Positions 1 to 38,145 of a DNA stretch of 38,145 nucleotides are shown here, one piece after another. The stretch covers positions 1-38,145 of the forward strand of contig JANWJT010000016.1 in assembly GCA_025451755.1 (NCBI GenBank). The letters are read 5' to 3'. A model generated the notes under the pieces. That model had not been told where the DNA came from, made no database searches, and was given only the letters and a program-made list of their open reading frames with translations. A program made the translations under genes and the position numbers. How positions within the stretch are numbered: position 1 is the stretch's first letter; each line of letters begins with the position of its first letter. The stretch comes from Candidatus Microgenomates bacterium. GTDB taxonomy: Bacteria; Patescibacteriota; Microgenomatia; Levybacterales; UBA12049.

Positions 1-1604
1 ACTTTTGGCAAAAGCTCCTGAACATAAGCTGCATCAGTTAAAGCTCTTACTACTTCAACGAATGTACTTCCCGGCTCATACATTACAGTTAGCATTGCGT
101 TTCTTATTGCATGTTCAAAACGTGGACCAATAATTCCGGTCTGATGAGGATCAAAAAGCTTATACATAAGACCTATAATCGAAGAGACAACATAGTGCTT
201 TTGTTCTTCGGTCTTTGCATCAAGCATGTTAAACCCCATTGGCCTTTGAGTATCTGATGGATCAAAAAGAATAACATCTTCCGAGCGGTTTGATGGCATA
301 AGTTTTAAAATGTCATCTATTAAATCTCCATGAGGATCTATAACAGCAAGACCTTCTCCATTTTTTATATCCTGCATAATCATTGCCTTTAAGAACTCTG
401 ATTTGCCGGTACCGGTTTTTCCAATAACATACATATGTCTTCTCCTGTCATCTATATCTATATGAATTGGTTTGTCTACCCCCCTATACTTACTTCTTCC
501 AAGAAATAATCCTGTTTGGGAAATCTGTGCAGGAGCAGGAGCTCTTTTTGCCGTAACCCAATGGATATGAGGCGTTTCAACACTTTTATTAGGAAAGTGA
601 AATATAGTTGCTAGCTCTTCGTTTGTCAAAACCGAAGTCTGGCCTCTTATAGGCATGTATCTATAAATAAAATCATGCATAAAAAGTCCTTTAAATCTAT
701 GAGAATTTTTTGTAAAAGAATTTAATCCGGTAAATTGACTAAAACTACTTACGATATTATTTAAATGCGCCTGAGCAGATTCGATTGTATTTGAGGAGAC
801 TACAATTCTTATAACAAGATCAAATCCTGGTTTACCGATTTTATTTTCTACCCCTTCAAGTTCTTTTGGATCCGCTGAGTACTTTGCCGTTTCTGGATTT
901 GATTCTGCTTTTTTTGTTCCCGAAATATGACTACGTCCTAATTTTTTCCATTTAGAATCGGCAGGACTAATCATTATTTGAATAGCAGCTCCCTCTCCAT
1001 GGCCCATTTTTGCCAAAACCGATGTAATTGAAGAAAGCGGATCTGTTGAAAGATCTTTAAATACTTTTATAGGCATGTAATTTGAGGATTTAAGGCTTAA
1101 GCTTGCAAAAGCAACCTTTCCATCTTTTGGGAAAATATTATATTCATTTCCTACCGAATATCCTTCTCTTGAAAAATTAGATTCACTTACCTCTTTTATC
1201 TCTGCTTCTGGGTATGCGCCGTTTATTTGTTTTTCTACAAAATCCTTCAGTTTATTTGGAGTATTTACGTAAAAACGAATATCTTCCGGCATTCCGACAA
1301 TTTCAAAAGAAATATGAGGCTGAGAGTTTAAAAAAGAAAATCTCCCTCCTTTTCGAAGTGATGCAAAGCTTGCAAACATTTGTTCTGCTGCATCTATTTT
1401 AACCTCGTTATCACGTGGCATCGAAACTTCAAGAAGAGTTGAACCTAAAGATTCCTTTTCTCTATTTCTATTTCTATACCAAAGGATAAATCCATATCCT
1501 AGAAGAAGGAATAAAAAGAAAATAACAGCCGCGGAAAAAAGAATCAGAAGGAATAGGGAAAAAAAATTTAGTATGCTTGTAGGAGAAAACGTATTTAATG
1601 TCAT
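1..1604 (-). CDS. HerA/TraG-type secretion/conjugation ATPase, membrane-anchored (partial, 3' end off window)
   Basis: Absent from the ORF track because its stop lies beyond base 1; I translated it by hand and about 534 codons are visible. Residues about 10-40 form a hydrophobic membrane anchor, followed by an Arg/Lys-rich stop-transfer stretch. The middle region is a large soluble domain of unknown fold. From about residue 380 comes a RecA-like motor with Walker A GKTGTGKS (395-402) and a Walker B-like LAVIDPHGD with its Asp near 423. This order matches the DUF87/TraG/VirD4-like ATPases common in CPR genomes, which are thought to drive DNA or protein across the envelope as hexamers; that role is inferred. 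The ATG overlaps the stop of the upstream gene as ATGA, which supports the start and shared translation. The exact subfamily (HerA, VirB4 or TraG) cannot be settled without the missing C-terminus. Confidence 0.82.
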   Translation of the reverse strand, partial: MTLNTFSPTSILNFFSLFLLILFSAAVIFFLFLLLGYGFILWYRNRNREKESLGSTLLEVSMPRDNEVKIDAAEQMFASFASLRKGGRFSFLNSQPHISFEIVGMPEDIRFYVNTPNKLKDFVEKQINGAYPEAEIKEVSESNFSREGYSVGNEYNIFPKDGKVAFASLSLKSSNYMPIKVFKDLSTDPLSSITSVLAKMGHGEGAAIQIMISPADSKWKKLGRSHISGTKKAESNPETAKYSADPKELEGVENKIGKPGFDLVIRIVVSSNTIESAQAHLNNIVSSFSQFTGLNSFTKNSHRFKGLFMHDFIYRYMPIRGQTSVLTNEELATIFHFPNKSVETPHIHWVTAKRAPAPAQISQTGLFLGRSKYRGVDKPIHIDIDDRRRHMYVIGKTGTGKSEFLKAMIMQDIKNGEGLAVIDPHGDLIDDILKLMPSNRSEDVILFDPSDTQRPMGFNMLDAKTEEQKHYVVSSIIGLMYKLFDPHQTGIIGPRFEHAIRNAMLTVMYEPGSTFVEVVRALTDAAYVQELLPK

Positions 1605-2029
1605 ATTGGTTTTTGTAAGGACTCTTCTTGATTAAATTTTGATTTTTTAATCTGTCTTAAAACTGTATTTGCAAGCCAAGTGATCGCATCTGAGATCTTG
1701 TTTTTTTTAGCAGCGGCTATTTCTACTTGAGTAAGTGGTGATTTAAAATTCGACGGAGCTGCGTATGTCACTGGCTCCGTTGGCTTATCGGAAACTCTTA
1801 CTTCAACCCTTGCATGCTCCTGAGGCAACTGCGGAGCTTGTGGAACTTCCTTAACTCCAATTTCATTAAGTTCAGCAGAAATTTCTATTTTTTTTTCGTG
1901 TGGACTTACAAGGTCATGCGATAAAGGCTCTACTTCTTTACCAGGAACACCAACAGCTGGAGAAACAGGTAAAGTCTGGTCACTTGTAGCAACTGCCGGT
2001 TGATCTGCCTGATCTTTAGTAGGATCCAT
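1601..2029 (-). CDS. Hypothetical protein with a disordered Pro/Glu-rich N-terminus
   Basis: 142 residues that I do not recognise. The first 90 or so are rich in Pro, Glu, Val and Ser with no hydrophobic segment and are probably disordered. The last 45 contain a basic amphipathic stretch (AAAKKNKISDAITWLANTVL) that looks helical. There is no signal peptide and no cysteine. The stop overlaps the start of the downstream ATPase by 4 nt (ATGA), so the two are probably translationally coupled and the product may be an accessory of that machine; this is inference from position only. No clear Shine-Dalgarno site precedes the ATG. Confidence 0.6.
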   Translation of the reverse strand: MDPTKDQADQPAVATSDQTLPVSPAVGVPGKEVEPLSHDLVSPHEKKIEISAELNEIGVKEVPQAPQLPQEHARVEVRVSDKPTEPVTYAAPSNFKSPLTQVEIAAAKKNKISDAITWLANTVLRQIKKSKFNQEESLQKPI

Positions 2030-2088
2030 ATCTAATTCATGATATCACGAAAGGCAATAAGTGTCATTATATTTCCCTAACAGTTTTA

Positions 2089-3213
2089 TTATGCAGTTAA
2101 AGCAGGAGAGGACTTCTTTTCACTCGTATCGCAACACGAAACATTATCGCTTCCACAATGCTGGCAACTAGAAAGTAGTTCGTTCTCAGGTCTTAAATTT
2201 GTCATTCCACAATCAGGACATGCGAATGTTCTTTTTCCATATTTATCTTCGGGCTGAGTGCTAAAAATAGAGCTGCTTTCTCCGCTTGCACTAAATCCAC
2301 AACTTCCTCCTACAACTGGCGGAGTAATATTTCCATACCTTTCAAAAATCACCTGTGGAGTTTTTTCAAAAACTATTTTAGGAGCTTTTTCTTTACCAAA
2401 AATATAATCTTTTTCTTCCAAAACGCGATTTTCGATTGCATATCTTGCTTTAATAAGTTCTTGATCAGAAGCATTTTCTCTGACAAGCTGAATGAATCCT
2501 CCAACCAAAGGCATTACCAAAGGAATAAGCTTGTCACGCCATTCAATATTAAACTTTTCTGTTTCTCCTATGAGGGTTATTATGTCATCCGATGTTTGAA
2601 TAGTATCTGATTGCCTAATAATTGTTGGATTTGCTAAAAAGTCTGTATCTTTATCGTAATTTTGGACATTTTTGTCGAAGTATTTTAAATATTCTTTGTG
2701 TTCTTCTATTCCTAGCTCATTTCTGTAAGGAATGATCCTTAAGCTTTTTCCCTCTTCTGGATCTTCCAAAACCTGAGCAATAAATGTAAAACTATGCGTT
2801 CCATATCCGTCTTCCTTAGATCCTGGAGGACTAACCCATAATGCCATTGTTCCTACGGGCGCATATGCAAGCTCGTCTTGCAATTTTTGAAAACCCAAAC
2901 ACTCTGCAACTTCTCTTTTTACCGAAAGCCCTCTTTCTTGTCTATAGTCAATTGCTTTTCTGTACACATTTATAATTGGTCCCGGATCTGCATGAGGAGA
3001 TTCCAAATAAGTTTCTCCGACATCGCTTGTTTTGATTGAATAAAAGAACTCATCATACTTTGCGCCTAATCTGTATTCTCCCAGATATCTCAATATATTT
3101 TCACTAATATTTCCTTCTCTCCTCTTAGTAATTTCTTCTTGAGAGTATCCTTGGGGAACTGGCGCATGATAATTTGCTGTATCAAAACCTACTGTATATG
3201 CTTCTGTTCTCAT
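2089..3213 (-). CDS. Hypothetical protein with a C-terminal zinc ribbon
   Basis: 374 residues with no family that I recognise. Residues 1-300 are soluble mixed alpha/beta with many acidic and aromatic residues and no membrane segment. Near residue 305 there is a Gly/Ser/Cys-rich stretch (VVGGSCGFSASGESSS). Near residues 333-358 a four-cysteine zinc ribbon is clear: CPDCGMTN, then CQHCGSDN about 18 residues later. A further CC pair follows at the end (VSCCDTS). The ribbon suggests nucleic-acid or protein binding, but that is inference. The ATG has an AGAGGT Shine-Dalgarno about 8 nt upstream. It lies upstream of the 1601-2029 gene on the same strand with a 59-nt gap, so it may lead the operon ending in the ATPase. 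Confidence 0.65.
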   Translation of the reverse strand: MRTEAYTVGFDTANYHAPVPQGYSQEEITKRREGNISENILRYLGEYRLGAKYDEFFYSIKTSDVGETYLESPHADPGPIINVYRKAIDYRQERGLSVKREVAECLGFQKLQDELAYAPVGTMALWVSPPGSKEDGYGTHSFTFIAQVLEDPEEGKSLRIIPYRNELGIEEHKEYLKYFDKNVQNYDKDTDFLANPTIIRQSDTIQTSDDIITLIGETEKFNIEWRDKLIPLVMPLVGGFIQLVRENASDQELIKARYAIENRVLEEKDYIFGKEKAPKIVFEKTPQVIFERYGNITPPVVGGSCGFSASGESSSIFSTQPEDKYGKRTFACPDCGMTNLRPENELLSSCQHCGSDNVSCCDTSEKKSSPALTA

Positions 3214-3240
3214 AAAAATTTACCTCTACGCTTTCCACGC

Positions 3241-3285
3241 CTGTCAAGCAGTCGATCTCCTCACTTTGCTCGTCCGGTCCAAATT
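3241..3285. repeat. GC-rich micro-repeat at the end of the adenosyltransferase gene
   Basis: Read on the minus strand, this stretch holds GGACGAGCAAAGTGAGGAGA, which resembles the short GC-rich GAGC(A/G)AAG(C/T)GAGG elements that recur in CPR genomes and stands out from the AT-rich surroundings. It supplies the last codons (TGRAK) and stop of the adenosyltransferase gene. A related string (gagcaaagcgaag) occurs near 33535. Calling it a dispersed element is inference from composition and partial similarity. Confidence 0.35.
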
Positions 3286-3800
3286 GTTTCTTTTTGATTT
3301 TCTTTCATATTTATAAAACGCGACATTGTTAAAAATAAATCGGACAATCTATTTATGTAAACGATTATATCACTCTGTACTTTTTCTTTAGAAGACAAAC
3401 TTACCATTTTTCTTTCGGCTCTGCGAGTTATAGTTCTTGCAATATGTAAAGATGATCCTCCCACTCCTCCTCCTGGCAAAATAAAATTAAAAAGCGGTGG
3501 TAATTCTTTAGTCATTTTATCGATTAGATTTTCAAATTCTTTTGTTCTTTTTGAAAGATCTATTTTTTGATTAGGATTTGCCAAAGCAGCGCCTACTTCA
3601 AACAGGTCAGATTGAATCTTTACCAATTCTTTTCGGATTTCAGATTCAGAATTTCGGATTTGTGATATAGCAAAACCTATCGTACTATTTAGTTCATCAA
3701 CTGTACCGATTGCTTCTATTCGAGGGCTAGCTTTCGAGATTCTAATGCCTGAGTAAAGCCCTGTTTCTCCTTTGTCTCCTGTTTTTGTATAAATTGGCAT
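3261..3800 (-). CDS. Cob(I)yrinic acid a,c-diamide / cobalamin adenosyltransferase, PduO type
   Basis: Transfers the adenosyl group of ATP to cob(I)alamin to make adenosylcobalamin in the cytoplasm. The protein opens with MPIYTKTGDKGETGL, the typical ATP-binding N-terminus of PduO/CobO2-type enzymes. It continues with EAIGTVDELNSTIG, the RRAER motif and a C-terminal YINRLSDLFLTMSRF helix. I start it at the ATG at 3800 (179 aa, normal for the family) rather than the GTG at 3914 used by the ORF track. The ATG has an AGAGGA site with 7-nt spacing, and the extra 38 codons are a translated riboswitch. It lies directly after nrdJ, whose cofactor it makes. The genome presumably salvages cobalamin, since no synthesis genes are visible here. 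The C-terminal codons come from a GC-rich repeat, and a GATTTCAGATTC-type short repeat lies inside the gene near 3632-3661. Confidence 0.93.
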   Translation of the reverse strand: MPIYTKTGDKGETGLYSGIRISKASPRIEAIGTVDELNSTIGFAISQIRNSESEIRKELVKIQSDLFEVGAALANPNQKIDLSKRTKEFENLIDKMTKELPPLFNFILPGGGVGGSSLHIARTITRRAERKMVSLSSKEKVQSDIIVYINRLSDLFLTMSRFINMKENQKETIWTGRAK

Positions 3801-3807
3801 AAAAAAA

Positions 3808-3813
3808 TCCTCT
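3808..3813 (-). promoter_or_regulatory. Shine-Dalgarno that decides the adenosyltransferase start
   Basis: AGAGGA (minus strand) followed by seven T and then ATG at 3800. It rules in the MPIYTK start and rules out the GTG at 3914. The GAGGA core is complementary to TCCTC at 3828-3832, so the riboswitch expression platform can in principle hide it. Confidence 0.7.
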
Positions 3814-3816
3814 TTT

Positions 3817-3940
3817 GGTTTCCCTAGGAGGACGAAAACAAACTCCAGCTCGGGAAACCTTTGCGTATGTAGTTTTCTGGATTTAACAGTAGCGGCTCTT
3901 CCATCGAATTTCACGATGTTTACCTACATACAGGTTTTAT
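3817..3940 (-). promoter_or_regulatory. Candidate cobalamin (AdoCbl) riboswitch with translational expression platform
   Basis: The minus-strand leader has the conserved cobalamin-aptamer core. GTGAAATTC is closed by CATCG/CGATG (the P4-like arm), and CCGCTACTGTTA matches the family's CCGCCACTGTnA. A 9-bp P3-like helix, TGTATGTAG with CTACATACG, encloses them. The downstream part is a long hairpin, GGTTTCCC (3852-3859) with GGGAAACC (3817-3824), with inner GGAG/CTCC pairing. The TCCTCC at 3827-3832 can pair either inside this hairpin or with the Shine-Dalgarno GAGGA, a classic switch for translation control. AAACC near 3933-3937 could also compete for GGTTT. A canonical B12 box is weak (GAGCTGGAG at most), so the subclass is unclear. 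A TACAAT at 3941-3946 is a possible -10; it would start the RNA near 3934, so the AAACC pairing is uncertain. Confidence 0.72.
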
Positions 3941-3962
3941 ATTGTACTACTTTTTATTTTGT

Positions 3963-3976
3963 CCCGCCATGGCGGG
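3963..3976. repeat. Perfect 14-bp palindrome CCCGCCATGGCGGG
   Basis: A perfect GC-rich palindrome in an AT-rich gap, between the nrdJ stop and the riboswitch leader of the adenosyltransferase. It sits where the -35 of the leader's promoter would be if TACAAT at 3941-3946 is the -10. It lacks a U-tract on the minus strand, so it is not a standard terminator. It may be an operator, a processing hairpin between nrdJ and the adenosyltransferase, or one of the dispersed palindromic elements. Confidence 0.6.
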
Positions 3977-3982
3977 ATTAGT

Positions 3983-6460
3983 CTAACACTCTGAATATCC
4001 ACAGCTATAGCATTTTCTGCAACCTTCTTCGTAAGCCAGACTTCCGCCACCGCACTCAGGGCAAAGATCGTAAAGGCTTGTTCCGCTCATTTCATGACTA
4101 TTATCTTCTCCCATAATCCCGCTTGCCTTTCCAACTAATGATAGCTGTTGTAATTCTATAATATCGGAAGTTTTTTCACTTTCTATTTTTCCGTTTCCGT
4201 TAGATATTCCATTTCCGTTTGCTGTAGTTTTGGTATGTTCATTGGTTTCTACTTCAACTTTATTTATGTCACTACTTATAGGCGTTGCCGAAACATTTCT
4301 ATCTTCAACTTTACCATTAACTGCAAAATCAAAATGCATAGCAAGTACTTTTGCAACTCCGTCCGGAAGAGATCTTACTTTATCTTTTCCAAATCCGACA
4401 CTTCGTGCCCCTCCGATTCCCGCAAGCTGCGCAACCACTTGTCTTATTTTCTCCCTTGGAGAAAGCCCTCCCAGGAGTCTTAGATTTAGAGAAATGGTAC
4501 GCCCCAGAGCATCGGCCATTGCTGCAACATCAGATCCTGATTTTCCAATTGTTATAAAAACTTCAAATGGCTCTCGGTTTTCATTATGATTAATAGTAAT
4601 GTATGTTTTTCCAACAGGTGTTTGAATTTGATATGTTACTCCTTCAAGCTGCATTGGCCTTGGAACAACTGGCTTATGTCCGACTGCTGGAAGAATTTCG
4701 AGCTTAACATCCTCTGGTTTTTTATCTTCAATTCTTGAGAGAACCCCTTCTCTGGAACCATCTCTCATATAGGTTACTCCCTTAAGTCCCAAATCATAAG
4801 CTGTCATATATAGAGTCTTTACATCTTCAATTGTGTGGGAATTTGGAGCATTTACTGTTTTAGAAATAGATGCATCTATATACTTTTGGGCAATTGCCTG
4901 AACTTGTGCATGCTCAAGAGGAGTTAGATCATTCGCCGAAACAAAATAATCTGGCTTTTCCTCATTTGGGTTATCTTTTTTCCACTGTTCAAAAAGCGGA
5001 TGGTACATAATATGTTCTCCGGTTCTATCTTTTCTCATAAAAGTGAATTCATAGACTGGCTCAATTCCCGAAGTAACACCAGACAAAAGAGAGGTGGTTC
5101 CTGTTGGAGCAATAGTTAACAAAACCGCATTTCTTATTCCATTTTTTGCAATCTTTTTCTGAATTTCTTTTGGCAATTCTTTAATATGATAACCTTCTAA
5201 ATATTTTGCTTTATTGAATTTTGGAAATTCTCCTTTTTCTTTTGCAATTTCGCAAGATTCTTCATATGCGCTATTTCGTAAGGTTTCAAAAATTTTGTCT
5301 ATAGTTGGAAGAGATTCTTCGGCTCCATATCGAAGCTTCATTTTAATAAGGGTGTCTCCAAGACCCATTATTCCAAGACCCGTTCTTCTTATATCTTTGG
5401 CTATTTTCTCGTTTTGTTTAAAGAAATAGTAAGTTTTATCTATAACGTTATCCAGAAATCTCATTGCGGTCTTAACATCTTCAGAAAAACTTTTGTAGTC
5501 AAATTTCTCGTCTTTTACATAAACTGCCAAGTTCATTGCTCCCAAATTGCATACTGCCCAGCCTCCTAACGGCTGTTCTCCGCAGGGATTTGTTGCGATT
5601 AATTTTTCAAAATACCAGGTGTTGCTTCTTTTATTACTTCTTTCAAGAAAATGAAGACCGGGCTCTGCGCTTCTCCATGCTGCTTCGCAGATTAAATTCC
5701 AAAGTTCTCGTGCTTTTACAGTTTTATGTACTTTTACCTTGCCGCCTATTTTCTTCCAATCATCTATTTCTCCGTTCCATTTTGTATCGTATTTTGGATC
5801 ATCTAAGTCTGGGTAAACTAAATCCCAATCTTTATCTTTTTTAACTGCCTCCATGAAGTTATCGGAAATGCAAACAGAAAGATTCGCTCCGTTTATTTTA
5901 GAAAGATCCTGTTTTACAGTTATAAATTCTTCAACATCCGGGTGCCAGTCCCAAAGCATAAGCATTGTTGCTCCGCGTCTTGTACCCCCTTGCTGAACGA
6001 CATCATGAGTTGCGTAAGAAAATAGTCCTGCCCAAGTTACAGGACCAGAAGACGTGCCATTTACTTTTTTAACCCTTGCTCCTCTTGGCCTTAAAGATGA
6101 AAGATTAAGACCAACTCCTCCTGATCTTGATTGAATTTCTACCAATTGTTTTAAAGATTCCAAAATTCCTTCTCGTGAATCTTTTGGAGATGGAATTACA
6201 AAACAATTAAAGTAAGTTACCTGATAATTTGTTCCTGCACCAGACAAAATCCTTCCACCAGGAACAAATTTAAAGTCCTTCATTACACCGTAGAATTTTT
6301 TCTCCCAATGAGCTCTTTTTGTTTTACTTTCGTTTCCGGCAATACCCTTTGCTACTCTTCTCCACATTTGCTCAGGATTATTTTCTAAGAGCTCTCCTTT
6401 TACGCCCTTTAAAGCGTACCTATCTAAAAATACTTTTTTTCTTATTCCATCAAGTTTCAT
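3983..6460 (-). CDS. nrdJ: Adenosylcobalamin-dependent (class II) ribonucleotide reductase
   Basis: Reduces ribonucleotides to deoxyribonucleotides using a thiyl radical made from AdoCbl; cytoplasmic, oxygen-tolerant. Visible hallmarks are one redox Cys in YFNCF (C86), the catalytic N-C-E set in NPCGEQP (N291, C293, E295), the partner Cys in WAVCNLG (C304), and the phosphate-binding loop LTIAPTGTTSLLSG. A C-terminal tail, CPECGGG...CRKCYSCGYSEC, supplies the cysteines that re-reduce the active site or bind zinc. At 825 aa it is in the usual range for NrdJ, and no ATP-cone is seen at the N-terminus, which starts directly with MKLDGIRKKVFLDRYA. It follows the DUF6941-like gene by 3 nt and nrdR upstream, so NrdR control is expected. 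The linker before the Cys tail (about 745-785) is low complexity (ANGNGISNGNG). Confidence 0.97.
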   Translation of the reverse strand: MKLDGIRKKVFLDRYALKGVKGELLENNPEQMWRRVAKGIAGNESKTKRAHWEKKFYGVMKDFKFVPGGRILSGAGTNYQVTYFNCFVIPSPKDSREGILESLKQLVEIQSRSGGVGLNLSSLRPRGARVKKVNGTSSGPVTWAGLFSYATHDVVQQGGTRRGATMLMLWDWHPDVEEFITVKQDLSKINGANLSVCISDNFMEAVKKDKDWDLVYPDLDDPKYDTKWNGEIDDWKKIGGKVKVHKTVKARELWNLICEAAWRSAEPGLHFLERSNKRSNTWYFEKLIATNPCGEQPLGGWAVCNLGAMNLAVYVKDEKFDYKSFSEDVKTAMRFLDNVIDKTYYFFKQNEKIAKDIRRTGLGIMGLGDTLIKMKLRYGAEESLPTIDKIFETLRNSAYEESCEIAKEKGEFPKFNKAKYLEGYHIKELPKEIQKKIAKNGIRNAVLLTIAPTGTTSLLSGVTSGIEPVYEFTFMRKDRTGEHIMYHPLFEQWKKDNPNEEKPDYFVSANDLTPLEHAQVQAIAQKYIDASISKTVNAPNSHTIEDVKTLYMTAYDLGLKGVTYMRDGSREGVLSRIEDKKPEDVKLEILPAVGHKPVVPRPMQLEGVTYQIQTPVGKTYITINHNENREPFEVFITIGKSGSDVAAMADALGRTISLNLRLLGGLSPREKIRQVVAQLAGIGGARSVGFGKDKVRSLPDGVAKVLAMHFDFAVNGKVEDRNVSATPISSDINKVEVETNEHTKTTANGNGISNGNGKIESEKTSDIIELQQLSLVGKASGIMGEDNSHEMSGTSLYDLCPECGGGSLAYEEGCRKCYSCGYSEC

Positions 6461-6463
6461 AAT

Positions 6464-6883
6464 TTAATTTGGTAATTTTATATCATTAAGACTATATTTA
6501 TTCTGATCAATCACTTTTAATAAAGTTGATCCAACTTCTTGTTTTTCTTCATTTAGAATGAACCTGTATTCTCCCTCTTCTTTAAAACCAAGACCTGTAA
6601 GCTCTACTATTAAATTGTTTTTACCATTAGGACCAGTAGAAGTATCAAGATTAAAACTGCTTTGCTTACCGGCAAAACCTTTTGATGGTTCAATTTTTAA
6701 AGTTAGCTTATAAGAAGTTGAAGGCACACCGCTAACTGTTGCTACAAAAAATGCACGATGAATTCCACCAGGAAATTGCTGAACTCTTAATTCATCAAAA
6801 ATACCGTTAATATTTAATTTTCCCTCCCGAGATATACTTGCGTAATCGCAAAGCGCTATAATTTCTGTTTTTAATTGTTTCAT
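6464..6883 (-). CDS. DUF6941-like beta-sandwich protein between nrdR and nrdJ
   Basis: 139 residues with no catalytic motif, signal peptide or membrane segment. The pattern CDYASISREGKLNINGIFDEL, then HRAFFVATV and LTLKIEP, then GEYRFIL, resembles the DUF6941 family, a small beta-rich protein of unknown function; I recall this from family patterns and did not search. It sits 1 nt after the nrdR stop and 3 nt before the nrdJ start, so all three are almost certainly one transcript. The position suggests a link to ribonucleotide reduction or simply passenger status. In other genomes this family is not known to me as an RNR partner. Confidence 0.7.
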   Translation of the reverse strand: MKQLKTEIIALCDYASISREGKLNINGIFDELRVQQFPGGIHRAFFVATVSGVPSTSYKLTLKIEPSKGFAGKQSSFNLDTSTGPNGKNNLIVELTGLGFKEEGEYRFILNEEKQEVGSTLLKVIDQNKYSLNDIKLPN

Positions 6884-6884
6884 A

Positions 6885-7334
6885 TTATTTTATTAGTCTT
6901 TTTAATTCTTTCTCGAAATCTTCAACATCTACAAATCTTCTAAAAACACTCGAAAATCTAATATATGCCACTTTATCGATTTTCTTAAGTCTTGTTGCCA
7001 CCAATTGCCCTATTTTTTTACTGTCTACTTCTACCGAATCTGCTCCCCTCAATTCTCTTTCGATCTCCGTTACTATTCTTTCGATGTCCTCCATCGAGAC
7101 TTTAGTTTTTTCGCAAGATCTTATTATTCCTCTTTTTAATTTATCTCTGTCAAACTGCTCTCTTCTTGCGTCTTTTTTTATAACTACTAAATTTATGTTC
7201 TCAACTCTCTCGTAAGTAGTAAATCTTTTTTCGCATTTTAAACATTCTCTTCTTCTTCTAATAGTTCCTAAATCTTCACTATCTCTTGTTTCTACAACTT
7301 CTGTTTCGGACAATCCGCAGTAGGGACATTTCAT
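6885..7334 (-). CDS. nrdR: Transcriptional repressor NrdR
   Basis: Represses ribonucleotide reductase genes when (d)ATP levels are high. The N-terminal zinc ribbon is intact (C3, C6, C31, C34: CPYC...CLKC) with the basic RRRRE segment that contacts DNA. Residues about 49-137 form the ATP-cone (VIKKDARREQFDRDKLKRGI ... FRRFVDVEDF). At 149 aa it is typical for the family. It heads the operon with the DUF6941-like gene and nrdJ. A candidate NrdR box lies 64 bp upstream, which implies autoregulation together with nrdJ. Confidence 0.97.
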   Translation of the reverse strand: MKCPYCGLSETEVVETRDSEDLGTIRRRRECLKCEKRFTTYERVENINLVVIKKDARREQFDRDKLKRGIIRSCEKTKVSMEDIERIVTEIERELRGADSVEVDSKKIGQLVATRLKKIDKVAYIRFSSVFRRFVDVEDFEKELKRLIK

Positions 7335-7374
7335 AAAATCTAGATTGAGACTGCTAAATGCGGACCGCCGAATT

Positions 7375-7380
7375 AATATA
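7375..7380 (-). promoter_or_regulatory. Candidate -10 box of the nrdR-nrdJ operon
   Basis: TATATT on the minus strand, about 40 nt before the nrdR ATG. With a 17-nt spacer, the -35 position (7398-7403) falls inside the candidate NrdR box, which fits repression by promoter occlusion. The -35 itself (TAGTGT) is poor. Confidence 0.4.
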
Positions 7381-7397
7381 ACTTATCAACGATCTCA

Positions 7398-7413
7398 ACA
7401 CTACTCATAGTGC
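7398..7413. promoter_or_regulatory. Candidate NrdR box
   Basis: ACACTACTCATAGTGC matches 12 of 16 positions of the consensus ACACwATATmTwGTGT as I recall it, and keeps the palindromic ends CACTA/TAGTG. It lies upstream of nrdR and overlaps the -35 position of the proposed promoter. NrdR boxes usually occur in pairs; I see no convincing second box, only a weak CTAT...ATAG palindrome just beyond it (7413-7425). Confidence 0.55.
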
Positions 7414-7506
7414 TATGAACGATAGTATTACGCTAGATCTGGCGTGTCAACTAGTAATTTATGTATCAAAAGGCATCATCATTTTTTTTAGCTTCGGTTT
7501 TTATCA

Positions 7507-7525
7507 TTTTGCTCAAAGAGCAAAA
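7507..7525. other. Hairpin TTTTGCTC-aaa-GAGCAAAA in the gap before nrdR
   Basis: A perfect 8-bp stem with a 3-nt loop in the 290-bp gap between the DUF5667 gene and nrdR. The flanking A-run is on the wrong side for a minus-strand terminator, and no plus-strand gene ends here. The rest of the gap holds the nrdR promoter region; the plus-strand 69-aa ORF there has no family features. Confidence 0.4.
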
Positions 7526-7624
7526 AAAGAGGGTACAAAATTTAGGTCAATATTAAGATATGATGAAATTTATAAATTAAAACTTGTTCGTTTGAAGAAA
7601 TTTAGACTGTGTTTAAAAGCTTAA

Positions 7625-8170
7625 TTATTTTAACTTTTTTTCGAATTCTTCCATTCTTTTATCGTCTGCAATGAGCTTCTGTTTAATATCACCGCTACTT
7701 ATATTTATTAAACCTTTTATAACATCTCTGTGCTTTAAAGATGCTAAATAGAATCTGCGAGAAATATCTGTTGTAACAATTCCCTGTTCTCTTGCTCTTT
7801 CTATTTCGGCAATACCTTTTTCAAAATAATTTTCTCCTTTTGAAATTGTAGTTTCCCCCAATGAATATTTACTTTCTCCTTTTTTGAAAAGCAGAAGACC
7901 TTCGTTTAATCTCTTGTCCGATTGGAGTAGCTCAAAATTTGCTTTTTTAATTGGATCAGAAATTAAGAATTCTATAACTCTATCTCTAATTGCCTTTAAA
8001 AAATAAAGTGGGTTGTCTGGCAAAAGTCCAGGGTATGGAAGTGTATAATCAATAGTTTTAATAGAGGAAGGAGTAGAAATACTGCCTTCTTTCGGAGCTT
8101 CTTGAGCAAGAGAAATTCCAACAGAAAATAAAAAAATTAAAGGGACTATTAATGCAATAAATTTCTTCAT
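7625..8170 (-). CDS. Secreted DUF5667-domain protein
   Basis: 181 residues starting at the ATG at 8170. This overlaps the upstream stop as ATGA and places a clean signal peptide (MKKFIALIVPLIFLFSVGIS, then LAQEA) at the N-terminus. The track's longer version adds eight residues that overlap the neighbour. The core, YTLPYPGLLPDNPLYFLKAI followed by RDRV, is the hallmark of DUF5667, a helical extracytoplasmic domain of unknown function found widely in CPR and Actinobacteria. The remainder is amphipathic helices (ISKGENYFEKGIAEIERARE). The product is probably exported and may sit at the cell surface. It is co-transcribed with the CBS-methyltransferase gene. Confidence 0.85.
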   Translation of the reverse strand: MKKFIALIVPLIFLFSVGISLAQEAPKEGSISTPSSIKTIDYTLPYPGLLPDNPLYFLKAIRDRVIEFLISDPIKKANFELLQSDKRLNEGLLLFKKGESKYSLGETTISKGENYFEKGIAEIERAREQGIVTTDISRRFYLASLKHRDVIKGLINISSGDIKQKLIADDKRMEEFEKKLK

Positions 8171-9432
8171 TTTACAGCGACTATATTGAGCCAATCACTT
8201 TCTAAAACTTTAAACGGCTTTCTAAGTAGATAGTCCCAACGTCTTCCGTCAAATGCTCCACCATAGAAAGATACTTTTGTAAAGCCGCTTCTTTTTAGAA
8301 CTTTTCCGAAAATTTCTTTATTGCTATATGCCATTAAGCTATTTCTTACACCGGATGATTTCCACCTTTTGCCTCCATCTGACACAAGAATTGCAAATGT
8401 TTTAAGAATTGTTTTATATCTTTCTATGGGCAGGTCATAAAACTCTAAGAATGCATATTCTTTATTTGGTTCTCCTGAAAGCTTGGCAAAATTAAAACTT
8501 AAAATTCTATTTTTTACTTTAATTACCTTATCGAAGTTTGTTATTTGAAGAATTAGTATGCCATTCTTCGAAAGACTCTTTGCCGTTTGTTTTATAACTT
8601 CTTGAAAATCATGAGGATTATGAGACAAAGTATTTCCTAACATCAGCACTGCATCAAAAGGTTGTGCCAGCTTTGATCCTAAGTCTGTATAGCTTCCTTT
8701 ATAAAATTTAAGTCGGGACAATGCTTCTTTCGAAAGAACTTCTTTTCTCCTGTTCGCTTCTCTAATCATGCCATGACTTCGATCAATGCCTGTAACATTG
8801 AATCCCCTCCCTGCAAGATCTATTGAATGATCTCCTGTTCCGCATCCTATATCAAGTATTGTTTTTACTTTATGCTGATCGAATACTTTAATAAGATCTG
8901 GAATTTCATGAGAAAGCCTATTTTCCACATCAACTGCTGCATAATATGTTTTAGAAAGCCAATCATTGTATTCCTCATCTTCTGTAAATAAAAGTCTATC
9001 GCCTACAAGTGTTCTAAAAATATCTCCTTTTGAAATTATTCCAATAAGATTTTTGTTTTTATCAACAACAGGAAGTCTTCCAACTTTTTCTATAAACATC
9101 AAGGACTGGGCTCGTAAAAGAGGTGTATCGGGAGTTACTCTGGTAATTTTCGTACTCATTATTTTATCTGCAGTAAGCTCAAAAATATCCTGAACTTTTT
9201 TCTCCATTCCTTCAAAATCACCTTCCCTGAATGGATCTTGCGCATATTCATCAAGAGATGGATAAAATTGGCTTAGTATGTCTCTTTCTGTAATGAAACC
9301 GACTACTTTTTTATTTTTACAAACCGGAACCCCATTTATTCCGCGACCGAAAATAAGAAGAGACACATCTTTTACTTTAGTGTCCGATAAGACATGATCC
9401 ACATGGCGTGACATTGCATCAGATACTTTCAT
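8167..9432 (-). CDS. CBS-domain pair fused to a class I SAM-dependent methyltransferase
   Basis: 421 residues in two parts. Residues 1-145 are two CBS motifs (MKVSDAMSRHVDHVLSD...GVPV...GFITERDIL, and DKIMSTKITRVTPDTPLLRA...GRLPVVD...GIISKGDIF), which usually bind adenine nucleotides or SAM. Residues about 160-330 are a Rossmann methyltransferase with motif I TILDIGCGTGDHS (191-203), acidic GID at 215-217, and a DAVLMLGNTLSH motif IV region. The last 90 residues (ILVSDGGKRWKSS...YGGAFDGRRW) resemble the C-terminus of small-molecule or ubiE-like methyltransferases. The substrate is unknown. The arrangement suggests methylation gated by adenylate or SAM levels (inference). The downstream DUF5667 gene overlaps by 4 nt. 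Confidence 0.85.
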   Translation of the reverse strand: MKVSDAMSRHVDHVLSDTKVKDVSLLIFGRGINGVPVCKNKKVVGFITERDILSQFYPSLDEYAQDPFREGDFEGMEKKVQDIFELTADKIMSTKITRVTPDTPLLRAQSLMFIEKVGRLPVVDKNKNLIGIISKGDIFRTLVGDRLLFTEDEEYNDWLSKTYYAAVDVENRLSHEIPDLIKVFDQHKVKTILDIGCGTGDHSIDLAGRGFNVTGIDRSHGMIREANRRKEVLSKEALSRLKFYKGSYTDLGSKLAQPFDAVLMLGNTLSHNPHDFQEVIKQTAKSLSKNGILILQITNFDKVIKVKNRILSFNFAKLSGEPNKEYAFLEFYDLPIERYKTILKTFAILVSDGGKRWKSSGVRNSLMAYSNKEIFGKVLKRSGFTKVSFYGGAFDGRRWDYLLRKPFKVLESDWLNIVAVK

Positions 9433-9552
9433 AATTACGCCTTAAATTTAGCACGAAACCCTCTAAATAGCAAGTGGAATAAAATTGCTTTTGTAAAATG
9501 TATATAATACCCGAAAATATCTAAAAAACTTCTTCGACAACCTCTTTTTAAT

Positions 9553-9581
9553 TTGACAAATATACCTAAATATGATATAAG
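9553..9581 (+). promoter_or_regulatory. Promoter TTGACA-17-TATAAG
   Basis: A perfect -35 (TTGACA, 9553-9558) with a 17-nt spacer to TATAAG (9576-9581, 5 of 6). The predicted RNA start near 9588 puts a hairpin at the very 5' end of the transcript of the phosphatase-like gene. Confidence 0.7.
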
Positions 9582-9590
9582 CCTATAACT

Positions 9591-9612
9591 CTGGGACAAA
9601 CTCCCAGTTTTT
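9591..9612 (+). promoter_or_regulatory. 5'-leader hairpin with U-tract before the phosphatase gene
   Basis: CTGGGA-caaac-TCCCAG followed by TTTTT. It has the form of an intrinsic terminator or attenuator but lies only about 3 nt from the predicted RNA start and 4 nt before the first ATG (9617). A 5'-end stability hairpin is at least as likely. No Shine-Dalgarno is seen. Confidence 0.45.
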
Positions 9613-9616
9613 GTAT

Positions 9617-10576
9617 ATGGGCGCAATGCAAGAATCAGGCAGAACAAACGGAGAGCCTTTATCGGAAAGGGAGGTTAGAAAACGAACTCGAAGCATTTTC
9701 TCAGACTATGCCGATAAAGCAAACCAAATACTGCACCCTATGGTTGAAAGAGGCGAAGGGAAAAATGTTTTAGGATCTGTCCCAGGCAGACCCGATGATG
9801 AACAATACCAAATCGACGCAATGGGAGAAGCAATACTTAAGAACTTTATAAGAGATGTAAATCTTCCAGCTTTTGTTTTTGGGGAACATGGTACTTATGA
9901 TTCTTCTGATGGTAAACCTCAAGTGGTTTTTACAATAGACTCTTTCGATAACTCAAGTGAGTTTAGTATGGGACTTGACACTCCGGTATATTCTGTTTTA
10001 GGAGGATATAATCCGGACGGTTCTCCAATAGGAGCCGTTGTTCTTGATATAAGGGGACAAAAAGCCTATGTTTCAATCAGGAAAACAAACGGAATCACAG
10101 ATCTTTCTTCAATAGATAGGCATACTAAAGAGATTGAACCACTTCCAATAATAAATTCGATTAATAGTGATAAATTAACCATAGCAACATATTTAGGTAG
10201 CAATGACTATAGTTTAAAGTTTGTTGATAATTTTAGAGGTATGATAGAAAATATGCCAAAGAAATCAAGAATTTATCCTAATGGGGGTTCTTTTATCTAT
10301 GCATTTTTGGCAACAGGAGCAGTAGATGCATATGTAATGTTTGATGAGCCTCATTCGGAAATCTTACCAGGGCTTCCTCTTGCTCTCGCAGCAGGATGCG
10401 TAGCATCAAGCATAGATCTGGAAACTGGGCAAGTTGAAGAATATAAATTTAATCCTGAGTTCATTACAGATCCTGAAGGATACACTCATGGAACAGTTCC
10501 TTTATTTATCGCTGCAAGAAGCTCAAAGCTTAGAGATGAAATAGTTGGATATTATTTAAAAGGGAGAATAGATTAA
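9617..10576 (+). CDS. Inositol-monophosphatase / fructose-1,6-bisphosphatase superfamily protein
   Basis: 319 residues from the ATG at 9617; a second ATG at 9626 is possible, and the TTG at 9611 in the ORF track is unlikely because it lies in the leader U-tract. The Li-sensitive phosphatase signature is present in modified form: FGEHGT where the family has GEE, FTIDSFDNSSEF where it has DPIDGT..F, and a C-terminal GAVDAYVMFDEPHSEILPGL in place of the usual DAY...WD.AAG block. The metal-binding acidic residues are mostly kept, so a Mg-dependent sugar-phosphate or inositol-phosphate phosphatase is likely. The substrate is not predictable. The DNS in place of DGT is atypical. The stop overlaps the convergent cmk-like gene stop within TTAA. 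Confidence 0.75.
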   Translation: MGAMQESGRTNGEPLSEREVRKRTRSIFSDYADKANQILHPMVERGEGKNVLGSVPGRPDDEQYQIDAMGEAILKNFIRDVNLPAFVFGEHGTYDSSDGKPQVVFTIDSFDNSSEFSMGLDTPVYSVLGGYNPDGSPIGAVVLDIRGQKAYVSIRKTNGITDLSSIDRHTKEIEPLPIINSINSDKLTIATYLGSNDYSLKFVDNFRGMIENMPKKSRIYPNGGSFIYAFLATGAVDAYVMFDEPHSEILPGLPLALAAGCVASSIDLETGQVEEYKFNPEFITDPEGYTHGTVPLFIAARSSKLRDEIVGYYLKGRID

Positions 10577-11154
10577 GAAAGTCCAATTTCTTTGAGAACG
10601 ATTTTTAGAGCTTCTTCGGCATTGTGATTGTAGGTATTAATTATTAAATCGTAATAATCTTTCTTCCAATAGATCCAATCTTTGTCATCTTGTGCATAAA
10701 GCCTTCTCCATTTATCAAGGTTTCTTTTTTCCCTCTCTATTACTTCATTTTTTGCCTCATCAACCGAAATTTTATCTCTATTAACAAGTCTGTCTATTCT
10801 AATATCTTTTTTGTCATTTCCCTTCTCATCTTCGCAAACAACTAAAATTTTATAAACACCTTCTATTCCTTTTGCATCAAATCCTGCAAGGTGGCTTTGT
10901 ATTATTCTATTTTTTTCTTCTTTTAAAATTTTTTTAACCATTTCCTCATATTCCAAATCAAAATGGTCTGGTCTTTTATTAGTCTCAATTATATCTGCTC
11001 CAACTTCTTTATTAATGCGGCGCATGATTTGCCCTCCTTCAAGAATTTCCCATCCCAAAACTTCAGAAAGTTTAACTGCTAAAGTCGTAGCGCCACTTCC
11101 AATTCTTCCTGAAATTGTTATATTTTTTATTTCTCTTAAATCTTTTGGATTCAT
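10573..11154 (-). CDS. Cytidylate-kinase-like P-loop kinase
   Basis: 193 residues. It opens with ITISGRIGSGATTLA, a P-loop (about 16-25) of the type found in archaeal-type cytidylate kinases and the 'cytidylate kinase-like' family. It continues with FDLEYEEMVKKIL, the central RIIQSHLAGFDA strand and RIDRLVNRDKISVDEAKNEV, the Arg-rich lid. The likely reaction is ATP + (d)CMP to (d)CDP, though some of these relatives phosphorylate other substrates. A TGCTATAGT extended -10 lies 11 nt before the ATG, so the leader is very short. The gene ends tail-to-tail with the phosphatase gene. Confidence 0.82.
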   Translation of the reverse strand: MNPKDLREIKNITISGRIGSGATTLAVKLSEVLGWEILEGGQIMRRINKEVGADIIETNKRPDHFDLEYEEMVKKILKEEKNRIIQSHLAGFDAKGIEGVYKILVVCEDEKGNDKKDIRIDRLVNRDKISVDEAKNEVIEREKRNLDKWRRLYAQDDKDWIYWKKDYYDLIINTYNHNAEEALKIVLKEIGLS

Positions 11155-11189
11155 GATAATGAATAACTATAGCAGATAATTTATGATTT

Positions 11190-11236
11190 GGAAATTAGGA
11201 TTTATTTAGGATTTAGAAATTAGAAATTAGGATTTA
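11190..11236. repeat. Short AT-rich direct repeats (GAAATTAGGATTTA units)
   Basis: GGAAATTAGGATTTA at 11190-11204 and AGAAATTAGAAATTAGGATTTA at 11215-11236 are variants of one unit, with TTTAGGATTTAG between. The array runs over the 3' end of gap, so the last gap codons (Asn-Pro-Asn-Phe-stop) are repeat-derived. It may be slippage or recombination-generated intergenic filler. Confidence 0.6.
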
Positions 11237-12275
11237 ATTTGCTGCCTACCATTAGAACCTCTTCAACTAATCGGTTGCAATATCCATATTCATTATCATA
11301 CCAAGCTATAACTTTTAGCATATTTCCGCCGACCACCTGGGTAAGCGAAAGGTCAACAATTGCAGAATGCGGGTTTCCAATAATATCGCTTGACACAATT
11401 GGATCTTCTGTTATTTCAAGAATTCCCTGATATTCAGTTTTTTGTGCTTCTTTTTTTAATATTTCATTCACTTCTTCCGTTGTCGTATTCCTCTTTAAGA
11501 GAAATGTAAAATCCGATAGAGAACCTGCTTTAACAGGAACTCTTATTGCCAAACCATCAAATAATCCTTCTAGCTCTGGCAAAGCTTGGGCTGCCGCAAT
11601 TGTTGCACCGGTTGAAGTTGGAATAATATTTTCTGCCGCCGCCCGGGCTCGTCTATAATCATCGTGCCCCCCGTCTTGAAGACGCTGGTCTGATGTGTAT
11701 CCGTGAATTGTTGTCATCATTGCCTTTTCTACTCCAAAATTATCTACAATTACCTTAGCAACAGGAGTAATGCAGTTTGTAGTGCAAGATGCGTTGTTAA
11801 TTAATTTTTCTCCGCTGTAATCTTTTGCATTTACCGATAAAACATAAGTTGGAACCTCCCCCGACTTTGCGGGTGCAGATAAAACTACAGATTTTGCACC
11901 GGCAGTTAAATGAGTTTTTAGTTTTTCTTCTGAAGTAAAGTGTCCTGTTGATTCAATAACTACATCTACATTTAAATCTTTCCACGGCAAAAGAGTGGGA
12001 TCTTTCTGAGAAAAAACCGGAATCTCCTTTCCATCAATTACTAACGAGCCGATAGAATCTTTGAGATTTGGGTTTTGTGGATTAAAACTTAAAGTGTGAT
12101 TGTTAAGTATTCCGTAAGAAGTATCGTATTTTAGGAGATACATCCAGCCTTTAATATCTGTTGAGGAACCTGCGTTTATTGCAACTACATCTATTTCTTG
12201 CGAGTGTTTTTCCAGAATTACTCTATGCGAAACTCTGCCAATCCTTCCGTATCCATTTATTGCAACACGAACCAT
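11220..12275 (-). CDS. gap: Glyceraldehyde-3-phosphate dehydrogenase (phosphorylating)
   Basis: Oxidises glyceraldehyde-3-phosphate to 1,3-bisphosphoglycerate with NAD(P), cytoplasmic, in lower glycolysis with pgk (18737-19807). The Rossmann start INGYGRIGR, the active-site NNASCTTNC (Cys164), TIHGYTSDQRLQDGGHDDYRRARAA and the C-terminal WYDNEYGY are all present, and 351 aa is normal. The residue usually Asp or Leu in NAD-specific enzymes after the second beta strand is VAINAGSS here, closer to NADP-accepting GapB types, so dual cofactor use is possible (inference). The -10 TATACT ends 6 nt before the ATG, implying a leaderless mRNA. The last codons lie in an AT-rich repeat. Confidence 0.97.
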   Translation of the reverse strand: MVRVAINGYGRIGRVSHRVILEKHSQEIDVVAINAGSSTDIKGWMYLLKYDTSYGILNNHTLSFNPQNPNLKDSIGSLVIDGKEIPVFSQKDPTLLPWKDLNVDVVIESTGHFTSEEKLKTHLTAGAKSVVLSAPAKSGEVPTYVLSVNAKDYSGEKLINNASCTTNCITPVAKVIVDNFGVEKAMMTTIHGYTSDQRLQDGGHDDYRRARAAAENIIPTSTGATIAAAQALPELEGLFDGLAIRVPVKAGSLSDFTFLLKRNTTTEEVNEILKKEAQKTEYQGILEITEDPIVSSDIIGNPHSAIVDLSLTQVVGGNMLKVIAWYDNEYGYCNRLVEEVLMVGSKLNPNF

Positions 12276-12281
12276 ACAATT

Positions 12282-12287
12282 AGTATA
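12282..12287 (-). promoter_or_regulatory. gap -10 box placing +1 at the ATG
   Basis: TATACT on the minus strand, then six bases (AATTGT), then ATG. The expected transcription start coincides with the start codon, so the mRNA is predicted to be leaderless. Confidence 0.55.
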
Positions 12288-12326
12288 TGAAACATAAAAA
12301 ACTTCAGCAAGAGGGAAAGATTATTA

Positions 12327-12335
12327 TGTTATAAT
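12327..12335 (+). promoter_or_regulatory. Extended -10 TGTTATAAT of the central-carbon operon
   Basis: TGT plus a perfect TATAAT (12330-12335), then TTCGCT and ATG at 12342. The expected +1 is the A of the ATG. It would drive the six-gene run 12342-18053. Confidence 0.65.
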
Positions 12336-12341
12336 TTCGCT

Positions 12342-12884
12342 ATGGAACCTAAGATAGATGCTTCTCCAGTTGCAGAAAGACCACCTGCGAAACAAAAAAT
12401 CGTGGATTTCTTAGGATTAGGCGATGCAAAACCAGAAAGTCAGCTTCGTCAAGAATTAGGGAAAAGAACCAAAGAAACTCCCTGGTGGCTGAAAGAGAGC
12501 TTCAGAGATCTAAATGGCAAAGAGATTAAAGGACCTGTGGACCCAATAAGTAAGCTAAGAGCGGACTTAAAAACATCAAATGCGAGAAGTTTATCTGCTC
12601 CCCTTATAAATGAGACGCACTACGCCGAAGGAAAAAGCGGAGACAGAAATGGCGAGGTAGTAGATTGGTCTGTTTTCCCTATTTATTCGGATATGGTAGA
12701 TGCAGCAACAGAAATTCTTGCTAACGTTGGTTTTAATCCAAATTTTATACAGGGAGAGGATTGGATTATTCCAGAACCTGAATCTAGAGCTTTCCCAACA
12801 ATCTACGAAGACTTGCAAGTTTTAGTTTTAAGAGATAAAATTGGCGGGAGAATACAAAGAGTAGATCTAATTGCCCACAAATAA
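12342..12884 (+). CDS. Hypothetical protein leading the carbon-metabolism operon
   Basis: 180 residues, not recognised. There is no signal peptide, membrane segment or cysteine pattern. The N-terminal 35 residues are Pro/Lys-rich; then TPWWLKESFRDLNGKEI and, near the end, EDLQVLVLRDKIGGRIQRVD look like ordered structure. The start sits exactly at the predicted transcription start, so it is the leaderless first gene of the operon. It overlaps glycerate kinase by 1 nt (TAATG). Its constant company would point to a metabolic or regulatory role, but none can be named. Confidence 0.65.
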   Translation: MEPKIDASPVAERPPAKQKIVDFLGLGDAKPESQLRQELGKRTKETPWWLKESFRDLNGKEIKGPVDPISKLRADLKTSNARSLSAPLINETHYAEGKSGDRNGEVVDWSVFPIYSDMVDAATEILANVGFNPNFIQGEDWIIPEPESRAFPTIYEDLQVLVLRDKIGGRIQRVDLIAHK

Positions 12885-14167
12885 TGTTTATTAAGAATTT
12901 TGATAAGCTTGCCACAACTCCTCAGAGAAAAATTGTTTTAACTTTAATCGAAGAAGCTTTAGCTTCTATTCAGTCTGAAGATGTTGTCAACAATAGTGTA
13001 AAAATCAATGAAAATAACTTGGTTATTAAAGATCAAATATTGAATCTAGCAAACTTCGAAAGAATCTTTTTGATAGGATTCGGAAAAGGTTCTGCTAACA
13101 ACTCAAGATTGATAGAGGAAAAACTTGGAGATAAGCTTACGGAAGGTTATGTTATTGATGCAAGCCCTGAGACATTTAAAAAAATTCAATTCATTAAAGG
13201 CACTCACCCTCTACCCTCCCAACAAAACGTAGACTTCACAGATAATTTGATTAAAAGATTTAAAGAATTAAATCTCACTGAAAAAGATTTGGTACTTGTT
13301 GTTGTTTGTGGTGGTGGATCGGCAATGCTTGTTCATCCATACAAAATAAGTCTTGATGAAAAAATTGCAGTGAACAAGGCTCTCCTTGAATCAGGAGCCG
13401 ATATTTTAGAAATGAATACGGTCAGACAGCATTTATCGACTATCAAAGGTGGCGGGCTTGCAGAGATTCTTTATCCCGCGCACATTACCTCTTTAATTTT
13501 TTCAGACGTTCCGGGGAATAATCTTTCATATATTGCATCCGGCCCGACAGTCAAAGACGATACTACCATAGATGATGCAATTAATCTTTTGAAAAAATAT
13601 AATCTTCTGGAAAAACTTGAGCTTAAAAGAGAAGATTTTTCGGAAAATCCAAAAGAAGAAAAGTTTTTTACAAATGTGTCTAACATTTTGATCTTGAGTA
13701 ATCTCACAGCGCTTGAAGCAATGAAGGAAAAGGGAAGGAAAATGGGTATTAATACAGTCATTTATTCTGACGAATTTGAGGCAGATGCAAAAAAAGCAGG
13801 CCTTGAGCTAATCGGCATAGCTTCTCCAAATTCAATTCTTCTTGTCGGAGGAGAAACCACCGTTAAAGTGACCGGAAGTGGGCAAGGCGGGCGAAATCAG
13901 GAATTGGTTTTAAGTACATTATCAGATATTGATGAAAAAACGATTGTATGTTCTTTTGGCTCTGACGGCTGGGATAATTCCCATTTTGCAGGTGCAATTG
14001 GCGATGTTAAAACATTGCAAAGAGCAAAAGAATTAGATCTTAATCTTCAAGATTTTCTGAATAACGATAATAGTTTAGAGTTTTTTGAAAAAGTTGGTGA
14101 TGGAATAGAAACAGGGAGACTTCCCTCAAACGTTTCGGATTTGATAATAGTCTATAAATACCTGTAA
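12884..14167 (+). CDS. Glycerate 2-kinase, MOFRL/DUF4147 family
   Basis: Phosphorylates D-glycerate to 2-phosphoglycerate, feeding lower glycolysis in the cytoplasm. The 427-residue protein has the DUF4147 N-terminal part (FLIGFGKGSANNS, GTHPLPSQQNV, VVCGGGSAMLVHP, EMNTVRQHLSTIKGGGLA, SDVPGNNLSYIASGPT) and a C-terminal MOFRL domain from about residue 310 (ILLVGGETTVKVTGSGQGGRNQE ... FGSDGWDNSHFAGAIGD). It belongs to the GckA/TtuD-type class, not the GlxK class. SDGWD replaces the common TDGxDG, a mild variation. It overlaps the upstream gene by 1 nt and precedes transketolase by 12 nt. With the FAD oxidase at the operon's end it could serve glycerate or glycolate use. Confidence 0.92.
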   Translation: MFIKNFDKLATTPQRKIVLTLIEEALASIQSEDVVNNSVKINENNLVIKDQILNLANFERIFLIGFGKGSANNSRLIEEKLGDKLTEGYVIDASPETFKKIQFIKGTHPLPSQQNVDFTDNLIKRFKELNLTEKDLVLVVVCGGGSAMLVHPYKISLDEKIAVNKALLESGADILEMNTVRQHLSTIKGGGLAEILYPAHITSLIFSDVPGNNLSYIASGPTVKDDTTIDDAINLLKKYNLLEKLELKREDFSENPKEEKFFTNVSNILILSNLTALEAMKEKGRKMGINTVIYSDEFEADAKKAGLELIGIASPNSILLVGGETTVKVTGSGQGGRNQELVLSTLSDIDEKTIVCSFGSDGWDNSHFAGAIGDVKTLQRAKELDLNLQDFLNNDNSLEFFEKVGDGIETGRLPSNVSDLIIVYKYL

Positions 14168-14179
14168 GATAGAATAAGA

Positions 14180-15043
14180 ATGATTGCTGACGTCTACGAG
14201 GAAAAACTCAAAGAACTTGAACTTACAGCTGTTAAAACCCGCGAACTTATTATCTCAACGCTTCTGGAGGCAGGATCTGGTCATTCAGCGGGACCTTTGG
14301 GAATGGCAGATATTTTTACCGCATTTTATTTTCATATTTTAAATCACGATCCAAAAAATCCAACTTGGGAGGACAGAGATAGATTGATTCTCTCAAACGG
14401 GCACATTTGTCCTGTGCGATATGTAAGCATGGCCTTATCTGGTTATTTTCCCATTGAAGAACTTAAGACTCTTAGAAAATTAAACTCAAGACTTCAGGGA
14501 CATCCACATAGAACTTCTTTACCAGGAGTTGAAACAACTTCCGGACCTTTGGGGGAAGGGTTATCTCAGGCAATAGGCATTGCTCTTTCGGCAAAACTCG
14601 ATAGTAAAAAATTTCAGGTTTATTGCTTGACCTCTGACGGTGAGCACGAAGAAGGGAATATTTGGGAAGCGGCAATGTTTGCCGGAAAGCACAAGTTGAA
14701 TAATATTACACAAATTATCGATAGAAATAATATTCAAATAGATGGATTTACCGAAGATATTATGCCACTTGAGCCACTGCGAGCGAAGTATGAGGCTTTC
14801 AATTGGGAAGTTTTAGAAGTCGATGGAAATAATATAAGATCTTTTGTTGACAAAGTCAGAGAAGCACGAGCTGTTTTTGAAAAACCAACAGTTATTATTG
14901 CGCATACAATTCCCGGAATGGGAGTTGATTTTATTGAAAAGGATTTCCACTGGCATGGCAAACCACCCAACAAAGAAGAAGCCAAAAAAGCTCTTTCCGA
15001 ATTAAGAACCTTGCAAGGAAAAATTAAAAGCGAACACGAATAA
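14180..15043 (+). CDS. Transketolase, N-terminal (TPP-binding) subunit
   Basis: First half of a two-gene transketolase, which moves two-carbon units between sugar phosphates in the non-oxidative pentose phosphate pathway. The 287-residue chain shows SGHSAGPLGMADIFTAFYF, HICPVRY, LQGHPHRTSLPGVETTSGPLG and the TPP-Mg motif SDGEHEEGNIWEAAMFAGKH...IDRNNIQIDG, followed by VDGNNI and HTIPGMG...HWHGK. The C-terminal half is encoded separately (15412-16398), with a small membrane-protein gene between them. Split transketolases are common in CPR and archaea. Confidence 0.95.
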   Translation: MIADVYEEKLKELELTAVKTRELIISTLLEAGSGHSAGPLGMADIFTAFYFHILNHDPKNPTWEDRDRLILSNGHICPVRYVSMALSGYFPIEELKTLRKLNSRLQGHPHRTSLPGVETTSGPLGEGLSQAIGIALSAKLDSKKFQVYCLTSDGEHEEGNIWEAAMFAGKHKLNNITQIIDRNNIQIDGFTEDIMPLEPLRAKYEAFNWEVLEVDGNNIRSFVDKVREARAVFEKPTVIIAHTIPGMGVDFIEKDFHWHGKPPNKEEAKKALSELRTLQGKIKSEHE

Positions 15044-15044
15044 T

Positions 15045-15419
15045 ATGGAGCAAGAAATGCAAGTTTTAAATCAGCAAAATAAACAAGAAGTCCAAAACCC
15101 ACCTGCAAAAATTCCCTGGCTTATAAAATTTATATTTTTTCTTCAGTTCTGGCCTATTCTTCTTTTTATAATTTTAATTCCCTTCAACATTAACAACCCC
15201 TCATTCTGGAATCCTGCAGCAATACCATTGCTACCAATTGTAATAATTTTTGTAGCAATCTATATTTTTGCATTTATCCAGACTTTGAAATTTAAAAAAA
15301 TCGGCTGGATATTGCTAGTTATTTTGAGTATACCTTCCATTTTTTCCATAACTGGGTTAATCTCTATTTTAATCCTATTAAAATACAGGACTCTTTATTT
15401 TAAAAAGACCAATGCTTAA
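15045..15419 (+). CDS. Small integral membrane protein inserted between transketolase genes
   Basis: 124 residues. After a 25-residue Gln/Asn-rich cytoplasmic start it has three or four membrane segments: about 28-48 (LIKFIFFLQFWPILLFIILI), 60-82 (LLPIVIIFVAIYIFAFIQTL) and 88-112 (IGWILLVILSIPSIFSITGL and beyond). There are no charged motifs to suggest a transporter. It starts 1 nt after the tkt N-half stop and overlaps the tkt C-half by 8 nt, so its translation is tied to both. The function is unknown; calling it metabolic would be guesswork. Confidence 0.75.
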   Translation: MEQEMQVLNQQNKQEVQNPPAKIPWLIKFIFFLQFWPILLFIILIPFNINNPSFWNPAAIPLLPIVIIFVAIYIFAFIQTLKFKKIGWILLVILSIPSIFSITGLISILILLKYRTLYFKKTNA

Positions 15420-16398
15420 CCCGAACCTTAAATTAAATCAGAAAGTTCTTGATGAAGATGTAGAAGAGCGAGCGACTCGTGAGGGGTATGGGGAGGGATT
15501 GGTTGAGTTGGGAGAAAAGAATACTAATGTCGTTGTTTTAACAGCAGATCTTTCTGAATCAACACAGACGGAAAAATTTGAGAAAAAATTTCCGGACCGT
15601 TTCTTTGAATGTGGGGTTGCCGAACAAAACATGGCGGCAATTGCAGCGGGTCTTGGAGTAAGCGGAAAAATTCCGTTTATCTCATCTTACGCGACTTTTT
15701 CTCCCGGAAAAAATTGGGAAACAATAAGAACTACCATTGTCTACAATAGGTCCAATGTAAAAATTGCAGGACATCATTCAGGAATCGTGACTGGTCCTGA
15801 CGGCGCAACCCACCAGGCAACAGAAGATATAGCAATAACCAGAGTCTGGCCAGATATTACAATTTTCGTGCCATGCGACGCAATTGAAGCAAAGAAAGCA
15901 ACTATAAAAGCTGCAGAAATAGACGGACCTGTTTATTTAAGATTTACAAGAGATAAAACTCCAGTAATTACAACTGCCGATACTCCGTTTGATTATAAAA
16001 TTCAAATTTTTTGGGAATCTGAAAATCCCAAAGCTGTAATTTTTGCAACTGGCCATATTCTTTATAATGCTCTTTTGGCGGCAAAAGAACTCGACGCTGA
16101 AGGAATCGAAGTGTTAGTCGCAAACGTGGCAACAGTCAAACCTTTGGATGAACAAACTATTGTTGATTTAGCAAAAAAAACCGGAGCTATTGTAACTGTT
16201 GAAGATCATCAGGTTATGGGCGGGTTAGGTGGCGCAATCGCAGAAACTCTTGCCAAGAATAACCCAACTCCAATGGAATTTATCGGTCTTCAGAATACTT
16301 TTGCCCAGTCCGGAACTCCCAAGGAGCTTATGGAAAAATACAAAATGGATAAAAACGCAATCGCAGAAGCGATCAAAAAGGTGATAACAAGGAAATAA
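15412..16398 (+). CDS. Transketolase, C-terminal subunit
   Basis: Second half of the split transketolase (pyrimidine-binding and C-terminal domains), 328 residues. Markers are VVLTADLSESTQTEKF, FFECGVAEQNMAAIAAGLG (the Glu that activates TPP), SSYATFSPGKNWETIRTT, AGHHSGIVTGPDGATHQATEDIA, and a C-terminal VTVEDHQVMGGLGGAI domain. The start at 15412 overlaps the membrane-protein gene by 8 nt, and the stop shares TAATG with the FAD oxidase gene. Residues about 13-25 (EDVEERATREGYG) precede the conserved domain. Confidence 0.95.
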   Translation: MLNPNLKLNQKVLDEDVEERATREGYGEGLVELGEKNTNVVVLTADLSESTQTEKFEKKFPDRFFECGVAEQNMAAIAAGLGVSGKIPFISSYATFSPGKNWETIRTTIVYNRSNVKIAGHHSGIVTGPDGATHQATEDIAITRVWPDITIFVPCDAIEAKKATIKAAEIDGPVYLRFTRDKTPVITTADTPFDYKIQIFWESENPKAVIFATGHILYNALLAAKELDAEGIEVLVANVATVKPLDEQTIVDLAKKTGAIVTVEDHQVMGGLGGAIAETLAKNNPTPMEFIGLQNTFAQSGTPKELMEKYKMDKNAIAEAIKKVITRK

Positions 16399-18053
16399 TG
16401 AATGACAATCTCCTCGCTGAACTCAAAACATTAATTAAAGGTGATGTCTCAGCTGATGATCAAACTCTTTCTGATTATTCTCATGACGCTAGTCTTTTCG
16501 AAGTAAAACCTCAAGTCGTAGTTTTCCCAAAAGATGAAGAAGATGTAAAAAATCTTGTTAAATTTGTTTCCAAAAACAAAAAAGATTACCCTACTCTTTC
16601 TTTAACCGGCAGGTCAGCAGGAACAGATATGTCCGGCGGAGCTATAAATGATTCCATTCTTATTTCTTTTACTAAATATTTTAATAACACGCCTACTGTA
16701 AACGGGGATGTTGCAACAACTCAGCCTGGTGTTTATTACCGCGATTTCGAAAAAAAAACCCTAAAGCACAATTTGATTTTCCCATCATACCCTGCTTCCC
16801 GGGAAATTTGCGCAATGGGAGGAATATTCAATAATAATTCAGGCGGAGAAAAATCCCTTAAGTATGGCAAGACCGAAAATTATGTAAGAAGAATGAAAGT
16901 AGTCTTGTCAGATGGAAATACATATGAGTTAAAACCTCTTAATGAAACTGAACTTAAGAAAAAGATGGCAAAGACTGATTTTGAAGGAGAAATTTATAAA
17001 AAGATGTATGAATTAATAACTAATAACCAAGAAGTAATAACTCAAGCTAAGCCAGATATTACAAAAAACTCAGCAGGATATTTTCTCTGGAATATTTGGG
17101 ACAAAGAAAAAAAAGTATTTGACCTGACAAAGCTTTTTGTAGGCGCACAAGGCACTCTTGGCATGTTTTTAGAGGGAGATCTGGAGCTCGTTCCTGTGCA
17201 TAAGCATCGTGATATGCTTATTATTTTTCTCCATGACATGTCTCATCTTGGGCAAATTATAAATGAAGTTATGGCTCTTTCGCCTGAAAGTTTTGAATCC
17301 TACGATGATAATACATTAAAACTCGCGCTTAAATATTTTCCGGAGTTTATAAAACAACTTGGGTTTTTTGGAACTATCGAGGCAGGATTTGCATTTTTGC
17401 CTGCGTTCTTCGACCTTTTTACAGGCAGAAGTCTTCCAAAACTAGTACTTCAAATTGATTTTACAAGCGATGATCTTTCGGAAGTTAAAGAAAAAGTTGC
17501 AACTCTTAAAGAAAAATTAAGACCTCTTCATCCAACAACCCAAACAGCTTTGGAAAACCAAGAAAAGAGGTATTGGCTTGTTCGTCGAGAAAGTTTTAAT
17601 CTGCTTCGCAAGAAGATCCGCGACAAACACACTGCCCCATTTATAGATGACTTTGTTATAAAACCTGAGTACATAGAAGAGGTTCTGCCACAAATAACTG
17701 ATATTCTAAAAAAACATCCGGAATTTATTTTTACTGTTGCGGGACATGTAGGAAACGGGAATTTTCATATTATTCCTTTGGTTGACATAAACAATCCAAA
17801 CGTTAGAACTGCAATTCCCCAAATTTCAGACGAAGTCTACAAAATTATCGCAAAATATAAAGGCTCAATAACCGGAGAGCATAACGACGGACTTATAAGA
17901 ACGCCGTATCTTAAAGAAATGTATGGAGAAAGAATTGTAAAACTTTTTGAAGAAACTAAAAAAATCTTTGACCCGGAAAATATATTTAACCCCAGAAAAA
18001 AAGTCGGAGGCAATCTTGATTACGCCATGTCCCACATTAGGACTAATTGGTAA
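16398..18053 (+). CDS. FAD-linked oxidase, GlcD / D-lactate dehydrogenase type
   Basis: 551 residues with a PCMH-type FAD-binding domain (VVVFPKDEEDVKNLVKFV, TGRSAGTDMSGGAINDSILI, AMGGIFNNNSGGEKSLKYG, GTLGMFLEGDLELVP) and a C-terminal FAD-oxidase domain (FTVAGHVGNGNFHIIPL, TGEHNDGLIRTPYL, IFDPENIFNPRKKVG). It oxidises a 2-hydroxy acid such as glycolate or D-lactate; which one cannot be told. No Fe-S domain follows, so a separate electron partner is expected but not visible. It is the last gene of the operon (TAATG overlap with tkt C) and runs 11 nt into the convergent methyltransferase gene. Confidence 0.92.
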   Translation: MNDNLLAELKTLIKGDVSADDQTLSDYSHDASLFEVKPQVVVFPKDEEDVKNLVKFVSKNKKDYPTLSLTGRSAGTDMSGGAINDSILISFTKYFNNTPTVNGDVATTQPGVYYRDFEKKTLKHNLIFPSYPASREICAMGGIFNNNSGGEKSLKYGKTENYVRRMKVVLSDGNTYELKPLNETELKKKMAKTDFEGEIYKKMYELITNNQEVITQAKPDITKNSAGYFLWNIWDKEKKVFDLTKLFVGAQGTLGMFLEGDLELVPVHKHRDMLIIFLHDMSHLGQIINEVMALSPESFESYDDNTLKLALKYFPEFIKQLGFFGTIEAGFAFLPAFFDLFTGRSLPKLVLQIDFTSDDLSEVKEKVATLKEKLRPLHPTTQTALENQEKRYWLVRRESFNLLRKKIRDKHTAPFIDDFVIKPEYIEEVLPQITDILKKHPEFIFTVAGHVGNGNFHIIPLVDINNPNVRTAIPQISDEVYKIIAKYKGSITGEHNDGLIRTPYLKEMYGERIVKLFEETKKIFDPENIFNPRKKVGGNLDYAMSHIRTNW

Positions 18054-18708
18054 AAAATGGACTTTTTACAATTTCAAGTATTCTATATAGCTCTTCGCCT
18101 CGCTCAGTAATATGCTGCACTTTTGGATCGCCATTGAGCCATTTTATCATTTGTTTTTCGTTATCAATTCGTAAGTCATTTACAGGTCCAGGAAATAATG
18201 GTCTTGCTAAATACGGAGCAAAAACAACTCGACCGCCTGGTTTTGCAACTCTCAGACATTCAGATACACCCTTTAGAAGGACTTCGCGATCTAAATCTAA
18301 GTAGCCAAGAACTGCAGAAATCGAATAGACAATATCAAAAAAATTATCCCTAAAGGGTATTTGCGTTGCGGAAGCGGTCCTATACCTTTCTGGCTGATCT
18401 TTTAAAGAATCCATAAAACTCTCCAATGCATTGTTTCTTCTCATCCTTTGCTCTTTTGAAAAAGGCAGAAGTCTATTATTATTTCTAGCTTTTCCTTTTA
18501 AATCTGCTCTGCTTTTAAATATCGGATCAATTGCATAAGCGTCGGCACCCAGCTCAAGCAAATGTGCTACAGCATCTGATGCTCCTGCACCTACATCAAG
18601 TATTCTAAGACCTCTAATGTCCTCTGGAAATTGAACTGTTTCAAAAATATCTTCCCAGGGCTCAGACGATGTAGGAGCTTTTTCAATACCTCTTTCGGTT
18701 AATCTCAT
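18043..18708 (-). CDS. Class I SAM-dependent methyltransferase
   Basis: 221 residues. Motif I is LRILDVGAGASDAVAHLLELG (about 34-54), followed by acidic DAYAIDP. A later IPFRDNFFDIVYSISAVLGYLDL matches the motif IV region of UbiE-like enzymes, and CLRVAKPGGRVVFAPYL the following strand. The substrate is unknown. TATAAT ends 7 nt before the ATG, so the mRNA should be leaderless and independent of pgk upstream. The 3' ends of this gene and the FAD oxidase overlap by 11 nt. Confidence 0.85.
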   Translation of the reverse strand: MRLTERGIEKAPTSSEPWEDIFETVQFPEDIRGLRILDVGAGASDAVAHLLELGADAYAIDPIFKSRADLKGKARNNNRLLPFSKEQRMRRNNALESFMDSLKDQPERYRTASATQIPFRDNFFDIVYSISAVLGYLDLDREVLLKGVSECLRVAKPGGRVVFAPYLARPLFPGPVNDLRIDNEKQMIKWLNGDPKVQHITERGEELYRILEIVKSPFFTN

Positions 18709-18715
18709 TCAAAGA

Positions 18716-18721
18716 ATTATA
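18716..18721 (-). promoter_or_regulatory. -10 box TATAAT of the methyltransferase gene
   Basis: A perfect TATAAT on the minus strand, then seven bases and ATG at 18708, in the 28-bp gap after pgk. This predicts a leaderless transcript. Confidence 0.55.
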
Positions 18722-18736
18722 TAATATGAGCTTATA

Positions 18737-19807
18737 TTAATCAACGAGGGCTTCGACTCCCGGAAGTTTTTCGCCAGAGAGAAGTTCGAGCATTGCTCCT
18801 CCTCCAGTTGAAACAAAAGAAAATTTATCTAATAACCCTATTTTTTTAAGATATCCTATCGTATCTCCTCCTCCGACAACTGTATAAGCACCGCTTTCTA
18901 TAATTCCCTTTGCTAATTTTGCACTTCCAATTTCCAAATTTTCTTCCCTCCCTTCTGTTTTTCCAACAGGTCCATTCCAAACAACTGTTTTTGCAAGACT
19001 AATTATCTGTAAAAAATTTTCTACATCTTTTGAAGTTACATCAGTCTCATCCACATTTAAACCTGCAACAAGAAGTACAGATTTTTTTCCATTAGTTGGC
19101 GGACTTACTTTTTCACGCGTAATTTTTATAAGAGTCTCTGTTTCCTCCGCGATTAATCCTCCTACTAAAACGTAGTCTGCAAGGTCATACATTTTTTTAA
19201 CCATGGGAAGCTTTGTTTCTATTTTTGCTCCGCCGATTACAACAACAAGAGGTCTTTTAGGATCTTCAAGAAGTAATGATAAAGCTTGTACTTCTTTTGT
19301 AAGCATGAATCCTGCAAAGTGAGGTAAAAGTTCTGCAATGCCAACTATAGATGCGTGTGCCCTGTGAGAAGAAGCAAATGCATCATTAACATAAATTTGC
19401 GCAAGAGAAGAAAGTTTTTTAGAAAATTCTGGATCATTTTTTTCTTCTTCCTCATGAAATCTTAAGTTTTCAAGAACAGTTAAGTTTTCAGAAATTTCCC
19501 ACCCCTTCAGTCCATTAATTTCTACATTTTTTAAATTTTCGCTTTGAAAATTTAATTCCTTTGAGTACCACTTTGCAATTGGTTCTGCGCTCAAATCATT
19601 CTCTATTCCTTCTGGCCTACCCAGATGTCCTGCAAGAATAATAAATGCATCATTTTGAATAAGGTAATTTAAAGTCTCGAGACTATCTTTTAGCCTTGTA
19701 TCATCTGAGATTTCTTCATTTCCCGACAATGGAACATCGATATCTGCTCTTAAAAAAACTTTTTTGTCTTTTATTTGAGCAGTTTTTAAATCCGGCAATT
19801 TATACAT
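18737..19807 (-). CDS. pgk: Phosphoglycerate kinase
   Basis: Makes ATP from 1,3-bisphosphoglycerate in lower glycolysis; partner of gap. Seen: KKVFLRADIDVPL, the basic substrate pocket LAGHLGRPEG, FHEEEEKNDPEFSKKLSSLAQIYVNDAFASSHRAHAS, VVIGGAKIETKLPM, VWNGPVGKTEG and the nucleotide loop TVVGGGDTIGYLKKIG...STGGGAMLELL. I take the ATG at 19807 (356 aa) instead of the TTG at 19840, because the family start is MYKLPDLKTAQIKDKKVFLR-like and the TTG overlaps the CvpA-CAP gene. It is shorter than the usual 390 or so, mainly through compact loops. It lies 11 nt after the CvpA-CAP gene. Confidence 0.95.
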   Translation of the reverse strand: MYKLPDLKTAQIKDKKVFLRADIDVPLSGNEEISDDTRLKDSLETLNYLIQNDAFIILAGHLGRPEGIENDLSAEPIAKWYSKELNFQSENLKNVEINGLKGWEISENLTVLENLRFHEEEEKNDPEFSKKLSSLAQIYVNDAFASSHRAHASIVGIAELLPHFAGFMLTKEVQALSLLLEDPKRPLVVVIGGAKIETKLPMVKKMYDLADYVLVGGLIAEETETLIKITREKVSPPTNGKKSVLLVAGLNVDETDVTSKDVENFLQIISLAKTVVWNGPVGKTEGREENLEIGSAKLAKGIIESGAYTVVGGGDTIGYLKKIGLLDKFSFVSTGGGAMLELLSGEKLPGVEALVD

Positions 19808-19818
19808 AATATTTGATA

Positions 19819-20844
19819 TTAATCTGTAAACTCCTGACAAAACATCTGTCCGTATATTCCTCCGTCAATTACTCCCACTCCAATTCTACCAAAATTAGCA
19901 GATAGAATATTTGCCTTATGTCCCGGGCTTTGCATTAATCCTTGCATTGCAACAGTAACATTTGGCGCAAGCGCTAAATTTTCTCCGGCATAAATAAAAT
20001 CGATATTAGCTTGCGCCATTCTGTCAAACGGAGACAATCCTTCTGGATTATAGTGAGAGAAGTAGCCATGGGTAAACATGTCTTTGCAATAATCTCTTGC
20101 AAGATCTGTAAGATTGGCATCAACTGTTAAAGCCGTGAATCCTCTAGATGTTCTTTCCTTATTAACTAAATTAAACATTGTTTTCTCAGAAGTTTGATCA
20201 ATCGAAAAATTTTTAGTTTTAAAATTAAGATTTACAGTTTCATTTTCTCCAGGCTCAACCGTTAAAAAGTTTATAGTTTCGTTTACTGCTCCTCCAAAAA
20301 CATTACTTAAATCTTTTTCAAAACCAGCAGTTTTTGAGACAAGAAAATTACCAATCTTGGAAGTTGAAACCGAGTGTTTTAAAAAGACAGAAACTGGAAG
20401 AGCAATAACAATTGTTAGAAGAAAAGCCAGTAATATAAGACCGGAAAAAACACCAAATAATAAGCCGAATAAACGATCTGTATTTTTTAAAAGCCCATCT
20501 TTATATGTAAATCTACTGAAGTATTTTGAATAAATAATTTTTCTAAGAATTAGTCCGATGATTACTTCAGCAAGAAATGCAGCAATCAAAAATCCCAGGG
20601 CATGAGAAAATCCTGCAGAAATAGAAAAAATCTTAACTATGGCTTCAGAAAATAAAGAGTAAGTTTTTAGTCCGATAATAAATGAAAAGACAAATCCAAT
20701 AAGATCAAGAAGAGCCGCAATAAAACCCAAGGAATAACCCTCTAAGGCATATAAAGTAATTACAATAATAATAGTTAGATCTAACCAATTAAGACCTGCA
20801 TTTGATAGAGATATTTTGCTTAAAATTTCGAAAAAATTTGTCAT
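19819..20844 (-). CDS. CvpA-like membrane domain fused to a CAP/SCP domain
   Basis: 341 residues. Residues about 20-155 contain four membrane helices in CvpA arrangement (LDLTIIIVITLYALEGYSLG, GFVFSFIIGL, HALGFLIAAFLAEVIIGLIL, FGLLFGVFSGLILLAFLLTI). After a linker, residues about 220-341 form a CAP domain (MFNLVNKERTSRGFTALTVD, HGYFSHYNPEG, YAGENLALA, SPGHKANILSANFGRIGVG). The CAP domain should face outward. Such domains bind lipids or act as proteases in some families, but the function in bacteria is mostly unknown. It is divergent from the first penicillin-binding protein (48-bp gap) and probably co-transcribed with pgk. Confidence 0.9.
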   Translation of the reverse strand: MTNFFEILSKISLSNAGLNWLDLTIIIVITLYALEGYSLGFIAALLDLIGFVFSFIIGLKTYSLFSEAIVKIFSISAGFSHALGFLIAAFLAEVIIGLILRKIIYSKYFSRFTYKDGLLKNTDRLFGLLFGVFSGLILLAFLLTIVIALPVSVFLKHSVSTSKIGNFLVSKTAGFEKDLSNVFGGAVNETINFLTVEPGENETVNLNFKTKNFSIDQTSEKTMFNLVNKERTSRGFTALTVDANLTDLARDYCKDMFTHGYFSHYNPEGLSPFDRMAQANIDFIYAGENLALAPNVTVAMQGLMQSPGHKANILSANFGRIGVGVIDGGIYGQMFCQEFTD

Positions 20845-20876
20845 ATTTTTATAGATTTTATAAACTTTAAATTAAA

Positions 20877-20885
20877 TGGTATCAT
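20877..20885 (+). promoter_or_regulatory. Extended -10 TGGTATCAT of the first PBP gene
   Basis: TGG plus TATCAT (20880-20885) ends 7 nt before the ATG at 20893, giving another predicted leaderless mRNA. Confidence 0.45.
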
Positions 20886-20892
20886 ATATCTT

Positions 20893-23073
20893 ATGCTAAA
20901 CACGAATTCTAAAATTAAAAAAATTTTAAAAAAAATTAAAGAGAAGATTTTAAAGAAAAGATATGCAGCCCTTTTAAGTTTTGCCGTCCTAGCTTCTATT
21001 TTTCTTTATATTTTTATTTTAAAAGATCTACCATCGCCTACTAGGCTTACAAGCTCCAGTATTCCTCAATCTACTCAGATATTCGACAGAAAAGGAGAGC
21101 TTCTTTTTACTATTTATGGACAGAAAAATCAAACTTTTGTATCGCTTTTTACGATTCCGGAATACATGCAAAAAGCAACTATCGCAATCGAAGACAAGGA
21201 TTTTTATCAGCACGGCCCAGTTGATATAAGAGGCATCGTAAGATCTGTTATTTCTATTGTTTTTTATAACAAGCTCCAGGGAGGATCAACTCTTACACAA
21301 CAGCTAGTAAAGAATAGCCTTCTAACACCTGAAAGAACAATAATGAGAAAAATAAAAGAAGTAATTCTCTCTTTTGCGACCGAAGCTCTTTATTCAAAAA
21401 ATAGAATTCTAGAGATGTACCTTAATCAAACACCGTATGGAGGAACTGCATGGGGAGTTGAAGCGGCCTCTCAGACATTTTTTGGAAAAAGCGTAAATAA
21501 ACTAACGCTTGCTGAGAGCGCTCTTCTTGCAGGACTTCCCGAAGCGCCCACTACTTATTCCCCCTTTGGATCTCACCCTGAGCTTGCAAAAAAAAGACAA
21601 GAAGAGGTTCTTAGAAATATGTATGAAGAAAAATATATTACAAAAAAGCAACTTGATCAGGCAATAAATGAACCGCTTAAATACGAAAACCTTTCAGGCA
21701 CAATAAAAGCTCCCCATTTTGTCTTATACGTTAAGGATTTACTTATTAAGAAATATGGCCAGCAGGCAGTTGAAGAAGGTGGTCTTAAAGCAATTACATC
21801 TCTTGATATGTCTGTTCAGGAAATGGCGCAAGCATCTGTATCTTCTGAAATTGAAGGATTAAAATCTGCAAATGTATCTAATGGAGCAGCTCTTGTTACT
21901 AAGCCTTCAACTGGTGAGATCCTCGCCATGGTAGGAAGCAAAGATTATGTTGATATTGAAGATGATGGAAATGTAAATGTAACACTTGCTTTAAGACAAC
22001 CTGGTTCATCTATAAAACCGATCAATTACGCTACTGGGCTTATTAAAGGATATACTGCAGCAACACCCTTTATAGACAAAAAAATATGCTTTCCCAATCC
22101 TGGCCAAGCATCGTACTGTCCTGTCAATTATGACGGGAGATTTAGGGGAGTTATTCAATTTAGGCATGCTCTTGCAAACTCTATAAATATTCCCGCTGTT
22201 AAAATGCTTAAACTAAATGGCGTAGAAGAAATGATCAATATAGCTTCTGCTATGGGAATTTCTACATTTAAGGATCCTGAGAGGTATGGACTCTCTCTTA
22301 CTCTCGGAGGAGGAGAAGTAACTATGCTTGATATGGCAACAGCTTATGGGGTATTTGCAAATGGTGGATATAAAATTCCTTTACATCCCATTCTCAAAGT
22401 AACAGATGGAAAAGGAAAAATACTGGAAGAATATAAACCTCCTCCTTCGGCAATCTTTGGTAAAAAAGTGATTTCTGAAGGTGTTTCATTTATAATTTCA
22501 GATATTCTTGCCGATAATCAGGCAAGGTCACAGGCGTTTGGAACTAATTCTCCGCTTAAAATTGGAAGTCTTCCAGTTGCTGTAAAAACAGGGACAACAA
22601 ATGATTTTAGGGACAATTGGACAATCGGATATACTCCATCATACGTGGTAACAGTCTGGGTAGGAAATAATGATAATAGGCCAATGCGTGGGTTGGTATC
22701 TGGAGTAACAGGCGCAGCTCCTATCTGGCACGACATTATGGCTGAGCTTTTAAAAAATAAAAATCCGGAACCGTTTCAAAGACCTTCGGGCATAGTACAA
22801 AAAGCAGTGTGTTCAGATTCAGGAACTTTTCCAAATACTGATAATCCCTGCTCTACCCGATTTGAATATTTTATAAGTAAGACCGAGTCAAAAAACAAAT
22901 TCAGCATAGAAAGACAACAGGTTTTTATCGACAAGGCAACTGGAGATCTTGCAGCTCAAGGACAAGTCGACAACGTAGAACAAAAAGAAGAAACAATAAT
23001 TAAAGACCCAACCGGAGATACATACTGCCTAAGCTGTCCTCATCCCACTCCATCCCCATCTCCTGCTCAATAA
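20893..23073 (+). CDS. Class A penicillin-binding protein (PBP1A type), first copy
   Basis: Bifunctional peptidoglycan synthase: glycosyltransferase 51 plus transpeptidase, anchored in the membrane. After a Lys-rich cytoplasmic start, residues about 24-44 form one membrane helix. The GT51 domain has the catalytic EDKDFYQH (E100), GGSTLTQQLVKN, and RKIKEVILSFATEALYSKNR with ILEMYLNQTPYGG. The transpeptidase has SSIK (S372-K375), SIN (430-432) and KTGT (565-568). The C-terminal tail has cysteines (KAVCSDSG, NPCSTR, CLSCPHPT) and a Pro/Ser-rich end. The next gene is a paralogue, 74 nt downstream. Confidence 0.96.
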   Translation: MLNTNSKIKKILKKIKEKILKKRYAALLSFAVLASIFLYIFILKDLPSPTRLTSSSIPQSTQIFDRKGELLFTIYGQKNQTFVSLFTIPEYMQKATIAIEDKDFYQHGPVDIRGIVRSVISIVFYNKLQGGSTLTQQLVKNSLLTPERTIMRKIKEVILSFATEALYSKNRILEMYLNQTPYGGTAWGVEAASQTFFGKSVNKLTLAESALLAGLPEAPTTYSPFGSHPELAKKRQEEVLRNMYEEKYITKKQLDQAINEPLKYENLSGTIKAPHFVLYVKDLLIKKYGQQAVEEGGLKAITSLDMSVQEMAQASVSSEIEGLKSANVSNGAALVTKPSTGEILAMVGSKDYVDIEDDGNVNVTLALRQPGSSIKPINYATGLIKGYTAATPFIDKKICFPNPGQASYCPVNYDGRFRGVIQFRHALANSINIPAVKMLKLNGVEEMINIASAMGISTFKDPERYGLSLTLGGGEVTMLDMATAYGVFANGGYKIPLHPILKVTDGKGKILEEYKPPPSAIFGKKVISEGVSFIISDILADNQARSQAFGTNSPLKIGSLPVAVKTGTTNDFRDNWTIGYTPSYVVTVWVGNNDNRPMRGLVSGVTGAAPIWHDIMAELLKNKNPEPFQRPSGIVQKAVCSDSGTFPNTDNPCSTRFEYFISKTESKNKFSIERQQVFIDKATGDLAAQGQVDNVEQKEETIIKDPTGDTYCLSCPHPTPSPSPAQ

Positions 23074-23086
23074 CTGCCTCTTTTAA

Positions 23087-23109
23087 ATAGGCCATGCCTA
23101 TAGTATAAT
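23087..23109 (+). promoter_or_regulatory. Hairpin/palindrome overlapping a TATAAT between the two PBP genes
   Basis: ATAGGC-cat-GCCTAT (23087-23101) is a perfect 6-bp inverted repeat ending two bases before TATAAT (23104-23109). It could be an operator over the second PBP's own promoter; no good -35 is seen. It has no U-tract, so it is not a terminator. Confidence 0.4.
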
Positions 23110-23147
23110 CTGCTTTAACAACTATCATAATCCTGCCTAACTCAATT

Positions 23148-25430
23148 ATGGGACTTTTTCAAAATGCAGTGATTATAATAATCAAAATCCTAATTTTAAT
23201 AGGAGATATTGTTCTTCTGCTTTTTTCTTCCTTATTTAAATTTACTAAAGATGTTGCCAAAAGATTCGTTAACTTAATCAAATTAATTTTAAGATTCTCC
23301 GCACAAATTTATAAAAAACCCTTAAATATTATTTCAAGTCTAAATAGATTTAAAATAAGATTTAAGAAAGGCAGAACATCAAAGCTTAAAGTAGAAACCA
23401 TGCCTGTTCGTCTCAGCTCGGCGGAGCGACCCGGTAGGCAGGAGATTAAAAAAACAAAACCTATTAAAATTTTCCCTTTCCCTTTTTTTATCAAAGCTAA
23501 ATATTTTCTTATTGGATTTATATTCTCCACAATTTTTGTCTTCTTACCGCTTCTATTTTTTATCTATCTGCAAGATCTCCCAAGCCCTAAAATATTAAGC
23601 GTTCAAGAAAGTCCTCAGACAACTAAGATTTACGATAAGAATGGGGTTTTACTTTATCAAATTTATGCGAATCAAAACAGAACATTTGTTCCATTATCTT
23701 CTATTCCAAAACAGCTGCAAAATGCAACAATTGCAATTGAAGATAAAGATTTTTATACCAACCCAGGCTTTAACATAGGAGCAATCATAAGGGCCGCAAT
23801 TGCTAATTTTTCCGGTAAGCCTCTTCAGGGAGGATCTACCATTACGCAACAGTTAATCAAATCTACATTACTGGTTCCGGAAATTAGCATAACCAGAAAA
23901 ATAAAAGAAGTAATTCTAGCTTTCTGGGCTGAGCAAATATACACTAAAGAACAAATTCTTCAGATGTATTTAAATCAAATACCATATGGGGGTACTACGT
24001 GGGGAATTGAAGCGGCTTCGGAAATTTATTTTGGAAAACATGCAAAAGACTTAACTCTAGCACAGAGTTCTTTTTTAGCCGGGCTTCCCAATGCTCCAAC
24101 TTTATATTCTCCTTACGGTGATTTTCCAAACCTGTGGAAGAAAAGACAGAAAGAAGTTCTTTCAAAAATGGTAGAACAAAAATTTATAACTCCAAAAGAA
24201 AAGGAAGATGCAGAAAAAGAAGATTTAACTTTTCAGCCAATTCAAAATCCAATTCATGCTCCTCATTTTGTTATGTATGTTAAAGATTTGTTAATTAAAA
24301 AATATGGATTGCCAATGGTTGAAAAAGGAGGACTATCGGTAAAAACCACATTAGATCTAAAAATGCAGGAGACAGCTGAGCAAATTGTAAAAGAAGAGGT
24401 AGAAAATTATAGATACCTTAATTTAACAAACGGAGCAGCTTTGATCACAGATCCGAAAAATGGAGACATTTTGGCAATGGTTGGAAGCCATGATTATTCA
24501 GATCCTAACGGGGGGAATTTTAATGCAACGGTAGCCCTAAGACAGCCTGGTTCAAGTATTAAAGTCGTTACCTACAGCGCCTCCTTATCTCGCAATTTTA
24601 CTGCCGCAACATCTATAGACGATTCTCCAATAACTTTTACATCTGCTGCCTCCCCATCTTATACGCCGGTAAATTACGACGGGCAGTTTCATGGCCTCAT
24701 GACGCTTCGGCTGGCACTTGCAAATTCCATAAATATTCCTGCAGTTAAAACACTAAATAATATTGGTATCCCTACAATGGTTGAGCTTGGCAAAAAAATG
24801 GGCATTTCAACATGGAAAGAGCCTGAGAATTATGGGCTTGCAATAACTCTTGGAGCTGCAGATGTAGAAATGGTAGACATGGCAACTGTTTATGGAGTCT
24901 TAGCAAACAAAGGAATTAGAGTAAATCTAAATCCTATTTTCAAAATAACAGACTCTAGAGGAGACACTATTGAAGAGAAGAAAGTAGAGGAAAAGAGAAT
25001 TCTTTCCCCTGAAATTGCATTTATAATTTCAGATATACTTTCAGACAATCAGGCAAGAGCTATGGAATTCGGCATAAACTCTCCGCTTCTTATAAAAAAC
25101 CATACTGTTTCTGTTAAAACAGGGACTTCCGACAATAAAAGAGACAATTGGACAATTGGATATACTCCATCATACGTGGTGGCAGTCTGGGTAGGAAATA
25201 ATGATAATTCGCCAATGAGTCAAAATTTAGCATCGGGAATAACAGGAGCTGCTCCAATTTGGCATAGAATTATGGAAAATCTTATATCTTCAAAGCCTGA
25301 TGAAAAAATGCCAGTACCAGAAGGACTAATTCAGAAGCCTTGCTTCGGAAAAAACGAGTTTTTTATAAAAGGCACTGAAAATTTTGTAAATTGTAGCATA
25401 AAAAGAATAACTCCCACCAAAAAACCCTAA
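23148..25430 (+). CDS. Class A penicillin-binding protein (PBP1A type), second copy
   Basis: 760 residues, paralogue of the upstream gene. The N-terminus differs: a first hydrophobic stretch at about 5-29 (VIIIIKILILIGDIVLLLFS), a basic linker, and the membrane helix proper at about 117-143. The catalytic set is complete: EDKDFYTN (E198), GGSTITQQLIKS, SSIK (S469-K472), SIN (527-529), KTGT (657-660). In the linker, residues about 85-100 (PVRLSSAERPGRQE) are encoded by a GC-rich repeat-like insert. The C-terminus is short with two Cys. It ends 4 nt into the convergent patatin gene. Two different synthases in tandem suggest division of labour, for example septal versus lateral, which is inference. 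Confidence 0.96.
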   Translation: MGLFQNAVIIIIKILILIGDIVLLLFSSLFKFTKDVAKRFVNLIKLILRFSAQIYKKPLNIISSLNRFKIRFKKGRTSKLKVETMPVRLSSAERPGRQEIKKTKPIKIFPFPFFIKAKYFLIGFIFSTIFVFLPLLFFIYLQDLPSPKILSVQESPQTTKIYDKNGVLLYQIYANQNRTFVPLSSIPKQLQNATIAIEDKDFYTNPGFNIGAIIRAAIANFSGKPLQGGSTITQQLIKSTLLVPEISITRKIKEVILAFWAEQIYTKEQILQMYLNQIPYGGTTWGIEAASEIYFGKHAKDLTLAQSSFLAGLPNAPTLYSPYGDFPNLWKKRQKEVLSKMVEQKFITPKEKEDAEKEDLTFQPIQNPIHAPHFVMYVKDLLIKKYGLPMVEKGGLSVKTTLDLKMQETAEQIVKEEVENYRYLNLTNGAALITDPKNGDILAMVGSHDYSDPNGGNFNATVALRQPGSSIKVVTYSASLSRNFTAATSIDDSPITFTSAASPSYTPVNYDGQFHGLMTLRLALANSINIPAVKTLNNIGIPTMVELGKKMGISTWKEPENYGLAITLGAADVEMVDMATVYGVLANKGIRVNLNPIFKITDSRGDTIEEKKVEEKRILSPEIAFIISDILSDNQARAMEFGINSPLLIKNHTVSVKTGTSDNKRDNWTIGYTPSYVVAVWVGNNDNSPMSQNLASGITGAAPIWHRIMENLISSKPDEKMPVPEGLIQKPCFGKNEFFIKGTENFVNCSIKRITPTKKP
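23400..23441. repeat. GC-rich imperfect inverted repeat inside the second PBP gene
   Basis: TGCCT ... AGGCA ends flank CTCAGCTCGGCGGAGCGACC in an otherwise AT-rich linker. It is in frame and adds about 14 residues (PVRLSSAERPGRQE). It resembles the palindromic elements at 28773 and 35781 in ending with the TGCC/GGCA core. Confidence 0.5.
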
Positions 25431-26377
25431 ATTCCTTCCGAAAATATCCTAGCAACTTGTTCTTCTGCTTTTTTTGCTACTTCTTTCATTTTTATCTTAT
25501 CCTTGGTCATTCTTTTTAACGGCATCTCATCGGGTGTTAAAAAACCTATATTAACATTAGTTAATTTTTCTATCTTTTTCAAAGAACGATTATATAGTTT
25601 GTTTCTAGCAAGAGTCGCAATTCTGAACCCAGGGGGAAATTTTCTCATAAATAAAATAGACGCTACGCTTTCAACAAGAGAAGAAGAATTATTTTTTTCC
25701 CAGGTATCATAGTTCGAAACAATCAAGATATCAGTGCATTTCTTTTGTAAAATAAAATCGATGGGTATGCCATTCCCAATTGCCCCATCGCAATATTCTT
25801 TACCTTTTATGACAACTGTCTTGTTATAGACAACCGGAAGAGCAGCAGATGCACAAATTGCATCTATAATATCTATTTTTGTATCCTTTGTATCTAAGAG
25901 TTCTCCCTTTCCTGTTCGAATATCTGTAACAGTAACATAAAATTTGGATCTGCTAGATCTAATATGCCTTTGATCAAGAGGTTTAACTTTTCTAAATACG
26001 AGGTCCAAGTAATCTATGTCCATTATTTTTAAAATTCTTGCAGGATTTATAAATTCTTTTCCCACTAAGTCTTCGTAATAAATTGATGCTCCCAATTCTG
26101 ATTGCCCACTTAAAAAATATGCGCAAACTGCAGAGCCAGCAGATATTCCTACCACAACATCAAAGACATCAGACAAGTCAAATTTTTCAAATCCAGAAAC
26201 TATTCCTCCACTATAAGCGGCGCGCATGCCTCCCCCGCCTATGACAAGCGCGGTTTTTATTTTTTTATGATCCGGATTTTTTTGAGAAAGTAGTTTTTTC
26301 TTTAACAAAAGATTTTTAACAAGGAGGGAATTGCTCGCGGATTCTGCTTTGAGAACAAATTTATCAAGCACTTTCAT
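25427..26377 (-). CDS. Patatin-like phospholipase
   Basis: 316 residues with the patatin fold. The oxyanion Gly loop is VIGGGGMRAAYSGG (about 45-58), the nucleophile elbow is VVGISAGSAV (Ser near 80), and the dyad Asp is in YCDGAIGNGIP, where the family usually has DGG or DGA. The likely activity is acyl-ester hydrolysis of lipids; the substrate is unknown. There is no signal peptide, so it is cytoplasmic or membrane-associated, or exported by another route. Its C-terminal helices are Lys-rich. TGGTATAAT ends 7 nt before the ATG, predicting a leaderless mRNA. The stop overlaps the convergent PBP gene by 4 nt. Confidence 0.88.
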   Translation of the reverse strand: MKVLDKFVLKAESASNSLLVKNLLLKKKLLSQKNPDHKKIKTALVIGGGGMRAAYSGGIVSGFEKFDLSDVFDVVVGISAGSAVCAYFLSGQSELGASIYYEDLVGKEFINPARILKIMDIDYLDLVFRKVKPLDQRHIRSSRSKFYVTVTDIRTGKGELLDTKDTKIDIIDAICASAALPVVYNKTVVIKGKEYCDGAIGNGIPIDFILQKKCTDILIVSNYDTWEKNNSSSLVESVASILFMRKFPPGFRIATLARNKLYNRSLKKIEKLTNVNIGFLTPDEMPLKRMTKDKIKMKEVAKKAEEQVARIFSEGI

Positions 26378-26384
26378 GAAAAGA

Positions 26385-26393
26385 ATTATACCA
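26385..26393 (-). promoter_or_regulatory. Extended -10 TGGTATAAT of the patatin gene
   Basis: The minus strand reads TGGTATAAT, then seven bases, then ATG at 26377. This is a strong extended -10 with +1 at the start codon. Confidence 0.6.
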
Positions 26394-26457
26394 TCTGCGA
26401 AAGAGGCTCTAGATCAAAGTCTGAGATAATAGCAAAATATCTATAAGCAATCACTTA

Positions 26458-26643
26458 TTAGCTCGCCATTGTTTTTTTTGCCCAACCGACCAATACAAGA
26501 ATTACTCCTCCGGCAATCCATGCCCCATAAGAAGGCCAACCCAAGGCGACAGTCAGATAATTAATTATTCCATAAACTATTGCCAAAATTCCAAGTAATT
26601 CCAGCACTTTTCCTTTTCCATGCATCATTTTTTCTTCTGCCAT
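26458..26643 (-). CDS. Two-helix small membrane protein
   Basis: 61 residues with two hydrophobic segments, about 14-31 (VLELLGILAIVYGIINYL) and 41-55 (AWIAGGVILVLVGWA), and charged ends. No family is recognised. It has one of the best Shine-Dalgarno sites in the window (GGGAGGTGA, 6-8 nt before ATG), which overlaps the rpe stop, so it is a real and well-translated gene at the end of the rpiB-rpe cluster. Its link with sugar metabolism is positional only. Confidence 0.78.
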   Translation of the reverse strand: MAEEKMMHGKGKVLELLGILAIVYGIINYLTVALGWPSYGAWIAGGVILVLVGWAKKTMAS

Positions 26644-26648
26644 TTAAG

Positions 26649-27296
26649 TCACCTCCCTTCGTCCTTTTTTAGAAGCGCTTCTTGTAAAATTTTATATTGC
26701 TCCTCTGGTTTCTCTTTAAAAATAAACGATGTTGCTACAAATCGATCAGCGCCGGATTGTTTTGCCTGTAAAATAGTTTTATCATTTATTCCTCCATCTA
26801 CCTCTATTGGAATAGGAAATTTATCCCGAAGCGTTTTTATTTTCTCCAAATTCTTTTCTTTAAATTCATTTCCGGAAAAACCAGCTTTGACTGTCATAAA
26901 AAGCATGACATCAAGATCTAAAATAGGCACTTTTACCTTATCTAATTGAGAATCCTGATCAAGTCCCAAACCTACTTCCCCTAATAATTGAGCCTTTGCC
27001 ACAAATTCTGCCTGATCCGACATTTTCTCTACATGACCTATAAACCTACTAAATCCTGCATCTGCCCAGGGTTTTAAAAAATTTATAGGCTCTTCAACCA
27101 TCATATGAAGCTCAAACGGAATATTTTCGGTATATTTTTTAAAAGGTTCGGGATCTAAAAAGGTTGTATTGGGAGCAAATTTTCCATCTATTAAATCTAT
27201 ATGAATTGCTTTTGCGAAAGGGAGAACTTGCTGAATTTTTAATTCGATTGAAGCCCAGTCTTTCTCTAAAATTCCTGGAATTATTCTATATTCCAT
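26649..27296 (-). CDS. rpe: Ribulose-phosphate 3-epimerase family protein
   Basis: Interconverts ribulose-5-phosphate and xylulose-5-phosphate in the pentose phosphate pathway. TIM-barrel markers are AIHIDLIDGKFAPN (family HIDVMDGHFVPN), FELHMMVEEP (HLMV), FMTVKAGFSGNEF (where most have MSVNPGFGGQ) and IPIEVDGGIND. At 215 aa it is typical. The NPG to KAG change in the phosphate-side loop is divergent, so specificity could be altered. It overlaps rpiB by 11 nt upstream, and its stop is inside the Shine-Dalgarno of the next gene. Confidence 0.88.
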   Translation of the reverse strand: MEYRIIPGILEKDWASIELKIQQVLPFAKAIHIDLIDGKFAPNTTFLDPEPFKKYTENIPFELHMMVEEPINFLKPWADAGFSRFIGHVEKMSDQAEFVAKAQLLGEVGLGLDQDSQLDKVKVPILDLDVMLFMTVKAGFSGNEFKEKNLEKIKTLRDKFPIPIEVDGGINDKTILQAKQSGADRFVATSFIFKEKPEEQYKILQEALLKKDEGR

Positions 27297-27747
27297 CTTC
27301 TATTTTTTCGATTTCGTCAAGTCTTCTTATTTTTCTTTCTTTTTTTGAAAATGTGGTTTCAAGAAAAATTTTTACAATTTTTCTTGCATCTTCCCTACTT
27401 GTAAAATCAGAAGGAATTGCAAGCATATTGATATTATCATCTTCCCTTGCTTGCCTAACTTGTTCTGAATTAACAGCAAGTCCGCATCTTATACTCTTAA
27501 ACTTGTTAGCAACAATATCAACGCCTACACCTGATCCGCATATAACAATTCCCCGCGACTCAAGATTTTTTTCTGAATCAGAAGAAACACATTTTGCAAC
27601 TTTTTCTGCGATCAAGGGATAATCATCATTTGAGTCATATTCAAAAGTTCCTAAATCTTCCCCGGCAATTTCATTTTCTAAAAACCATGCCTTAAGCTCT
27701 TCTTTTAGCTTAAAACCCCTATGATCCGCTCCCAAATATACCTTCAT
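27286..27747 (-). CDS. rpiB: Ribose-5-phosphate isomerase B
   Basis: Interconverts ribose-5-phosphate and ribulose-5-phosphate. The LacAB/RpiB fold is shown by VYLGADHRGFKLKEEL, the catalytic loop GIVICGSGVGVDIVANK, CGLAVNSEQVRQAREDDNINMLAIPS and a C-terminal Lys-rich helix. At 153 aa it is normal. It follows the PfkB gene by 18 nt and overlaps rpe by 11 nt, giving a contiguous kinase-isomerase-epimerase set for ribose use. Confidence 0.95.
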   Translation of the reverse strand: MKVYLGADHRGFKLKEELKAWFLENEIAGEDLGTFEYDSNDDYPLIAEKVAKCVSSDSEKNLESRGIVICGSGVGVDIVANKFKSIRCGLAVNSEQVRQAREDDNINMLAIPSDFTSREDARKIVKIFLETTFSKKERKIRRLDEIEKIEDGI

Positions 27748-27765
27748 CTTAAATAGCCTGAATCA

Positions 27766-28734
27766 CTATGCAGAATTTAATTTTTGTTCAATTTCTTGTT
27801 TTGTTAATAATCCTTGCTGTGCTCCTACCATACTTATTACAGAAGTAGCATTTAAGGACCCCCAATCCATTGAATCTTTAAAAGACTTTTCCGACAATAC
27901 TCCCGATAAAAATCCGCTTGCAAATCCGTCTCCTGCACCAGTCCTTTCAATCGCATTTCCTTCTGCTGCTTTATAAAAAGAAATATTATTTTGATCATCT
28001 ATTAAAAATGACCCATTACGACCGTCTGTAATAACAACTACCTTTGCTCCTTTATTTTTAATTTGCAAAAGTAAATCTTTAATAAAATTCTCTTCGCTAC
28101 TCACTGCTACTCTGCAAATCTTAGCTCCTTCTTCTTTGTTTATAAAAACAACCTCAGAAAACTTTAATACCTCATCTATTTGATCTAAGTCTTCATCTAG
28201 CTGAGTAGTTCCCGGATTAAATGCCAATTTAATATTATTCTTTTTGACAAAATCAATAGTTTTTTTATAAGCTTCTTTCCATTTATTTTCCATGGACGTT
28301 AAATATATCCACTTGGTATCTATGCTATCGAAGGAAAAGTCATGCTCTCTTTCGACATTTTCTTCAAATATTGTTCTGTCTCCTTGAAAATTTAGAATTA
28401 CCGAAAAAGAAGAGGGCTTATTTTGAGTTTGCTTTAGAAAACCTTCAGAAACCCTTTCTTTTCGAAGAGTATTTATAATTTTTTGAGCAAACTCATCTGA
28501 TCCTATCTCAGCAATTATTGCAGTTTTAAACCCCATTCTTGATATTCCTACTGCAACATTATTTGCATTTCCCCCTGTTAATATGTAAGAGCTGTCAACA
28601 ATAGCTTTGTCCCCTGCTTTTATACAAAGCTCACTTGTATCTTTATTTAACCGGAAATGTTTATTTGATTCTTCTGTCCAGAGAAAAATATCAAGAGTAG
28701 CCTTTCCAATGGTCATAATATCAAAGGAGTTCAT
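27766..28734 (-). CDS. PfkB-family (ribokinase-like) carbohydrate kinase
   Basis: 322 residues from the ATG at 28734. The TTG at 28752 in the track is rejected because TTGACC-17-CATAAT places the transcription start at this ATG. Motifs are TGGNANNVAVGISRMG (PfkB signature 1), VVITDGRNGSFL, and AIERTGAGDGFASGFLSG with the anion hole and catalytic Asp (signature 2). It probably phosphorylates a sugar or nucleoside; the neighbours rpiB and rpe make ribose or a related pentose the best guess, not a demonstration. It heads the cluster running to 26458. Confidence 0.88.
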   Translation of the reverse strand: MNSFDIMTIGKATLDIFLWTEESNKHFRLNKDTSELCIKAGDKAIVDSSYILTGGNANNVAVGISRMGFKTAIIAEIGSDEFAQKIINTLRKERVSEGFLKQTQNKPSSFSVILNFQGDRTIFEENVEREHDFSFDSIDTKWIYLTSMENKWKEAYKKTIDFVKKNNIKLAFNPGTTQLDEDLDQIDEVLKFSEVVFINKEEGAKICRVAVSSEENFIKDLLLQIKNKGAKVVVITDGRNGSFLIDDQNNISFYKAAEGNAIERTGAGDGFASGFLSGVLSEKSFKDSMDWGSLNATSVISMVGAQQGLLTKQEIEQKLNSA

Positions 28735-28740
28735 GCATCC

Positions 28741-28769
28741 ATTATGTATCAAATAAAGGTTATGGTCAA
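28741..28769 (-). promoter_or_regulatory. Promoter TTGACC-17-CATAAT of the PfkB-rpiB-rpe cluster
   Basis: The -35 TTGACC (28764-28769) and -10 CATAAT (28741-28746) have a 17-nt spacer, and 6 nt separate the -10 from the ATG at 28734. A leaderless mRNA is predicted, and this decides the PfkB start. A GC-rich palindrome lies directly upstream of the -35. Confidence 0.6.
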
Positions 28770-28772
28770 CTT

Positions 28773-28786
28773 GCCTGCCGGCAGGC
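28773..28786. repeat. Perfect palindrome GCCTGCCGGCAGGC (copy 1)
   Basis: A 14-bp perfect palindrome in the 38-bp divergent/tandem gap between the PfkB promoter and the end of the LytR_C gene. The identical 14-mer recurs inside a coding region at 35781-35794, and a half site (CGGCAGGCT) ends the window. Confidence 0.8.
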
Positions 28787-28789
28787 TGG

Positions 28790-29374
28790 CTATTTGCCGA
28801 TGATAACTAAGGCATCTGCTGAAGAACTTGCAGAAAGATCAGAGGACGAAGACCCTATCGTATAACTTGCAGACAAATCTTTTTTAAGAAGAGTAAGGTA
28901 ATTACTCTTGGAACTTTTAACTTTAATTGTAACACTGCTGTAGTCAAAATTATCCGCATTTCCTGTTGAGGTAATATTATAGCCAAGATCTTTTAGAATT
29001 CCTGATCCTTTTCCCGCAACGCCCGCTTCTCCACTCCCATTTTGGACTTCAATCGAAAGCTTACTTCTATCTAATCCTGTTGTTTTGTCCACTGGATTTG
29101 AAGCAGATTTTGGTGTAGGAGTAGTGGTTGACTTAGGAGTTGGGGTTGATGTTTCTTCCGGAAGACTTGGTGTTGGTGTATCTGTTGGAATTTGAAACTC
29201 TGTAGGAGTTGGAGTAATATCAGATTCTTCTTCATTGCTATTCGATCCTAAAAATTTATTACCTGCAAAAATAATTATTAAAATAATTACTATTGCCACA
29301 ATCAGAAAGAGAAACCTCTTAGATTTTTTAGGCGATTTATTAATGGCAGGTGTCGGAAAAGCTGAGTCTTCCAT
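28790..29374 (-). CDS. Membrane-anchored LytR C-terminal-domain protein (copy A)
   Basis: 194 residues: cytoplasmic start, one membrane helix at about 20-42 (FLFLIVAIVIILIIIFAGNK), a Pro/Thr-rich spacer (TPTPTEFQIPTDTPTPSLPE) and a LytR_C domain at about 103-194 (LSIEVQNGSGEAGVAG ... DLGYNITSTGNAD ... VTIKVKSS ... ALVIIGK). It lacks the LCP phosphotransferase domain, so it is not a wall-polymer ligase. The domain is thought to act in the envelope, outside the membrane. It is clearly related to the end of the 32094-33461 protein. The gene is divergent from the SpoIID gene. Confidence 0.88.
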   Translation of the reverse strand: MEDSAFPTPAINKSPKKSKRFLFLIVAIVIILIIIFAGNKFLGSNSNEEESDITPTPTEFQIPTDTPTPSLPEETSTPTPKSTTTPTPKSASNPVDKTTGLDRSKLSIEVQNGSGEAGVAGKGSGILKDLGYNITSTGNADNFDYSSVTIKVKSSKSNYLTLLKKDLSASYTIGSSSSDLSASSSADALVIIGK

Positions 29375-29429
29375 ATTTCATGCAAATATTACCACATCAT
29401 TTCAATTTTAGCAAGGAAGAGAATATTTT

Positions 29430-29438
29430 TGCTATAAT
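29430..29438 (+). promoter_or_regulatory. Extended -10 TGCTATAAT of the SpoIID gene
   Basis: TGC plus a perfect TATAAT (29433-29438), with the ATG 11 nt later at 29450. The expected leader is about 5 nt, too short for a Shine-Dalgarno. Confidence 0.6.
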
Positions 29439-29449
29439 AGACAAGCCCT

Positions 29450-31141
29450 ATGCGGAAAATCTTTTTCCTAATAATCTTAATCTCCCTTCTTGCCGTATCT
29501 TTTTTTACTAAAGTACCTAAGTCTTCTTCCGATGAACTTTCCGACATAACAAAAGAAATTCAGAACTTAACATCTTCTCTAAACGAATCTATAAAAGCAA
29601 CTAGTCCGCTTGAATCTCAACTTAATAGTTTGAAAAAACAAGTTGACGGAATTAAAAATCGATTATCGTTTATAGGAAATGATATAGATATTAAAGAAAA
29701 AAATATCGAAATAGGATATAAAAATCTTGCTAAGCAAGAACAAATTCTAAATAGAGCTATACGTGATTTTTATATAAAATCTTATTATAATTCCCCCTTC
29801 TGGATCTTTTTTTCAAGCTCTTCTGTAACTGACATTACTCAAATCTTGGCGTATCAAAAGGCCGCTACAAATCAGGACAAAGCAATTATCACAAATATTG
29901 CAATTTCTATCCACGATCTTGAAATAAAGAAGAAAAAACTAGAAAACGAAAAAAAACAGCTGTCATCTTTACAGGCAAGCCTTGATGAACAATCTGCAAA
30001 GCTTGACGAAGTAGTAACGGGAGCAAAAAAATATCAAGCCGAGCTTTCCGGAAAGATTGCCGAACTTTCACAAAGACAGACGGAAATAGTTAATACCAGA
30101 TCGGGAACTTTTACCGCAACGATTGGAGACAGTAATCTGGCAGACGATGTAAATGCTTCGATAAACGGATTTAGATCCTCTGCTCCCGGCGGATATTTTG
30201 CCGTTTTTTCATTCGGAGCACATACACACAGAAAAGGCATGAGCCAATATGGAGCAAGGGGAAGAGCTCAAAGCGGACAAAACTATAGACAAATTTTGAG
30301 TGCATATTATGGAAAGGAGCCTGTAGGGAAAGATACCGGAGGAGATATAAATGTTTCAGGATTTGGTTCAATGAATTTTGAGGATCGGTATCTTTTGGGA
30401 ATTGCCGAAATGCCATCATCCTGGGACATGGAAGCACTTAAGGCTCAGGCCGTTGCTGCAAGAACTTATGCCTATAGATACAAGACTCAAGGATTATCAA
30501 TCTGTACGACTGAGGCGTGTCAGGTTTATTCAAGCTCAAAAGCAGACAGCCCCCCAGATGCATGGAAGGCTGCTGTACAATCTACAAAGGGAGAAGTTCT
30601 TGAAGATGTGGTAACTTATTATGCCTCAACCCATGGTGGATTCGCATCCCCTATTGGCTGGGATACGACAGATAGAGCAGGCGGATCAAATTTTATAGAT
30701 AAGGCATATGATAAAATCGGCGGATCTCCGTGGCTCTATAAAGCCTGGTATACTAAAGGCTATAGTCCTTCCTCTGAAAAATGCGGAAGAAGTAACCCCT
30801 GGTTATCTCCTGAAGAGATGGCAGACATTGTAAACGCAGCAATTGTTCTATCGAAGGGAACAGGCGAGGAAGCGGGCAGAATTTCTCCGGTTACTACCTC
30901 ATGTTGGGGAGGGAATCCATACACAATGGATGAGTTAAAACAAGTAGCTGGAAAGTACGGAGGACTTTCTCAGGCAAATTCTGTCTCTGTCTCACAGGGC
31001 GAGGGATCAACAGGAAGTGTTACTATAAACGGCGTAACTCTCGCAGGTGGAGATTTTAAAAGAGCATTTAATCTAAGAGCACCCGGATATCTTTCGATTC
31101 CTCAATCAGGATTCGCTTTCTTCAATATAGAAAAAAAATGA
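29450..31141 (+). CDS. Exported coiled-coil SpoIID/LytB-domain protein
   Basis: 563 residues. There is a signal peptide or anchor at about 3-20 (IFFLIILISLLAVSFFTK). Residues 27-225 are long coiled coil like the N-terminus of EnvC/PcsB murein hydrolase regulators. A SpoIID domain then runs from about 245 (SFGAHTHRKGMSQYGARG, EDRYLLGIAEMPSSWDMEAL with KAQAVAARTYA, QSTKGEVLEDVVTYYASTHG). SpoIID enzymes are lytic transglycosylases that act on peptidoglycan; whether this one is active is not shown. The C-terminal part (about 470-560) has paired cysteines and a GSVTINGVTLAGGDFKRAF stretch. It lies between two LytR_C genes. Confidence 0.9.
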   Translation: MRKIFFLIILISLLAVSFFTKVPKSSSDELSDITKEIQNLTSSLNESIKATSPLESQLNSLKKQVDGIKNRLSFIGNDIDIKEKNIEIGYKNLAKQEQILNRAIRDFYIKSYYNSPFWIFFSSSSVTDITQILAYQKAATNQDKAIITNIAISIHDLEIKKKKLENEKKQLSSLQASLDEQSAKLDEVVTGAKKYQAELSGKIAELSQRQTEIVNTRSGTFTATIGDSNLADDVNASINGFRSSAPGGYFAVFSFGAHTHRKGMSQYGARGRAQSGQNYRQILSAYYGKEPVGKDTGGDINVSGFGSMNFEDRYLLGIAEMPSSWDMEALKAQAVAARTYAYRYKTQGLSICTTEACQVYSSSKADSPPDAWKAAVQSTKGEVLEDVVTYYASTHGGFASPIGWDTTDRAGGSNFIDKAYDKIGGSPWLYKAWYTKGYSPSSEKCGRSNPWLSPEEMADIVNAAIVLSKGTGEEAGRISPVTTSCWGGNPYTMDELKQVAGKYGGLSQANSVSVSQGEGSTGSVTINGVTLAGGDFKRAFNLRAPGYLSIPQSGFAFFNIEKK

Positions 31142-31183
31142 GTTCTTTTTTATTTTTTTATATTTAATTTCTAATTTATATAT

Positions 31184-31861
31184 ATGCCGGATATTTTTGT
31201 TGCACAAAATAATACCAAAAAAATCAAAGATCCCCTAGTCTCACCAATTGCTCCCCATAAGACTGGGGTGCCGGAAAAGTATGAAGAAAATACAGTTTCT
31301 CGTAATAAAAGTCCTTTGAAATTAAATACAAAAATCCCTAGAAAAATGTCATTTTCTAATCAGAAGGAAAATGAAGAAATAGTGTTACTTTTAAGAGCTC
31401 ATTTTATAACAAACCTTCCATGGCTGGCATTTTTTGGAATTTTGATTATTTTACCTGTAATAATTTTGATAATTTCAAATTCTACAGCTAGCTCACTCCC
31501 TTTTGTTACCAATGAATTAATTTTTATTATAATCTCATTTTATTATTTAATAACTATTGTTTATGCTTTAATAAATTTTATGAAATGGTTTTATAATATT
31601 TTAATTATTACAAACTTAGGAATAGTCGATATCGACTATTCAGGACTGCTATATCATGGCGTTGCATTTACTAAATTAAATTTGGTTGAGGATGTTAACT
31701 ATATTAAGACAGGGTTTTTAAGATCACTTTTTAATTTTGGAGACGTATTTATTCAAACTGCAGGAGGAAAAGAAAACTTAGAAGGCATTGGAATCTCAAA
31801 CCCATCTAATGCTGCACATATTATTGCAGATTCAATTGGAAAAGGAGAAGGAAGTGGATAA
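31184..31861 (+). CDS. Membrane protein with a bacterial PH-like domain
   Basis: 225 residues. A 60-residue polar start is followed by two hydrophobic segments at about 81-102 (LAFFGILIILPVIILIISNS) and 115-135 (IFIIISFYYLITIVYALINF). Residues about 138-220 look like a bPH2-type domain (WFYNILIITNLGIVDIDYSG, LNLVEDVNYIKTGFLRSLFN, GDVFIQTAGGKENLEGIGIS). The function is unknown; such proteins are frequent in CPR. It overlaps the next small gene by 8 nt. Confidence 0.75.
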   Translation: MPDIFVAQNNTKKIKDPLVSPIAPHKTGVPEKYEENTVSRNKSPLKLNTKIPRKMSFSNQKENEEIVLLLRAHFITNLPWLAFFGILIILPVIILIISNSTASSLPFVTNELIFIIISFYYLITIVYALINFMKWFYNILIITNLGIVDIDYSGLLYHGVAFTKLNLVEDVNYIKTGFLRSLFNFGDVFIQTAGGKENLEGIGISNPSNAAHIIADSIGKGEGSG

Positions 31862-32087
31862 TCTTAGTATTTTAAATTCATTTTTAAATATAAACATCTG
31901 GATAAAAATACTTGCATTGCTATTAATTTTTATGTACACGCTCTTTTCTTTTGTTATTATAAATCAAGTCAGAGCTATGAACAAAGTCGTTTATATTCCA
32001 TCATCTTCTCAAATACTTTTTATTACATCTGTAATTCATTCACTATTTTCTATTTCGCTTTTTTTAACAGCACTTGCTATACTTTAA
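31854..32087 (+). CDS. Small two-helix membrane protein, GTG start
   Basis: I shorten the track's 99-aa ORF to the GTG at 31854 (77 aa), preceded by GGAG at 6-nt spacing; the longer version would lie mostly inside the upstream gene. Two membrane helices at about 15-34 (IKILALLLIFMYTLFSFVII) and 54-75 (LFITSVIHSLFSISLFLTAL) flank QVRAMNK. Function unknown. It is coupled to the PH-like gene (8-nt overlap) and 6 nt before the next gene. Confidence 0.65.
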   Translation: MDNLSILNSFLNINIWIKILALLLIFMYTLFSFVIINQVRAMNKVVYIPSSSQILFITSVIHSLFSISLFLTALAIL

Positions 32088-32093
32088 CAGTAT

Positions 32094-33461
32094 ATGCCAG
32101 AAGATATAAATATCTCTGTTGCAAAAATTGTCGCGACCCCATCAGAGTCTTCCTGGTCCCAGGCTTATAACGCAGGTAAACTATTTGCTGCTTTGTCTCT
32201 GGAAAAAGAAATCGAAGAAGTGGATGAAAAAGATTATTTAAATATACTTGGCAAAGAGCTCCTAGAAACTTTGGAGCAGGAATTTTTTACGCTCGAAATC
32301 AAAGATTTGGAATCGATAAAAAAATCGATACAAATAACTATTAAAAAAATTCCGGAAAATGTAGTTTGTTCTTTTATAATAGGCTCGATTGTTGATCATG
32401 CTTTATATGCTTTTATTCAAGGGGAGGGAAAAATTGCTTTAAAAAGAGGTGAAGAATTTGGAACTATTTTGGAATCAAATAAAAACGAGCTAAAAGCTTC
32501 GTCTGGAATTTTAAAAAACGGAGATTTAGTTATTTTTCAAACTAAACAGTTTAAAGATATAATTTCTACAAATATTTTAATCTCGTCACTTGATCATCAA
32601 CCGCCAAGTGACATAGCCGAAACCCTAGCTCCAATTATTCACAAACAGGAAAAGGGAGGAGCGGCAGCAATTTTAATTGAATTTAAGGAAAAAGAAGAAA
32701 ATATAGTTTTGCCGCCCGCCGAAGATACAAAAGAGAAGATTGATTCTACCATTCCCCAACGGAATGATTCAAAAAGCTTTACAGATTATTTTTATCCTCT
32801 TGCTAATAAGTTAAAATTTCCAAAATTAAAACAATTAGGGCACTCAAGAAAGATGTTTTTAACTATTGCTGTAGTTGTAATAATCGTACTGATTCTTGCT
32901 GTCTTTTTTGCAATTTCTGCGCAAAACAATGCAAAAATTGAAGCTCTCTTTAATCAAGTCTACCCTCAGGCCCAAAAAGAATACGATCAGGGACAAAGTC
33001 TTATGGATCTTAATAAAACCCTTGCAATAGACAGCTTTACTAATTCCAAAAAAATTCTTGAAGAAAATAAAGCAAAGTTTCCCAAAGATTCTAAGGAAGA
33101 AAAAGAGATTCTAACTCTTTTAGCAAAAGTGAATAAGGAAATCGAAAGTAATTCTCCCGAGAAAATCGTTCAAAATTCAGACAGAAGTAAAATTTCTGTT
33201 AGTGTTGAAAATGGCAGTGGAACAGAAGGAGTAGCAGGGAAAGCTGCAGATTTTCTAAAAAGTAAAGGGTATACTGTATCTGGTACTCAAAACGCCGATA
33301 AATATTACTATACTGGAGTTACCATAAAAGTTAAAAGTTCGGAAGATGCGTATATAACAATTCTAGAAAAAGACCTCTCCGAAGAATACACAGTGAATAG
33401 TACTTCCTCCGACTTGCCCTCAGACTCCCCCACGAATGCAATAATTATAATAGGGAAATAA
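32094..33461 (+). CDS. Membrane protein with LytR C-terminal domain (copy B) and a possible PP2C-like N-domain
   Basis: 455 residues. Residues 1-200 are a soluble domain whose pattern (YAFIQGEGKIALKRGEEFGT ... GILKNGDLVIFQTKQFKDII) faintly resembles PP2C/SpoIIE phosphatases but lacks their metal-binding Asp motifs; this is a weak suggestion. One membrane helix lies at about 255-278 (MFLTIAVVVIIVLILAVFFA), then a helical linker. A LytR_C domain covers about 365-455 (ISVSVENGSGTEGVAGKAAD, NADKYYYTGVTIKVKSS, AIIIIGK), clearly homologous to the 28790-29374 protein. An inside sensor linked to an outside envelope domain is a plausible reading (inference). Confidence 0.78.
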   Translation: MPEDINISVAKIVATPSESSWSQAYNAGKLFAALSLEKEIEEVDEKDYLNILGKELLETLEQEFFTLEIKDLESIKKSIQITIKKIPENVVCSFIIGSIVDHALYAFIQGEGKIALKRGEEFGTILESNKNELKASSGILKNGDLVIFQTKQFKDIISTNILISSLDHQPPSDIAETLAPIIHKQEKGGAAAILIEFKEKEENIVLPPAEDTKEKIDSTIPQRNDSKSFTDYFYPLANKLKFPKLKQLGHSRKMFLTIAVVVIIVLILAVFFAISAQNNAKIEALFNQVYPQAQKEYDQGQSLMDLNKTLAIDSFTNSKKILEENKAKFPKDSKEEKEILTLLAKVNKEIESNSPEKIVQNSDRSKISVSVENGSGTEGVAGKAADFLKSKGYTVSGTQNADKYYYTGVTIKVKSSEDAYITILEKDLSEEYTVNSTSSDLPSDSPTNAIIIIGK

Positions 33462-33529
33462 TATTTCTTGAAAAACGGTAAAGTTTCTTGATTTCAAATT
33501 TACTTTTCCTCTCTTTTCCTCTATTATTG

Positions 33530-33590
33530 ATCTGAGCAAAGCGAAGTAACTTGTCCTGAGCTCGCTTGCCCTGAGTTTACTGAAGGATCG
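33530..33590. repeat. CCTGAG...GAAGGA-type dispersed repeat in the smpB leader
   Basis: TGTCCTGAGCTCGCTTGCC followed by CTGAGTTTACTGAAGGAT belongs to the widespread CCTGAGC-TTG-CGAAGGA repeat type, apparently in two tandem partial copies, preceded by GAGCAAAGCGAAG. It fills about half of the 133-bp gap before smpB and provides the AGGA used as its ribosome site. The remainder of the gap holds nothing I can identify. Confidence 0.55.
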
Positions 33591-33594
33591 AACC

Positions 33595-34029
33595 ATGAAA
33601 ATTGTAAATAAAAAAGCCACTTTTGATTATCAAATTCTAGAGCGAATTGAAGCAGGAATTAATTTAATCGGCGCAGAAGTAAAAGCAGTTAGGCTTGGAA
33701 TGGCAGACCTAAAAGGAAGCTTTGTAAAAATAATAGGGAGTGAAGCATATCTTGTAAACACCAAAATATTTCCTTACAAATATGCAAGACCAGAAGGATA
33801 TGACGAAAGACGAACACGAAAGCTTCTTCTTCATAAAAATGAAATTATCGCATTAAAATCCAGAATTGAAGGTTCTAATTTGTCATTGGTCCCTCTTTCT
33901 ATATACACAACAAAAAGTTTTATAAAAGTCGAGCTTGGTTTGGGAAAAGGGAAAAAAGAATATCAAAAAAAAGAATCTAAGAAGAAAAAGGATATAGAAA
34001 GAGATATCGAGAAAGAAATTTCCTATTAA
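33595..34029 (+). CDS. smpB: SsrA-binding protein SmpB
   Basis: Binds tmRNA and places it on stalled ribosomes for trans-translation. The OB-fold is typical: VNKKATFDYQILERIEAGIN, LIGAEVKAVRLGMADLKGSF, EAYLVNTKIFPYKYARPEGY with DERRTRKLLLHKNEI. The C-terminal tail is very basic (KGKKEYQKKESKKKKDIERD) as needed to mimic the decoding helix. At 144 aa it is normal. It converges on the tmRNA gene, whose 3' end is about 10 nt away. The ribosome site (AAGGA) comes from a dispersed repeat. Confidence 0.97.
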   Translation: MKIVNKKATFDYQILERIEAGINLIGAEVKAVRLGMADLKGSFVKIIGSEAYLVNTKIFPYKYARPEGYDERRTRKLLLHKNEIIALKSRIEGSNLSLVPLSIYTTKSFIKVELGLGKGKKEYQKKESKKKKDIERDIEKEISY

Positions 34030-34038
34030 ATTAATTTG

Positions 34039-34434
34039 TGGAGATGTCCGAGAGTGACTCGGAGTCCAAGAAAGTATAATTAAAAACTTCTACAAGCTTA
34101 GCCAATTTTTAAATCTCGCAATATTTTCTCCAACCGGCAGGAATAAATAAAGCCAAAGGTTTACTCCGATTTGATCGGAGTTTATAAATTCGAATAAGAA
34201 ACAAACCTATTTCTTATTTATAGCTCAACTTTATTTATGCTCATATAATCTCGTTGAGAAAGACATTATGAACAGGTCTTCTTAGTTTAAGTATGCGTTT
34301 TGAGGCGCATAGGCATAAGCCAATCGACCGCTAAAATTGCTTTTAGCATTTATATTTTGATTGTTTTTAACGACTGCCAATCAAAGTCGGCTTGCAGTTT
34401 TTAAAGTACATCCCTGTCGATGCAATGCATCCCC
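34039..34434 (-). ncRNA. ssrA: tmRNA (SsrA)
   Basis: About 396 nt on the minus strand. The 5' end GGGGATGCA and 3' CATCTCC plus A form a 7-bp acceptor stem with one G-U; CCA is not encoded. The 5' part contains TGCATCGACAGGGATG, matching the tmRNA hallmark GGATTCGACGGGAT. Pseudoknot 1 is clear: CGACT/AGTCG stem with TTTGATTG pairing CAATCAAA. Eight nt later the resume codon GCT opens a tag reading AKSNFSGRLAYAYAPQ and ending NAYLN before TAA (21 codons). A GAAGAC...GTCTTTC hairpin follows. The T-arm TCCGA/TCGGA has an odd loop (GTCACTC instead of TTCRANN). The tag lacks the usual ALAA end. Its partner smpB is adjacent. Confidence 0.87.
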
Positions 34435-34445
34435 AAGTAACTCGA

Positions 34446-34474
34446 ATTATACCTTAATCCCTAGCTAAAGTCAA
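34446..34474 (-). promoter_or_regulatory. ssrA promoter TTGACT-17-TATAAT, overlapping the comF end
   Basis: The -35 TTGACT (34469-34474) and perfect -10 TATAAT (34446-34451) have a 17-nt spacer. The -35 lies inside the last comF codons. The start would fall 3-5 nt before the mature 5' end at 34434, leaving a short leader for RNase P. Confidence 0.75.
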
Positions 34475-35152
34475 CGCCCAAACGCTTTTTATACTATTCA
34501 TTTTAAGCGTTTTTGCAGCTTCCATTAGAGTTGAGCCAGTTGTAAAAACATCATCTACAAGAAGTACGCACGTATCTTTTCCATAGCTTTTTGAGCTGGA
34601 ATTAAACTCAAATGCTTCTTTAATATTTTCTTTCCTCTCTTTTTTTGAAAGCGTTATCTGCGAATTTGTTTTTCTAACTCTTTTTAATAAATTAGATGTT
34701 TTAAATCCTAATCTTTTAGACAAATCTTCAGCTAATATTTCTGCCTGGTTATATCCTCTTGCACGCTCCCTTGCCGAATAAAGAGGAATAGGAACGAAAA
34801 TTAGCTTTTTGCTTTTTTTGATTATATCGTAGAATTCTTGTTTTTGAATTAAGCCCTCATAAAAAAGATCCGAAAGAATTTTTCGAAGATTTTTTAAGTA
34901 AGGCTTGTATTTAAAATTATAAATAAGTTTCTTGGAAACACCTTTGTAAAGAATGCTCGAAAATATTCCGTCTATTGAATATTTAGTTTTACAACCCGGG
35001 TGAGTTAGCTTGTCGATAGAATCCTTACCACATACCGCACAAATTCCGCCAGTATCAAATGCAATAAAAGAAAAACAATTTGCACAAATATAATCTCCTA
35101 ATTTTTTACAATTTATACAGTATTTTGGAAAAAGAAGATTCAAAAAATCCAT
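34454..35152 (-). CDS. ComF family phosphoribosyltransferase-like protein
   Basis: 232 residues. The N-terminal zinc-ribbon part has CINCKKLGDYICANC and CAVCGKDS...HPGC. The C-terminal PRTase-like domain has the PRPP loop CVLLVDDVFTTGSTLMEAAK, the FVPIPLYSARERARGYNQAE segment typical of ComFC, and VRKTNSQITLSKKERKEN. ComF proteins act in DNA uptake for natural transformation in several bacteria, with a biochemical role still unclear; in this genome competence is inference. It lies just upstream of ssrA on the same strand and carries part of its promoter. Confidence 0.92.
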   Translation of the reverse strand: MDFLNLLFPKYCINCKKLGDYICANCFSFIAFDTGGICAVCGKDSIDKLTHPGCKTKYSIDGIFSSILYKGVSKKLIYNFKYKPYLKNLRKILSDLFYEGLIQKQEFYDIIKKSKKLIFVPIPLYSARERARGYNQAEILAEDLSKRLGFKTSNLLKRVRKTNSQITLSKKERKENIKEAFEFNSSSKSYGKDTCVLLVDDVFTTGSTLMEAAKTLKMNSIKSVWALTLARD

Positions 35153-35201
35153 AATATCAGTTTAGCAAAATAGAGACTGGTAGTGATATAATACGTAGAC
35201 T

Positions 35202-35288
35202 GGAGAGGTCGCATAGTTGGTCCATTGCGGGGGATTGCTAATCCCCTGAGCCGTAAGGCTCGCGAGGGTTCGAATCCCTCCCTCTCCG
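35202..35288 (+). tRNA. tRNA-Ser (GCT)
   Basis: Class II tRNA: acceptor GGAGAGG/CCTCTCC, anticodon loop TTGCTAA in stem GGGGA/TCCCC, long variable arm GAGCC-gtaa-GGCTC, T-arm GAGGG-TTCGAAT-CCCTC. Discriminator G; CCA not encoded. Confidence 0.96.
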
Positions 35289-35331
35289 CCCTAAAATAGT
35301 TCCTAGTGGCTAGTGGTTAGCTTTTGATTTT

Positions 35332-35418
35332 GGAGAGGTCGCATAGCGGACTAGTGCAATGGTCTTGAAAACCATCGTTGTGGCAACACAACCGTGGGTT
35401 CGAATCCCACCCTCTCCG
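35332..35418 (+). tRNA. tRNA-Ser (TGA)
   Basis: Acceptor GGAGAGG/CCTCTCC, anticodon loop CTTGAAA with stem ATGGT/ACCAT, variable arm with GTTGTGGCAACAC, T-arm TTCGAAT. It shares its first 15 bases with tRNA-Ser(GCT) 43 bp upstream. CCA not encoded. Confidence 0.96.
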
Positions 35419-35424
35419 CTAAAT

Positions 35425-35601
35425 ATGAATGGCATAACTTATGACGCATCCTGTTTTCTTAGCGCAAAGAATGGATTAGATCGTTTTCTTTGTGGGGATA
35501 GTTGGCAACAAACTCAGATAAATAAGGTTTTACTTATCGGTTTTGTAGTAATTGTGATATTGCTTTCCATACTCTTCATTAAAAGAAAATTTTGGAAATA
35601 A
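35425..35601 (+). CDS. Possible small single-helix membrane protein
   Basis: The track's 80-aa ORF begins inside tRNA-Ser(TGA); restarting at the ATG at 35425 gives 58 residues, 6 nt after the tRNA. Residues about 33-53 (INKVLLIGFVVIVILLSILF) form one membrane helix followed by KRKFWK, a normal inside-positive end. Two Cys lie near the N-terminus. No Shine-Dalgarno is clear and no family is recognised. It could be read from the tRNA transcript. Confidence 0.45.
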   Translation: MNGITYDASCFLSAKNGLDRFLCGDSWQQTQINKVLLIGFVVIVILLSILFIKRKFWK

Positions 35602-35602
35602 G

Positions 35603-35620
35603 TTCTCAGCATTGAGAATC
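35603..35620. other. Hairpin TTCTCA-gcat-TGAGAA
   Basis: A perfect 6-bp stem just after the small membrane ORF, followed by an A-run rather than a T-run, so not a standard terminator for the plus strand. The rest of the gap up to 35706 shows no feature that I can support. Confidence 0.35.
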
Positions 35621-35706
35621 AAAAAACCGCCACGGCTTGCAAAGATACAAGTATATTATTGTGCTCCATCATTGACTTATAAATTCTTCTGATATAAATT
35701 AGAACT

Positions 35707-36354
35707 ATGCCTGTCAAAGAATCAGAAGAGAAACTTCTGCCAAAAGAGCCGCTCGACCTGCCTAAAGAGCCTTTGGACCTGCCTGCCGGCAGGCAAGGTC
35801 TTCCAAGGGAATCTTCAGCATTTTCTCCCGCTAATCCTTCTGAATCCTACCCGGGGGAAGTAAAAACTCTTTTATCATGGACCTCTCCTGGAAGGCCATT
35901 CAGAAAAAGAGGAAGACAATATTATTTAACAAGCCTTCTTATAATGCTTTTAGTCGAAGTCATTCTATTTCTTTTTGCCCAATATTTACTTATGCTGGTA
36001 GTGGTTTCTCTTGTTTTTGTAGCATTTGCCCTGGCAACTGTTCCTCCGAGAGATTTCCACTACAGAATCTCAACAGAAGGAATAACAATTGAAGATCATT
36101 TTTTCTTGTGGCAGGAACTATATGATTTTTATTTTAGAAGAATTGAAAGAATAGAAGTCTTACATGTAAGAACACACTCACTTATTCCGGGAGAGCTAAC
36201 GCTTACATTAGGAGATATCGATAAGGAGCATATAAAAAGAGTCCTCTTGCCTTTTCTGCCTTACAGAGAAATGATCAGGCCCACTTTTATGGAAAAATCA
36301 GGAAATTGGCTTTCCAAAAATTTTCCTCTAGAAAACACAAAAGTTGCTTCGTAA
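35707..36354 (+). CDS. Membrane protein, PH-like, with a repeat-encoded N-terminal segment
   Basis: 215 residues. The N-terminal 65 are polar and contain a tandem KEPLDLP repeat running into LPAGRQGLP, which is the translation of the GCCTGCCGGCAGGC palindrome. Two close membrane segments follow at about 74-112 (LTSLLIMLLVEVILFLFAQY and LMLVVVSLVFVAFALATV). Residues about 117-200 (FHYRISTEGITIEDHFFLWQ, ELYDFYFRRIERIEVLHV, LTLTLGDIDKEHIKRVLLPF) look like a small beta-rich cytoplasmic domain with PH-like features. Function unknown. It sits alone between tRNA genes. Confidence 0.7.
   Translation: MPVKESEEKLLPKEPLDLPKEPLDLPAGRQGLPRESSAFSPANPSESYPGEVKTLLSWTSPGRPFRKRGRQYYLTSLLIMLLVEVILFLFAQYLLMLVVVSLVFVAFALATVPPRDFHYRISTEGITIEDHFFLWQELYDFYFRRIERIEVLHVRTHSLIPGELTLTLGDIDKEHIKRVLLPFLPYREMIRPTFMEKSGNWLSKNFPLENTKVAS
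35781..35794. repeat. Perfect palindrome GCCTGCCGGCAGGC (copy 2, in frame inside a gene)
   Basis: Identical to the 14-mer at 28773-28786; here it extends to TGCCTGCCGGCAGGCA (35780-35795). It is read in frame as LPAGRQ within a disordered N-terminal tail, which tolerates it. Confidence 0.85.
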
Positions 36355-36384
36355 TCTAAAATTCGATAAAATTAAAGCCTATTT

Positions 36385-36457
36385 GTTCTCGTAGCTTAAT
36401 GGATAAAGCATTGGATTGCGGATCCAAGGACTGAGGGTTCGACTCCCTCCGAGAACG
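36385..36457 (+). tRNA. tRNA-Arg (GCG)
   Basis: Acceptor GTTCTCG/CGAGAAC, anticodon loop TTGCGGA in stem TTGGA/TCCAA, T-arm GAGGG-TTCGACT-CCCTC. Discriminator G; CCA not encoded. The unmodified GCG anticodon reads CGC. Confidence 0.95.
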
Positions 36458-36469
36458 CAGCATATTTTT

Positions 36470-36556
36470 GGAGGAGTGCAAGAGTGGTTTATTTGGCCGG
36501 TCTCGAAAACCGAGCGAGTCGCAAGATTCACAGAGGTTCGAATCCTCTCTCCTCCG
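36470..36556 (+). tRNA. tRNA-Ser (CGA)
   Basis: Acceptor GGAGGAG/CTCCTCC, anticodon loop CTCGAAA with stem CCGGT/ACCGA (outer pair C-A mismatched), long variable arm GAGTC-gcaa-GATTC, T-arm AGAGG-TTCGAAT-CCTCT. It ends 3 nt from the convergent gene's stop. CCA not encoded. Confidence 0.94.
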
Positions 36557-36559
36557 CTA

Positions 36560-37672
36560 TTATCTGCCAGGTGTGGATAATGGAGGAGCTACGGTTTTAC
36601 CACCCTCAACTGCAACTCCTAAAACTACAATCGCGGAGATTTTTGCTAATAGCATAAGTAGCGATTCTTTTTTCTTAGGGTCCTGTTCTTTTTCTGCCAT
36701 TTCTTTAACTATTGTATCTAAAACATCTTTCATTTCTGTTAATGCTGCGCTTATTTGAGCCATATTTGCCTTTAATTCTGCATTTTCCGCAACAAGACCA
36801 TTTAATTTTTGCTCAAGCTGATTAATTTTTTGCTGTTCGGGCGTTAATTGAGACTGTTCTACTTGTTTATCTTGATTAAATTTATCCAGTGCCCTTTGAG
36901 AAAGTTCGCTTTCGCCGACTGGTTCTCCTGTTTCCTGCGCAATAGCTCTTTCTTCTTCAAGCTTCTGTTGAAAATCAGGATCATTTCTCGTTTCTTCAGA
37001 AATACCAGAATCCGCCTGAACCATTATCTGTTCTGGCTGCGTAACGGAACTGTCTGCTTCCGCAACTCCGACTCCATCAACGCTTGCACTTTCGGATCCT
37101 GCATCTGTTCCATTTATCCTCTGCAATTCTTCGTTATATATTCTATGTCTTTCTTCAAGATTAACATCTTGTCCTTCCGCTTTTAATTGATCTATTCTTA
37201 CATTTGCCGCATTAATTGCTCTTTGATCCATTCCGCTGTCAGTCAAATTCGACAAGGGCTCTGCGGATTGAATTGGGCTTTCGGCGGGGGTACTTGAATC
37301 AATAGATGGATCGGTATTATTTTCTACAGCAACAATTCCGGAAGAAGTAGGTATCTCATTAGTTACATTGGCGGTTCTAATACTTGATAAGGCAGCATCA
37401 GCTCCTCCTACATCCATTGCTGATTCTGCAGAATTGGCGATTCCTTCGCTTAAAGCAGAAGCCTGAGCTTCTGCCGTTTTTATCGCCGCATCGCTTAATG
37501 CCTCTGCGCCAGTTTCAATAGCTGTTTTGCTAACTTCCGCAGCTCCCTCCACCGCTGTTTGGGCAATTGCTTCTGTAGCTGCAGGAGCAGCTTTTGCTAC
37601 AGATTCAACAGCAATGGGTGCGGCTGTGGTTGCTATTTTTGCGATTCCAGCTACGGCTCCTTCTAATGCCAT
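36560..37672 (-). CDS. Ala-rich, coiled-coil hypothetical protein with a C-terminal hydrophobic segment
   Basis: 370 residues, not recognised. Residues 1-95 are Ala-rich helical repeats (VESVAKAAPAATEAIAQTAV, SKTAIETGAEALSDAAIKTA). The middle (95-235) is acidic, Ser/Pro-rich and probably disordered. Residues about 275-330 form a coiled coil (QKINQLEQKLNGLVAENAEL). A hydrophobic stretch lies near the end (LLMLLAKISAIVVLGVAVEG). Composition is unlike its neighbours but codon style is similar. It may be a structural or surface-associated protein; no function can be named. It starts 4 nt after the 112-aa gene upstream. Confidence 0.65.
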   Translation of the reverse strand: MALEGAVAGIAKIATTAAPIAVESVAKAAPAATEAIAQTAVEGAAEVSKTAIETGAEALSDAAIKTAEAQASALSEGIANSAESAMDVGGADAALSSIRTANVTNEIPTSSGIVAVENNTDPSIDSSTPAESPIQSAEPLSNLTDSGMDQRAINAANVRIDQLKAEGQDVNLEERHRIYNEELQRINGTDAGSESASVDGVGVAEADSSVTQPEQIMVQADSGISEETRNDPDFQQKLEEERAIAQETGEPVGESELSQRALDKFNQDKQVEQSQLTPEQQKINQLEQKLNGLVAENAELKANMAQISAALTEMKDVLDTIVKEMAEKEQDPKKKESLLMLLAKISAIVVLGVAVEGGKTVAPPLSTPGR

Positions 37673-37676
37673 AATT

Positions 37677-38015
37677 TTATTGTGCTCCTGAGCTTATCTT
37701 TCTTGCTGCTTCTATTGCCTGATCTATATTTCCGTTTTGAATGTGGTCTCTCATTTTAGAAAGTGTTTGATCTTTCTGTTCTTCGCTTATTTTCTTAAGT
37801 TCGTCAACATAAAGCTCTTTTGCTTCTTGATAATTAATCCCTAAATTTTTTAATTTTTCCAGTAAATCCTGCTGACTATCAATTGGTAAAACATTTAAAA
37901 AATCTCCGGCTAATTTTTTTGCTTTTTCTGCAGGCAGTTTATTTTCCCGTAAATGTTTTATAATAAGTCTTACTAATTCTTTCTTTACTTCTTCAACTTC
38001 CTGTTGAATATCCAT
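37677..38015 (-). CDS. Small helical hypothetical protein
   Basis: 112 residues of predicted helices with alternating Lys/Glu and Leu (EEVKKELVRLIIKHLRENKL, PAEKAKKLAGDFLNVLPIDS). There are no cysteines or membrane segments. It resembles the short helical proteins that often precede CPR hypothetical operons, but I cannot assign a family. It forms a two-gene unit with the Ala-rich protein (4-nt gap), suggesting that the two products act together. Confidence 0.62.
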   Translation of the reverse strand: MDIQQEVEEVKKELVRLIIKHLRENKLPAEKAKKLAGDFLNVLPIDSQQDLLEKLKNLGINYQEAKELYVDELKKISEEQKDQTLSKMRDHIQNGNIDQAIEAARKISSGAQ

Positions 38016-38055
38016 CCCCTACAATAATGACTAATATTTTAAAATCTGTCAAATC

Positions 38056-38084
38056 TTGTACCAAAAACGGATTTAAAGTAAAAT
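38056..38084 (+). promoter_or_regulatory. Possible promoter TTGTAC-17-TAAAAT of the NUDIX gene
   Basis: TTGTAC (38056-38061) and TAAAAT (38079-38084) have a 17-nt spacer, and the ATG is 7 nt after the -10. This would be another leaderless start. The -35 is weak. Confidence 0.4.
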
Positions 38085-38091
38085 AAGGCTT

Positions 38092-38145
38092 ATGAAATTT
38101 GAATTCTCAGCCGGTGGAATAGTTTATAAACCTATTCGGCAGGCT
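38092..38145 (+). CDS. NUDIX hydrolase, first 18 codons (partial)
   Basis: Not in the ORF track; it runs off the right edge. MKFEFSAGGIVYKPIRQA has the SAGGIVY start typical of NUDIX hydrolases, which cleave nucleoside diphosphates linked to another group. The catalytic Nudix box is beyond the window. The last visible bases (CGGCAGGCT) look like a half site of the GCCTGCCGGCAGGC element, so this gene may carry a repeat insertion too. Confidence 0.7.
   Translation, partial: MKFEFSAGGIVYKPIRQA

Follow-up and report, generated by a model that had tools for sequence, protein, structure and literature searches.

The leader of a cob(I)alamin adenosyltransferase gene in the window (the whole 38,145 nt stretch that was analysed, from a Candidatus Microgenomates bacterium) raises the question of how a cobalamin aptamer might control a ribosome-binding site that lies 31 nt beyond its P13 hairpin. 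The initial annotation had proposed a translational riboswitch in which TCCTCC pairs either with GGAG inside a hairpin or with the ribosome site GAGGA. The leader is probably an AdoCbl-II riboswitch that cobalamin turns OFF by way of an expression platform based on strand exchange, and the best reading overall is that of a known riboswitch class with a variant platform. The proposed logic of Shine-Dalgarno (SD), anti-SD and anti-anti-SD sequences stands, but two things had been missed, the P13 hairpin with its kissing loop and the likeness of the SD hairpin to a terminator.

Mutually exclusive pairings in the leader

The elements of the proposed switch are all present on the minus strand (TCCTCC 3832–3827, GGTTTCCC 3859–3852, GGGAAACC 3824–3817, GGAG 3846–3843 and AAACC 3937–3933), and the two pairings of TCCTCC exclude each other. 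The assignment to an adenosyltransferase leader is equally borne out, as an AdoCbl-II aptamer, the only match in the window's own genome, lies directly 5' of the gene in a leader spanning 3943–3798. The features are as follows.

3862–3943, minus strand: AdoCbl-II cobalamin aptamer (Rfam RF01689; cmscan 39.6 bits, gathering threshold 36.5)
3893–3897, minus strand: aptamer loop L5, AGCCG, partner in the kissing loop (UGCCG in all other relatives except the first copy of L042)
3843–3856, minus strand: P13 hairpin, UUCC 3856–3853 with GGAG 3846–3843, loop L13 CGAGCU 3852–3847
3817–3859, minus strand: antisequester/antiterminator, GGUUUCCC 3859–3852 with GGGAAACC 3824–3817, and inner GGAG 3846–3843 with CUCC 3830–3827
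3808–3832, minus strand: SD sequesterer or terminator-like hairpin, UCCUC 3832–3828 with GAGGA 3812–3808
3808–3812, minus strand: Shine-Dalgarno sequence GAGGA, 7 nt before the ATG at 3800–3798
3801–3807, minus strand: U7 tract, spacer between SD and AUG and possible terminator U-tract (T6–8 in most relatives)
3261–3800, minus strand: PduO-type cob(I)alamin adenosyltransferase, 179 aa, putative regulated gene (Pfam PF01923, E 2.3e-57)
2089–3213, minus strand: uncharacterised 374-aa protein with C-terminal Cys motifs (own AdoCbl-II leaders in relatives)

The start of the adenosyltransferase is most likely the ATG at 3800 (MPIYTKTGDKG), judged by its relatives, among which this is the usual start, rather than the listed GTG at 3914.

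Three structures compete within the platform, as P13, the GGTTTCCC/GGGAAACC hairpin with its GGAG/CTCC helix, and the TCCTC/GAGGA pairing are mutually exclusive. When the leader is folded without constraints, the outer antisequester helix forms with a probability of about 1.0 and leaves the SD open; this is the only populated state, with an SD:anti-SD probability of 0.000. Holding P13, with L13 and L5 kept free for docking, brings the SD:anti-SD pairing to 0.97–1.0, and in the platform alone the computed opening of the SD falls from 0.63 to 0.01 upon P13 docking. Thermodynamics alone thus gives the single stable state that would have spoken against a switch, while the second state appears when P13 is held docked and so needs the aptamer. 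In a control where P13 and the SD were kept and the 30-nt spacer was dinucleotide-shuffled, 6 of 1000 shuffles went from a mostly open to a closed SD on docking, as the window does; the stability of the whole leader is unremarkable (z = -1.29).

Without cobalamin, the nascent GGUUUCCC...GGAG strand would pair with CUCC...GGGAAACC, burying both arms of P13 together with the anti-SD, whereupon GAGGA would be open and the adenosyltransferase made. With cobalamin bound, P13 would fold instead and its loop would dock on L5 through a bulged kissing loop of 5 bp; this would deprive UCCUC of its partners, so that it could pair with GAGGA and hide the ribosome site. The U7 tract might also permit some termination in the bound state. 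Simulated folding of the nascent chain has the antisequester formed by 3821–3817, before the SD is synthesised, and docking would therefore have to come first or to invade.

A further suggestion, that an upstream AAACC also claims GGTTT, did not survive. This pairing has a probability of 0.3–0.6 in the docked model only, and neither the closest riboswitch relative (the first copy of L042) nor, as a rule, the family has it; across the family, the best helix was no better than those in shuffled flanks (mean null fraction 0.62).

The P13 hairpin and its kissing loop

A hairpin with the loop CGAGCA is common between aptamer and gene in the relatives, and corresponds to P13. In the window, L5 and L13 pair at 3897–3847, 3896–3848, 3895–3849, 3894–3851 and 3893–3852, with A3850 bulged, and this arrangement of 5 bp and one bulge is paired in 72 of 72 distinct sequences. 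The combination UGCCG/CGAGCA occurs in all but one of these 72 L5/P13 sequences (class sample), and the A3897–U3847 pair of the window compensates for the usual U–A, a swap to AGCCG and CGAGCU that the first copy of L042 shares. The bulged base varies (A, C or U) between invariant neighbours. As four of the five pairs never vary, the case for the kissing loop combines this single compensatory event with the bulge pattern and the counterpart in the env8 riboswitch.

Within P13, both sides have changed in 4 of 4 pairs, and over P5, kissing loop and P13 together 95.8% of the cells are standard pairs, in rows for which a P13 stem of 2 bp or more was required, a choice that biases the set towards P13 pairing. 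Double changes were counted in 133 cells of these elements, compared with 37.5 after shuffling and at most 35 with the partners slid, counts which are inflated by the relatedness of the sequences. Excluded from the 72 are L152 and L181, two class-level leaders that the script had assigned wrongly, and L005, whose bulge is shifted (CGGTCA). A 6-bp match noticed by eye in the window, which would join the loop of P4 (GUGAAAUUC) to GAGUUU, was another candidate for the kissing loop; it was dropped in favour of the pairing of (U/A)GCCG in L5 with CGAGC(A/U), which is shared by relatives and shows compensation.

Docking of P13 on L5 via a bulged helix is an established way of coupling to cobalamin, and in env8 a bulge of 1–2 nt in the kissing helix makes docking cobalamin-dependent (PMC10907184). 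The window resembles env8, a member of AdoCbl-II/Cbl-II (RF01689), in its aptamer fold, its bulged L5–P13 kissing loop and, as predicted, in hiding of the SD driven by cobalamin (PMC10907184). The SD of env8, however, is part of the P13 loop and is occluded directly, whereas the distant SD of the window would be reached by strand exchange via anti-SD and antisequester. An exchange between P13 and antiterminator is established for metE of Priestia megaterium, where, as in the window, P13 excludes an antiterminator made with its 3' arm, and docking permits a terminator (PMC10653944). The L5 sequence there is UCCCG, compared with AGCCG here, and the window further differs in that both arms of P13 enter the antiterminator, the 3' arm of the terminator-like hairpin is the SD, and the U-tract is the spacer between SD and AUG.

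The expression platform in relatives and its probable main output

In leaders of the same taxonomic family, the element after P13 is an antiterminator strand that can pair with both P13 and L13 and overlaps the 5' arm of a further hairpin usually ending in T6–8. A helix equivalent to the antisequester, of 4–10 bp, is found in most relatives. The stem of the SD hairpin is paired in 47 of 47 family leaders at positions 1–5, and in 45–47 of 47 over positions 1–6, in part by selection, as the script took the best hairpin of each leader; the informative part is the change of pair type (C-G, T-A, G-C and A-T across the 47 leaders), and TCCTC/GAGGA of the window differs from the common TCCTT/AAGGA by a change that preserves the pairing. 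For most of the family, the SD forms the 3' arm of this hairpin, and the ATG follows a few nt beyond. Comparison at the sequence level thus supports P13, kissing loop, antisequester and terminator stem alike.

The mutually exclusive anti-SD pairings are likewise supported by relatives, the SD arm in the first copy of L042 excepted. This leader keeps the antisequester (AAGGTTTCC/GGAGACCTT) and the A–U kissing pair, but has no SD in a hairpin and has lost the SD:anti-SD pairing. In L003, where the adenosyltransferase is 77% identical, P13, antiterminator and terminator are kept, the ATG lies 56 nt downstream, and the nascent chain passes through the antiterminator before the terminator. In L052, which is of the same genus (80% identity), P13 has the loop CGAGCA and the terminator is a different one. 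The preservation of alternative pairings in homologues, named in the initial annotation as a check, therefore holds for the logic, but not for every copy. In another lineage of the class (L158, L186, L202, L208, L212, L146) the same L5 and L13 occur with unrelated arms; those of L158 (GAGCATCGA/TCGATGCTC versus GCTCCC/GGGGAGC-T6) follow the same exchange logic with a different sequence.

Class-wide, the start codon lies at most 17 nt from the 3' arm of P13 in 45 of 64 leaders, so that P13 itself would cover the SD, and most class-level relatives have the SD within the P13 loop or arm, which is not the case in the window. Leaders of this direct-occlusion type (for example L171, L190 and L153) share L5, L13 and P13 with the window; their P13 3' arm is the SD and, unlike the window, they have neither terminator nor antiterminator. 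Both forms argue for an OFF polarity, the first as P13 covers the SD, the second as the antiterminator of most family leaders uses bases of L13 and is thus excluded by docking. The opposite polarity, with cobalamin stabilising the 8-bp hairpin as P13 and thereby opening the SD, could draw on the reported activating corrinoid riboswitch of A. halodurans cobT (PMC10653944), and induction by cobalamin would be plausible for an enzyme that acts on it. We nevertheless regard this as very unlikely, since in most relatives the long hairpin consumes the L13 bases CGAG and so cannot dock, and since docking would hide the SD in the class-wide forms, which have it in the arm of P13.

A more serious alternative, though still one we rate well behind the preferred reading, is that the platform is mainly a transcriptional attenuator, in which docking would let an intrinsic terminator form, with U7 at its end, the overlap with the SD being a by-product. 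A run of at least five T directly before the ATG is nearly confined to these platforms (29 of 152 ORF starts, 27 of them at the platforms, in a background of 58 family loci plus the window, whose platform is counted twice, as L001 and as the window), and in L003, L034, L036, L045, L047, L053 and L055 hairpin and T-run lie 14–57 nt before the ATG and look like plain terminators. The family median for the hairpin is -11.0 kcal/mol. In the window the U7 is present, but its hairpin of 5–6 bp with a 15-nt loop is weak at -5.2 kcal/mol, the second weakest of 49, and its 3' arm is an SD at a favourable spacing of 7 nt. The SD-open state lies 7–8 kcal/mol below the docked state, kissing-loop and ligand energies not included, which is the largest gap of the computed set (0.0–6.8 in relatives, median 1.4). 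With so weak an SD hairpin and so stable an SD-open state, control of translation, or a partly decayed switch, is likelier in the window than strong termination, and translation would be the main output of this copy. The same gap, together with the zero probability of SD sequestration in the unconstrained fold, could also indicate that this copy has decayed to being constitutively ON, its antisequester too stable and its sequesterer too weak for docking to win. We think this improbable, as the kissing loop is preserved through a compensatory change, the TCCTC/GAGGA pairing is itself such a pair-preserving change, the U7 is retained, and docking can precede synthesis of the 3' arm of the antisequester.

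The AdoCbl-II platform of the Levybacteria might let one hairpin control both steps, its terminator 3' arm being the SD and its U-tract the SD-AUG spacer. We tentatively suggest, at somewhat less than even chances, that this is so and that the platform may derive from the class-wide direct-occlusion form, by gain of a second SD-like copy and an anti-SD downstream of P13, the old SD becoming the anti-anti-SD. Since direct occlusion and strand exchange both occur with one aptamer and one kissing loop, the evolution of the platform becomes testable.

Distribution and gene neighbourhood

The RF01689 aptamer has 61 matches in the taxonomic family (in 51 of 73 genomes) and is present in 187 of 374 sampled genomes of the class. 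This places a cobalamin riboswitch, its switching circuit drawn in full, across a class of candidate-phyla bacteria with small genomes. A search of open-access papers found nothing combining Patescibacteria, cobalamin and riboswitch, which is weak evidence of novelty given that coverage. For inducible expression in Patescibacteria, riboswitches have been suggested as tools (PMC11665869), to which the present leader could contribute a native part.

Among named organisms, the adenosyltransferase has its nearest relatives in Levybacteria (77% identity for L059), which places the window in this uncultivated lineage of the candidate phyla. Upstream on the same strand are genes for a ribonucleotide reductase (PF02867, PF12637), presumably of the B12-dependent class II, a DUF6941 protein and NrdR. 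Downstream, the 374-aa ORF is probably the second gene on the adenosyltransferase transcript, as suggested by the gap of 47 nt, and would then come under joint control of the riboswitch. The protein has no Pfam match, nor a significant match in a structure/fold search. At least 15 family relatives of it are encoded directly behind an AdoCbl-II leader of their own, and it thus represents a recurrent putative B12-regulated gene with no assigned function.

A palindrome, CCCGCCATGGCGGG, is located at 3963–3976 (minus strand) between the ribonucleotide reductase gene and the aptamer; a search of the window for CCGCCNNNNGGCGG gave no match, the palindrome there having a 2-nt centre. Similar CCGCC...GGCGG palindromes occur between aptamer and P13 in L007, L027, L043 and L167, and inside P13 in L046, and are perhaps small mobile repeats. 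Other AdoCbl-II leaders precede different types of genes, encoding small membrane proteins with an RLLPHP motif (L004, L039, L046) or secreted or anchored proteins with a YKG..GKDAL-like motif (L005, L008, L032, L037, L038); our guess is that these are possibly cobalamin uptake genes.

Follow-up and report, generated by a model that had tools for sequence, protein, structure and literature searches.

An AdoCbl-II-type riboswitch between nrdJ and a cobalamin adenosyltransferase gene in a Candidatus Microgenomates bacterium

The (−) strand of a 38,145-nt stretch of the Candidatus Microgenomates contig JANWJT010000016.1 (the whole stretch is referred to here as the window) encodes a PduO-type cobalamin adenosyltransferase (ATR; 3261–3800; PF01923, E = 4.3e-57), for which the open-reading-frame track chose a GTG start at 3914, the frame being open from that GTG down to an ATG at 3798–3800. 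The locus raises the question of whether the 38 codons between the two are the N terminus of the enzyme or, as a first-pass annotation had claimed, a false extension read from a cobalamin riboswitch in the leader, and, if the latter, how such a switch would act.

The adenosyltransferase start and the aptamer in its leader

Homologous adenosyltransferases align with the window protein from MPIYT and start at the same MxIYT, and a Shine-Dalgarno sequence, GAGGA, lies directly before ATG 3800. Among 21 riboswitch-linked adenosyltransferases, the one in the window included, the upstream frame is stopped within 28 codons in 13, and where it stays open the residues of the extension are dissimilar among homologues. 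A genuine 38-residue extension with an accidental likeness to RNA would explain the open frame from GTG 3914 to ATG 3800, yet it has to contend with these interrupted or dissimilar upstream frames, with the Shine-Dalgarno sequence of ATG 3800 and with the strong RNA covariation described below, and we regard its probability as negligible. ATG 3800 is very probably where translation begins; the 38 codons, which run through the aptamer, are leader RNA. The annotated start of the gene is corrected accordingly, and the extension is, as claimed, false, being unconserved at the protein level.

An Rfam scan of the whole window places an RF01689 (AdoCbl-II) match at 3862–3943 on the (−) strand, with 39.6 bits against a gathering cut-off of 36.5; it is full length (positions 1–81 of 81), and its E value, computed over all 38 kb of the window, is 3.7e-6. 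It is the sole cobalamin-clan match in the window, and no second RF01689-type element was found in the source genome. A covariance-model search at the gathering cut-off gave no RF00174 (Cobalamin riboswitch) match in the window or the genome; clan overlaps were reduced to the best match, RF01689, and RF01482 (AdoCbl riboswitch) is absent from the output after such reduction. The earlier suggestion of a compact form that lacks a large P6 extension fits RF01689, not RF00174.

The aptamer forms a P3–P6 four-way junction. Its enclosing helix, P3, joins the 5′ strand GTATGTAG (3924–3931) to the 3′ strand CTACATAC (3865–3872), and within it lie the P4 hairpin CATCG-TGAAATT-CGATG (3902–3918; 96% of cells paired), P5 (3891–3899; 100% of cells paired, covarying) with its loop L5, AGCCG (3893–3897), the kissing-loop partner, and P6, CTG-TTAAATC-CAG (3877–3889; 100% of cells paired). 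The CATCG/CGATG stem, L5/P6 and the enclosing helix were all found where the first-pass annotation had put them. Among 26 relatives, both-side changes occur at all eight pairs of P3 and at each of the five pairs of P4. The aptamer covariation score is 0.674 in this 26-sequence alignment, which was built from sequence alone, although one of its rows served for drawing the structure, against 0.186 ± 0.022 for shuffles and at most 0.188 for slid partners; it is 0.689 in a 108-sequence alignment fitted to the structure, against 0.168 for shuffles and at most 0.186 for slid partners. Both alignments alike show both-side changes in all four helices. With extensive compensatory change in homologous leaders and a match above the gathering score, the proposed cobalamin riboswitch is borne out. 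The covarying junction and the adjoining B12-related genes (ATR downstream, nrdJ upstream) place the element in RF01689: it is a real riboswitch of a known family and an ordinary kind, in a little-studied setting.

The span originally proposed, 3817–3940, covers nearly all of the aptamer and the antiterminator (3817–3859) but narrowly misses the terminator-like stem and ribosome-binding site (3801–3833). The P13/L13 hairpin, the switching platform and the downstream protein family were absent from that proposal and came to light in the follow-up.

The P13/L13 hairpin and its kissing loop

The expression platform starts at 3843–3856 (−) with a short hairpin, P13 (TTCC/GGAG), whose loop L13, CGAGCT (3847–3852), pairs as CG(A)GCU with the AGCCG of L5. 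A small hairpin directly 3′ of the aptamer is present in most of 126 loci, with a near-invariant CG-n-GCA loop. Its stem covaries freely, with 427 of 484 cells paired against a shuffled mean of 306 and maximum of 328. The L5–L13 kiss, 5 bp with a 1–2-nt bulge, can form in 114/126 loci; once the downstream sequence is shuffled, the rate is 2.3%. According to PMC10907184, it is such a bulge, one or two bases long, within the helix between the loops that makes docking depend on cobalamin.

The L5 consensus, TGCCG, is kept in 120 of the 126 loci, and all six loci that depart from it carry a matching L13. The window itself shows such a two-sided change, AGCCG:CG(A)GCU in place of UGCCG:CG(A)GCA, which recurs in locus L118, the closest relative that has the same leader, while a same-genus genome has the consensus. 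This change and that of L016 (UACCG:CG(A)GU(C)A) were found by script; those of L061 (GGCCG:CG(A)GCC, where the P13 stem is poor), L105 (UCUCG:CG(A)AGA) and L072 and L073 (UCGCG with CGCG(G)A and CGCG(CC)A) were read by eye. For L105_1669 the automatic kissing-loop pick is a chance site; by eye, the better fit is a CGAAGA loop that lies closer to the aptamer. Two other pairings were dropped. CCCGAG/CTCGGG as P13 would have meant an activating switch, and covariation places P13 at the short stem around CGAGCA; a pairing of AAAUCC in L6/P6 with the Shine-Dalgarno region (GGAUUU) uses bases that belong to L6/P6, and the match is not kept in relatives.

Expression platform, sign of regulation and ligand

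Downstream of the aptamer, two further structures can be drawn on the (−) strand. The more stable is an antiterminator hairpin, GGTTTCCCGAGCTGGAG...CTCCTAGGGAAACC (3817–3859; −17.1 kcal/mol), which is mutually exclusive with docked P13/L13; the other is a terminator-like stem, GTCCTC...GAGGAT (3807–3833; −8.6 kcal/mol), which is followed by a T run and whose 3′ arm contains the Shine-Dalgarno GAGGA. In the window this stem is weak, with six pairs and a long loop, and promoter and standard terminator scans of 3700–4100, the latter allowing loops of up to 8, returned nothing. Strong terminators occupy the counterpart position in Levybacteria relatives; in L118, there is no clear terminator at that site. 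Across the relatives, 56 loci have an intrinsic-terminator-like hairpin after P13/L13, usually ending a few bases before the ATG, and in these terminator-type loci the P13 5′ strand and L13 are complementary to the 5′ arm and loop of the terminator. The antiterminator is the more stable of the two in 43 of the 56, the window among them, and its flank covariation in 47 terminator-type relatives is 109, against a shuffled maximum of 102. A further 54 loci, most of which on inspection lie outside the family to which the window belongs, have their ATG 8–24 bases after L13; docking would cover the ribosome-binding site or start there, as has been described for env8 (PMC10907184).

We propose the following mechanism. 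With no ligand bound, the antiterminator would take up the P13 5′ strand and L13, leaving the Shine-Dalgarno sequence free. With AdoCbl bound, L13 would dock on L5 and block the antiterminator, so that the 3807–3833 stem could form, transcription would end at the T run and/or the Shine-Dalgarno sequence would be hidden, and the adenosyltransferase gene would be switched off. Because docking and the antiterminator are mutually exclusive, ligand should favour the terminator, that is, repression. Translational masking may be the mode that matters in the window, given its weak stem, missed by the scan, and the lack of a clear terminator in L118. nrdJ would escape control, since it lies upstream and is transcribed before the switch. 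As judged from sequence and covariation, the aptamer, P13/L13, the kiss, the alternative antiterminator pairing and the start at ATG 3800 are all in place, and we hold it highly probable that 3796–3943 (−) is a complete AdoCbl-II-type riboswitch by which abundant AdoCbl represses the adenosyltransferase gene and probably also the gene that follows.

Both the sign of regulation and the identity of the ligand are inferred here, and each has an alternative. Cobalamin riboswitches can be activating, and an activating corrinoid riboswitch that uses P13 as its antiterminator exists (PMC10653944), so ligand might instead stabilise a hairpin that prevents termination. However, the P13 that covaries is the short stem around L13, which has no strand in common with the terminator; docking is precluded by the hairpin that does overlap the terminator, since this is built from L13 and the 5′ strand of P13; and in the 54 other loci P13/L13 stands 8–24 nt from an ATG that docking would hide. 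Activation is improbable in our view, and repression remains the preferred reading. As for the ligand, no protein with a Pfam B12-binding domain was found elsewhere in the source genome, which is about 90% complete, making NrdJ its only apparent B12 enzyme and AdoCbl a plausible signal; the switch would then provide AdoCbl feedback on its own synthesis. The compact class II also includes the hydroxocobalamin-binding env8 (PMC10907184), and ligand selectivity is not readable with certainty from the sequences here, so the switch might sense hydroxo- or methylcobalamin, with unprocessed B12 setting the level of adenosyltransferase. Against this, the one B12 enzyme detected in the genome is AdoCbl-dependent, and a repressing architecture is in keeping with feedback by AdoCbl as the end product; we consider the hydroxo-/methylcobalamin alternative unlikely, though a better candidate than activation, and retain AdoCbl as the presumed ligand.

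The locus, its proposed regulon and known systems

The riboswitch sits between the adenosyltransferase gene and, upstream, a gene for a class II, AdoCbl-dependent type ribonucleotide reductase (nrdJ; 3983–6460 (−); PF02867, PF00317, PF12637), whose best matches are from Ca. Levybacteria RIFCSPLOWO2_01_FULL_38_21 (83%) and a Levyibacteriota bin (80%); by these matches the source genome is Levybacteria-like (Microgenomates/Patescibacteria). Directly upstream of nrdJ lie a DUF6941 gene (6464–6883) and nrdR (6885–7334), both (−), an arrangement that suggests an operon nrdR-DUF6941-nrdJ-[riboswitch]-ATR. The interval from the nrdJ stop to the aptamer contains a perfect palindrome, CCCGCCATGGCGGG (3963–3976), without a T run; similar repeats, CCGCCAGCTGGCGG, are found in the leaders of the relatives L001 and L123. 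Elsewhere in the window, Rfam places a tmRNA at 34036–34434 (−) with 98 bits, and ARAGORN finds none.

RF01689 elements occur in 34 of 59 close relatives and in 187 of 374 class genomes (above the gathering score in 103 of these), and when a model built from 26 of these was run on 380 genomes drawn from across the phylum, it matched in 110. In some genomes (L003, L063, L105 and L118) two copies of the riboswitch share an operon; those at L003 1498–1733 stand in tandem, about 70 bases apart. A search of an open-access library yielded no description of cobalamin riboswitches in CPR, Patescibacteria or Microgenomates, which is weak evidence of novelty, subscription papers being mostly outside its scope.

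The next gene behind the adenosyltransferase encodes an uncharacterised zinc-ribbon family protein of 374 residues (2089–3213 (−)). Among 122 proteins encoded behind these riboswitches, 70 belong to this family, the foremost target of the switches in the class; 21 are adenosyltransferases (PF01923), 12 are DUF4430 proteins and 2 are DUF6580 proteins. DUF4430 may be akin to a transcobalamin domain, and DUF6580 to an S component of the ECF type. The zinc-ribbon family has four conserved cysteines; apart from weak matches to zinc ribbons, neither Pfam nor NCBIfam assigns it to a known family. The model of the window's member is confident (mean pLDDT 86), and in a fold search no solved (PDB) or viral structure matched it at E below 0.001. 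Nearly confined to the source class, the family occurs in 197 of its 374 genomes and shares 128 of them with the riboswitch (odds ratio 3.7, p = 1.4e-9, uncorrected for kinship). We tentatively propose, at somewhat less than even chances, a class-wide CPR AdoCbl-II regulon whose main target, this undescribed family of unmatched fold, would take part in acquiring or handling B12 for the AdoCbl-dependent ribonucleotide reductase.

Collectively, these data give a covariation-backed record of cobalamin-sensing RNA control in CPR bacteria. The switching mechanism is well supported, and the regulon points to an uncharacterised protein family; the link to B12 opens the function of this anonymous, class-wide family to testing. 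The arrangement suggests that nrdJ-bearing CPR genomes regulate the supply of B12, not the enzyme itself.

A comparison with known systems shows that the aptamer agrees with RF01689 over its full length, above the gathering score, and in its compact P3–P6 core without a large P6 extension. However, the elements described here are spread across CPR bacteria, often beside nrdJ, and the Rfam model ends before P13/L13. In the window, as in the class II hydroxocobalamin riboswitch env8, P13 is a short hairpin and the kiss between its loop and L5 contains a bulge, and the translational platforms of other members in the source class look similar to that of env8; in the window, by contrast, the hairpin lies about 45 nt from the ATG, and switching between antiterminator and terminator (or Shine-Dalgarno) is predicted. 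The Priestia megaterium metE corrinoid riboswitch follows the same logic, in that docked P13 frees the terminator and the ligand-free antiterminator uses P13 sequence (PMC10653944), yet its aptamer is larger, its kissing loop has no bulge, and its antiterminator takes the 3′ side of P13, whereas that of the window takes the 5′ side and L13.
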